DNA from: Agaricus subrufescens
Taxonomy: Eukaryota > Basidiomycota > Agaricomycetes > Agaricales > Agaricaceae
Reading direction: 5' to 3'
NCBI GenBank assembly: GCA_029945375.1
Contig: CM057066.1
Coordinates: forward strand, 1,860,001 to 1,924,000
DNA: 64,000 nucleotides
Shown here: positions 1 through 64,000 of the stretch, one piece after another
Position numbering within the stretch: the stretch's first letter is position 1
Layout of the letters: the number at the start of each line of letters is the position of its first letter
Notes under the pieces: generated by a model
The model's input: the letters and a program-made list of their open reading frames with translations, nothing else
Database searches by the model: none
Told to the model about the DNA's origin: nothing
Made by a program: the position numbers and the translations under genes

Positions 1-324
1 TATATTGAGCAAGCCGAGATACCGATAATCACTAGGATGGAGCATCACAACCAACTCTCGTACTATCAGCGCGCCCCCTGTCATCAACCTTTCAATAATG
101 GAAGTCAGGCTAGGCGATATCCGACGCGCCTTTCCCTATGCAGGAACAAACTTTCAAGTGTCCTGGGATACCGAGAAGCCCCCTCAGTTCCATCTACCTG
201 CCACAAAACTTTCCCGCCCCCCCGCAAAGAATAATTCCTATACAAACGTGAGCATACACGACAGGAGCCATCTATAAGATCACTTTTCCAATACTGGATC
301 ATCACCTAAGTGTCCTGGCCACTC

Positions 325-1519
325 ATGCCGCCTTTACCCCGCTCTGTAACCGTTCGCGTTGCTCTACTCATTTGCGGTCACTGGACCAAAAAACTCAAGG
401 AGCTCAATGACGACTATCTCGAAATGTATAGGCGATGGTTGCTTGCCTCTTTGCCGCCAGGCTCGGGATTCAAGCTCCTCATGGATGGTTACGACGCGCG
501 AGAAGAGGAGTATCCTGAGGAGGAGCTCATTAGCCAGTACGATGTCATTATGGTCTCAGGATCGCGTAAGTTGGTTTACTTCTCGCCTGAAATCTCCCAT
601 TAAGTATTGGCCACGCGCCATCTCTAGCCCACGACGCATTTTCCACCGAACCATGGATTACTGGCCTTGTAGAATTTGTAAAGTATATGGGTATCTACCA
701 TCCGGAAACTAGATTAGTCGGTAGGTCTTATATGTTGCACGTACTTTTTACACGCGTTTGTTTATTGTTCGGCACCAGGTATATCCTTTGGGCATCAGAT
801 TATCAGCCGGTCTCTGGGTGGTGAGGTTAAGAGGAACCCCAAAGAATGGGAAATTGGACCTACAGTTGTTAAATCCACATATATGGGCAAATTGCTCTTC
901 GGTGTGGACAAAATCGTAAGTCACATCTTCCAAATCCGGAATGCCACTTTAAGCCGACAAGCACTTTGTCAACCAATAGGCACTCCAACAATTCCACCAG
1001 GACACCGTAGAAATAGAACCGCTGGCCGGTTCTCTGGCATCCGGTGAAATTTACCTTTTGGCCCAATCCGACATGACCGCCAATCAAGGGATCGTCAAAT
1101 TCTACCCACTTTGCCCGACTTCAGAAACTCCAGAGGATCCCGATTCCGATTTCAGACTGGCAGAACAAGTACATATTTTGACTTGTCAAGGACATCCGGA
1201 ATTCGACGAGCAAACAGTCACTGAACTTACTCATCAACTGAATGAGAAGAAACGTATTAATGAGTTTGCATACACAAGCTACTTTGGTGTAACAGGTGCA
1301 GGGCATGACCAGGAACCATTAATTAAGGAAGGTACTGGAAGGAGGTGGGGATCAGATCATGATGGTGTACTTGTGATCGGTAAAACTTTCTGGGAGATAT
1401 TCGGCGTGGACTATAGTGATGATGCACGGGTTGCGTTGAAGCCCAAAAAGCCAGTGAAGCGTCCGAACCATGTCTGGAGAAGACCCCATGCTAGCCACCT
1501 TCTTAGAACTGATGTATAG
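325..1519 (+). CDS. Class I glutamine amidotransferase-like protein, copy A (nucleophile Cys replaced by Ser)
   Basis: Four exons join in frame (325-565, 628-720, 779-915, 980-1519) into about 336 residues. The fold is that of the GATase1 family of yeast YLR126C and plant gamma-glutamyl peptidase GGP1, which hydrolyse glutamine or gamma-glutamyl amides with a Cys-His-Glu triad. The N-terminal strand (VRVALLICGHW), the nucleophile-elbow region and the QGHPEF box carrying the catalytic His and Glu are all present. The elbow reads GISFGHQ: the codon at 784-786 is TCC (Ser), where copies C, D and E have TGC (Cys). The frame is otherwise open and splice sites are normal, so the gene may be expressed but is probably not an ordinary amidase. 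The start is the first ATG before the conserved strand. The substrate is unknown. Confidence 0.85.
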
Positions 1520-1576
1520 TATACTTATTTGTATTCAACATGTATAAGCGAATCGACGGACTTTCTGTATTACATT

Positions 1577-2658
1577 TCAACACACAATTGTGGAGTAACT
1601 ACTCTTGGTACTTGACACAAAAATCTTTCGGGGTGCTTTCCCTGCAGCACTTATATCGCGGGGTTGCAAAGGCATTCCCGGGATCAGCATACCTTCTTCT
1701 GTATCTGGCTCGTTCGCCTCTCCGTCGTTTGCACCTTCCTTGATAGTGCCATCGCTAATCAAACGGCGGACGATCTCAGAAACCATAGGTTCGGTAAGCT
1801 CGGGGCGTCCTTGTACAGACATGATACAGTATGAGTGTGTTGGTGAACGTCATGAACCCGGCCTTGAGTATCACATGCCCTACAGTCCCCGTAGAGTTTA
1901 ACAACACCCCGATTTGGAGTTATGGCGGACGATCCGAGAAGATGGATCGACCCATCGGAGACATGGTCAGAAAGTGTGTCGACAGCAATGTGATCTAGGT
2001 GGAGCTGCGAGAGTTTGAACTGTGGTTGATGTCAGCCAAATTAAGGGAAGATATCTATAATTTCGAGAAACGTACGCTCTTGAGTCCGAAATATTTTTGA
2101 CCGAAATGAGTGAGCTTGATCCGCTTCTGACCATACTCCCACTACACATTCTCAGTGACAATTCCTCCCATAGCCTGGCCAATGATTTGATGTCCGAAGC
2201 CAATGCCTTATTAATCAATCCCAGTCAAAAGATTATTTTTGGGAGTAAATTCGGAGCCACTCACCAACAATTCTGACATGTGTTAACTTATTGTGCACAT
2301 GTTGGACATAACATGTAAGGCGACGTATCCAGCTATCCTGTCCTGAGCATCCGCAGCTGAAATAAACACCAGTGGTTGTTAAGTTTATGTATCGAGAAGT
2401 TTGTTTGGTGCATACCTGATGCAGTGAGCATGATCACATCAATATTTTCGCGCATGTCTTTGCCCTTCGGATACTTTTCTTCATAGACGTTGTAAGGCGT
2501 CATCTTGAGTTCATACCTCGAGTTGCGGGGTAAGGATCGATCAACCATTTCTCGTAGATTTTATATGTAATGCCGCAACTGAAGTTGGACGAGGGTTCGT
2601 CGCAAACCAACAAAGCCACCCGGACCGTTTGACGGGGGGGTAACATTGGAAATGGCAT
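1577..2658 (-). pseudogene. Class I glutamine amidotransferase-like pseudogene, copy B
   Basis: The minus strand keeps recognisable pieces of the same family in order: the N-terminal strand (VRVALLVCDEP), a KWLIDPYPATRG segment, an elbow-like segment and the region around QGRPEL. At least four lesions are visible. The reading frame shifts by one base near 2510-2516, between PATRG and YELKMTPYN. The nucleophile Cys codon is GGC (Gly) at 2199-2201. An in-frame TAG lies at 2142-2144 just after the elbow. The catalytic His of the HPE box is Arg (CGC, 1805-1807). Together these make a dead copy. It lies opposite copy A, tail to tail, suggesting an inverted duplication. The limits given are those of the recognisable remnant. 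Confidence 0.8.
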
Positions 2659-4720
2659 GCTAATCGAGGAATCCACTATGTCGTGCAAAGGATGTGGATG
2701 CAATGGAGGTCTGAGGCAGATTATCTGACGATAATCTGACGCCCATATGCACGTATTTGCAGGCGTATGTTGGTCGAGATGGTTGAGATTGGCAGAAGAT
2801 AGTGACTGTGTGACGCTACCAGCAGCCCTATGGCCGTCAGATAAGGTCATCTGTAGAGACCCTGTGACGCGACATAAGTAAATGAAACCAAGCGTAAATC
2901 CTCAAGGGAGAGGATGGATTGACGGAAGTAACAACACAGAATCGGAGGAGGGTAATTCAGAAAGAGCATGAGTCTTCCTCCGTCATAGCAGCATGAGACA
3001 CCGAACTTTAGTCGGAACGCCTTCCTACGACGTTGATGCCCTCGTTTGGTTGTTATCAAGTGTCATCCCTGCCGGGGTCAATTCATTTGGAAGGAAGTCT
3101 GGGGTCCTCGTTGCATCGTTCGGAATGGTGCCGTACATCGCCCATCTATGAACAATGCCAGTAGCGATTGCATAGGTAAATTCGGGGACTTCTCGTACAA
3201 AGAAGGTGTTTTGTAATTTGATGTGCGCAGCACACATCCTTCACAACGCCAATGGAGCTGGACAAGGCTCTGTGGATAGTTCCAAAGGGAAAGTTATATC
3301 CGTCGAAAAGTACTTCGTGTTTCGAGAAAAACTTAATCTGCTAAGCCGATGGTGTTACTAAGTGAGATTCCGAGGCAGCGAAAAGGACTTACGAGATATT
3401 CCAGACCGAATACCATTTTAACAGAAAAGCAGAGAAATGTGGACCACTGTCTAATCATAGGCTAATCACACCCCCATTGCTTGTTCAACGTTTGGCTGAA
3501 AATCCAATTTCCTGCGGACGAGGCAACAGTTGACGCATATACTAGCAGAAGCGACAGAGAAGCTATCCAAAAATACCTGCTGATAGATATATATATATCA
3601 TTCAGTGTCAAATTGTACGAGAGAAGAGCACCTACAGGGTCTAGCGAGCTTGAACATTCCGTAAAACTTGTCGAAGTCTTCACTTGCCAGTCTTTCTCTG
3701 CCAGTTTTTCTTGTTACAAGTGTTGTGCATTCAAAGCTTGAAATCCGAATTGACAGATACAAAATCTTCCAATCACTTTCGATCGGCCCAAAACATCAAC
3801 TGGACCCTAGCTTCGGGGGAGTGCGGCCCAACAAAGGCCACTCAAGCAATTTCAGCGCGAACCCGAACAGAGTTGGGTCAGATATGACCAGGAACAATAC
3901 AAAAACATCGTCTTTATTGCAGGTTCAAGGACTTGTACGTGCTGGTATACGACCTTTAGTTCCATGTTATCTGATAGTTAATATGTACGCACATGACATA
4001 CTTGAGCAGTTCACTTGAACGAATCCAAGTGTTTGACGATTCATGCAGCAGCAGCACCGCCTGTTGCTTGACAGAGGTCTCCCTGAGACTTGAGAACTTG
4101 TTCAGAAGAGTTTTGCAAATCTACAGCAGTAGCCAAGTGAGGAGTTGGTTGGACAGGAGGAAAACGTTTACTTGTGTGGCACCGAGGAAGTAGCGGCTGT
4201 TTCCGAAGGGTTACTAATCAGTGATGATTTGATGAAGTACTTGTTCAAGTAACGCTCTTGAGAACTTGCTAAACCGTTTCCGGAGTGACAAACTGGTTGT
4301 AGTCACGATCGATAGGTATTGGGAGAGATAGTAGAAGCCTCTCTCCCTTGTAAACCTTTCAATGGGAATCATTGTTCGGATTTTGAGGGCATTACAAGTC
4401 TTTGGGTTGCTCGCAGAGACAATGGATTGTTATATCTTAGAAGCACTCGCAGATCAGCCACCTCATAATTCGTCATAACTCTATATGAAAGGGTAAGTAC
4501 GACAATTATTCTTGTGGAACAGAGAAAGCAGGATATAAACACAAACAATAACTGCGGTACTGCTCTGCCCTTTTATCATGTTAAAATGATATAGTGTTGT
4601 GAATCGACATCTAATAGAAATCATTAACGACAGCAAATGAACAATTAGAGAGCACGGCCGAAGAACCATCGGATATCCCTCCGTGGTCGAGGACTAGCCG
4701 GGGCCCGCTTAAAGGTCCTA
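2659..4720. other. Intergenic region without a supported gene
   Basis: About 2.1 kb between copies B and C of the amidotransferase array. Only short, mutually overlapping reading frames without recognisable motifs occur, and none joins through plausible splice sites. I see no RNA gene and no terminal repeats. Confidence 0.5.
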
Positions 4721-5746
4721 CTACCAAACGCCCAACGTTTTCCAAAACACATTCCCGAGTATCCTCGAGCCATTCGGAATATCAGCTACTCCATTAAACG
4801 CCGCAACACGAGCGGCTTCGTTATATCTTCGATTATCTTCCAACGTAGTCGCATCAACAACACCATCCGCAACCATTTCCCCTGTCAGACTCGTCACTAT
4901 CGATGGAGTAAATTCCGGATGGCCTTGCACCGTCAGGATATGAACATGTTCCAGTAAACTCGACCTTCGAACATCAGAGTCGGGAGAATACGGATAAAAT
5001 TTGACGAGTCCCTGATTGGGGGTTTTGTTTGAGCATCCTAGAACGTGTAGATCGCCTGAGGTGAGTGGGCTAGAAAGCGAAGCCAGGGGTACATGGTCCC
5101 GGTGGATATGTTCTACTTCCTAACAGAGTGTCAATACCAGTGGAGCCGAGTTTAGACGCACCTACCAATTTGTTCACACCGAGTAATAGTCTACCGACAT
5201 TCGTGGCATGAACAATGCCTGACCCTATTTCCCAACCTCTCTCGTTTTGTTCCACTCTTCCACCCAGTGCTCGGCTAACAATCTGGTGTCCGAGGCAGAT
5301 ACCTGTGATTTATTTAACATGACTCAACAACCGTGTTGAATATACGCTGACCATAAAGTCTAACTTGAGAGTGCTTACTCTCGACGTGGCGTACATAGTC
5401 GACGAGGCGGGTAATCCATGGGACATTCGATCCTGCATCAGCAGCTAGTGAAGCAAATTAATCTCAGCCTCGTATACTTCAACCAGCGAACCAAAGACAT
5501 ACGTGATCCAGTAATCATGACCGCATCATACTTGTATAGCTCATCATCGCGGGGATACTTTCCCTCCATCACATCATACGGCTCCAATGACAGAGTAACA
5601 CCTGATCGAGGTGGAAGTGTACTCTTGAGCCAACGCCTAAACATCGACTGATAGTCGCCATGGTAAACAACGACCCTTTTGGAAAACTTGGCACAGACAA
5701 GGAGAGCAACTCGAATTGTCCGAGCGGGTGGTATGGACACGGGCAT
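4721..5746 (-). CDS. Class I glutamine amidotransferase-like protein, copy C (catalytic residues intact)
   Basis: Minus-strand gene with about four exons: exon 1 starts at 5746 (MPVSIPPARTIRVALLVC), followed by a segment ending in SKHSQVRLYG, an exon with the elbow GICLGHQIVSRALGG, and a last exon through QGHPEFTPSIV to the stop at 4721. The nucleophile Cys (TGC, complement of 5295-5297) and the HPE box are both present, so a working Cys-His-Glu triad is likely. It is the most diverged of the array: its C-terminus ends at FWKTLGVW and lacks the charged Lys/Pro tail of copies A, D and E. A gamma-glutamyl hydrolase or transferase role in the cytosol is plausible from the family, but the substrate cannot be told from sequence. 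Confidence 0.82.
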
Positions 5747-7855
5747 AGACTCAACTCGGAAGCAATGGCTCCGAATGCCACATGGGAGTAGTATCGTGGG
5801 AAAGTAACTGTCAAATAAACTCCCATATATATATACCACGCGAAACCTTGGTCCCCCACAAGTTCTAACTATTACCCCTCCCACTGCTGATCGGTTTTCA
5901 AACAAATATCCAGTTCCATTCCGTAGGCAAAGCACGGCATTTTGCTCTCCCCTGATTTTTGCACTTTGTTTTTTTCCCGCGAATTAATCAAAGAACACGA
6001 TATTGGTTTCGATCGAAAGCATGATCCATGTTAGTCCAGAGCATTCGTGCCTAACCGCTCCTGCTCTACATTGGAGTCAATAGTTGCTCTCGAGGCAACC
6101 ACGATTCTGTAACCACGTTCCGTATACTCGCTGGTGGAAAAACGATTGTACCACACATTCCACTAATCACCAGGCATACTATGTTTGGAACAGTTCGGAA
6201 TGAGAACGATCATTCTTTCTGATCTCAAAACTTGCCTGCCCGGTTATGATAAACGAATGCCCTCTGCAAGCCGACCATTCAAGTGTTCTTGATATACGTA
6301 TGCTCAGAACATCAGAATGGCGTGGGGGATTCAACGATTGACCCCGGGGTAGAGCCTGTAAGACTTTTTCACAACCACTGCCATTGTTTCTTGGTGATGC
6401 CCGAGGCGAAATTATATTGAGTCACTGAATCCCTTTCAAATCTTTCTAGGGGATAACCGTCTAAGTCGAAAATGCAAGCCGCAGCAAAGCCTGATGATGT
6501 ACCAAGATCGGGTCAAAAAAATACACACGTCAAAGTAGAACGTCTTGCTCGGTGAGTTAAAATAGCTGGCCGATGAGACCATTGTACTTTTAATAAACAC
6601 CGCCTGAATTAGTGATTGACTATTACGAAGAAGAAGAAGAAGGTTTGAATTCAAGAAGAAGCAGCATGAGACCCTCAACACAATCTAAATCCTGATATGA
6701 TATCATTTATCAATAGTTGAACCCTGACTCTCACAATCACAAAGGGTATACACTTTACCCCTATTTCCATGATTCTAGCTGCGGAGTCGCCTGTGGCCTG
6801 ATACTCGATCGCACAACTACAACGCAATACAACTTGATTCGGAATACATTGAAGCTAGAACGTGGTATTCGTCCATCAGTGGCGCAAATACCAGGCTATC
6901 CGAGGCGATAAGAAGAGGCTCAGCTTGCTCTAGAGCTGGTCACGAAAGCCGAGGATGCTGCGGCGGTTCTTCAATGAGAAGTGAGAGGATGAGAGGAAGA
7001 ACCAACTTCTCATAAGTATATGCCTTCGACAGTCTGGGTAGAGTTGTGTAAGCTTACAAGTTGGAAGTTTGATAGTCATACAACTTGTTATTCATAAGAG
7101 TCGGATACAACAGAAGCTCCAGTGGAGGCGAGGTGATGGAGTGGTGCTCCGTTGAAGTTAACCAAACACCAACATTTTAGGTGCGCCGCATAAATATTCA
7201 ATTAGCCGAGAGGAATAACAATTGCACAATGCAGTGACCTTCGTAATTCCCAGTCGGCAATGCTCTAACAACGATAACTGAAGAGAGTACACCAGGTACC
7301 AGGCACTCTTACCCCGACAGCCTCAGGAGATACTCCATTGAACTGGCCAACGGCATATCATGCTCAAGAGCCCATTCAGGTTTTGGCTTTAACTTCTTTA
7401 GGAACCACTTTTTTAGCGAACCGATACATAGAGCACGGATCAATTCCATGGCAAACGCTAAGAGTCGTAGCCGACAAGTCAACGTGCCTATATGCGAGCC
7501 GATCAAAGGCTATGAGAATGTAGCGAGTAGATTATGTATATGATCCAGCAATACCATAATAATGTCCGGTCAGTAGCCACAATAATTAGTAAAAGTAAGC
7601 AAAGAAGCCCTTAAGGTAACAAGTATCTATCAACTACAATCATAGAGGTCCCAGTAAAGCAACAGGAGCTGTTCGAAAAAGGAGCGAACTGAGCGCGCAT
7701 GGACTGAGAGTCCAAGCGGGCAAATATAGCCTATATGGGTCATTGAGATCAGTATACTGCGGTGTATTAGCCGTGTGGAACTTACGGAGGCAATAAACAC
7801 TCCGACTGCCTGTCTGAAGGCTTCCCAAGTCACCGCATTGACGAGGTGACCTTAA
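5747..7855. other. Intergenic region without a supported gene
   Basis: About 2.1 kb containing only short unsupported frames and a small GAA trinucleotide run near 6628-6642. No tRNA, terminal repeat or conserved protein segment was recognised. Confidence 0.5.
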
Positions 7856-8288
7856 CTATAGGTCCATGAAGAGGCCCCGGACGCCGTCGCCGGCGTCTTT
7901 GGCGAAACGTAGCCACTGCCAGAAATACAGGCTACCACCACCACCATCCTGTCCCCATATATAGTACACCGCGCGGTGATGCATGACATCAAGATGATGC
8001 GGCAAGTACTTGAATAGGGCTATCACTATCAGAACGCATGTAAAAACCAGGATAGACACTATTGAAAACAATTAATCAATACAAGACATTCCATCAACAA
8101 ACAGAATGCTCACGTAGCAAAAACTTTTCCCAAGGTTCCAGCAGGGTTAACACGAATGTACTCTCGAACCACATGCGTTGCCGCCAGAGAAACATCCTGA
8201 TACCGGATGTGTCCTTCGTCGGAGCCCTTGTGGCACGTAGGTCGGGCTTAGGGGCGGGGAGGACACGGGGGACCGGTAGCGTAGCCAT
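7856..8288 (-). CDS. Small subunit of serine palmitoyltransferase-like membrane protein
   Basis: Two exons (8288-8114 and 8058-7856) separated by a 55-nt intron encode 125 residues. Residues about 33-90 resemble the animal small SPT subunits (SPTSSA/SPTSSB): a Trp-rich amphipathic start (FLWRQRMWFESTF), the signature LLEPWEK, one long membrane span, then KYLPHHLDVM, which parallels the PQHIM segment after the human membrane helix. In that family the protein binds the LCB1/LCB2 heterodimer in the ER, activates it and tunes acyl-CoA choice in the first step of sphingolipid synthesis. The Gly-rich C-terminal tail is extra. The start is the first ATG of the exon frame. Family assignment is from motif memory; the gene model itself is strong. 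Confidence 0.72.
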
Positions 8289-10106
8289 GAGAGGGTAAGC
8301 AGTTCGGAAAAAAAGAGAGGGGATTTTATATGGCCAAGAGTCGTGGGAGGAGCGGAGCAGTGGGTGCGGAGGGAGAGGGCGAGCGGGGGGGAGCGAGGAT
8401 GCTCTGATTCTGAATCCGCAATGTGAAATATGATGATGCCAGTTGTACTCACATCCGTTATGGCAACTCGTTTCCACGCCCACCAGATGCCTTGGCAGCC
8501 TTACGTACCTGCCAACAGGCTTGACTGTTCATATCCATATGTCCATCATCTTCCCGGCTTGCGTCTGTTTGGTGATCGCTAGCCGACATGGTATATTAAT
8601 TGATAGGGAGCAAAGAACCGCAGAACGTGCGATGGAGATAGTTCACCCGGGTTGCAAGATCCCACGAACGATCTGCATAAGACATGCACAAGCCTCCTTG
8701 GAGCCAGGATTTAATCATTGAAAGGAACTGGGAGTCTTTAGCTCTCTTTATTCGGGACTTGACAAACACCAGGCTTCCATTCCGAATATATATGGGTGGC
8801 AGTCGATTGACAAAGGCCGCAGCAGTGATTAAGTTCATTTAATGGGCCACTGATATCTCATTGAGTACCTGAGACCTCGAAATTTAAGAACCTTGAAAAC
8901 ATGGGATCTCGGACGCTCTGAAGAACTATACACCATCGCTGCTTGAAAGGGCAGAAGAGGTGCGTAAACTTATAAGTCTCTTCATAACTCACAGAGGCTC
9001 AACGGCGGAAGTTGAAGTTCAGCCCAACTTACCCCTTTCGATAACTCATTTGACTTTTAATTAATCCAAGGAAACCTTCTTGTCCCAAAGACCAAGCTAT
9101 TCTCGTCTCAAAGGCTGCACTATTTTTGCCCTAAAAAATTAGACTCTCCATTCGTCCCTTCATTCATTCATACTTGCGCTTCTCCAGCCACGATGAAACC
9201 AAACCCCACCAAAAAAAACAAAAAGAATCTCATACCACTATCCTACCCAAAAAAGGAACACAAACCAATACATCAAACCTCCAACCTTACAACCCTGCAC
9301 AGTACGTAACACCAACCCCAATGACAGATCTTCTCCCAAAGAAGATTTTCGGCTGGTTTGTGGGGAGGGGTGTGGTCATAATTGGGTCACCGCAGTCAGG
9401 GTGCAAACGGCCTTGCATCAACGTCTGGTTCAAACTCCACCAAAACCAGACTCCATTGATCAATAAATATCTGTCTACCTGTGGCTCCTTCCAGCCGACG
9501 TTCACCCGAGAATCACGCAGCCCACCACCTGTGATTGAACTTTATAAAATATAAGGAGCTACAGCTTGTTTGGAGCAGGGAGGCACATAGAAGAGGGTTG
9601 GAGTCGCTCGGGTACTGTTTCCGGCTGTTATCATTCAAGAAAATTCGAGGGTAAATGCCCTATCGGCTTCTTTCCATTTTTTTTTTCTATAAAGCGTAAA
9701 GTTCATAAACTAGTAACGATATTACCTCAAATCACTCAGGTGGGCTGATCAGGAAGAAAGAGAAAAAAAAAATTGTGTTGGCAAGGTGATGCGAACGCCA
9801 AGGTTAGTCAATATATAAGTGGTACAAGGTACTATGTGCCAAGTGTATCTTGTATGCTCCAAGTGATCCGATTAAAGCCCTGTCTGATAACCCATCTCAT
9901 CTGACTGACGAGCACAAGCGTCAGTTTGATCGCAGGGAGCCAATGACCGGTTACCACCTCTCGTACACAAAACACACCAAATCACTGTCTATTCCAAGAA
10001 GCGAATATACAACCATGTACACGACGTCCTCTAATCCACTGTCTAGTCCAAGAACAAAAATACAACCATACACACAACGTCCTTCTAATCCACAACAGCC
10101 CCTCTC
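8289..10106. other. Intergenic region; Cys-poor AT-rich DNA
   Basis: About 1.8 kb between the SPT-like gene and the 3' end of the large membrane protein gene. Reading frames here (for example 9174-9554) are low-complexity and unsupported. The only structure seen is the tandem repeat at 9983-10090. Confidence 0.5.
9983..10090. repeat. Two-copy 54-bp tandem repeat
   Basis: A unit beginning CACTGTCTATTCCAAGAA (9983-10036) is followed directly by a diverged second copy beginning CACTGTCTAGTCCAAGAA (10037-10090). The copies share most of their length, including ATACAACCAT and the ACGTCCT...CTAATC end. The repeat lies 17 bp beyond the stop of the 10107-12694 gene, so it probably falls in its 3' UTR. 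Confidence 0.7.
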
Positions 10107-12694
10107 CTACTTCTCAACTTCCTCACTAGATCCAGAATACACCCCCTCACCATGTTTCCCAGCCTTCTCAACCCCCATCTCCTTCACATGCCGTCTCTTC
10201 ACAATCCCCAACAAGAAAACACCATACCAAACTGTTAATATCCCAAGCACCAATCCCGTCCCACCAGTCACTGAGATCGTTATAATCGACGTAGTATTAA
10301 ATTCACCATGTTGCACTCCATAAACATTTACAAGAGTTGAGATAACTCCTGCAAGGGCATTCATAAAACCGGGACTAGAAGAAGCGTGCTCAAAAGCCAG
10401 ACAACAGAAGGGGAAAGGGAAAACGTTTTGCTCACAGAAAGATTTTGTTAACGAGCCAAATATAATTCTTCATCCATTTCCACCACAGGTAACCCATTCC
10501 GATGATACCAATACCTGTACAAGCAAACGCAACAATAAACCTAAACACCGCGGGGTGTGAGTATCAAAAATAAATTAGAACCACCATCGCAAGGGAGAAT
10601 GAAAAAAAAATAACCCGCTTACACTGGTAGATTCACAATCCTATTGACCAACGAAGCACCAAACCCATTCCCCAAATCGAGCGTCTCCAAACTCGTAAAC
10701 GTACCAGGAAACAAGACAAATCCAGCCAACAAAATCCAAGTAAAGAACGAAGCAGCAAGATCGTACAATGTTGGAATATCATCCAACGCAAGAAGCATAT
10801 TCATATACTGCGACCGAGACGAAGGCGGTATCTTGTTATACTCTGCTTTCTCTTCCGCAACGGTATGCAGTAACCTCGAAGGAAGGCGCTTTAATGGTAC
10901 TGTAGAACCGTCATCAGGGGCAGATGATGATTTCGGAAGTGAGGGCAGCTCAGAGGAACAAGATAATTTGCCGGGTTGAGATTGAGACGAAAGACGGTGT
11001 TTGAGAGGTCCAGACGTTGTCCCCAATTGCACTGTAGAACTATGAAACTGAACCTGCGTTGTCTGCGCGTCGTCTCCATCTCGCGCTAAAGTTTTTGCGA
11101 CAGGCCTATGAGAGTCTTCTTTCATTTGCTCATTGGGGTCGACCAACGCTTTAAGCGGCGCTTTAGTATCGCTTGATTCCAAAACGTTGACATTCTGATG
11201 ATCATGGGGGGTGGCACTAGCCTCCGCTGCATTCTCTCCAAGCACGTGTTTCGCTTGTTGTACCGACGCTTCAGGAGCAGGCTGAGGTGCTACCTGTTTC
11301 GTGTTACGGCTAGGGGCGATGGTCCTGACAGGTCTTGTTTCTGACTTGACAACCATATTTGTACTAGCATCCGGTTCAGATGCCGCGGCAACGTGGGTCT
11401 CGGGAGGATGAATTGCGTCTTTGCCTTTGTCTAATGGCGGAGAAGGTGAAGCGAGTCGTGAAGAATGTATACTGGAATCCAGAGACTTGCGCATAGGTAA
11501 TTCCATTGAGGATTTGGAGCCAGGAGGTGTGGGAGCAGCTGCACCAGAAGGTATACGGAGATATGGTGAACTACGTGGATGTTTCGAAAATCCAATTGAT
11601 CTGCTTGATGTACCTCCTGTGCCTTTGTACCCCTGACTATAACGCGATGGGGAGTAAGGATACGAAGGAGAAAGAGGCCGGTGTGTAGGAAAATACGATG
11701 ATCCCGGGTTTGGAAGCCTGGAATATGTGGAGGGCTGGGGAAATGTTGCAGATCTTTGAGGGAGAGGTTCAAATTGTAAGTTTGTTCCAGGTATCAAAGA
11801 AGGTTTCGATGGCTCAGGCATTGACGGGAATATCGAACCTTGAACCTGTGCAGCCTCGAGCAAATGACTGTAATCCGGAGAGGGGAACGCTGGAAACGAT
11901 GCTGCTGCTTCTTGAGTATTTCGCGATCCAGTTGTAGGGGGAGCATGCGTGGTATCATGCAGAAGCGACGAATTGGGTTGAACGTCTGGCAAAGGGAAGT
12001 CCGGACCGGTACCAGACGAGGCTAGCATCGTGTCAACGGATGGTGTATGGCCCTCGAACAACCCAACGCTAACAGGCGACGCCACATTTGTAGTAGACCG
12101 ACGACGATACTGACGGTCGAGCGGCGTCTGAGTCGCAGTTGGCTGCCGCATAGAGACTCTGTCGCCAGATTCCTCCATCGCCGAGTAGAACTTGTATAGT
12201 TCTGAGGGGTGAAAATCGCCCGCTTGTAAAGTTCCAGTTGCACTGCGTTCGAGACTTTCGTGGCGTAAGGCTCCTGCGACGAATGGTTTGGCATTATCAT
12301 TCTCGTTGTTGTATTCTGCGGATACACGCAGCGGCGACGATGGCGCAGAGGCATAGAGTAGGTCAGAGTCGCTGAAGCCACTGGAAGTCCGATTGCCCTC
12401 GTCGAGACTGGTTCTGGGTAGACGAGCTCCAGTGTTTGCTAAAGAGTGTGGAGGAGGGCCAGCCGGAGGTCCATCCTCTGCAGATTCTGCCCCAGCAGGG
12501 TATTGAAGCAATGGTAGAGTAGGTGGCAAGGAAATTAGGGGTCGCGGTTGAAGAAGAGTGGGGCCAGCCGAGAGTGACCCTGAGGCAGAAGAAGGACTGT
12601 GTGCTCTCGGCAGCGAGAAATTCTGAGTTTGAATGGGCGATGGCGGCGACGACGAGCGCCCGTCGTCGACTGGAGGAGTTCCTGACCCTGACAT
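10107..12694 (-). CDS. Large Ser/Pro-rich protein with C-terminal four-TM membrane domain
   Basis: Three exons (12694-10623, 10540-10436, 10374-10107) splice in frame to 814 residues. Residues 1 to about 620 are disordered and rich in Ser, Pro and Thr. The rest is a membrane domain with about four hydrophobic spans: around ASFFTWILLAGFVLF, the FIVAFACTGIGIIGMGYL segment, NKIFLPGFMNALAGVISTLV, and the ITISVTGGTGLVLGILTVWY segment. A basic, Glu-rich tail follows. I recall the same arrangement (SLETLDLGN, then a PGF(M/L)N motif and NVYGxQHG) in uncharacterised proteins throughout ascomycetes and basidiomycetes. It is therefore conserved but of unknown function. The long N-terminal tail is probably cytosolic and a phosphorylation target. 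Confidence 0.85.
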
Positions 12695-13456
12695 TACTGG
12701 TCAAGGATTGCGCTGGCCACAATCAGACCCACCCACTCCCAGTATGCCATTGCGCGGATCAGGGGCAGCCATTGCCGTATATATATCTTATCCAGATCAT
12801 TCGGCTTCAAACACGTGCATAGTCTACCAACCCACTACTAAGTAGTACGAAATCGAACGAGATTTATCAAGACTATTCGCACTGCCAAGTTGGACGAAAA
12901 TTGGTGGATTTTTCTACTACATAAAGTGTACATAAATTGGCCTTTTTATACAGGTGTGTCATCGTAGTCCTAATCACTGCCAGTGCGCTAGCTACAGTCC
13001 ATTCTCAATAAGGAACTTCAACAGTAGAAAATGAGAGTAAGCCCGACTTCCAATTGTGTTTGACTCGATGTATGTACTAAATTAGAGAAACAGGACTTCT
13101 TAAGCATAGCGCAATTGGTCGACATTGAGCTGGAGTAGAAGTAGTGAAGTTGGCGTTTCCACAGACTTTTCTGAAGCATTCGCTAACGAGATATTTTAGG
13201 CCATCCTGTGTCTTAGGCCCTTTTCTTTCCTGCCATCAATGTCTGACATCTGGACAGAACGTTGGGTTTTGGGAAAAGATCTTGGCGCGAACAAGGTATT
13301 GACAGAACACTCAGGAATCGGCCAGCGCGGCGCACCGTTCATAGCAGCGTCTGGCAAGATTTATTCCCCTTGCAAACGAGCACATACACGGATAGGCTCT
13401 CTAAAAGCACCATAGTTATCATGCTTTCAGCTCATCGCTCCAGCGTCCGTTTAATC
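12695..13456. other. Intergenic region upstream of amidotransferase copy D
   Basis: About 0.76 kb holding divergent promoters for the membrane-protein gene (minus strand) and copy D (plus strand). No gene was recognised. Confidence 0.5.
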
Positions 13457-14635
13457 ATGTCTCTTCAAGCCTCCAGAACCGTTCACGCTGCTCTTTTCGT
13501 CTGTGACTATTGGACCAAAAAGCTTTTGTTATACAATGGTGACTATCTCAACATGTACAGGAGATGGTTGAATGCCTCGCTCCCCAAGTATTTGGGATAT
13601 AAGCTCATCATAGACGCCTACGATGCCCAGAATCAAGAAAAGCCTGAGGAGGGCCTTATTGACAAATACGACGTTATCTTGGTCTCTGGATCGTGTAAGT
13701 AGGATAGCGTATGATTTCAAGTTTTCTATTAACGACTAAATAATCACTATTTTCAGCTAATGATGCTTGGTCTGGTGCAGAATGGGTTGTTAATCTTGTG
13801 AGTTTTATCAGGGAAGTTGCTATCAATCACCCAGAGGTCAGACTTTTCGGTGGGTCTAGTTTTTGGCGTGTGCTCGTACTATTGACGTTTCTCGTTCATT
13901 TACAACAGGAGTTTGCTTCGGGCACCAGATTATCAGCCGTGCTTTGGGAGGCGACGTCGGAAAGAACCCGGGCGGTTGGGAGGTCGGACGTCCTATTGTT
14001 AAGACTACCCCAATCGGCAGATTGGTCTACGGTGTGGACAAAATAGTAAGTATTATGACCCCATTTAAGATGGCAGCATTGAACTGGAGTTTATCCGCTA
14101 CAGGCAATTCGAGAATTCCATCAAGACGTCGTACCACTTGATTCTTTGGCTGGCCACTTCACGTCTGGCAAAACTTACCTCTTGGGACATTCCGATAACC
14201 TCGAATCAAGGTATCGTCAAATTCTATCTATTGGGCCCGAATTCGAAAAATCCGAGCTTCAAATGGGTCGAACATGTTCATATCTTGACCAATCAAGGAC
14301 ATCCAGAATTCGATGAACGCACTATGACCGAGCTTATTCGTCAACGTGACGAGAAGAGTACCATTGATAAAGAAGCAGCCAGTGGTTACTTTGGTTCATA
14401 CGGTGCTGAACAGGAGCATGAGCCTATCTCTGAACACGGAGCTAGAAAGAGGTGGGGAGCTGACTATGACAGTGTCCTTGTGATTGGTAAAACCTTCTGG
14501 GAGATATTTGGGGTGGATCATAGTGAGGATACAAGGGTTATGGCGAAGCCGAAGAAACATGGAAAGCTGGCCGGCAAAGTCGTTGGTGAACCCAAGAAAC
14601 CCAACTCCAACTTCCTCATGCAGCAAGCTGACTAG
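13457..14635 (+). pseudogene. Class I glutamine amidotransferase-like gene, copy D (frameshifted)
   Basis: Exon 1 (from ATG 13457, MSLQASRTVHAALFVC) and the following exons match copies A and E closely. The nucleophile elbow is intact (GVCFGHQIISRALGG, Cys codon 13914-13916), as is the NQGHPEF box. In the last exon, however, the frame entering through YLLGHSDN does not continue into NQGIVKFY. Compared with A and E two bases are missing near 14197-14204. Without them the protein would end soon after the elbow and lose the His-Glu part of the triad. The rest of the exon is open to 14635, which argues for a recent lesion or a sequence error. Copy D is a direct tandem neighbour of copy E. Confidence 0.7.
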
Positions 14636-16014
14636 TAAATTTTGGTGGAGCAGAGGTTTGCCACACAGACAATGCTAGCATACTAGGTCTGGAAGGTGAG
14701 TAGTTTGGTCATCTCGTCTTGACTGTCAGCTTGTCGATAAATTTCTTGTTTGTTGTATTTCGGAGAGTAGATGCGCGTGAGTTCAACATTTCCCTGAGCG
14801 CTTTAGTCTCGGCAACACCACTATGGCCCCACTATCTCCAGTCGACTTCACAGTGGAAGTATCCATTGTCCGCTTCACGAGCCGAGACTATTTGTGTCGC
14901 TTTTTGGGTGCTGCCCCTGTATGACGATGGAATCTTTTGATTAGGTCTGCTTTCGCATCGTCATAACATAGGTATGTATGTCAAGAGCCCAAGAAGATGT
15001 AATTTTATCGTCAAAAATGACGTTCGAGGACCGTACAAGGATAGTCTTCTAGTATCAGACATCTATTCTGCAACCCCTTGCTTGTTACATCTTGACAGAT
15101 ACCTCGGAATCGTAGCCACATGTGGATCACGGGTTCAAGTATTACGCAAAGTTACGATACTTACTCACGTACTATGTATTGTAGGAGTAGAGAAGTATCG
15201 AAAACCACTGCAAACTCCACATTTTGAAGCACAATTAGCTCTTCTTTTTGTTCCGGGAAGCACATGAGAGTGCTTCAATTCAACGAAGAGCCACAAAGTT
15301 TTATTTTTCCTTCCCGTAGCGGTAGGAAAATCTGCGATATACCATTGTGTCATCAAAATGTCAGGCGCTGAATATTGTTCACATGGCTTCTTCCCTGGGA
15401 GGAAGATAAGAAATAGGAATGTTTAAGTTAGACAAGCATCGAAGTCTGTTTGACGGGTTGCATAGACAGAAATAGCAAATTTTCTTCAGCAGGTCACGTT
15501 CGTTGATGTTTTGTGGAGGCTGGAGACCTTCGGGAAGGCAACAACTAAGGCGTGGGACTCTCCTTTTGACTGCCAGTACGCCCTGAGCCTTTGTTTTTCA
15601 AGGAGAATGTGTGGTAAACATATTTCAAGTTCATATAACGGGTTTTCCGGCCATCAGTCCGTTCGTGTTCCTGACCTAGCAAATGAAGGTGACGATGCCA
15701 AAATCATTCTCGGAGATGGGCAAACTATTCGGTTCACAAACGACTTCTCGTGGCATTTGTGTTTACGTCTGGCCCTCACTATCAACATTTGGGTCATCCA
15801 ACTTGGGCTAGGCTATTCCAGGTGATATTTCTCCTTTTTCAAACAAGTTCTGACTGACAGGAAACTGAGAAGTCCACCGTGACCTATCCACGTTGGCACT
15901 CCATCCGGCAATGTTTTATCCCAGTGCAAACGCGAACATACATGAAATGAGAGGCCTATAAAACCACTATGCCTCCCTTGCCTTGAGTTCAACACCGAGG
16001 TGTGCTATCTCATC
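14636..16014. other. Intergenic region between amidotransferase copies D and E
   Basis: About 1.4 kb with no recognised gene. Short frames are unsupported. The E-gene promoter lies at its right edge. Confidence 0.5.
15957..15963 (+). promoter_or_regulatory. TATA box of amidotransferase copy E
   Basis: TATAAAA lies 52 bp before the ATG at 16015, close enough for a short leader. Confidence 0.5.
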
Positions 16015-17199
16015 ATGTCTTCCTCTACTTCTAGGATAGTCCGCTGTGCTCTATTCGTCTGTGGCTATTGGACCAAAAAGCTTCTGGAAATAAATGGCGA
16101 CTATCTCCATATGTACAGGAAATGGTTGAATGCCTCCTTGCCGAGAGACTCTGGATATAGGCTCATCATGGATGCCTACGATGCCCAAAGTGGAGAACAA
16201 CCCGAAGAGGGCCTCATTGATAACTACGACGTCGTCTTGATCTCAGGGTCGCGTTAGTAGAATAGTTCCCCCTATGATGTTTCGCGTTGGAAACTGATTA
16301 ATCACCACTTACAGCTGAGGACGCCTGGTCATCTGCTGAGTGGGTTGTTAAACTTGTCGATTTTACCAAGGATGTCGCCATCAATCATCCAGACGTTAGG
16401 CTCGTCGGTGAGTCTTTTCTTTCGCCCTCGATAAAGTCACTTCTATTTAATTCCGGTGCATCAGGTATTTGCTTCGGACATCAGATTATCTGTCGTGCCT
16501 TGGGAGGAGAGGTCGGCAGAAACCCTAACGGATGGGAGGTTGGTCCTACTCTACTCAAAACCACCCACGTGGGCAGGTTGCTCTACGGGGTCAACAAAAT
16601 AGTAAGTATTTTAACCTTTCACCAGGTGATAGCATTGAACTGACAGTTTTGTTGACAAATAGGCACTCCAAGAACTTCATCAAGATGCTGTTCCTCTTTC
16701 TTCCTTGGCTGACCATCTGGCAGCTGGTGAAATTTACCTTCTGGCACAATCCGATTTGTGCCCGAATCAGGGTATTGTTAAATTCTATCCACTGGGCCCA
16801 AATTCGGAAAATCCGAGTTTCAAATGGATCGAATATGTTCACATTTTGACCAGTCAAGGACATCCGGAGTGCAATGAACGCTCTCTGACCGAGATTATTC
16901 GTCAACGTGACGAGAAGGATGCCATTGATAAAAATGCAGTCAATGGTTATTTCGGTCCTCGTGGTGCCGAGAGTGAATCCGAACCTATCTCTAAACATGG
17001 AACTGGAAAGAGGTGGAGAGAAGATTATGATGGTGTACTTGTGATCGGCAAGTCGTTCTGGGAAATATTTGGGGTGGATTATAGTGAAGATCAGCGGATT
17101 GTGGCGAAGCCGAAGAGACACGGGAAGGATGCAGGCAAAGTTGTTGGTGAACCGAAGAAACCTAACTCCAACTATCTCATACAGCAAGGCACCGCTTAG
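16015..17199 (+). CDS. Class I glutamine amidotransferase-like protein, copy E (catalytic residues intact)
   Basis: Exon 1 starts at 16015 (MSSSTSRIVRCALFVC). Three short introns follow and the last exon ends at 17199. The elbow GICFGHQIICRALGG keeps the nucleophile Cys (TGC 16470-16472) and the SQGHPEC box keeps His and Glu, so the triad is complete. The C-terminal FWEIFGVDYSED and the Lys-rich tail match copies A and D. This is the best candidate for the active enzyme of the A/D/E subgroup. Family knowledge (YLR126C, plant GGP1) suggests hydrolysis of gamma-glutamyl or glutamine amide bonds in the cytosol. A TATA box lies 52 bp upstream. Confidence 0.88.
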
Positions 17200-18875
17200 C
17201 TGTTTCGTTTTAAGCTTGTAATAGTCCATGTGCCCCATCTGTTGTATTTTAGCAAATGAGAGAGAGGTGTTTGCACCTTATATCCGGGGCGGGTTTACCT
17301 GAGATGTCGTACCTACAATATTTTCCCCGTGCTAGAAGGAATTTTTTGAGGTAGATCCTGTGCCTCTAGGTCTATAAGATTACGAAGTTATTGCCTGACC
17401 TAGACTCGTTTAACGAGCGCACTCTAATATTGACCTAATGGTAGCGTGAGTAGGAACACCCAAGGGTACTCACCGCATTTAATGAAATCTATCATCGTGT
17501 CCAAACGGCAGCAGGTACCTCGCAGAGGCACGGAGTATGACTCAACCCACCTGAGTAGATTCTGGTGATGAGATACAAAAGGGCTTAAAGATGAGATATG
17601 AGACCCAACTTTTGAAAGTGCCCTCGCTGAGCACCCAGTATGCGGCCCATCTCTCAAGGCTTCAGTCCTACATGTAGACGACAAAGACTCTGCGCTCGGG
17701 CTTAATTCAAGTTGTTAGTTCAGTGCGGCGTCTCTGCCGCCGAGCGGAGTCTTAGTAAGTCAATATGGTAGTTGCCAGTCTTTCTCTGGCCATCGGATTT
17801 GAGATTGATCCATCCGGAATAGACGTACCTATGCGTAAGGGCACAGGGCGTGCCCGACGGGTACAACATACTATTAAGCTTATCTCCTCGAGAGTCTGAG
17901 GGTGGGAAGTACCATTGATACACATCTTTCCCCGGCGCCTCTCATCGCGGTCACACAACGTACACCTTCGCAATCGCAAATCTACCCTCACAGTACTGGA
18001 ACGCTGAAACTTCAAGATTAACCAGCTTGTCGTGCGTCTGCGGCTCCACCATGTTCGTCTACATCGCTGCCTTGCGACCCATTCATCCGTAAACGTACAT
18101 ACTTGAAATTCGTTCGTTTGACTGGACATACGAAGTTCTCTCACAATTATCAAACAATACGTCAGTGACATTCCACTTGTCTCGCGTGGGTAACTTTTTG
18201 ATCCTGTGAGGCATCAGAAGACCCGAATGCGTGACACATTCTGTCAACGATTTACAGCTTATCCTCTGTTTTCTCACATTCAACAGAAAATCTTTCCGCC
18301 CAGGGTTATGACCGTACTGCGGTGGCACCTCATACATGTGGTCAATGTGTTCACGTCCAAGCATTTACCGCAGCAACGGCGACAGAGCTCCGGTTTAATT
18401 GCTTGAGGGATAACGCTTAGCGGCCTCGCTTACTTACTCCTTCACGTGGATTCTCGTTCGGTCGACGAGAGGTCTAACAAAGAGAAGACGCTCAACAATC
18501 CACTGGACCAGCCCCTCTCAACTGGCCGAACACGATCTTGGTTTGTGTGTCCAACACCTTTACCTCACACGTCTTGTACTCATGATTCTATAGATTCACA
18601 CTCACCGCATGTTAACAAAGTGCGATTCACACAACTTGGCTTCTCGTCTGAGAATTGATAGCCCATATTCTCTCATTATCGACAATGACTCCCATGCATG
18701 GATTTACGCCTCTTATTCCCCACTCATATTCCCCTCGGCTCTCTTACTGTCCGTGTTACACAGTCCCAAACCAGGTACAAAACACACATATAAATGGACC
18801 GTGTTTTTTTAAAAAAGAAAATCCCACTGTGAGGAGCATCCATCTAGCCCCTTCTCGCGGCCAATTTTCCTTGCC
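17200..18875. other. Intergenic region without a supported gene
   Basis: About 1.7 kb. Minus-strand frames at 17424-17684 and 17752-18171 have no recognisable motif and do not join. The glyoxal oxidase promoter is at the right end. Confidence 0.45.
18789..18795 (+). promoter_or_regulatory. TATA box of glyoxal oxidase gene
   Basis: TATAAAT is 81 bp before the ATG at 18876, in front of a T-rich stretch. Confidence 0.45.
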
Positions 18876-21084
18876 ATGAGACATATTTTCCTAACATCTC
18901 TGCTGATCACCCTCGCTGCTCATTGCAGCTCAGCGGCTCCTACGGAAAGCAAAGGGTGGCACTTTGTGCAAAACGGCACTACTGGAATAGTCGCACTCGA
19001 GTCTATTATTGTCTCTGATTCTTTGGCCATCTTCTTCGATCGGGCTACGAACGATCCACTAGATTTTGATGGTCACCCTGCTTGGGGTGCTTTGTGGAAC
19101 TTGGAAACAAACACCGCGAGTGCATTAAATGTTATAACAGATGCATTCTGCGGCTCTGGAAGTTTTTTGTCCAATGGAACAATGGTGCGTACTCAGATTA
19201 GCGACTCTATGACGTGAATCATACGAGCCTTACATTTACATTTCGTCAGGTTAGTCTTGGTGGACATGATCCTGTGATTCCACAAGCCAAAGATGGGCGC
19301 AACGGAATCAGAGTCTGGGAACCTTGTGACGACCCTAACGGCGCAGGTTGTTCCATATTCGAGAATCCAGAATCCCTCCATATGGCCGAGACGAGGTGGT
19401 ACGCAACAAGTTTGAGAATATTTGATGGATCTGCAGTAAGTTTCCTTCCTCTAAACATCTATTGCCACTTCAATAACTTCTCCCGTATAGATGATCATCG
19501 GCGGCATCCACGAAGTGACTGCGTTCTATAACACCGATCCCGTAAACAACATTGAATTCTTCCCGCCTAAAGATGGTGGCATTCCCAGGCCAATGGGCTT
19601 CCTCAACCGGACACTTCCAGCTAATCTATTCCCTCGGTACGTATGTATATACACAAGAATCAGGAACCTAATCAATTAATCTGCTATCCTTGTTTTTTTT
19701 AGCTCTTTGGCACTCCCGGATGGTAGGATTTTCATGACCGCCGGAAACGAAACAATCATCTATGACATCGAAACCAACACAGAAACAAGTCTACCCAGCC
19801 TACCTAACAACGTCATCGTCTCAAACCCCTTCGACGGTACAGCCACCCTCCTCCCACTTCACCCACCCGACTACATCCCAGAAGTCCTTGTCTGCGGCGG
19901 ATCAAACTCCAGTGCCCAAACACCACAAGGAGATCTATCATCCCAAACACCCGCATCAAAGCAATGCAGCCGTATGACAATAACTCCCGAAGGTATAAAA
20001 CGTGGCTGGGAAATCGAGACAATGTTAGAGTCTAGGATGATGCCCGAGATGATCTTGATGCCAAATGGAAAGGTGCTCATTATCAATGGTGCACAGACGG
20101 GGTATGCTGCTATTGGTACCGTTAAAGACTTGGTTGGAAATAACTCGAATGCGGATCATCCAGCGTAAGTCTTTGGTTTTTGATTTTCATGATTTTTCTT
20201 TTCGAGTATTCATTCGACCATATTTACAGATTTACACCTTCACTCTATACGCCTGATGCTCCCCTCGGACATCGCATTAGCAATGAGGGAATGCCAACAA
20301 CGGATATAGCTCGTATCTATCATTCAACAGTGACTCTTACACCAAAAGGGTTAGTCACTCTATTCTACCAGTCACCACGAGAAAAAAAAGATAAAACACA
20401 ACTAACATACTCTCTTCCATCAAAAGGAATCTTCTAATCGCCGGATCCAACCCCAACGGTCGCGTAGTAAACGGAACCGAATTTCACAGGTAACCCAAAG
20501 CCCTCCTCATCGCATATCACAACATCTAATTCTCAAAAAAAAATCATTCAGTGAATTCCGAGTTGAATATCTGAACCCTCCATACACAACCGTCGAAAGA
20601 CCCCAAATATCCAACGCCCCAAAACAAATAGCCTTCAACTCCGAATTCACCATCCACGTCACCATCCCCTCACATCTAAACCACAAAGACATAAAAGGTA
20701 AGGAAGCAGTCAAAAACCCAACTTTACTATCTATATATCAAACGCTAAATACAAACGAACACACCAGTCGCGTTAATCGATCTCGGATTCTCAACACACG
20801 CATTCCACTCAAGCTCCCGTCTCGTATTCATGGACGCTCAACTCTCACCAGACAAAAAATCACTAAAGATCAAGAGCCCGCCAAACAACCGTGTCTACCC
20901 CCCCGGTCCCGGTACGTCAAAACCAAAATTCAAATAATGCAAATCGCTAACAAATCCATCTACAACTACTTACTACTTAGCTTATATCTTCCTCACTGTC
21001 GATGATGTTACTAGTACTGGAGCCAGAGTCATGGTCGGGAACGGTGCTACCCCACCCGTCAAGGATCAAGGCGTCCCCATTTAG
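18876..21084 (+). CDS. Secreted glyoxal oxidase (copper radical oxidase, CAZy AA5_1)
   Basis: Nine exons join in frame: 18876-19184, 19250-19435, 19491-19636, 19703-20164, 20230-20349, 20427-20489, 20552-20697, 20768-20911 and 20981-21084. The protein starts with a signal peptide ([20 protein letters not shown]). Copper-radical-oxidase residues are all visible: the Cys of the Cys-Tyr cofactor in [13 protein letters not shown] (codon 19149-19151), the partner Tyr in TRWYATSL, the axial Tyr-His pair in [10 protein letters not shown] and the second copper His in [14 protein letters not shown]1929-type C-terminal domain ends at VKDQGVPI. These enzymes oxidise glyoxal, methylglyoxal and other aldehydes outside the cell and supply H2O2 to peroxidases during lignocellulose decay or cell-wall work. 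Length and residue set look complete. Confidence 0.92.
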
Positions 21085-21564
21085 TTTTTATCACTCTTTT
21101 CAACTTATGGCGCGTTTGGTCTTGGATTTGAGAGATCGGCTTGCAGCAAATATGACTCGTCCTTTTATCTATGTACTAGAACAGGGATAATTCAAATCAT
21201 GACTGTATGTAGCACAGAATATACAACAAATACAGTCAGTAAAGAATCTTGTCAAGATAAACTCTATCTTCGCAGGTTTGATACGACAAAGCAACAGATG
21301 TCAAATGTAGTCATGGATACGCTTTCTCAATGTCAATGCCCAACCTCAACTCAAAACTCAATCGAAGAGAAAAACCGATGGCCAGCAATAATTGTATCTG
21401 CATTAAATCGCGCCAATACTATCCGAAACAGAACATACGAGTCATTATAACAAATAAACTATTCTTAAAACCGAAGCACAAACAGCACAAACAGACAAAG
21501 CATACCCTCACACCTACAAAGAAGACGAATTGAACAACGCCCCCCAACGCAACTTCACAAACCC
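21085..21564. other. Convergent intergenic region
   Basis: About 0.5 kb between the 3' ends of the glyoxal oxidase and UBA2 genes; AT-rich, no gene seen. Confidence 0.5.
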
Positions 21565-24119
21565 TCAATCGTCGTCGATGACAATAACATCATCCATCAT
21601 TTGATCATTCGCTCCATCCAATAAAACAAGTCCATCCTCATCCAATCGCCTCTTCTTACTCGGACTTTGTTGAACAATGGAATGCTCCCTCTTCCTCGTC
21701 TGCCGCGGCCCCTCACGTGTGGTAATAATAGAGGTGGCGGTGAGAGGACGAGGTCGCCGAGGCGTAGGGTCAATTTCAATAACCCCATTCTCATCTTCTT
21801 TGAAGATCTCTTTCGTATTAGGTGGTGGCGGAGTTGATGGTGCAGCGGGTAATGTAGGTTTAGTTCGCTGAGGTGGATGAGGAAGAGGATCGGGGAGGAT
21901 AAACGGAGACACGTCAATAGGATGACCAGACCTGAAACAATTCTTTGAGTGTTATGCGATAGCTCAGGTGCAGGTGTATACTCACGGTAGCGGGCATATA
22001 TTCACAGAAATAGTCCCTCGATCTCCATCTTCATCCACAATTGTCAAAAACTTGCCTCTAGTCACATGAAGGCTCTCTAAAGTCCTCTCATTGTTATCGT
22101 CCCAATCCGGGTCACTCAAAACCCGTTTGTCTTCATAAACGCTGACCTCGCGTTCATCGTCGCCCAACAGGCCTCTCACGACCTCTCCTAACGTGGCTCT
22201 CGCAGGATCACATTGCAATATTGCAAACGTGTCTCGACAGATGCCACAGTTGGCATTGGGTCCACTCAGGGTAACGGTGCTCAAAGGGACAGACGGCTTG
22301 AATTGAAGGTGAACATTGCGCACTTTATCGTAAGATTTGCGGAGAAGGTGAAGAGCTTGTAGGACAATGAGGCCGGATACGATGGCATTCGTTGTAGCAA
22401 TTGCAGGAATGATATTGCCGGCCATCTCTGCAGAGAACTTCCACAGTCAAAAACAACACAAACAGGCAAAGTGGTATGTTCAGCTGACCTTTCACCTCCC
22501 ATCTTGTCTTTTCCTCAATTCCATAAGCTACCGAGCGCAAGTTGGAAGATGCGGTAACAAAATCGAGGGTTTCGTCATCATCCTTGTCAAAGGAGATGGT
22601 GTCTTCACCGTTCTGTAACCGCCAGGCAAGCCTGTTTGTACTAGACGAAAGGAATCATGTTAGTAATCAGTAGAACCAAGAAAGAACGCGTGCTAACTGA
22701 CCTTGAGATGAATAAATCAAGGTTATCCCGAAGAGAGAGTTTCCGTTGGTCTTTCAATATTGCCTGGCCACTGTCACCATTTGGAACATTTGTTGATGAT
22801 ACAGAAGCTGCGCTCCCATTTGGTACACGTTGCACAAACGTGCCAGCCATGATAGCTTCAAAGTCCAGGGGCGTTGGGGGGTGTCTATTCCTCCACATAT
22901 CAGCCATGATTAATAGATTCTGAATGTCGGCATTGAAGACCTAGAGGAGTTCGTTTCAGCTCAAATTCTTTGAAAGTCCCCCAGTACTGACTTTATCGAA
23001 GACGGCTTTCGCGACGTCGGTGGATCCATTGGGTGAAGGAGTACGTAGCGCTTGGCGCACAGCTTTGAATGCCTGTGCCTCCTTCCGCAGCGTCTCAATT
23101 TCATTAGCTGCGTGCCACTGATTCAGTCAACACTTTCTTGGGGCGCAGCATGGGTGACGCACCATTTTCGCCCTGCTTCTCAGCTTCGTCAAGCTCACCA
23201 GTCGCGTCTTCGTCCTCACCGAATAGCTGTCTTTGGAAAATGGGTGAGGGGCAATGATAGGAGGATTAAGGCAAGGCGACGTACCCCACGAGATAACTCT
23301 TACTCCAAACGATACAGTGGATGGGCTGACTAGGCGTTGAGCGAATGGTACACACAGGAAAAGTTTTGGGTGTGGGTTTGGGGATACAGTCGAAACACTC
23401 TGTCCGGTCCTGTCAATGGGTGAATATATGCGCATCAAAAGCAACGTGGACCTGCGGCGCACCTTGAGCAAAGGTTGAACTTGACCCAGATATCCAGCGG
23501 TACCAGACTCCACCAAAGGGATGGCTGCAGCCATACACATTTTGTTGACATGCCGGCGAGCGTCTGGAGAACAGGTCTAGCAGCAGTTCAGATTGAGCGC
23601 GACCAGAAGGTGCTTACCGAGGTTGTCTAGAGCGTTGAGTACGATGTCGAATTGTTTGAACCACTCCACATCGTACTGGGCTTCTTTGATGTTGCCATGA
23701 ATAGGATTGATCTTGACATTAGGGTTGAATGGCGCAGCAGTCTGTGCAGCAATCTGACTTTATGAGCACCGCGTCTTCTTCATTGGCAGCCGGCATGCCG
23801 ATGAAGACATACCAATGCTTTACTCTGCTTGACATCCTTTTTGCGGAATAAAAACTGGCGGTTGAGGTTGGACAAGTCGATGGTATCGAGATCGAGAAGG
23901 GTGATGTCGCCGAAACCGGTGAGGACGACGTTTTTGACTGCGAAAAGACGCGACGTTGAGCTGCAGGAGGCGAGCCGAGAACGGTTTTGATGACATACGA
24001 AGTTCACACCCGATCCCTCCAGCACCAACGAGAAGCACCCTTGTCCGCGACAGCTTGCCGTGGAGCTCCGGGCCCAGGATTGCCTTGGCGTGCGCGGTGC
24101 GTCGTTGAGCCGCCGACAT
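21565..24119 (-). CDS. UBA2: UBA2, catalytic subunit of the SUMO-activating enzyme
   Basis: Multi-exon gene starting at 24119 ([16 protein letters not shown]). In order one sees the adenylation motif [19 protein letters not shown] split by an intron, then [20 protein letters not shown] (ATP/Mg and substrate Asp). The catalytic-Cys exon follows ([18 protein letters not shown], around 23275-23345). Next are the crossover/adenylation return [20 protein letters not shown], a ubiquitin-fold domain, and a basic C-terminal tail with a likely NLS ([12 protein letters not shown]). With AOS1 it adenylates SUMO, takes it on the catalytic Cys and passes it to UBC9 in the nucleus. The extreme C-terminus DDVIVIDDD has the form of a SUMO-interacting motif. 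It diverges from the tRNA-Asp gene 129 bp upstream. Confidence 0.93.
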
Positions 24120-24248
24120 GTTGCTTCTGGGATGATGTGGTGCGAGGGAGAGCAGTGCCGACGGGTTCAGAAGAGCCCACAGCTCATGACGGACCCTGGA
24201 CGCCACGCCCAAGATAGTCTGACCCCAGAACTGGGCGCGTATAGCAGG

Positions 24249-24320
24249 TCTCTGTTAGTATATCGGTTAGTACACGCGCCTGTCACGCGCGAAAGCGGGG
24301 TTCGACTCCCCGACAGAGAG
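24249..24320 (+). tRNA. tRNA-Asp (anticodon GUC)
   Basis: 72 nt without intron. The acceptor stem TCTCTGT pairs exactly with ACAGAGA, followed by discriminator G. The anticodon loop reads CTGTCAC with GTC, and the T arm is GCGGGGTTCGACTCCCC. Internal A and B boxes are in place. A T5 run at 24321-24325 is the Pol III terminator. Confidence 0.95.
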
Positions 24321-24407
24321 TTTTTGAGTTATCTTTTTCTTCTCATGCCCTGCAGATTGAATGGAGTAACGGACCTAACCTGAGTCATTCACTTATCTCT
24401 CTCTCCT

Positions 24408-25311
24408 ATGGTCAAGCACTACGACGAGATTCCCGACTTTGTCGTTCCATGGATCAAAGAGCAACACCTGTTCTGGGTTGCGACAGCCCCTTTGTCTGCG
24501 GACGGTCATGTTAATGTCTCTCCCAAGGGGATATTCGACGGTAATTTCAATATCGTCAACTCCCGCCGAGTCTGGTATGAAGACATGACCGGAAGCGGTA
24601 CGTCGTCTGACTTTGAGGCCCTCAAGGATCATGATTGACATTCATTGCAGGGATCGAGACGGTGTCGCATATCAGAGAGAATGGGCGGATCACAGTCATG
24701 TTCAATGCCTTCCAAGGCCCCCCCAGGATCTGCCGGCTGTATGGCAAAGGTATATTACATGTTTGTGCCTGCCGTTGTGGACGTCATCGCTAATCATTCA
24801 CCAAGGCACGGTATACGAGTTTGGTACACCGGAATACGAGGCTCTGCTCTCGGCCAACCAACGCCAGACAGGCTCTCGCTCTATAATCGCGGTCGACATA
24901 TATCGCGTTTCTACGGTATGTGCCTAGCCCAAATCATGTCCCTCGGTCTCTGATCACGCACAGTCCTGCGGCTACTCCATTCCCTTCTTTTCGTATGTGG
25001 GACCTCGCACGAGACTCCACGAGTGGTCCGCTCACCTACAAAACGTCGATTGTGCGGCGGAGTGGACCGCTGATGCTCCGGCGGAAAAGGGGCTGAGGAA
25101 CTACTGGAAGAGCATCAATACCCAGAGCCTGGACGGACTTCCGGGCCTCAGTTCTGCGTACGCCTCGCAGACACGTTTTGAACACGTTGATATGAAGCGC
25201 TTCGCGGCTCGGCGGAACAGGCTGCCAGCATGGTTCAACCCGGAGGCAGCAGCGGCGTTTGCATTTGGCACGGTGGTCGGGGCCACGCTGCTGAGGGTGC
25301 TGCAGCGGTAG
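24408..25311 (+). CDS. PNPOx-like FMN-binding protein with C-terminal membrane anchor
   Basis: Four exons (24408-24597, 24651-24749, 24806-24915, 24964-25311) splice to about 248 residues. The N-terminal part has the split-barrel pattern of the pyridoxamine 5'-phosphate oxidase superfamily: FWVATAPLSADGHVNVSPKG, WYEDMTGSG, RITVMFNAFQGPPRICRLYG, then a YSIPFFSYVGPR segment. These proteins bind FMN or F420-type cofactors. Here the subgroup is the fungal 'pyridoxamine phosphate oxidase family' of unknown substrate, not the vitamin B6 enzyme itself. The last 25 residues (AAAAFAFGTVVGATLL, then RVLQR) are one hydrophobic span with a basic tail, suggesting tail anchoring to an organelle membrane. 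Start chosen as the only ATG before the barrel. Confidence 0.85.
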
Positions 25312-25432
25312 ACTAGCTTGTGACTAAGAATAGCACTTACGCCATGGCAGGCCACGATCCTCTGCCATCCCTTTGCCACGTTTTCCTCTCTCTCTTATTC
25401 CGTATTCTATCTCTCCTAATTGCCCGAGACCC

Positions 25433-28400
25433 ATGAGTGACTTCACACCCTCGACCCTCACCTCCCCCCTCTCCTCGCTCTTCTCCGAGCCTTTCTCACC
25501 CGGCGGACAATCTGGCTCCGAAATCCTCACATCGGACGAAGAGCCCGACTTGGGCGCTTTCACGGCCGTCCTGCGAGCTTGGGGATATCTCCAGCCCCAG
25601 CCCCGTGTCCCCGCTCAATTCTCATCGTTGACATCATCTTCAACCCGGACGACCTCAACAACCATCACCGGTTATCCTGGATTTGGCGATGCGGATTTCG
25701 ATACTGTGGAGGGCAGCACCATCTGGGATCATTTCCCAATAAATTCCTATTTACGGGCTAGTAATGCAAATAGCACGGCCACCTCCTCTGGACGTACGGA
25801 ACGCGCAAGGCCATTTTTGTTGGAAGAACCCGAGGATGACGACTACGCGACATCACTTCCATCTCCCGTGTCAGAAAGTGCGCAAACTGTCGAGATCACA
25901 TTCGAGGCAGACGCTACGAGCGTGCGTTCTACCACTGACGAAGACGGGGAAGGCATGCTTGAGCCCACAACTACGCCATCAAACGAGGGGCAGACTGTCC
26001 CCGTAGCTGGCTCGCAGGACGAAGAAATGTCCCCTCCAGCTGCTCCTCCGACTTCGTCACCCCATCTGTCCATCATCAGTGGCAATTCTGTCTCATCCTT
26101 CTCCGTCTCGAATCAAATCCTTGACGACAATACCCCCATTTCTCGCTCGAGGCCCTCCAACTCCATTCTGTCCCTCAATTCCTACCGACCCCAGATGAGC
26201 ACCACCCGCACCGTGCTGAGCGTTTTCCAAGAAACCCCCTCACCCGCTTTTTTGGGTCCTGTTCCTTTTCAGGAAACTCCGACATCATCCTCCCCTGCTG
26301 TTCTTTCGGGTGACCGTCGGCCTCTCACAGGCCGTGTCATTTCCAATTCGTCCCATGCAGAGTCGGACATCATTAATTCATATTACAATCGAGAGGCCGG
26401 GCCCGCCTCCCCACCATCCTCGACGGATCACCCAGCAACAGGATTTTTTTGGCCCCGCTTAGAAATCCCGACACAGCCACGTTTATCCCCGACTGAGCAA
26501 ACAGGGCGGGAGATATCCGACAACACCAACCACCACCACCACCACCGTCAGACCCCCTCTGTCATCGATGATAACTCGTCGGCGTCAGCTGTCACGGAAG
26601 AAACACCGCTATCCTCAATCACAATGTCCCGCCCGTCGTTTTCCCAACAGGAAATAACAACCCCGCCCTCTGATTCACCGGGTGCCATGTCGAGTCACTC
26701 CATGACACCATCACACAGCGTCGTATTTCCCGGCGCATCCACTTTAACTTTACCACCCACCACCACTAGAGCCACAGTCACTGCAACTTCAACAATTCCC
26801 TCTTCTATGGACGCTTCAGTCGTATACGATAATCAATATTCTTCTTTTCCCTCGAGCCATCACGACCAACAGCCCCGAACAGATTGCTTTGATGATAGGC
26901 AAGCGACGTCTTTACGACAGCATCACCATTTACTCTCTACCGAGGGAGATCCCCGCCTCGGACAACCATCTCTAGGGCTCCTTGACGCCGCTCTCCAGTT
27001 TATAGCTGCAGAACGAGCGAGAGTCAATGCCCTAATCGAAACTGAATCACACCGGGGTCCATCTTTATCCGCTGGGGAAGATGAAAGGGAAGAATCGATT
27101 GCTCGTCTGGAAAGTGAGAGGAGATATGCTATTGGTGATTATTTTCCGTTTCTTTGATCCTGTCCCACATCCATCCTATGCCATCCCCCCTTTTCCCTTC
27201 TTGTCCCTTTTCGTTTTTGTGACAAGTAAACAGTGTTGGGCGTCTGCTTGTACCTCCGCCTGTCAAAAATGCCCATTTCTTTTTTTTCGTCCTTTCGGAT
27301 GTATCCTTAGTCCAATTGACTGATACCCAAAACGTCAGAATCTCAACGCAAGAGCAAGTCTAAATCAAGCTCTGCCACCGGCGATCCTTTACCCACGGAA
27401 AATGGCGCACATAGCACCAAATCCGCCAACAACCAATCATTACACGATAATCTTTCTTCCTCAACCGAGAACAATAATTTAACACACTCTGCCACTGCAA
27501 CACCGAAGAAAAGTCAAAAGAAAAGAAAACACAAATCTATTGCTCCGAATGAATCTAAACACATAACTATTCTGAAACGACCTGACGGGCTCGGGGATAA
27601 CAACACCATTTCTACTTCCTCGTCTAATCTATTCAACCACTATACCCATAACTCTCATTCTCAACCCGTTTTGCGTGGAAATGCCTCCACAGTTGCGCAG
27701 ACACGCGAACCCGCGATTGTGGGATCCAACACAAGTCAAATTGACGGAGCAGCCACACCTCGTGCTCATACATATTTATATACCTCTTCATCAGATAATC
27801 ATGAAGGCTCCATCAATGACGAAGAGGGTAGTAATGGTCGTAGTGACGGCGGCGGAGATGATGGAGCAAGGGGAGGAGCAGGGCAAGCCGAAGAAGGCTC
27901 AGGCAACGGAAGCGATAGTCATCCGGAACATGGTGGTAACAAAGTCATTGATTTCTATATTGACAAATATGGAAGGAGAGTTCGGAGGGTGAGGGAGGCG
28001 AATCATGTTGAAGGTTTAGACAAATCTATGACTGAATTGAGGGTCGTGTCGGGTTTGGAAGATAAAGACAAGGACCCCAAAGATGACGAAGAGGAAGGAG
28101 AGGAAGAAGAAGAAAACCTTGTTCGTGGAGACGATCAGGGCATAATTGGAATCGCTGACATATCATCGATTGGTCAGAAGAAAGAGAAGAAGAAGAAGAA
28201 GGCGAAGAAGAGGAAATTACCTGTCACGGTTCCCTCGAAATCACGCTCGGTGCCAGATTTGCGTGCGGAAGCCAGTATAACTGACAGTTCACCCGAAGAA
28301 AATGTCGCTAGTAGTGGAAATGGTTCCTCGAACCCTGGTTCAAAAACAGTTCTACCGCCTTCGTCAACGTTTCCAGGAAGTCAGAAGAAGAAAGGGAACT

Positions 28401-30187
28401 CGAAATTCGATGAGTCAGCTTTATTTGGTTCTGAAGTTTCCAATAACCTCGCTGTAAGCGGTTGGCCAATTGGGCACGATGATCTCGTACGCAATAAGCG
28501 TGCTCGATTGATCGCGTTAGCACAATTGTTGCAAAAACTGTTTCCTGGTGAAAAAGAAACTTTGAAGAGAGTCGTTGGGAAGTTGGGTGGTGGGGTTTCC
28601 ACTTCCGATATTGCCGAGATACCGATAAAAGATAAGGAGAAGAGGAGGAAGAATGCAAGTACGACATTGTTGGGTGGCTGTTCGCTTGTCGATGGCGGCG
28701 TAGCGGGTAGCGATCTACAGCAGATGGAGTTTGAAGAGGACGATCCTGATCCGAGAGGGGACCCACCGAGCAAGAAGGATACTTTAATCCATGTGTTCAT
28801 AGACCAGTGCGTTAATTTCTCTTTTTTTGTGCTTCCTTGCTATAATTCATTCTTGACGAATGGTATATAGCTCCAACATCTTGATTGGATTTTTGAACCT
28901 TCTTAAGCGTAGACCAAAACAACTTTCGGCACCAGCCAAATCAGCAATCGCTCATTCTGCTAAAAGGTCCACGAGTATTGCCTCGCGACCTCTTCCGATA
29001 CCAAAGACTAAAGCCGGAGTGCCAATAGCGGATTCAAAACATCTAATACCTCTTCCCTCGTTTGCAACAGCCAGCCTGTCACGCTCGTTACCATCGACGT
29101 CATTCGCTAAACATAGTACGACCACGGGGACGAGGAAAGCTAGAGAGATAAACTCTGATGGAGAGGGTTACATGCAATCGGGAAACGATGGTGATGATGA
29201 CGACGACGACGATGAGAATGAAGTGCTGGCCATTTCTGGATTTTCGGATGAGAGACGCGGAATTAAAGGCTTAGGAGAGAAGAAAGAGAAGAAAAAGAGT
29301 CGGACGGCGAAGGTTCGACCTCGATGGCATATGTGGCACGCGGCCCTTGCTATGATTCTAGAGAGAGGAAGACCAATCAGTCGTATGTTTTCCTTCAAGC
29401 CTCCTTTTCAACGGCCCTGAATGTTCAACTTTGTGTGTTAGGTCGTGTCGTTGCGGCCTCTAAGCCGCTTTACCAACCAATGGAGACTATCGAACGTTTA
29501 GGTTACGAAGTCAAGGTGTTCCAGCGCGTACCAGATCTTGGCGACGGTGCCGATCGGCTGGAAAAAATGAAAGACAAGGATACTCACAATGGCAGCCCTA
29601 CGAAGAGAAACTTGAGCCCTTCTAAAGCCTCTCATAAGGCGCATGTGCGCCGGACTTCCGGTGATATGACTACTGCTATCGCATCAGTTTCAGGACAGTT
29701 GCCGGTCGGCACCGCACGTGTCAAGTATCGCGAGCAAGGAGTCGATGAACTTTTACAACTGAAACTACACTTGGCGATTACGGCTCCTGATGATGTACCT
29801 GAGGGTGCAACTATCATCCTCGCTACTGGCGATGGCAACGTTGGCCAATTTAATGAGGATGGGTTTCTTGGTGTGTATTTGTGCACGCGCTTGATCTGTT
29901 CGATGATGCTGATAATTCATTTCGTGGTGAAGGCGCGGTTCGGACGGCTTTGAAACGGGGATGGAAAGTAGAGCTGTATGCTTGGGAATATTGCCTTAGT
30001 GAGTATTGATGGAAATCTTAACCTGACTTGCAATGTTTTTTTTGTTATTGACAATGTTTTGACGTTTTTTTAAGGTCGATCCTGGCAGAGGGAATTTGGT
30101 CCTGGTAGCGAATGGGGAAAGAAAGGCAAATTCCGTATCATTATTTTAGATCAGTTTGCGGAATGCTTGGTTGAACTTGCCGAATAA
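25433..30187 (+). CDS. Long disordered protein with C-terminal NYN/PIN-like domain
   Basis: Proposed exons: 25433-27113, 27339-28806, 28871-29382, 29442-29870, 29933-29998 and 30075-30187. The first ~560 residues are Ser/Thr/Pro-rich and the next ~490 are rich in Asn, Lys and acidic runs. The end carries a PIN-type fold: VFIDHSNILIGF (first acidic strand), a helical part with YQPMETIERLGYEVKVFQ, then ATIILATGDGNVGQFN (second acidic cluster) and a TALKRGWKVELYAWEYCL strand. NYN domains are usually RNA nucleases or RNA-binding. The link across 27114-27338 is inferred: the second exon has no ATG for about 690 nt, the donor GTGAGA and the acceptor behind a CTGAT branch site agree in phase. If that is wrong, 25433-27157 is a separate gene. 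Confidence 0.72.
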
Positions 30188-32245
30188 ACTTGTTTCGGTG
30201 CCCCTAGCATGTGCAATTGTTGTGTCAGTAAAGAATTATATAGCTATCGTAAAACTCGGCAGCCACGGCTCCCTAGACGCCCTCCAGTAATCATTTGACA
30301 CTACTGTGATTTCCCTGTCCCGTACTCCAAAGGCATTTATTTAGATTTTGTGGGCCCTGATCTACAAGAACGCCACCACTACTTGTTCAAATCACCCCCA
30401 AGTTAACACTGAGTCAACAACGTATCTGCAACGGCGTACGCCGCTCGCGGGACGCCAGATACTCGCTCAATTCCGAAGTTCACTAGTTAAGACAAATAGG
30501 CAACGACCGGGTGGAAGGCTGCCGAAAACCGGCAACCGGCATTGATGCCTCCTTTTTGACGCGCTCGTCCGACGTGAGTCAGGGTCTCCCAGGACTCGGC
30601 TTCGCTCCACTAACAGTGCCTAGATTTATTATGGATTCATCCTGACATGAACCACATTGCAGCGATATTGTCGGTCCCAAGGTCCCGCTCCTCATCTATC
30701 TTCATTTTGATTAATTAATTAAGAGGCTCAGTCATATGTGGTGGGACAGGTGCGTTCTTCTGCTATTTCGCAGCACATTAATACTGCATCTAGCAGTATT
30801 TTCCCCCGTACCCCCTGGTCCCTCTCAATTCCGGTGTCAGACGTTGATTTGACGGCTTGTGACCCCCATGTCTCCGACGGCTACTACTGCATACGACGAG
30901 AGTTCCTTTAATTCACCGAATTTACGCCAAGAAATATATAGCATATATACCATGCAGGACAAGTTGTCTTGATTTTTCTGCAATCATTATTGCTGATTCG
31001 ACATTATTGTATTGATCGCTGTATAAATCCCACTAGCACCGATATTCGGCCATGTGGTAAAGCGGATTCTTTTCAGCGTGACCTCCACCAGCTGTTAGAA
31101 CGATGATTGTGTCAATTTGGTATTTTTAAGGAGAAGCAGGAGGGAATTAACCACCTTACATGGTGACCTTGGCTCTACTGGAACATGTCATCCACTCGAA
31201 GGCGCTATTAATTCATTGCGATGCATCAAGCTCCGTGTTTTCATAATTACATTATTTCAAGCACAGGCTGCCACCATACGGTTTGCAGCCGAATTTTGAC
31301 AAGAAATAACACCGATGACTGTGCCTCAGAAGTCTCTAGCTAGCACGGAACAAATATGGAAAATACCTTGGGAAAAAAGTACCTTGTTGGCTACCGTAAG
31401 ACCCCAGCGAGGGGGGAAATTTATCGGAATCATGGTTTCTTGGAACATATACTCTATACATTACGGTCAAGAATCCTCTTACCTCAGATTTACCTTGGTT
31501 CAGTTTGTGTCCAAATTTTGGAGAAAGATCCACCGAGATACAATCGAAACCTAGTTGACGTGAAGTGACATGGGTTGACGTACATGACAAGTAATCGAGG
31601 CATTCAAGAAATGAAACCGTATCAGAGAGTCATCCGCAACTTGGTTACCAGCCGACTAGGTAGGAATAGAAAACTCAGAAGGCGCCTGACCGTTTGAACA
31701 CGAGATTCAAGGTAAATAAATGTGTAAAGTAATTTGGAGGGCCTAGAGCTCACGTCAGCACACACCCCCGGGAAAATGTTCGGATATTTTGGGTTAATTG
31801 AATACATAGATCGAGATATCGGGTGCTGCCAACTGCATGGCCAGCCGTGATGGCACTGTGAGAACCACGGCTATTGGTCCAGTTGCTGATACCCCAGTGC
31901 TTGAAATACGACCGGCCTGGCGGTCCTGGCGATGTACTATCGAGGTGTTTTCCTTTGAAGCTGATTAGAAAGAGATGAGCAGACAAAAGGTAGAGTCAAC
32001 TCCTTGGAATACGTGAGAAACAAATCGAAGTGATCTCGATAACTGTTGCCCCTTTTGAGGTAGTGTCTTTCACGCCTGGCCTCAGGCCTAAGCTACATGG
32101 ACTAATTCAGCCATATTGGTTTCGGGGTACTACTACCCTTAATTAGAAAAGGAGCGGGAATGAAATCCAGCACTCAACCGGTTCTTAGTCGCTCCGACTT
32201 GTTGCTCAAACGCTCAAAAGTTGCAAAGTTAATGGGCTGTGCCAG
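30188..32245. other. Intergenic region without a supported gene
   Basis: About 2 kb, AT-rich, only short frames without motifs. No RNA gene or terminal repeats recognised. Confidence 0.5.
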
Positions 32246-33629
32246 ATGTCATCATCCTCGACGTTAGCCGCGGCCTCGCTCGGTGTGTTTCCCCCAGAGA
32301 CTGCGCACCTTGTTGCCGCCTGGACTGAGGTGCGTTTTTTTCTCGACGTGATTCCTACGCATGAACCGACCCCTCGATATATGCTTAGGTCCTCCTCTAT
32401 GGTGCGATAATCAATGTTGGCTCGCTCCAAAACGATGACCTAGAGATCTTCAGGCATCTATACGTGCCTTTATATTGAGGCCGTATATATCATGTTGAGA
32501 AAACGAAAAGACAATATCATATCTGCTCGGGTGAGAACTTACTATTCTCTTCTTGTTGTCTGACTTATAAACTTTATGTGATAGGTTTTTCTAGTTGCTA
32601 CATTTTTGATGTACATGGTCTCTACGGCACACATCGGTAACTCCGCAAGCGAGCGAACTTGGATTTTCGTCGCTTATTCGTGCAGTGCTAGGGCTTTATC
32701 GCTTGCTTCAAGCATTTGTATACCAGGTGGAGCCTCCCGCGGTGTATTTCATGAACTTTCATCGATGGGAAACGATCGTACACAATTCGCTATTGTGTAT
32801 TATGACTTGGCTGGGGGACATACTTGTCGTGAGTAGTTCTATGGCATCTTTTTACTGGAAAGGCCTAACAATCCGTGACCAATCAGATCTACCGTTGTTG
32901 GATTGTTTGGCGCTACAACTTTCTTGTAATTTCCCTTCCCCTCATTCTTTTATTTCTCGAATTCGGTGAGTTCTCTGTTTTTGTTTTCGTGTATAGGTTT
33001 ACTCACTCCTATAAAGCCGTAAATATTATGCTCCTCGTCTGGTTTACGCACGTTGGGATGGTGGGTTTCGATACCATTCTGTCTTGGATGTCAACCATCT
33101 ACCCTCTGGTATTCGCTCAAAACACCATCACAACTGGACTCATCGCTTTCAAAATATGGACCCAACACCGTTTATCGGTTGCCAATGGCGTGGTTGATAC
33201 ATCGACACGGCTCAGATTAATCAATGTCCTTCGGATCCTCGTCGAGAGCGCGGCCATATACACTTTCCAGGTCTTGGTTCTCCTGATTCTTTACCCGATG
33301 GAGAACAATGCCCAGTACATCGTTCAATCAGCTGTTATTCCAAGTATAGGTGAGGCTGCGATTATACTCCGATATCTAAATGGAAGACCGACCGTTTTCA
33401 TTCAGGCATTGTTTTCGTTCTCATCGCCGTTCGTGTCCACCTTGCAAGGTCCTCCACTTTCAATCCCACCAGACCCGCCCAGCTCCCAGATTGGTTCGGT
33501 GACCTTCACACAGTCCCTTCGACCCCAGTCACCACCCAGGAATCCGCCTCTAGGTCAGCACCGGCCGATAGAGAAAAGGGGGATGTTGTCTTTACCCCAT
33601 CAGCCGGTAATTTATTACATCGAATATGA
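32246..33629 (+). CDS. Basidiomycete seven-transmembrane protein
   Basis: Eight exons are proposed: 32246-32329, 32389-32401 (13 nt), 32454-32530, 32585-32636, 32686-32828, 32887-32965, 33017-33349 and 33406-33629, giving 334 residues. Seven hydrophobic spans follow one another, beginning with EVLLYGIYTCLYIEAVYIML and ending with the GIVFVLIAVRVHLA span; the motif DILVIYRCWIVW closes the third. A Ser/Pro-rich tail of about 60 residues ends at 33629. This topology and the YRCWIVW motif are shared by a large family of receptor-like proteins expanded in mushrooms; no ligand is known. Between exons six and seven I chose the 51-nt intron; reading straight through is also open and adds 17 residues. 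Confidence 0.82.
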
Positions 33630-33849
33630 TTGTTGTCCAAAATATATTTATCCTCCCACAGAGTCGTAGAGTGAGTCTTACAATCTTCTCTGTGTCATCG
33701 AGGTTGACTCGGTAATAGTTGATCCTGAAAATATACCTCGATGCTCTATAGATATCATTCCTTGGGGCCTTACATCTCGAAACGAAGATCATTCGTTTAC
33801 TGCATGCCGTGGCTGCGACGCGCAGTTCCGTCAAGAAGTACGAGTGTAG

Positions 33850-33944
33850 GCCCGCCTAGCTCAATTGGTCAGAGCGTCAGACTTTTAAGCTTGATTGAGC
33901 GGCAAGTTATCTGAAAGTTGCGGGTTCGAGTCCCGCGGTGGGCT
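33850..33944 (+). tRNA. tRNA-Lys (anticodon UUU) with intron
   Basis: The acceptor stem GCCCGCC pairs with GGTGGGC (one G-U). The D arm is GCTCAATTGGTCAGAGC and the anticodon stem TCAGA/TCTGA holds loop CTTTTAA. A 21-nt intron (about 33888-33908) sits after position 37, the canonical place. T arm: TGCGGGTTCGAGTCCCGCG. A T-run at 33966-33972 ends transcription. Confidence 0.93.
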
Positions 33945-36569
33945 CTGTTCAGGCAAAGTAAGGTCTTTTTTTCTTCTGCATATCCTAGTTAGGATATATT
34001 TATGTGGACTACCAAATGTTTTCGCGTTATACTCTCCAATCACCAATCCAAGTTTACGACGCAAGTGAAAGGGTATTGTCTAGGCTGGTCTCAACTACAA
34101 GTCTTCAAGCAATATAAAAGCCTATTCTAGCCCCCTACACACAGATTCATGCTTTCGAGCTTCTGACAAGTATAGTAAAGTGAAAAAAAAATCTGTGCAT
34201 GGACTTGTCCGAAAATCTTCTTCCAAATCATCATAAATCGTTCACAATTCGTGTGTTGCTACCTCTTTTAATTGAAGGTTTTTTGTCACTGAAGTGGTGG
34301 AATCCATTTACGGAAGCGATTTGTAGCCTCATGAGTTGCACACTGTAAAGTCAGGGCATTGAATAGTGCTAACACTTCGCGCTAATATCGTCTCGGTACC
34401 AATAATGTCAGTCGTCCTAGCCATAATTCCTCTTCGCTTATAATAGAAGCTATAAGATTCAAAGGACTTGTATTATAGCAAGTTTTGACCTGCGCTGGGC
34501 ATGCTGGCAATTTTGAAATAGCCACATATATCACATAATTTCAGCTTCTCGAGTCGATTGTGACACATAATCAAGGTTCTCAGACCCACCCCAAATTCCT
34601 CATTGTCCGCCGTTCGGAGCCGAAAATCTTAGTGGTCCATCCACTGATGACATCACAAAAGCGGCAATCCCGACAAACGCTGATCATGTTGACGAAGCGG
34701 CCAATGTTCCAGGACTTTTAATCACTGAGGGGTTATTTCCCATACTCATGATCAACGCCTTCGTAGCCTCAGAATACCATCCGTTCCAGATCCGTTCCCA
34801 TGAAGGTTGTGGCGTGTACTAGAGCGGTATATCGATATCACGAGAACAAGATTCCGAGTTGGCCGCAGCTCTCGAGGGTGGGTATAAGTCGACGTCAGAT
34901 GTTTGGCAACCAGAGTATCAATCATTGTCAGGATACTGCCTCGGGCATTACCTTCGTCCTCGGTGTATCAGCCTATGACATGTGTAGAAGGTGGGGACAA
35001 AAATGAGTGCCATCTGACAGGGTAACGAACTTTGAACCCTGATGACGGTGAGTTTGAAAGCGGGTGTGGATCGCACAGTGCCGTGGCATCAGAAATGATA
35101 ATATGAGAATAGAACTACAGCAATAGGTGCAGCAGTGTAATACTTCAGTAACATGTGACAAAGTGGATACCGGGTGTAGAGAAGAAGTAAAAGTTCCGTA
35201 AAGCATACGTGGTCACTTTTGAAGCTTGGGCCAGAGATAATTAAGCTTCAGGCTCATATGTAGCCTGAGAGTAGTACTTATATCTGCTCCCTTGCTACTA
35301 AGCAGCATTTGACGCAACATGACATCAACCTGGCTTCCACTTCTTACAACTCGGACATCAGGGTCCATGAGCCTCGAACTCTGAACCCAGCACTCCGACT
35401 TGGCAAAAACTGAAAAAGAAAAAGTGTGATGAAATGCGAGTGTTATTGCCTCATTGACCTGGCCTACATAGGGCCTTGATTAATTGGCCCTCTTCACATG
35501 GTGAATTTATTTTCCGAATTAAGAAGTAACGGCGAGAGCATAGCCGGCTTAAGGCCAATCTCGGCGATAAAATTGATGTTGATGGTTCTCGAACGGCAAT
35601 TCAATTGTGATGTTCTGCCACACATCGGAACAGATGAGCCGCTTGCGGGCCGCCAAAATACCTAACAAGGTTTACAAGAATTCACCCGGGCCAGTACACC
35701 TTCGATTATACATCATTACCACCATTCGGAACGAGCACACAGTCCACACTGAAACCTCCGGCCGCAAGTCAGTACCCTACCACACGAAGTATGCCTACCG
35801 CGAGTATCATATGCCAGTTGGTCGCGGATTAAACTCGACCATTGAAATTTGAAACTGATGTGATTACTCCACAGTATCGTTATGTCAATTCGGATAAATT
35901 CAGAAATATATTTCCCTCAGCCGGCAATTCGCATTGAAACCCACTTGAGCAATATAGGCACTTCTAATTAGGCCGCGCTTGAAGGAGTTACAGCTATACT
36001 ATGTTTTTGACGCGGGCCCAGGTGCATCTGGGTGGGTGAAGCCGAAATCGAAGGATCAAAAGACCTGAACCGTTGTAACCTCACTGCCAGGGCAACGCTC
36101 AAATGAATTACACACCTTTATTTCGCGTGGCACGGGTCGCAATGCGGGAGAACTAACGCAATCTTACAGTAACGGGACTTCTGCGGTTTCCTGAAACATC
36201 AATCTCATATTGTTACAAGGTCGCCTTTGGAAAGTTTATTCGGGTACGCGGCGCAAGAAAGCCAAAGCTACAATGGTCCATATGCATATGTGATATTTAA
36301 TACAAGATTAATAATGCCAGAAACAAGAATGACTAGTTAGTGGGATGAATGAGATGGATAGCAGACGATAGCAGTGCGACAATGTATGCATGACGAAACG
36401 AAAGTAGAATGACGGAACGAAGTCTAGGGAATAATAAATGATGGTACTAGACCGGGTGGTGAGGCGAGCCCGCCTGCAAAGTCCCAGGAAGGTAAGAAAT
36501 AAGATTCTCTATCGCCATGGCAGGCGCGATGGTGCAGACAAAGCTATTGGCTTAGTTTGCTTTTGGTTT
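33945..36569. other. Intergenic region without a supported gene
   Basis: About 2.6 kb of AT-rich DNA with short unsupported frames only. No protein motif, further tRNA or paired terminal repeat was recognised. Confidence 0.5.
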
Positions 36570-37064
36570 CTATATGCATCGAGTAAGCACGAGATTGAGA
36601 CCGGAAACAGGCGTGATACGAACCCGAGTTTTCATGACAATTGGAGATGCGGGATCAGCAGTCTAAGAAGATGTGAGTTCGAGATCCATGCCATGAGGAA
36701 TTCCGAATACCTGTTGCTTCTGCTGTTCCAGCATGCGGAGACGTGCAGCCTCCAACATCTCCTTGTTGCGTTTCTCCTGCTCCTCTTTTTGTCTTTGTTT
36801 TGCGACCGCAAGGTTCTTGCTTAAAGCAATCTCAAGCTAGACCAATCATCAGTGATGTCCGGACAGGGTGACAACGTTCCATACTTTGGCCTCGCTGGCA
36901 GATGTACATTGAGCGAAAGATGCTTGAAGCGACACGCCTTGCACATCCGTAGCAGACGTGAGTGAATGAAGAGATTGAGAAACGCTAGGGAAGGCCACAA
37001 GACCCGATGGGATCCTCGACTTGGATTGTGAAGTGGCAAGAGGCATAGCAGTAGCACTAGACAT
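36570..37064 (-). CDS. Small coiled-coil protein, function unknown
   Basis: Three exons (37064-36885, 36836-36711, 36662-36570) splice in phase to 132 residues. Residues 1-60 are Ser/Thr/Ala-rich. Residues about 61-102 form a strong charged helix (LEIALSKNLAVAKQRQKEEQ, then KRNKEMLEAARLRMLEQQ) likely to be a coiled coil. The last exon encodes a short Thr/Val/Arg-rich end (TADPASPIVMKTRVRITPV, then SGLNLVLTRCI). No family is recognised. Both introns are about 48 nt with clean GT and AG ends and preserve phase, which supports a real gene. Reading through the second donor would instead give a stop 14 codons later. Confidence 0.65.
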
Positions 37065-40000
37065 GTCGACGAACGAAGTCGAGAGTAGATAGAAGATAGT
37101 GCGGTCTGTACTGGGGTGAAGGAGTAACTAATGTTTAAGCAACGAAGGGATTTATAGGGTTTGCGCCAGCCCATTTAGGTGACGGAAAATCTCACGAGTG
37201 CGATAGATCTTGGCTTAGAGCGAAGGGGAAATTCAAGGCAGCGATCCAGGACAGCAGTTTGGTCAGATCCTTACGAGATCAACCTACTTGACCCCGGATG
37301 GTAATATAGCGTTATAATAGCATCACATTTTTGAACCTTGATTTATTCTCACACAGTTCCGCTCTATTATCCACACCAATTTGTGAGGCGTGGGTGATTT
37401 ATCTGAGGCATTTTCGGAGCCTTTTCAGTCTCTCCCCAGGGACGCTTGTTGACAGAATATTTTGGGGTGCAATTAGTGCTCGCGGCTTGGGTGACGGTAG
37501 TCACGAGCTTCAGATCACCGCAACTGCCTAAGTAGTCCTAGGTTAACTTATCCTGCATCATAATAGTTCCGGAACTTTTCAGCATTAGGTTCTCCGCATC
37601 GGCTTCTTTTTATCTCAGGAAACACCACTTCTCGGTTGTCACTGGTATTCTGCCCCCTCCCCACTGCAGAAAGCCAAATTGGTGTATTGGACTGGGGTTC
37701 AAGCAATCCCAGGTGCCTTCTAGGTCCGATTCACCACGCAGTGGACTTGCATACAGCACGCTGTTACCTCGTCAAAACAATGCCAAACTGGTCAGACGGC
37801 AATTAGGTATATTCATTTTCAGGAAGTTTCGGCTCACATCGCCAAGATTTGACGCGAGGCCGAGTGAGATTGAAGGTAGTCATTTAATACGCCAATATCG
37901 GCGCTCCGCGAGCGCATCTATAAAGATTGATGACCTGAAGGACTCGTTGTACCTAACATAATCGCGCCTTCACACGAGCTTGAGCCCCTACTACTTGCTG
38001 CTCGATTTGACAGACAGCTCTGTGAGGAGTCTCATTGATACTTTATCATCTGACAATCTCTTCCCCTTTTTCTTCAGCTTTCCTCCACGTGCCCGCCTAA
38101 TGAGGATGAGTTGTCAAACCGATCACTTCCTGTCGGCGACAACTATTTCTGACTCCCACAAACTTCGACTCGTGCTTCCTACGCAGTTTGTCTTACAATT
38201 AAACTCAGCCCTTGTCTCTCACACTACTGGTATTCTTTCTCATCCTGAGAAGTATTCCGGTGGAAAACAATCCAGCATAAGGCAATGCCATGTCCACAAC
38301 TCCACCGATTGATTGACGTTCATAAGCTATTTCTTCTCATACATGAGCTGTATATGAATTGGCTTGCTGTTGCTCCAAGACGGCCTCCGCGCTAATAAGA
38401 CTAGTAAACCCATGGTATGAACTTCATTTCATAAACCCAAACACACAGAGACTCACGATTCATACCAGAGCATCATCATAAACCCGATAAGAGACATGAA
38501 ACTTAATGGCACGGGAAGGACGAGCGTGGCGTATGGTTCTTTAACTTTCGGCCAGATCAAGATAGCGATGATATCTCCATCATCATGACTCGACGCTTTC
38601 ATCCGATGTTGACCACTGGTGTTAGGTGAACTTGAAGCACAGCAGACCAGAGTCACTTAGGGGCTGAGCTCTTCACGGCATCATATCGCATGATATCATT
38701 AAACATGGTATTCGACAATCTTTACAGGTACCCAGTGCTTCCCACCGGCAGCCACCATTTCTAACTTCGGCGGACCAATGGCATTTGCCACAAGATAGAA
38801 CCTTAGAACCCGGAGCTATTAGTTTACTCCAGTGTTTGTTCCAGAAATATCATAGTGTTACTATTCGAAATCTGATAGGGTGCTCAGTGACAGAAAGACG
38901 AATAGAAAACAGAGGCTTCCACGGGTCGCAGAAGCGACAAATCTTCTATATCCACTTCACTGCAGCAAGCATGTTCGCCTGGCGCTTCCCGTAGTCTGTT
39001 TAGGCTAACGATTTACCACAGAATGTATTTAGGGAGAGAGGAAGTGAATTGATTTCTAAGATTCAACTACATATTCTTCTCACTAGACATCTACCCATCT
39101 TCCGCATAGGTCCCGGTTCTCGCATGGTCCTAGATGAGATTCAATGTCAAGACGGCGTTAGTCCTTAACAAACTCGGTGTTTCGGAGTCTATCACGAGCT
39201 GTGAAGTGCCTATTTATCATTTTGACATTTAACAGCAGTATCATTGCTCGGAGTCGACTTCCGGACATAAGTATGTCAACGCATATAGCCGTGGAGAATC
39301 CCTTTGTTTTGATTACTTCCGACTAAGCCGGACTTCCTTAAGCATGTCCGGGCTACAACATATAAACTAGTCGGTGACTGGACATCATAAGATGCTCTCT
39401 TTCTGCTAGACGGTTACTAGGCCGACGAGTATAGCGCGCTTATTGAAGACTTACCCTCTATTTCCTTCTACTCCCAAGACGGAGACCGATATCGCTACCT
39501 TTCTGGGTATCCGTCTCTTTTCTGGCGATCTGCTTCTATGGATGTGGCGCTCCCTCCCATCACGCTCGCCAGTCAAAGTTGATGGCCAAGTATATCCATG
39601 CTACTCACATTGTATGACTTCGCTTAGACCTTCGCTTAAATGCGCAAGCTAGTGCATAAATGGCACTGAGTCTTTTGTTCCCTCCGTTGGGGCCTGGACC
39701 GTGAAGGCAGAAAATTCCCGTGTCGAAACGCACAGCAGAGTTGAAAAAATTGACCAATTATTTTCTCCAGAATCAACCGTTGGAATATTCGGAGCCCTTA
39801 CGGAAAAAAAAAGGAAGGAGGGAAGAAAGGAAATAAACTCCCAGGAAAACTGGATTGAACACTGTGAGGTTAAAGGTTAAAGGCGGGCCCGGTCACAATA
39901 TGTCAGCTTGCGGGAAAAGACAGGGTTTATCTGTCCATGTGCTTCCTTCCAATGATCTTGGACCAGTAGTTCGGTTACCGAGCAGCCCGAACTGGAAGTT

Positions 40001-41867
40001 TATCCAACACCTCTTTCCCAGACGATAATCTCTACACTGCGCATTGCAGTACTCACGGTGTTTATACAACAAAGATGCCATCAACCTTGGGACTTCAAAC
40101 CCTGAAGAGGCTATGAAGAGCAAAATAACCGTATTTAAAATCTTCAAGCAGAAAAGGGTCGTCACCACCGGAAATTTTTCAATCAAGCGAGAATTATGGT
40201 TACTCCAAAACAAAATTTCCCAAGGCACCCGTGAATCGCGGCTTGTGTGCGAATGTCATGGCAATACGCTCTCGAGCGTCCCCCAGCTTTCTCTTATTTT
40301 CTCTGCGCCTCTCATGCCGTGCGATCAGATCAAGGGCATGTTTGTTCAAATGGCAGAAAAGAAGATCAAACAAAGCTCGATTTTTTTTGCGCGATTTATG
40401 TGGCAAATTATTTGTCATAGAGTCGGACTTTCTGCTGGGGTGAGTAAATGATCAAATTGGTGGCTGTATTGTCATTATCGGAGTATCCAACACCCTAGAA
40501 GGCGGCAAACTGCGAAGCAAATCAAGCCTACATCATTCAATGAACACCAAGATCGCCCATAATCAAGCTCCAGGGAAGAACTCGGCAAGAAACAGGTCAG
40601 ATGAACAGATCCTTTGATTCTGGAAATAGATCAGTAATTGATGTTTTTGGGAGGGCACACTTAGGTCTATAGAACAAAAACAACAGTATCGCATGATTTA
40701 TCGAGATCTACGCATGTACCGGCATTGATCATAATAGAAGACAATTCAAGGCACCTCAAAAAGGTTGTTCCCCTCTCTGACAATATTGTTCATACATCTA
40801 GACAGACGTCCATCACCAACAATCATCTCAGAATACCGTTCCCATCGCCCATCGTCCAAAAGCACAACAAGCTTAAGCGAAAAGCATTTGACCGAATGCG
40901 ATTCCTGCGGAATCCCGCTGACGGCAAAACAGTGGTTGACTTGCAAAGGCTGTCAGTTGACTAGATTCATGCATGGGACTCACACAGTGCTCATTACTCG
41001 GATCATGCTCATACCCATACCAGACGTCATATCAAATATCATGAAATACTACGCTTGCCTTTCCAAGTTACCTCTAATGAGCATGCCCAAGGCAGCCCCG
41101 ACTCCCAGACTTGTCAAATTAACTAACATTTGGCACCTTCCAATCCTCCAACCCTTTGAATGTCTACAGCACTTTCAGCATGAGGCCAAAGATAGAGTTA
41201 ATTAATACGCTAACAAGACTACTAATTTTCAGTAGCCAATATTTTTACACCTGAGCACCGCCCATAGGCTCTATAAATATCGTCACTGGGTACACTGGAA
41301 CAAATTTCTTTCAGATCTAACCATACCATTTGTAGTTCCGCCAAAAGATAAGTTAATATCAGCCTGACGATCTGACCCTTCGCATGTATTGTGAGCATCT
41401 ATTTTTAGTACGATGGTGGCTCATCCTGATTAGTTACACTAGCATCTTCCTTTCGCCTCAATATATGAGCGGTGACACTTCATCTTGGGCCGATAATTAT
41501 ATCGACGAATGAAAATAACGTGCATCACACCAGAATAAAAGATGTCGAACCAAGGGGCTTGGGGTTTCATAGGGTCATGCTCATTATATCCAATCATTTG
41601 TTCGCTTCTACATCGAATTGGAGTCTATGACGCACTCCTCAGCACACTCCCTACAGGTGTATATTTATTCATCAATACACTTAGGGAATATCTCTCTCGC
41701 GTTACGCGTTCGTAGGCAAGGGTTCCTGTTCGTGGCGCCCGGACGATAAAATTTTCTTCATAATCATCTAAACCAGGTAGGATCCTAATTTCCATCAAGG
41801 GAATTCAAAAAGGGCTTTTATTATTGTACCACAACATCGTGGTGCGCTGATGAAGAAGAACTTCTTC
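37065..41867. other. 4.8-kb gene desert with a possible zinc-finger fossil
   Basis: The longest stretch without a supported gene. Frames such as 37980-38312, 40044-40451 and 40765-41205 have no convincing exon structure. One short segment near 40885-40965 (ECDSCGIPLTAKQWLTCKGC) has the Cys spacing of the start of a ZZ-type zinc finger but lacks a following Cys pair. A minus-strand segment at 38456-38600 has one hydrophobic span. This may be decayed genic or transposon DNA. Confidence 0.45.
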
Positions 41868-44716
41868 TCAATCAACAGCCTGAACACCGTCGTAAGCGGG
41901 TAACCGCTGACAAGCTTCAGCCCAATCGATAGTCCCATCCACCAATCCCGTCAGAGCGGCAATCACATCATCGATAGAACCAATTCTTTGATCCATAGTA
42001 TCACGTTCTCTGAGAACCAGAAAAGGGGCACGGGAATACGTTAAGAATGTAGAAACAAAGGAACGAATTAAAAAGTTAAAAAAAGCATTTGCCACAAAAT
42101 GAGATGACTGGAACTTACCGAAGTGTCATAGTATGATTTTGTACAGCTATTTTGCACGGCGTCCGCATTAACAGCCCCAAGCCGCATGGATGTAACATCA
42201 GAAAGTCGTGTTGCCAGTTTAGGTTGATTGATTCGGGAATGAATCGGTATTGAATGAGATAAGTGATTAATGTAACAAAGGAAATAACGGCGGCAAAGAT
42301 AAAGATGGTCAGCCACAGGTCAGCGGTGGATTGATATTAGGTTTGACGTACAAGCAAAATCAATCGTTACTCCGTAAGGTGTGCCGAGCTCATCGTTCCG
42401 AGCATATCGTTTTCCGATGGACGTATTAGAATCATCCACACGAGAGAAAATACCCGCACGGCGAAGCTTGGTGGCTTTTGTAAACAAAGTCAAAAGAAAG
42501 GTATAAGAGTCAGATGGTCAGCATATGGAATCGGGGCACACATGCCCAGAGAACTGGGGGGTGAGTCAAAATGGATCCAACTCACAAACTTCTTGTACCA
42601 GAGGATCAAATTCAGTGCGTGCACTTAAAGGCACGATGAGGACCTTGGTAGGGGCCACAACGGGTGGTATCGAAAGCACCTAAGATTAGTTATGAATGGT
42701 CAGTAAATCGAAACATCTACTCAAAGAGTCAGGGTACTCACACCACGCTCTACGTCCGATTCTCTGCTCCAAAAGCTATGTTCAAGGAGGGTGTAAAGGA
42801 TACGGCCAAGGCCGAAAGATGGTTCGATAACGTTTGGAGTAAACTCCCGGACTGATGATATACAATAAAGTCAGGCGGAAGTGATGAATTAGAGTTACAG
42901 ATGGTTACATCAGATTTCGGCAGGTACTCACTTGACTGTTTGAAAGTCTTACGCTCAATAGTAAGGATATCTGGAGATAACTGGAACTCCTTGCCATCCT
43001 GGGAGGTGATAATTGCGGAGCTAAATCCAAGAGTACGGAATCAGAAAGGGATCGGTGACAATAGATGATTGGTGACCGCCACCTAATCTTCACTCACCCT
43101 TGCATGAGTTGACCTTTGATTTTGATCAAAGCGGCTTCATCCAAGGATTCCACGGTCTTTTGAATAATGCCTGCATCTTGCTTGAAAGTCTTGCCCAAAT
43201 TCTTTTTGTTCCATTCTACTGCTTCTCTTTCCGTCACGATGGGTTCCTTTAGTGCTTGGCGGACAACCAGTGGATGGCCCGTCTTTGCGGTGTGCACGGA
43301 CAGATCATACGCGGCCCGATCCGCGCATCCAACACACTCCGTCCAGCCAGTCGAGTTATGGATCTCTGCGTCCCAACAATCAGTCGCGTAGTGCGCCATC
43401 TCGTTACCCATATGTTGACGGAATCGCAAGCGTTCAGGATTAATGCCAATCTTGATGAGAAATTGGTATATCCGCGCAACAAAATAACCGAGGGTCTCAT
43501 TGGCGATGATACCCTTGTCTACGGCCTCGCCAACAGCCATTTTGACAGTTTGACTGCTCCCGTTTTCTTGGACATGCCGATCGAGTAGATAGATTTCAAC
43601 ACCACGTACTTCACCGAACTTGTCGTGATCCTTTTCCTCTGGATCCACATAATGTTCGATTTCCGCCATCGTGAATTCACGTACACGGAGAAGGCCAGCA
43701 CGGGGTGAGATTTCGTTCCGGAAAGAGCGGCCGATCTGTGCAGACGCGAACGGAACTCGACCATTATTGTATTCCAGAAGGCGAGAGAAGTTGAGGAAAT
43801 GACCCTGGGCCGTCTCAGGGCGGAGATAACTGTAGAGGTATATATTGAGACACCTAAATGCTGACGAGCCAAACTTGAGTAACGAACCCTGGATGCTGAC
43901 CAGTGGGGCCGATGCTACTGGTGAACATGAGATTGAACTGTTGGGGTTCGCCAACCTCATTATCGGTGTCCGGGTTACGGATTTTGTGAGTACGACAAAG
44001 CTCTCCGAGCTGGGGACCGGTATAATTGTCCAACTGATAACTCATCTTAAGCATCAAAAAGCATACAAGCAAAACTACGGTCCACGCACCTGAGCCAAAA
44101 TGGTCTCATACTCTTTTACGACAGCATCATCAAGTACAACAGCAGCAGCCTTGGCGTTCTTTTTCTTCTTCTTCTTGTCCTTGTCGTCCTGAGGAACAGC
44201 GGCAACGCCTCTCGCTTCCAAATTACCGGCGAGCCTCGCCTCAAGGACGTTTTTCACAAGATGGTCGGCGCGGAGAACATCTCCAGTTTTGGTATCCTTG
44301 ACCATCCAATCAGCGAAACGTGCTACGTGTCCAGACGTCTCAAACACGGGAGAAGGAGTCATAATGGTGGTATCCAGTTCGAGCATGCCTTCTTCCACAA
44401 TGAAATGTTTGCGCCATTCCGAGATGATGTTTGCCTGCAAAGCAGAACCTGGCGGGCCATAATCATACAAACCAGCCACACCTAGCGCAACAGGTCATTA
44501 CAGATCCACGATCGAAGAAAACAGCGAAATACCCCCGTAAATTTCAAAGGCAGGGGCGTAGAAAAATCTTCTGTTGAGCAGGGCATCGAGACGGGTCTTC
44601 TCGAACGGGTGCGCTGTCTTGTTCACCGTCGTAGGCATTGTGGACTGGAAGCGACGATGAAGGGAGCGATAAGAAGTTGTGATACGAAAATGGAGACCTC
44701 CATATGCAAATCGCAT
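41868..44716 (-). CDS. GRS1: Glycyl-tRNA synthetase, probably dual-targeted
   Basis: About ten exons on the minus strand. Class II motifs of GlyRS are clear: [17 protein letters not shown] near the start, [14 protein letters not shown], the motif 2 region [20 protein letters not shown], then AEIEHY, and motif 3 in [20 protein letters not shown]. The C-terminal anticodon-binding domain reads [12 protein letters not shown]...GVTIDFASVQN and ends in [13 protein letters not shown]...; stop at 41868. The enzyme charges tRNA-Gly. Two in-frame ATGs exist: 44716 adds 26 residues rich in Arg, Ser and aromatics (ending [11 protein letters not shown]) that look like a mitochondrial presequence, and 44638 (MPTTVNK) gives the cytosolic form. 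Only 45 bp separate the upstream ATG from the stop of the bestrophin gene before it. Confidence 0.93.
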
Positions 44717-44761
44717 CAAGGTTCTTGCTACAGCTTTATTGACATTTGTTTACTACCGACT

Positions 44762-47083
44762 CTACCTACTCAGCTCACGTATAATCGCTTCAGGGCCCCG
44801 CTCTACCCAGACATTTGGACCTACGCGCTCACAGCCCTTTGAAAACATGAAGTCATTATCCGGAACAAACACCCAATGTGATGGATCCGGAGGCGGTACA
44901 GAGGTCACGGCCTTTAGCTCTTCCTCTGCATTCATATTTTAGATTTTAATATTCTGTCAGAATTTTTTCAACCCACTGATGATAGTATCGGTGAAGTGAT
45001 CAAGATCCTGTAGCATAAAGAAAAAATTGTCAGAGCATCATTCCAGGAATTACATTCGCAACTTACGAGATCATTCAAGTCATAACCAAACGGATCTGTA
45101 GAAACACATCAGCGCGCCCAGTATTGGGGAGGGAGGAGATGGTGCCTACTCACGTTCTATGATATCACCTAGGACAAGGAACCCAAAGTAGAAGAAACTC
45201 TAGAGCTCCAGCTCAGACTTGGTTATGAGATGATTCTAAGAGCCGATACCCACACAGATAATAGTGGCTGGAATCGTTGACCTTCCGAGGACCGTCCATA
45301 TCATAGACGGCTACAACTATTTATCAACACCCTATTTTCTTCCACGGACCATAAACAATTCTCACCAAGAAAAGAGAGTATATGACCGTCACGGTCCATA
45401 AATGAGTTGCGTAGCTACAGATTCAGATCAGCGATTATCACAAACAATTCACCCACACCAACTGACGAGAAAGGGATAGGCGTTGTCAAAATGCGTTCTA
45501 GACTCGTTAGACATTGCACAAGCAGATTCAACGCCCTAGTGAGGGAACCTATCTCGTTTCAGTGGATACCCTCCTGCACACCTATATTCCGACTCCACTC
45601 ACCAATCGTCCCAGCATCACTCAAACCCCTCTGTTGCAAAGACGCAATATATGAACTCTGTTGGAGTCGATCGTTAATACACGACAATCACATGAACGTA
45701 TGACGCCAACCAGATATAGTGAAATCTCCAGCGGAATATTATGCGAAACAATAGAGCTCTGCAATTTCGCGCGTAATCGAGCAGCTCTCCTCCCCTTATA
45801 ATGTCCCCGCTTCGCAAAATACCTCATCAAAAGCGAAAATGGGAAGAAGTCAAACAACGAGTATTTCGGTGGCATGCTAGCCGGAAATAACAGCTTCTCC
45901 TCATTTCGAGGAAGAATAAAACGTTTCTTGCGCATTCGAATCTCCCTGTCGTATTGTTCTCTTGTTTCACCAGCCGGGTCCTTCCATGGACGATTGAGCC
46001 GCTCCTCTTCGCTGATCGTCGATTGACTCATTCGACCACGAGACGCAGTAACAGGCTGCGGAAGCTCCACCGGAGATTTCTGGTTTGACGCGCTACCCCG
46101 GGGAATCTCAGATGTTGATGGACAATTCCTTTCCATCGAGGCGGGGAGCCCAGCAGGTAAGGTATAGGGGTATAAGAACTTAACACAATGATACAGATCC
46201 CTAAAGAAAAAAAACAATGAAGCAAACGTATGCAGATCACACGGGAAATCAAATACCCACTCATAATAGATCCCATCTTCTCCACGAAGGTAATGCTTAA
46301 GCGCAACAGCATACGCTCCCAATAGATTAATAACTGTTTTCTTCTCAACCAGCATCTTCGCTCGGAGCTCCCGACCACGTTCCATTCTCTCCTCTTCTGG
46401 TAGATTCGCGTCTGGCTTCGGATCTAACATGCCAAGATTCAAATGAAAATCCCGCTTCCACATGAAAAGCTATCAATACACACCTGGGACATGAAACCAC
46501 AGCGTCCTAGCGAAATTACGGGTGCCAAATATAACCGAGCTCCATAAGCTGCGTGCCTCATCGTACCTCTGAAACGATGACGTTGTACGATAGGATATCA
46601 CAAAAGCCAACAGTGTCCCCAATCTGTATTTCAAACTCAATCCATAAACCCATCTAGAGGCACCAATCTGATCCGAGGATTTACATACACAGTGAGCAGC
46701 GCGGGGTCAACGCACAGTCCATATCCTCGTTCATTAAGGGCTACGATCAAGGTCGACCAAGCGGCAAAGAAGAGCAGAATATGCCAACAGCGAAAAAGTG
46801 CTGTGGAAAGAAGGCAGTGCAAGAGGTGGGCACCAGCGTGCAATCTAGAGCCAAGACTTCACCAAGACGCCAATTAAAAGATAAGCAAGCGACGTACGGA
46901 TATGATGCATAATTCCGCCTTTTCTGTGGGCCAAGTCCTCTGCCCTGAAAGAGAGAGAGTTAACTGCATGTTTGTGAATGTGATTACATTTGAATATGAA
47001 CTGGGGTCCGTGGGGGTGAAGAGATAAGCAGCTGAGAATGAATAACGTACAGGCCGAGTCCCCATCTCGAATGTCGAGTCCAT
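44762..47083 (-). CDS. Bestrophin-like (UPF0187) anion channel, paralogue 1
   Basis: Roughly a dozen short exons join from MDSTFEMGTRPGRGLGPQ (start 47083) to the stop at 44762. Hallmarks of the fungal bestrophin/UPF0187 family appear in order: TALFRCWHILLFFAAWSTLI (first membrane helix), AFVISYRTTSSFQRYDEARS, FARTLWFHVPD, a VEKKTVINLLGAYAVALKHY segment, YLRGEDG, then DLYHCVKFLYPYTLPAGLP. A variable hydrophilic insert of about 150 residues follows. The family end is LYLSSYIASLQ, LERILTTPIPFSYATHLW, FFYFGFLVLGDIIEHPFGYD and EELKAVTSVPPPDPSHW. Bestrophins are pentameric chloride/bicarbonate channels; the fungal members are poorly characterised. Gene 53041-55362 is a close paralogue in the opposite orientation. 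Confidence 0.85.
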
Positions 47084-48635
47084 AATTAACGCAATAACCT
47101 TCCAGCAGGCAACGAGCAGGCAACGAGTTCAGGCGCTATTTATGTAGCAGCAGTCTGCCTGGAGAACGGAAGGCGAGAGCATTGCACTATGACCGACACT
47201 TCCAGCATGGGGTAGGGGTCGAATCATCGAAACCTGTATATTGAAAGTAAGGGTAAGACCGCACAAGCCGTAAGGAGTTTCACAGGAGGACCAGACATGG
47301 AAAGCATGGCAAAGGATTGCAGCAGCGAAAGCCAGATTAGTCGAGTTGTGGCCTGCCAAGCCCATTGTCACAGTCACTCCGTTTTAGTCTAAATGATTAA
47401 TATGTCATTCATTCTTGCATCCTTGCAGCTGTAGTGCCAAGGTTGACTTGTATTATGCACTTGAGGCTTGGGCTGGGTATAAACTGGGGTGATCACATCG
47501 AGGTCCGCCAAGCCCGAGGGTGAATGCTGTGCTTCATGCCGAGCCAAAAATGACTTTCACGTTCCGAACACGTGGTCTCCAAGATTGTCTTAATTCTGCA
47601 TTTTAATACCGCTCAGAACCCCAGGCCAACGTGAAGACGCGGCGGAGGGTAAGTATTAAGGGGAACGCTAGATGTCAATCACTCAGCTGCGTCCGCTACT
47701 ATCCGAGGGTTGAAACTTACATTGGAAATGGTGCAAGCATTAAAATAAACGGACCGGAAGCCCTCCTTCCGAAGGAAAGATTTTACGCTGAAAATAGTCA
47801 TGACACTATCATAGCTCGATATAAGTATACTGACAATTAGATTACGCCCAAGATAAGTCTGGTGAGAGTTTTCTCACAGTTTCTGTCCTAGTTGTCAACG
47901 CTGTTTAAAGGGACTTGCCGAGATGAGAGTTGTACTACACATGTCAGGTATTATGGGACGGTGATTCTCACAATTGTCTCCGTTGCAATCGATAAGCAAT
48001 GTCGCCAAGGCGCTAGAAAATTTTCCGGGATGGATGAAGCAAGTCTTGGCCTCCGGGGTGTAAGGGGGTGAGCAATTATGAGTCAATGTCGCTAGGTAAT
48101 TCGTGAGTTATTGTTAAGACGTCCAACATGGTGGCGTAAACTAACCCGTTCAACGAGGGGAGATCGATGGGCGGGTGGTTGCGTGATGCGACGAATCTAG
48201 TCCAGCCAAATGAGACTATCAGACTAATAGTCGAAATGGTAAATTAGCCAAAACGCCTGATCAAGGTAGGGGTATACCTGCTAGTATAGTGTGATCCTAC
48301 GTGTGGGCCGGGAAGCATCAAGCTGATGCAGTGAAGCGGTTGGTGGATGGTATATGGCGTTCCTCGTGGTACGGGTGCGTTGATGAAGGAAAAAGGGGCT
48401 CTGACATTGTTATTGGCAGCTGGAATAGGAATAGCACGTCCCACACGGAGAAATCGATACCGGTGGTCATACTGCACTATTCTTTCAGGAGAAGTGTTTC
48501 ACCCCGGCCTTGAGCGATGATATAGGTATTGGCACGCATCGACTACACGATTCAACATCGTAGGCAAATGAGACGCTACCTAGTAGACATGTGCGAACAC
48601 ATCGCAGCTGATGCCCGAGAAAGACTTCCGAATAT
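47084..48635. other. Intergenic region without a supported gene
   Basis: About 1.55 kb between two minus-strand genes; no motif or RNA gene recognised. Confidence 0.5.
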
Positions 48636-49565
48636 TTACATCGTCTTCTTCGTTTTAGTTGTTTTACCGACCGCGACTTTGGATGCGATATTCAACTGCT
48701 GAACAATGTCCCGGCCTAAGACCCAAATGATAAAAGAGGGTACAAGGAGCCACAATCTGTGTAGGTCGGTCAATACACCTGACTTTGTGCACACAAGCTG
48801 AACACCTACCCGTTGGGTACAACCCACAATGTGATCAAGGTGAATACATCGTTGTGCCTGATATTACAAAAGCCGCAGAAATAGTCATTGAGCCAGTAAA
48901 GGGCTGTCTTGGAAAGTGTCATGCTGATGGCAATTAGCCCAATTACCGGGGCGCCCGGCGATTGAGCACCATGAGCCAGATAAACATATACAAGGTTGAG
49001 GATTGTTTCGACGATGTTCATGAAAGCTTTATCATAGGTCAACATGACTGAATGAAGATACGTGCGCACAATGAACATACATTGAGCATTGGTGAAGCCG
49101 TTGTTGCTCTCGAGCGCTGGGAGGCCGTAAACCTAGGGTATTGCATAATAAGACAAGAGCTTGAAGATAACGAGATAATATACACACGTAGTCAATCTAT
49201 TGATGTGTCAGTGACAATTCCGTACTGCATGAGATTCAGATAGAACCTACCTCCTGATACAACGCGTAGGGGCTCCAAATCCAATGAAGACTGCCACCCT
49301 AGTAGAATTGATAGATATGTCAGGGGGCTTAGCCCGGCGGCGGAGACCGTCATCCCTAGATGGCAGCGGTCAACATGAACCACGGTACGAACCTTCATCG
49401 AATGGGGTCTAGCAGAGAATGAATTGGTGAACAAGGTTGGATACCTTACGCATCGTGTCTAAACGGGGGTACACACCTCATGAAACAATACCCAACGTCC
49501 CATAGTACGACTGGCGCTGTGAGGATAAACCAAGCACTAATCCACCAGTGCGTTTTTACTGCCAT
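48636..49565 (-). CDS. Conserved basidiomycete polytopic membrane protein (EXPERA/EBP-like topology)
   Basis: Starts at 49565 (MAVKTHWWISAWFILTAPVV) and ends at 48636. Exons continue through VLWDVGYCFMR, RPHSMKGG, SLHWIWSPYALYQE, a nine-nt micro-exon for IDY (49196-49188) and VYGLPALESNNGFTNAQ. The rest has three more spans: NIVETILNLVYVYLAHG, the APVIGLIAISMTLSKTALYW span and LWLLVPSFIIWVLGRD, with a Lys-rich tail. About five spans in all. I recall close homologues in many Agaricomycetes with the same HWIWSPYxLYQE and FTNAQSLLN signatures; they are annotated as hypothetical. The overall layout resembles emopamil-binding/EXPERA membrane proteins, but that link is only suggestive. Ends in KTTKTKKTM, not a clear ER signal. 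Confidence 0.78.
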
Positions 49566-50674
49566 TTGGTGCGGGAAGTCGAAGGAATGGGAAGGAAAAT
49601 AACTTTAGAGACAGGAGCGGCTCGAGGATGGACCGTGGGTGCATGTCCCACAGTGTGTGATATGCCGAGCCCAAACTGGGATTTGTATCTATTGCCGGGC
49701 CAGGGTTTACCCGGTCAGCTGGTCGGTCGTAACCTCGACTGCACGAGACCGCATACCGCCGGCAGGGTTCGACTGCTCAGATCTGCACACCCGTCAAGCA
49801 TCGAGGCCCAAGGCGCCTGCTATGTGCCTGGCAATTTTGGTACCTTGACATGTCTCTACCGTTGTATCAAAATAGACACTGCGTTCACAACCCCTGCAGC
49901 TAAGTCAAATCACGGGTTGATGATACTCTGCACCAGTCTAGGTCTAATGGCGAATATCACAAGAATCTACTCCTCACTAGGCGTCTTCGACTTTCGCAGA
50001 CGATTGTCCCAAAGAACCGCTCTGTGCACGAGGTCAAATCCATGGTGATCTTGACAAAAGGGCTCTCTGGCTTGGGATCTTGACATGACCTTACCATGGA
50101 AACACTGAGTGATGTGGCAACCGAAGTCTGATATTCCCTTTGTCCAACGCGACGTGATTTCCCAGTTGGGCCCAGGGCAGTCCCTTGCTATCTTGGAAGA
50201 CTAGGGTAAACTTCAGAAGTGTTGTCACACGTATCAAATGGCTAAGAGGTAAGTTACTTTTGTATACAGGTCGACCGGCATCGTTCCCGCATAGCCATGA
50301 CCCATGACCCAAAGTGTCTGCGAGTACGTACTACCAAGAAGAAAAAAATTTTGCCTCGGCCATCTCGCCCGAAGTCAATCAACTAGTGCCGGGGAACAGC
50401 AGTGCCTTGTGGCATGTACCTGGCAGGAGGACACAGTCTTAGATTGGCGACGTAACGCCAGGCACCGGCAAAGGTACCGTCCAATGAGCAGAAACCTTTA
50501 TTCAGGGTCTTCCATCAATGGAAGCTAAGCTGTGAGCCACCGCTAAGTATAAAAGGTCTTCCGTTCACTCAGCATAGCCTAGCACACAACAGAAAAGTTC
50601 CACGGTCTTATCCCCGTCCCTTCTCCCTTACCCTCCCGCTGTCCCAGAGCTCAGATCTTGTACCCTGCTCTATA
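49566..50674. other. Intergenic region and promoter of the repeat-peptide gene
   Basis: About 1.1 kb between divergently transcribed genes. Frames such as 49548-50048 lack motifs. The TATA element at 50548-50555 is the only recognised site. Confidence 0.5.
50548..50555 (+). promoter_or_regulatory. TATA box of the repeat-peptide precursor gene
   Basis: TATAAAAG lies 127 bp upstream of the ATG at 50675, followed by a C/T-rich leader ending in CTATA just before the ATG. Confidence 0.55.
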
Positions 50675-51119
50675 ATGCGCCTCTCGCTTCTATTTGTCGT
50701 TTCTGCTATCGGCGCTGTTGTTGCCGCTCCCATTCCCGTGGGTATTCCTTCTTAAGCCTGTTAACAGCTGAACAGCACGCTGACCACAATATCTTTCTCT
50801 CGCTTCGTCTCATGTAGGTTGACGGGGAGGCTGCAGTCGCAGTGAGTCCATTGGCTTAATGTTCACTTCATTCCATGCAAACCTTCGTTCGAAGCGTGAC
50901 CTACCACATGGCCAAGACTGGAGACGTGATTTACCTCATGGTCAGGACTGGAGACGTGATCTACCTCATGGTCAAGACTGGAGACGTGATCTACCTCATG
51001 GTCAAGACTGGAGACGTGATCTACCACATGGTCAAGATTGGAGACGTGACCTGCCGCATAGCCAGGACTGGAGACGCACTGGCGAAGATGCGTCACTCGT
51101 GGCGAGAAATGACGCCTGA
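50675..51119 (+). CDS. Secreted precursor with six RR-separated octapeptide repeats (Kex2-processed repeat protein)
   Basis: Three exons (50675-50737, 50818-50841, 50895-51119) give a 103-residue protein. It begins with a signal peptide (MRLSLLFVVSAIGAVVAAP), then a short spacer (IPVDGEAAVA). Exon 3 starts exactly at the first repeat. Six tandem 10-residue units RDLPHGQDWR follow; the sixth has Ser for Gly. Each unit joins the next through Arg-Arg, the dibasic site cut by the Golgi protease Kex2, so six copies of DLPHGQDW or DLPHSQDW would be released after Kex1 trimming. A short tail ends at LVARNDA. The layout is that of fungal KEP proteins, including RiPP precursors such as ustiloxin UstA, and of Ustilago Rep1. 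No tailoring enzyme is visible nearby, and the peptide itself is unknown to me. Confidence 0.8.
50895..51074 (+). repeat. Six-copy 30-bp coding tandem repeat
   Basis: Six exact-length 30-bp units run from 50895 to 51074. Units 3 and 4 are identical at DNA level (CGTGATCTACCTCATGGTCA...), suggesting recent duplication. Units 1 and 6 are the most diverged, but almost all changes are synonymous; only unit 6 alters the core (GGT/GGC to AGC). Confidence 0.95.
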
Positions 51120-53040
51120 TGGATACCCCCAAGTATGTTCCGGTTTCTCAAACACCTGGTATCTTGTGCTCACATATCTGTCTCAGTTGCGAAGATCAAG
51201 CTGAGGTTGCGCTACCTACTTATTGAAGGACATAGTCCTCGTTTTCATATGCCATATTTCTCTCCGTTGGACCTCCGCTGTTGATAATTTGTTCGATATT
51301 CGCTTTTCCCCTGGGCAAAGCGCCAACTTGTTTGTATGTTAAATACACAAAATACTGTAGACAATTTTATTAGACCATGAGGGCTTACTAGTATTTCTTT
51401 TTGTTCTTCTCGCCGGCACACCTGTCCCTACTGCTTTTAAATCGACATCATTCTTTATTGAGTACATCGACAAAACCAGCGAATGAGGTACTGGGCGGCG
51501 TTCCGAATCGGACATACTTGCTCTCTTGTCAGCCTGCTGACTAGATACCGGCAAATGCAAGGACACCAGCCCTTACATTCGGTCATCATACTTTGTGTGT
51601 GTACATAAAAGATATGTTGACCACGATAGACTCTCATTTGTGCGAGAGAGCACCCTGCGGAGTTACGACGGCTCTATGTTTTTAGCCAATGGCAGGCGGC
51701 ATTTTCGCGCATCATTGTTTCCCGAACATCATGATGTCGAATGATAACGGTTCCTAAAAAAAATGCTGCCAACGGAAGGTAATCCATGTGGGTGACAGTG
51801 ACGTATGAGACTAAATGACCATGGCTTTAGGATCAGTAACTCGGATATATGGATATGCCCTTCGCTTGATGACTTGATACTCCAGGGAAAACACAAGTCA
51901 TGTTCCGGATATTCCGGATGCATGATTGAGGGGGGACGTGCCTGGGTTCCAGACTATCGAGCCGAGAAGATACCTAGTCGCGTCGTTGCAGGAGAAAAGC
52001 TTGTGTTTATAGATTGACAGCCCCGGGTTTTGCTTTGTGAGCTGAGGTACTTGGTTCATTACGGGTGGGGGTCAAAAGGGACTACGTTTAAAACTAGGTA
52101 CGGTGCCGCGAGGCAAAACTTTAATCTGGTAATGGGGACGATCGATGAAATTCGAATTTCGAAGAGTAGGGTATGATGCCCGTAACGACGCACGGAGCCG
52201 ATTCGAATTTTGTCAACGTAGATACTAATGTAGATTTCCTGCCAATCTTTTTCAACCGTCGGCTACTAGGTCGCTTAGTAGGTCAGTCTTGTGCTTTGAT
52301 GTTAGCTCTTAGGTCAATATCAAGTCACCAATGCCCAGACAACATTAACGAGTCGGATGGCATTGAGAGTAGCTAGGACTGATTCAATTTCATTACTCCG
52401 AGTTGGGTCAAAGGGTAAGTGTTCTGATAAGCCCCAAATCATTTCGGAATAGCCTGAAAACCAAAATAGCGTGCAAACGCTCCTCTTTTGATTTGAGCTT
52501 GACTATGAACAGCCAAGAGAAATTTGTCATTAAGTTCTATATCCACTATATGTCCGAACGTGGTACTACCATGGGTACCCCAGCTGACCAAGTAGAGTGA
52601 GAGATACACCGGGAGAAGACTTGGCAAGACAAGAAGATAACGACGAGGAATCACAGAGAACGTCGTGCACAAGGACTATGGCTGTTGCGCGCTCAAGATA
52701 ACGGATCAGATGCAGTAGCGTGTATGTGGCGTCCCAATGGCACAAAATGACAGGAGAACCAAAGTCTGTGCTTCCACTACTAAAGCGAGGATAGTCCGAC
52801 GACTATTAGTGGCATAGTATAAAGAAGAGAGGAGATTGTGAGAGGTAGAATTTAGAAGAGGAGTTATCCTACTCTCTCACGATCCGGCCCACCCTGAGGT
52901 TAACCTGATATTACTCCATTGGGTATCAGCCAAGGCTTCGGTGTTTCCTCATGTCCTTCACCATTCTCGCCGTTGACATATAAGAAAAACAGACCAGCAA
53001 GTGCCGGGCGCATCATTTACAACCCTACAATCATTCCTCC
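51120..53040. other. Intergenic region without a supported gene
   Basis: About 1.9 kb. No tailoring enzyme, transporter or regulator gene is seen next to the repeat-peptide gene. A TATAAAG element near 52819 may belong to the bestrophin gene that follows. Confidence 0.5.
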
Positions 53041-55362
53041 ATGTCGCACCCGAAGGCACTGCCGAAACTTGATATTCCTGTAAGTCTACTTTTTCAGCGG
53101 TAAAGCCCCCCCTTACAATAGATTTTGATGCTAATAAAAATTCCATAAAAGATTGGGACTACGTTTTCGAGAAGAGAACAGCGGCGCGGGCCTGATCCGT
53201 GAGGAATATTTTCGAACCTGGCCGCAGTAGCCAACTAAATAGGAACGACAGATTCCAACCAGGGACCGATATCGTGAATGCTGTACTGGCAACCGCTTTA
53301 CTGCGATGCTGGCACATACTCATCTTCTTCGCCGCCTGGTCAACGTTGATTACTATCCTCAACCATAGAGGGCATGGGCTAGTAATCGACTCCATCCTCG
53401 TCACCGTGTGAGAACTTTTTTTTGCTACTCCGAACACTTTACCAGCGATGACCGAGGGCTAACTTGTGTGTGTCGGTGCATAGGACTGGTACTGTACTAG
53501 GCTTCGTCATATCTTACCGCACGACATCATCTTTTGAACGATACAACGAAGGGCGGAGGCTATGGAGCGACATCATAGTTGCAACGCGGAATTTCGCTCG
53601 AACTGTCTGGTTCCACGTACCAGGTACTGTACTTCAAGCTTTTTCCTGATGCGGCGCTCAAGTAATTAATGTTATTATCAGATCACGCGTTCTCTCCAGG
53701 CGTCAAAATGGAGGACTTAAGCGAAGAGCAGAAACGTGATGTCCAAGCCAAGATGCTGGTAGAGAAGAAGACGATCATCAACTTGTTGGGTGCATACGCT
53801 GTTTCCGTCAAGCACTACCTAAGAGGCGAAGTTGGACCTGGATTCCAGTAAGCTTTTCATTTCTCAGATCCCAGAACCCACCGCTATATGCCTGCCTTTT
53901 AGAGACCTGTACCATAGCGTCAAGTTCCTTCCTCCCTACGCACTTCCAGCAGGATTACCTTCTCCTACTGGCGAGAATGTCACAAGTGAACATCCCATTA
54001 CCGTTGTTAGGCAAGGGACAAATGCAAGTCTTCCGTCTCCTATACCACGTGCACGCAAGCGCAATGATCGATCACACTCAACCGACGATACGGAGGGTTT
54101 GAACCAAACAACATATTTCGCATCGCAGCCAACCCATTTCTCAATACCTTTCGAGGAGACGATCGATGAATCCACAGTCCCAAAGTCCCGAAAACTGAAG
54201 AGGAATGGAACCGTGTACAAAGAAGACGACCTATTCCCCGCTCGTATGCCACCGAGATACTCTATCTTTGATTTTTTCCCCTTCTCGCTCTTTGTTGGGG
54301 GTCTCGCTGAACGTGGACAATGCGAAGGGAGGAAAGCTGCCCGACTACGAGCGAAGATGATGACACATAATTTCCCTTTAGAACTTTCCTTATATCTTGT
54401 TCGTCTTCCTGAACTGCTTTTTCTCCGAAGTCTATACTTACGGGGGCGCTTTTTCAGAGTTCATACATCGCTGCGCTACAAAAACGAAAAGTCTGTGATG
54501 ACCCTACACTCAGTATGTACCCGACCAATCTGTCATGTGCATTGTTTCCTCATATGTATCACCTAGACTCCCTGATGAACTCTTTAAACGAACTCGTAAA
54601 CAGCTTAACAAATCTTGAACGGGTCCTGACCACTCCCATCCCCTTCTCGTTTGTACTCCTTTATTTCATCAAGCCGCCATCCTGTTAATCCAAATTCCCA
54701 GCTATGCGTTCCATTTGTGGTCTGTAACCACCCTATATTGTCTTGCCCTTGTGCGTTAGCTCCTTTTACGTCGATAATTCCGGCCTGACTCATCAACCTG
54801 AATAGCCCTTCATGGTTTGGGAAGTCCTTGCATGGTTGACGATACCAGCTAGTATCATTATCGTGAGTGTTGAAGTCAAACCATGGAATAGCGTTTCTGA
54901 TTTCTGCATAAGAGTTTTATCTTTTATGGGTTCCTCGTCGCAGGGGAGGAGATTGAAAGTGGGCAATTAGCTAGCTCCCTTGCAAGTTGAGACTCAACAT
55001 TCTTGCCCCTCAGATCCTTTCGGTTACGACAAAAACGACCTTGTACGTTACCAACCAACACGCTCTTTCATATCTTTTGAAACTCAATGTTTTCTCAGAA
55101 CCTTGATCATTTCACAGAAAACATAATCAGTAAGTTATAGCATGTCCCGGATATATAGAGTTTTAATAATCTAATTGTTGTAGAGGAAGAGCTAGAAGCT
55201 GTCACATCAATACCACCCCCAGATCCGGCTGTATGGGCATTTATGCCTGAAAATGATCACCTATTCGCGAGTGCGAATAACCCTATGCCTCGCGCACCCA
55301 AAGAGTGGGTGAGCGAGGGACCTTACGCGATTTGGAGTGCCTTAGATACTCGAGAACTTTGA
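53041..55362 (+). CDS. Bestrophin-like (UPF0187) anion channel, paralogue 2
   Basis: About a dozen exons from MSHPKALPKLDIP (53041-53079) to the stop at 55362. Motifs parallel paralogue 1: LLRCWHILIFFAAWSTLITI, LGFVISYRTTSSFERYNEGR, NFARTVWFHVPDHAFSPG, then VEKKTIINLLGAYAVSVKHY, DLYHSVKFLPPYALPAGLP, an acidic/Ser-rich insert, LYLSSYIAALQKRK, LERVLTTPIPFSYAFHLW and FIFYGFLVAGEEIENPFGYD. The final exon encodes EELEAVTSIPPPDPAVWAF and a tail ending WSALDTREL. Predicted anion channel of a fungal membrane. The central insert differs strongly between the two paralogues while the membrane core is conserved, which points to divergence in regulation rather than in the pore. Confidence 0.85.
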
Positions 55363-56400
55363 GGCAAGACCAAGGAGATGGTTGACTATCGATGATCGAT
55401 AGGTGTTGGAGGGGTAATATGGAATCCTTTTCCTTTATGAAGCGACATGAAAATTTATCCCTTCAGAAGATACGAGTTTAACTTTAATTGATGATTGCTC
55501 CGGCTTGGCCACTCACAATGGAAAACATCACGTTCTAGCACGCACATCTAGCTGTTCTCAGTATAGCTTTCAATTCAATCCCATACTGGCATCACCTCTG
55601 TCCGACTCATTCCAGCAATAGTATGAAAATCATTTCAGAAGCCTGACATACTCCCTATCCATGCTTTATTTACGTGACCCCAATCAAAATGATCAGATAA
55701 CCAAAAATGCTCTGACATCGTTGTTCCACTCTTCGGGATAAGCAACTGTTATATTGAAGCCTTCTTCCTTCGATCAAACCCTCAATGGCCTTCACGACCG
55801 GGTCTGATACATAGTCAACCTGGTGATACTGGGGCTTTCTTTCTCCTAGGATACTATCAATCAATTATAAAATCCTCAAGATATCGTCATCCGTAGTTTC
55901 AGTAGTGCACCGTTTTCCCATTCCAAACTATCGGTGCTACCCATCTCACTTAAGATAAGTACGAAGTCTTTAAATGATACATGGGAGAAGTCAAATAACC
56001 TTTTGCAGTCTCACTATGCCTAGGGACGGCAGCAATTGCAATGAGTTGTATGTATAGATTGTCAGTGTATGCATCACTCGCTTTCATCCTGAACATATCG
56101 CCCGCACTGAAATTGTAGTGGACCTATCTTCTTGTCCTGACTTCCTAGATTATTTTTCGGTTGCCACTAATTCTGTACCTCGCATAATTATTACCTCAAG
56201 TTATATGAATCGTATTTTCTAGTCCTGCTGGGGATTCGAAAATCGTTCGAGACGGATCAAAACATGGTATGATCGACTCATTACTATGGTTTCGAGCAGG
56301 ATATAAACTTATCGCCGTTATTCCTCTCCGTCTAGTGACAGCATTTCGGTGACGCCATCTCACCCCATACGAATTATCCACCATCCCAGGCCATTGCTCC
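55363..56400. other. Intergenic region with fragments of a possible broken minus-strand gene
   Basis: Minus-strand stretches near 55960-56110 (ATG frame MFRMKASDAYTDNLYIQL) and 55700-55860 (IDSILGERKPQYHQVDYVSD) look protein-like, but I could not join them without stops. No family was recognised. Confidence 0.4.
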
Positions 56401-58508
56401 ATGTCGGTGCAACTTCCATCCCAGTCATTGCACCAGAATAAACACCTCTCGGACAGGTCGGACTCTGGTTCTTCTGGCAGAAGCGTGGGTGACAGTTTCT
56501 GGATGAATTCGCCATCTCCAGAAGCTGAGGACGAGAAAGACGACGAGGATAAGTCGTGGGCATTTGAAATAGTGGGAGAAGAAGTGGACGTTAATGGACA
56601 TGTTCGGTAAGTCACTACCGCTCATGGGTTCACTTCCGGAGCTAACTCGCTGATCCTTCTACGATAGATACGAGGTGATAGGTTTTCTCTACGTGAATCA
56701 TCTTTTGCCTGACCAACAGGCAATAGGTCGATTGGGATGGCTGGGAACGGGCAGATGGAACTACTCAGACTTGGCAACCAATGGAGGACAACTTGACTGC
56801 TGAGTGGCGGCGTATTCAAAAACGACGGAGAGACACCATACTCAAAGATTCGATTGATATTGAATTGGGTCCACTCTCTGGAGTAGATATGCACAATGAC
56901 TCGACTCGACTCCGAGCACAAGCATACGAAGAAAAGCTAACAATGAGGAGGCGCTATAGCCCGGAACTCGAAGAACAAATGACCAAGCTCCTGGCTGAGA
57001 AGCTCGGTCCTGGAGCCGACTTGAACGACTCTAACTCTCCTACAAGTGCAGGCCCTGAAACTCCGCCTGGTCGAGGACTGAGACTTTCTACTGTTCGTCA
57101 GCAACAACATAAATCTGTGTCACTACAGCTGCAGGTATCCGCTCGAGGTGCGGATGATGCAATCATACCAAAAATGCCCTGTTCCTCGGTGTGGTCAAAC
57201 AAGTTGGCACAAATTGCCTCGGCTAAACATTCGGGAAGCTCTTCGAGAACACATAATTTTTCATGGACGCCAGTGACGCTCCCACAACCATTACAGACCA
57301 TAGATTTTGCGGTCACTCATTTTCGTGAATCTCGAGATAGCGCTTCCCATAAACGTAAGGTCTCGGGGAAGATGATGCAAAAAAACCGGTCAGTGCAGAA
57401 CTAGTAGCCAAATCTAACGATCGAGCTGACACCGAATATAGGGAACACAGGAGTTCGAAAAGAGCACGAGTCATATCTCCACAGATGTCAGTCGAGCTGG
57501 AAAGGAGAGAAACCCAAGAAGACAGAGTAGACACTGCCGAGATGGGTGAAACTGAGCATGACGAGAGTACTGAGAGAGATCGTGTGGCGAGGAAAAACAG
57601 CCGATTTTTGGATGGCCGACTTGAGTACTTGAAGGTTTCAGATACAAAGATAGGAGTCAACCCCGAGTACGGTGAGCGATTTACGATAGGTTCGGTAGAG
57701 GATGAAGACTGCCGAACTTTTCAAGATCAATCTCAGTATGCAAAGACGGAGGGAGTAGCCGAAACCCACAATAAATCCACGATGGAACCGATGAAGCCCG
57801 AGGGAAGATACGGCCAATTTTTTGATAGCAAGCTTGAACGAGTAGAGGATTCAGAGGCGGAGATGGATGCCGATGTCGCCGATTCACGACTGAGGGCGAG
57901 GGTTCAGATGGTTGACGAGCCAGCTATGTATCCGGTCACGATAAAGGCGCTTCCAAACAAAGAAAGTGAAAATAAAGGAGTTACGCGAAGCGGCCGAGTA
58001 AGGAGGCTCAAAGTAAAACATGGCGAGGGGAATCCTTGTGATCGCTGTGCAAGGTACGGATTTGTCTGCTTAACACGTAAGTCATATCTTGGATCAAACC
58101 GTCTTCTGCCTTTACAATAAGTGATTCAAGGGGACCGAGGCATTGCTTGCCTCAGATGTCATCAAATCAAACAGAAATGTGGACCGTTGACCCAATTCGA
58201 GCCGCTTCCCCGGGCTAATCATACCTTGAAGCTGCAACCCGACAAATCGCCTTCAGCCAAATCCAAAACAAAAACTACTAGGAGCCCACAAGGCCCGGTA
58301 AGTTTTTTGGTCAAGGATCAATAATTTCCAACTCAGCAATGTCGTGGAGGGTCAGAAGAAGAGGGCTGCGGAGAAGTCGACTCTGGAAAGGAGGAGAAAG
58401 GCTGAGAAACGAGAAAGACGAAGGGCCCGAGGTGAGCAAAACAGGATGAAAAAAGGGACGGAGTCTGAAAAGGAGGTGAAGGGCACTAAGGAAGATGAAT
58501 CCGGGTAG
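56401..58508 (+). CDS. Chromodomain protein with Zn(II)2Cys6-type cluster, partial paralogue of the H3K9 methyltransferase
   Basis: Six exons: 56401-56606, 56668-56674 (7 nt), 56727-57354, 57399-58076, 58122-58297, 58356-58508. Residues about 48-100 form a chromodomain ([36 protein letters not shown]) that should bind methyl-lysine. The first ~270 residues are close to the N-terminus of the methyltransferase at 58901-61321, down to the same micro-exon. The pre-SET and SET domains are missing. They are replaced by an acidic, disordered region and a Cys array CX2CX6CX11CX2CX6C (NPCDRCARYGFVC..., ACLRCHQIKQKC), which fits the Zn(II)2Cys6 DNA-binding consensus. A highly basic Lys/Arg/Glu helix ends the protein. 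It may target DNA and heterochromatin together. The 44-nt intron at 57355-57398 avoids an early stop. Confidence 0.75.
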
Positions 58509-58900
58509 CGAAGGTTGGTCTCTGGGTTCATCTTATCGTAGACTATATGGGGGGCTTTAAATCTTTCATCATTCTTACATCGTACCAACGGATTAGTGCT
58601 TTGATGGGCAATTGCAGAGAAAGGTGAACTGTAGATATTGATCGCATAATGGTAATTGTCTCCAGGGTTTGAGTATACAGTTGATCAGTACTCAGGAGTA
58701 GTTCCCATCGACTTGTATGGTTGGACAATCGAATGTACTGCATGACTGACCATCTCCTATTTAACGCATGAACCTGACAGACTCGCCCTTTCATAGGTAC
58801 GAAATCTTCTTTTATTCATTGTCGGACTTAGATGCACTGGCCTGATGCAAGCTGTCCCTCATTCCGAAACGACTAGGGCTCTCATTCAAGAAAAGGTGTA

Positions 58901-61321
58901 TCACCACATCCTGACGTACCGCCTACACTTTTTACTACCACAGAAACACCTTTTCGTACCAACAGTCTCAGTCATACTGCCCGATTCCATTGCATCCGCG
59001 CAAGCAGGATCATAATCCATGGTGAGTTCCGTCCCGGCTTTAATGAATTCTTTTGCTACATATGTGATATACGGACGGTTCGTCTGAGGAGGGTAACACA
59101 GTCATTGAGATAACTCACACTTATTACACAAGAAAAGACTTACCCCTGGTATTGTGTCGCATACCGCAAGATATATAGTCATATTTGGAGCACAAGAATG
59201 GCTGTTACGCAAAAAGGATCAGCTTAGTTACGCTAGAGTACAAATCAAATGCGCACTTGACAAAATGGGTCCAATTTCCTGTAAAAAAGGCCAAATCGAG
59301 ATCGCAATGTCACAATCATGATGAGAAAGAACACAGACTATACACATACCTTGCGTCCTCGAATCAATGCTATATTTTTCTGTAAGGTCCCTATCATCAC
59401 ATTTCAAATCTTCTTGTCCGTCTAGATCAAAGATATATCCTCCGTCTTGAGAATTAGTCATTTTGTGGGCCATTTTACGGCTCCTTTGTCACAGGATGAG
59501 CTACAACTGTTTTGGCCATTCTCCCACTAATTTGACTCACAATAATTTCCTAGAGAATAAATAATGTTTGCCAGCGCTCAGTAGAGCGGGAAGAAACGCT
59601 CTTACCCGGAATACATTCCCAGTACCTTACCGCGTACTACATCAATTGATGCGCGTACACCCCAGCCTTTCTCTTTTGTTTTGAAAATTTCCAGTGGAAT
59701 ATCTCGAGGTCGTTGAGAAACACGGTTTAAGCAGTCGGGACCACAACGGCAAGCCTCAAAAGAACAGGTTAGGGCAGTAATGGTAGGCACAGAACAACCT
59801 ACTGCATTGCATTCCACTACTTCTACGTGTCTCGGTACAGCAAATGAAAAGAGTCCCTGTGATTGACAGCCATTAATAAATAATGCATTCAGAAACTCAC
59901 AGGCCATACGGATTTCGTGTACGCGAACGCAGTCCGCCCCTTATCATCCACCAACTCCGAAACACTTTGACAATCGCATTTTGAAGCATCAACACATTGC
60001 CTACAATCACATCCAACGAAGAAATCTTTTTTCGGCGGGTCAATATATGACGGACTGGAAGGCAAACCATTGAGTAGAAGAAACGTTCTGAAGACGAGGG
60101 GCATACTAAATGTAACCTCTTTCAAGGTAACGAAAACCCAACGAAAGGAACGGCATATCCTCATCGTCAACTTCATTCACAAACGTAATAGGTGCCGCGC
60201 CAGCGGCACGAGCAATCTTCGTCCATTTCTGAGACCACTCAAGTCGTGGAAGCGAACTGCAGCAATCAGTCAATCTCTGACATTTCACGAATACGAATCA
60301 AATACTTGACTTGTACATAGGTGCCTTGCCCTTGTCCGCCCGTGGCACGCTGGGAGAATCTCTGTGCACGACAATGATCAAGAAAAATTAGAGTGAAAAA
60401 AAGTGAGAATATTGATACCTCTGCTGCCTACTCTCATAACTGACCTCAATCTGAGAAACCTTACGCTTGCGGGGGGCACGATCTTGGGAATCACGGGTAG
60501 GTGCTACTATAGCACTTTCTGATTGTGAATAGTGTGGCGTGTCTACGTGCACTGAGGGGAAGGTGCTCTGGGTCGGAGAGCTTCCAGAAGATGAAGCCGA
60601 AACGACTTTATACGATTTACTTGACCATGACGAAGAGGACGGCGTTCTGGACAACCTCGCACTGTCCCGATCCTGAGCTGATCCCTGCGGCTGTAGCGAT
60701 ACAGACTTCTGTCGGTGCTGACGAACAGTAGAAAGTCTCAGGCCTCGACCAGCCGAAAATGCAGGGCCTGCACTTGTAGGAGAGGGAGAGTCGTCCATGT
60801 CGGCTCCAGGACCGAGCTTCTCTGCCAGGAGGTTGGCCATTTGTTCTTCAAGTTTCGGGCTGTAACGTCTCCTCAATGCTAGCTTTTCTTCGTATGCTTG
60901 TGCTCGAAGTCGAGTCGAGTCATTGTGCAGATCTACTCCAGAGAATGGACTCAGCTCGATATCGATTGAATCTTTGAGTATGGCATCTCTCCGTCGTTTT
61001 TGAATACGCCGCCACTCAGCAGTTAAACTGTCCTCCATTGGCTGCCAGGTTTGGGTGGTCCCATCTGCACGTTCCCAGCCATCCCAATCGACCTACGACG
61101 CGTTGATAGGTCATGCGAGGGAAGATCCACATACAGCTGAATATATCACCTCGTATCTACCATAGAAGAATCAGTAATTTGACTCTTTAAATGAACACAT
61201 GATTGATATTGACTTACCGAACTTGTCCATTAGCATCCACTTCTTCTCCCACTATTTCGAACGGCCATTCCTCGCCATCTTGACCCCACTCGTCTTCAGC
61301 TTCAGGGGACGGTGAGTTCAT
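58901..61321 (-). CDS. SUV39/Clr4-type histone H3K9 methyltransferase (chromo, pre-SET, SET, post-SET)
   Basis: Minus-strand gene with about a dozen exons, stop at 58901. The N-terminal chromodomain reads [20 protein letters not shown] then [17 protein letters not shown]. After a disordered linker come [20 protein letters not shown], the pre-SET zinc cluster ([16 protein letters not shown] ... [12 protein letters not shown]), and the SET domain ([54 protein letters not shown]). The post-SET Cys knot CFCGSKKCR ends it. All residues expected for AdoMet and Zn binding are visible. The enzyme methylates H3K9 and binds the mark through its chromodomain to spread heterochromatin. The ATG at 61321 is the first in the chromodomain exon; this exon is open further upstream (SDSGSPVRRIDDGFW), so an earlier start exon near 61400-61430 is likely. 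Confidence 0.88.
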
Positions 61322-61821
61322 CCAGAAACCATCATCGATACGGCGGACGGGGGAACCCGAGTCCGACCTGCCAGTTAGATATTTAGCTTTGCGACAACAA
61401 ATAAGTCAGAACTTGAACTGACATCCGAGGTGGCGGATAGTCAACAACAAATCCGGGGTGACGTCACGGGATGTCACTAATTCGCACTTCTTACTCACAA
61501 GATGTTTGAATTTTAAGCAGAGGCGCCGTCCCAAAGTATGCTATGAATGCCATGCGACAGGTCGTACTGGGACTCAGCTTAGTCGTTATATGAATGGCTA
61601 GATAATGACTCAGAAAATTGTGGGACTCTATAAATTCTGTGTCGATGTTGCATCGTATCATGTCCAAGTGTTGTCACTGGATATCTATGGAGTTTGGCGC
61701 TAATGGACTCAGATAGAGTTGTCAAAAATTTAGGGATGTCTGCGTAACCCCACCTCAAGTACGCAAGGGCTATCGTGTTCCATCAATAACAATATTCACA
61801 ATAATATTCGCATACAGATTA
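61322..61821. other. Intergenic region, probable 5' exon of the methyltransferase at its left end
   Basis: 61322-61373 is in-frame coding sequence continuous with the chromodomain exon, bounded by a good acceptor. A minus-strand ATG near 61421 (MSVQ) matches the start of the paralogue at 56401 but I could not join it. The rest, to 61821, holds nothing recognised. Confidence 0.5.
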
Positions 61822-62499
61822 TCAAACACTGAACCTGCCAGCCATAATCGCCTCCTCAGCTCGTCTCCAAGATTCTGCGAGCTCCGATGCACTAACACCT
61901 GCATTCCTCACCTTTTCCGGCTCGAGATGCTCTACCTCACTATCCAAATGGGCAAACTATTGATGGAAAAGGTTAAAAAAATTACAACCAGCTACGAGTT
62001 AGCTGTGATGCAATGTAAACTTACTAGGGGCTCTTTTGTAGCGAGAAGATGTTCTCTTATGCGATCCGGATTGAATTTTGAATGATCAGCTTTCACTTCG
62101 TAGAGCATAGCCTCCAATTTATCCATCCTGTCATGTATCAAGTCGTGAGCGTCCTGTTCCCCACTAAAATCCATTTTCCGATTCAGAATTGGGAAAATAA
62201 ATTCTTCCTGGATGATCATTTGAATGAGTAAACCACGTTTTCAATTCTTCATACCTCAAGCTTATGATGGGTGGAAAGTTTATGGTTCCAAGCCAGACAG
62301 TTCCCAACAAAGCTTGGTATATCATTACGAATGGTGTCCTTTGACCCCTCCAAGTGCTTGATGATGGTTTCCAAACCGAGCCTGATGCCGGAATGTACTG
62401 ACACGAGTGATTAACATCATGTTGAACCGATAGTGGACGTGGTTGCATACCATGAATCATGTTTTGGTACAACTCTTCAATTGGGTTGTCGAGACGCAT
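61822..62499 (-). CDS. Hemerythrin-like (HHE cation-binding) protein
   Basis: Exons join from MRLDNPIEELYQNMIH (62499) through VHSGIRLGLETIIKHLEGS, NCLAWNHKLSTHHKLEEEF, MDFSGEQDAHDLIHDRMDKL and a final exon FAHLDSEVEHLEPEKVRN ending at AGRFSV (stop 61822). The spacing of His and Glu across four helices (H in VHSG, HH-EE in THHKLEEE, H in IHDRMDKLE, HLDSEVEH) is that of hemerythrin domains, which carry a di-iron centre and bind O2, NO or iron. In fungi such cytosolic proteins are mostly uncharacterised. The ATG at 62499 is preceded by an open frame with no ATG, so a short upstream exon cannot be excluded. Confidence 0.75.
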
Positions 62500-62749
62500 T
62501 ACTGAAGTACTTTGAGACCAAGTGGCAAGTAGGATGTGAGGCCTGACTAGTCTCAATTAATTAAGTTATTGTGAGAAGAACTTCAGGGGTCGCTGGTGAT
62601 ACTTATAATCACAAGAACAAGATCGACGATTTGATCGAAGTGTTAGTCATGCATTCATCGGGCATTCCTGATTACCGTTGTATGTGAGCGCTCTCCACTA
62701 TCCAGAGCCTCGAGGTCAGCTTAAGTCACTTTTCAAAGTAAGTCAAGCA

Positions 62750-63129
62750 CTATCGGTGACCCGATGCTCCGTGGACTGTTACCGAACCCAGCTCACTCAT
62801 CAGTGTCATCACCCTTGCCCGCAGCTTTTCTTCATGCTGACCCCTGAGAAATAAATAAGTGCTTCATTCTGAAATCAAAAGATAACTTTATCTTACATCA
62901 CCTTCGCAGGTCGGGTTTGACTATAAGTCCGTCCAATCGTATAGACCGTCACAGACTGCGCCGTTAACGTTAGCTCAGATTTAGCATATGTTGAGCGGTA
63001 ATTTCGTCCATCTGGATCGAAGACTACTGGGCATAGGACATAACGAATTGCGCTGGAAGGGTCTGCAGGGCAACGGGATCTGGCAAGGGAAGTCGTACCT
63101 CGAGAAATTCTACTCCCACTCAATACCAT
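62750..63129 (-). CDS. Small hypothetical protein
   Basis: Two exons fit: 63129 to about 62899 (MVLSGSRISRGTTSLARSRC ... QTRPAKVM) and, after an intron beginning GTAAGA and ending TTTCTCAG, GQHEEKLRARVMTLMSELGS ending at 62750. The product would have about 108 residues: a Ser/Arg/Tyr-rich first part and a short charged helix. No domain is recognised. It runs in the same direction as the hemerythrin gene, 250 bp upstream of it. Support rests only on open frames and splice sites. Confidence 0.4.
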
Positions 63130-63340
63130 TGGTAATATTCTGTGTCACCCTATCAAAACCATAACCCCTGATTATCAGGGGCATTGCACAGAAGTGGTCC
63201 GATTGTATAGAATATGAGAGACCGATATCATATTGATCTGCCTTATTGGGATTCAAAGATGCCGTCGCCTTAGCGCAGGGAAAAAAGAACAGGAGAACTT
63301 GACAGTATCTGTAGACCGTTCATTGTCGAATTTCTCAGCT

Positions 63341-63525
63341 ATGTGGGGCAGGCTGGCGTCTTTCCTTGTTGTCGTCTACGTTCTCAACAGAGTGATACTA
63401 TTCTGGCGGTCGGCACGTGCTCTGCGATGTGTTTAGCTCTTAGGCCCCCTCAGATTGCATACCGAGACACAACACTATTCAGAAATGTTCCTGGCTACAG
63501 GGTACTGCTCAGCTCAAACTATACT
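63341..63525 (+). pseudogene. Possible cytochrome P450 N-terminus interrupted by a MITE-like element
   Basis: ATG at 63341 opens MWGRLASFLVVVYVLNRVIL followed by FWRSARALR, the membrane anchor and basic hinge typical of microsomal P450s. A second frame then gives NVPGYRVLLSS, like the Pro-rich hinge after the anchor. The two do not join by a clear intron, and the foldback element at 63526 follows directly. After the element the window ends, so the rest of the gene cannot be judged. Confidence 0.35.
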
Positions 63526-63914
63526 ACATCAGGAAAATGTTTTGGTCCTTAGTATGACTTAGGACAAAATGCCTTAGTCATGCCTTATGCACTGTGCCTA
63601 AGGTGCATAAGTCACACTAAGTCAATGTTTAAGTATCAGACACTTTTTGATAAACTTAAGTCAAACTTAAAATCAAATTTAAGAGTCTTGAAAATTGCTT
63701 AATGGTCAAATAAAGGAATATCATTCATGAGTAGTGTTGTCTTTAGCACTATAATCAATCAATTTATGCAATATCTTTGTTTTTGAAATATTAAGACTCA
63801 GCCTAAGTCATGTTTAAGATTAGACCCTGGCTTATGCAAGTGCCTTATAATGGCCTTAAACAAGTTCATAAGGTGTATAAGTCTTGAATAAGGCCTGTTA
63901 CATTTTCCTGATGT
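63526..63914. mobile_element. MITE-like foldback element with 15-bp terminal inverted repeats
   Basis: ACATCAGGAAAATGT at 63526-63540 is exactly the reverse complement of ACATTTTCCTGATGT at 63900-63914. The 389-bp interior has no coding frame. It is unlike its surroundings: full of TAAGTC, CTTAAG and GCATAAG words that pair imperfectly between left and right halves (for example GCCTTATGCACTGTGCC near the left, GGCTTATGCAAGTGCC near the right). No clear target-site duplication was found beyond an ambiguous AT or ACAT. Non-autonomous DNA transposon is the best reading. Confidence 0.7.
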
Positions 63915-64000
63915 TGTCTTTTGGTTTCCTTTAATTGGTAAGTCCGCTTCCCAGAACCAGTAGTGGTTGGCTGGTTATGCCGTAGTTCCTTTCCAGGACT

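Follow-up and report, generated by a model that had tools for sequence, protein, structure and literature searches.

A candidate KEX2-processed repeat protein gene of an agaricomycete, predicted to release the octapeptide DLPHGQDW

The candidate precursor gene and its repeat array

The window (the whole stretch of 64,000 nucleotides analyzed here) carries on its plus strand a short gene whose predicted product combines a signal peptide, a pro-region, six tandem octapeptide cores and a tail. The open reading frame starts with an ATG at 50675 and its TGA ends at 51119, the limits given in the earlier note, and the favored model consists of three exons with every junction in phase 0, for a predicted precursor of 103 residues. 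Its features, with positions in the window, are:

50548..50553, plus strand: TATAAA, 127 bases 5' of the ATG, observed by position and presumed in function
50675..50737, plus strand: exon 1, encoding the putative signal peptide MRLSLLFVVSAIGAVVAA (recognized by inspection) and the start of the pro-region (PIP)
50738..50817, plus strand: putative intron 1, 80 bases, GTGGGT...TGTAG
50818..50841, plus strand: putative exon 2, 24 bases, pro-region VDGEAAVA
50842..50894, plus strand: putative intron 2, 53 bases, GTGAGT...CGAAG
50895..51119, plus strand: exon 3 of the three-exon model, repeats and tail
50895..50924, plus strand: unit 1, R-DLPHGQDW-R (units 1 to 6 as read in the three-exon model)
50925..50954, plus strand: unit 2, R-DLPHGQDW-R
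50955..50984, plus strand: unit 3, R-DLPHGQDW-R
50985..51014, plus strand: unit 4, R-DLPHGQDW-R
51015..51044, plus strand: unit 5, R-DLPHGQDW-R
51045..51074, plus strand: unit 6, R-DLPHSQDW-R (Gly to Ser)
51075..51119, plus strand: final Arg of the last RR, tail TGEDASLVARNDA (13 residues) and stop

The protein layout is MRLSLLFVVSAIGAVVAA-PIPVDGEAAVAR-(DLPHGQDWRR)x5-DLPHSQDWRR-TGEDASLVARNDA. Written out from its N terminus, the same precursor starts with MRLSLLFVVSAIGAVVAAPIPVDGEAAVA, continues with the six R-core-R units and closes with one more R and the tail; each RR ends in an R that also opens the following 30-base unit. By inspection, an N-terminal hydrophobic stretch follows MR (Kyte-Doolittle mean of 2.54 for residues 3-18) and AA precedes the assumed signal-peptide cut.

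The way in which the signal peptide joins the repeats allows some latitude. If introns must be GT-AG and 45-200 bases long, and the frame must stay open from the ATG at 50675, across the repeats, as far as the stop codon, 22 models remain, so the connection is easy to make and several exact splicings are possible. The three-exon model was chosen by eye for its best-looking donor and acceptor sites. It places Ala-Arg before the first core; some single-intron models (e.g. 50742-50829, which needs a GAG acceptor) would place Lys-Arg there.

The earlier note had described six DLPHGQDW repeats joined by Arg-Arg, with DNA differing mostly at silent sites. Six units of fixed length are indeed present, but only five of the six cores are identical, the sixth being DLPHSQDW; similarly, RR follows all six cores, the dibasic flank being incomplete only to the left of core 1 (AR in the favored model). 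Each of the six cores ends in Trp. Tandem Repeats Finder reports two arrays in the whole window, and the precursor array has a period of 30, 6.1 copies, 89% matches and 0% indels. We also searched 288,001 bases around the window for at least three similar pieces between dibasic sites, the arrangement of KEX2-processed repeat proteins (KEPs): two places were found, the precursor gene and its second copy, and five simulated first-order Markov sequences of 300 kb each gave none. The silent character of the variation is borne out as well, since eight of the nine distinct base variants from the repeat consensus are silent, against an expected silent share of 20% over all single changes and 33% over transitions. 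The corresponding binomial p-values (2e-5 and 1e-3, with variants treated as independent) are optimistic, because repeats can exchange sequence. Gene anatomy, tandem array, simulation and silent variants together support the KEP-type reading that the earlier note had put forward.

That note had named beforehand, as a result counting against its reading, the failure to find a homologue with the same RR spacing, and this is the result obtained. We found no homologue of the precursor at E ≤ 10 among 5.8 billion proteins (5 and 707 word-sharing candidates), a set that includes many agaricomycete proteins and in which the search is limited by its word filter and by missing small-gene models; the RR spacing is thus left without comparative evidence of conservation. 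Within the genome, a search with the protein as query (E ≤ 10) hit the two larger exons of each gene copy, which makes four matches in all. A literature search yielded no copy of the peptide sequence, although an unnamed listing in supplementary tables is possible. According to the survey of 7878 KEPs by Umemura (PMC7329392), 2560 are without any homologue and most KEP types are unique at least at the genus level.

The lack of a homologue would also fit a gene that is no precursor, encoding instead a small secreted repeat protein that acts whole, or decaying without a product. Against this, the frame stays open through six units whose differences are mostly silent, RR recurs at fixed spacing, and TATAAA lies upstream; we consider such a gene quite unlikely.

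Two database matches were set aside. Pfam assigns a MORN repeat to the precursor in four stretches (29.9 bits against a curated cut-off of 22.5, E 4.2e-7), which, though above the cut-off, we judge to be a spurious short-repeat effect, the best stretch covering 10 residues of a 23-position model. With three units as query, four sequences of solved structures matched at E ≤ 10 (best E 1.2), and these were taken as chance.

Surroundings of the gene and its second copy

The Pfam scan covered 30 open frames of the window, and the nearest frames with a family among these are two exons matching PF25539:

46473-46706, minus strand: bestrophin-like exon, E 5.3e-10
53452-53649, plus strand: bestrophin-like exon, E 1.2e-11

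The precursor gene is flanked by these exons of two channel genes in divergent orientation. The longer frames beside the exons have no Pfam match, and we take them as further bestrophin exons on account of the resemblance between the two sides. The earlier note had seen no tailoring gene within about 2 kb on either side. To the left this holds for the two scanned frames (48806-49132 minus, 49506-50045 plus), neither of which has a Pfam match; to the right, the open frames lying wholly inside 51120-53119 were judged by size alone (at most 78 aa), and a gene of short exons is therefore possible there. Nothing seen among the scanned frames suggests a biosynthetic cluster, most short frames lying outside the scan.

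Farther to the left, at 43-44.5 kb of the window, lies a glycyl-tRNA synthetase gene (PF00587 match). Among the best 120 of 2408 matches (7998 candidates scored), its closest relatives are in Leucoagaricus sp. SymC.cos (79%) and Macrolepiota fuliginosa (78%), and further mushroom-forming fungi come next; these identities are rough because the query consists of parts of two joined open frames. We place the host among the agaricomycetes, probably in the Agaricales. Two further groups of similar frames were observed in the window. An inverted pair, 56727-57401 (plus) and 60391-61092 (minus), differs at 2 of its first 40 residues, has no Pfam match, and perhaps represents mobile-element remains. 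Three frames at 980-1516 (plus), 4724-5119 (minus) and 16663-17196 (plus) have similar starts, e.g. ALQELHQDAVPLSSLADHLAAGEIYLLAQSD; the two that were scanned have no Pfam match.

The 445-base gene occurs twice in the genome at 100% identity, at C10:1910675 (the window gene) and, 105 kb upstream, at C10:1805752 (its second copy). Both copies sit in direct near-duplicates of about 76 kb (approximately C10:1742439-1818639 and 1848146-1923526), the latter taking in window positions 1-63526. The near-duplicates align in three long pieces with 616 mismatches over 75,263 aligned bases (0.8%). The sole run of N in 288 kb, 100 N at C10:1848046-1848145, directly precedes the 1848146-1923526 copy, whose right edge meets a 388-base repeat present elsewhere in the genome. 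The near-duplicate is probably an uncollapsed allele, that is, two overlapping haplotype contigs placed in tandem by scaffolding; because the copy starts right after the 100-N gap, we regard this as likelier than a true duplication of the 76-kb region. Uncollapsed haplotypes, if confirmed, would double the window's genes. Elsewhere the assembly is not obviously doubled, given one match for the kexin P domain and one place for a DPP IV-type gene. We rejected the identity of the two gene copies as a sign of selection: 1655 of 7129 segments of equal length (445 bases, step 10) are also free of mismatches, so it says little.

Predicted processing of the precursor and alternative readings

The gene is very probably a KEP gene of an agaricomycete, from which linear DLPHGQDW and DLPHSQDW are secreted. 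This reading is based on what was observed, namely how the sequence is laid out, the repeats with their largely silent differences, and a gene in the genome that resembles kexin; from these we infer the splicing, secretion and cleavage of the precursor, the linear state of the peptides and any function of either. Directed by its signal peptide, the precursor would enter the secretory pathway and be cut behind every RR by a late-Golgi kexin; removal of the arginines by a Kex1-type carboxypeptidase would then leave five linear DLPHGQDW and one DLPHSQDW per precursor for secretion. The kexin-like gene is marked by a P_proprotein match above the cut-off (C4:1204855-1205031, E 3.4e-16), beside which we read by eye an open frame resembling a subtilase and, at the C-terminal end, an acidic tail. 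It is the one kexin P-domain match in the genome, in a search that gives lower bounds, whereas Coprinopsis cinerea and other agaricomycetes have three kex2 genes (PMC9769878), and we count this difference against the preferred reading.

KEPs, a name introduced by Le Marquer et al. (PMC6339444), occur widely among fungi, and most of their peptides are without known function (PMC9769878). The agaricomycete KEP peptides detected by Vogt et al. were linear and minimally modified: SGVAADW (Pleurotus) and SGTGEASAADW (Lentinula edodes, 7-fold repeat) were found in fruiting bodies (PMC9769878). QYKAPSW was obtained when C. cinerea KEP 490115 was produced in Pichia pastoris (PMC9769878). In the same report, six C. 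cinerea KEP knockouts had no visible phenotype and synthetic KEP peptides no antibacterial activity (PMC9769878), for which reason a function is not to be assumed; a role as a diffusible signal, or in encounters with other organisms, would seem the most likely. The DLPHGQDW core was not found elsewhere: the kind of gene is ordinary, the member new. What the gene offers is a single clean peptide of exactly predicted sequence, which can be tested directly for its presence, its modification and its effect. The calculated monoisotopic [M+H]+ is 967.427 for DLPHGQDW ([M+2H]2+ 484.217) and 997.437 for DLPHSQDW.

The usual dikaritin cross-link needs a Tyr in the core, and the motif HxxHC marks UstYa. 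In layout the precursor matches those of the dikaritin type, and an oxidase of UstYa or another type, encoded at some other place in the genome, might instead cyclize its cores, for example via Trp or His. The cores contain no Tyr, in support of the earlier note's expectation that a Tyr-type cross-link would not form. The genome-wide search for UstYa/DUF3328 genes (PF11807) that it had proposed returned 0 candidates, in a search in which no control gave a signal. HxxHC was also sought in frames of at least 30 residues over window coordinates 10,000-92,000, where it occurs three times, in frames 35, 55 and 73 residues long; the 73-residue frame adjoins the left bestrophin exon and is without a Pfam match. 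The Tyr analysis of Umemura (PMC7329392) echoes the need for this residue, and the same survey has a DUF3328 gene no more than 15 genes away for 103 of the 1680 KEPs from basidiomycetes. This figure shows that such pairings occur, and, being so small a share, it makes a linear product the better bet in basidiomycetes, whereas the earlier note had allowed for either a cross-linked or a linear peptide. Taken together, the missing STE13 signature, the missing Tyr and the missing UstYa match (a weak negative) make a cyclized product very improbable.

In ascomycetes, alpha-factor is read by Ste2. Within the KEP reading, DLPHGQDW could be an alpha-pheromone-like peptide, recognized by a receptor at the cell surface through its GQ turn and the aromatic residue at its C terminus. 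The core ends H-GQ-D-W and the alpha-factor of Fusarium circinatum, WCTWRGQPCW, ends R-GQ-PC-W (PMC11124031); KEPs with alpha-type features have been reported in Basidiomycota by Le Marquer et al. (PMC6339444). However, two shared residues and a final Trp in an octapeptide could easily arise by chance, and the resemblance may serve as a lead only. There is no XA/XP STE13 dipeptide, the basic site being followed by DL in all six units, and STE2 had 0 candidates in the genome, in a search where no control gave a signal. A DPP IV-type gene is present (two adjacent pieces at one place), and the cores contain no XA/XP for trimming. We therefore consider an alpha-pheromone-like role unlikely, and somewhat less likely still the specific idea of a mushroom signal that keeps the GQ-aromatic end of alpha-factor for an unknown receptor, with no Ste2 found and no STE13 trimming. 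For STE3 receptors, 17 exons were matched, spread over contigs C7, C10 and C13. Two groups of these exons, at C13:549890-552331 and 659642-663929, perhaps mark a pheromone-receptor mating locus.

Comparison with known peptide systems

Ascomycete alpha-factor precursors have a signal peptide, repeats and Kex2 sites (PMC9769878, PMC6339444), the arrangement predicted for the present precursor, and that of F. circinatum has GQ near its C-terminal Trp, as in DLPHGQDW (PMC11124031). Unlike them, the present precursor has no STE13 signature, its core has no Cys, and the genome gave no STE2 candidate in the search without a control signal. Dikaritin precursors (ustiloxin, phomopsin, asperipin-2a) likewise have a signal peptide and Kex2-cut repeats (PMC9769878); here the core is without Tyr and no UstYa candidate was found, the latter a weak negative. 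The Rep1 repellent peptides of Ustilago form amyloid-like fibrils (PMC9769878), and DLPHGQDW, being short and polar, would seem unlike them.

Among agaricomycete KEPs, C. cinerea KEP 490115 has RR sites and cores with a C-terminal Trp (QYKAPSW, QMRPPSW), as does our precursor, but it carries STE13 spacers and a different core (PMC9769878). The KEPs of Pleurotus ostreatus and P. eryngii (1091723, 1439342) and of L. edodes (2599) also have tandem short cores between dibasic sites, with STE13 XA/XP spacers in Pleurotus that the present precursor lacks (PMC9769878). In a comparison by peptides rather than full precursors, the detected Pleurotus and Lentinula cores end in -AADW and share -DW with DLPHGQDW, and beyond this final DW they are unlike it (PMC9769878). 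The gene provides a further candidate with a -DW end, next to the -AADW peptides already detected in cultivated mushrooms.
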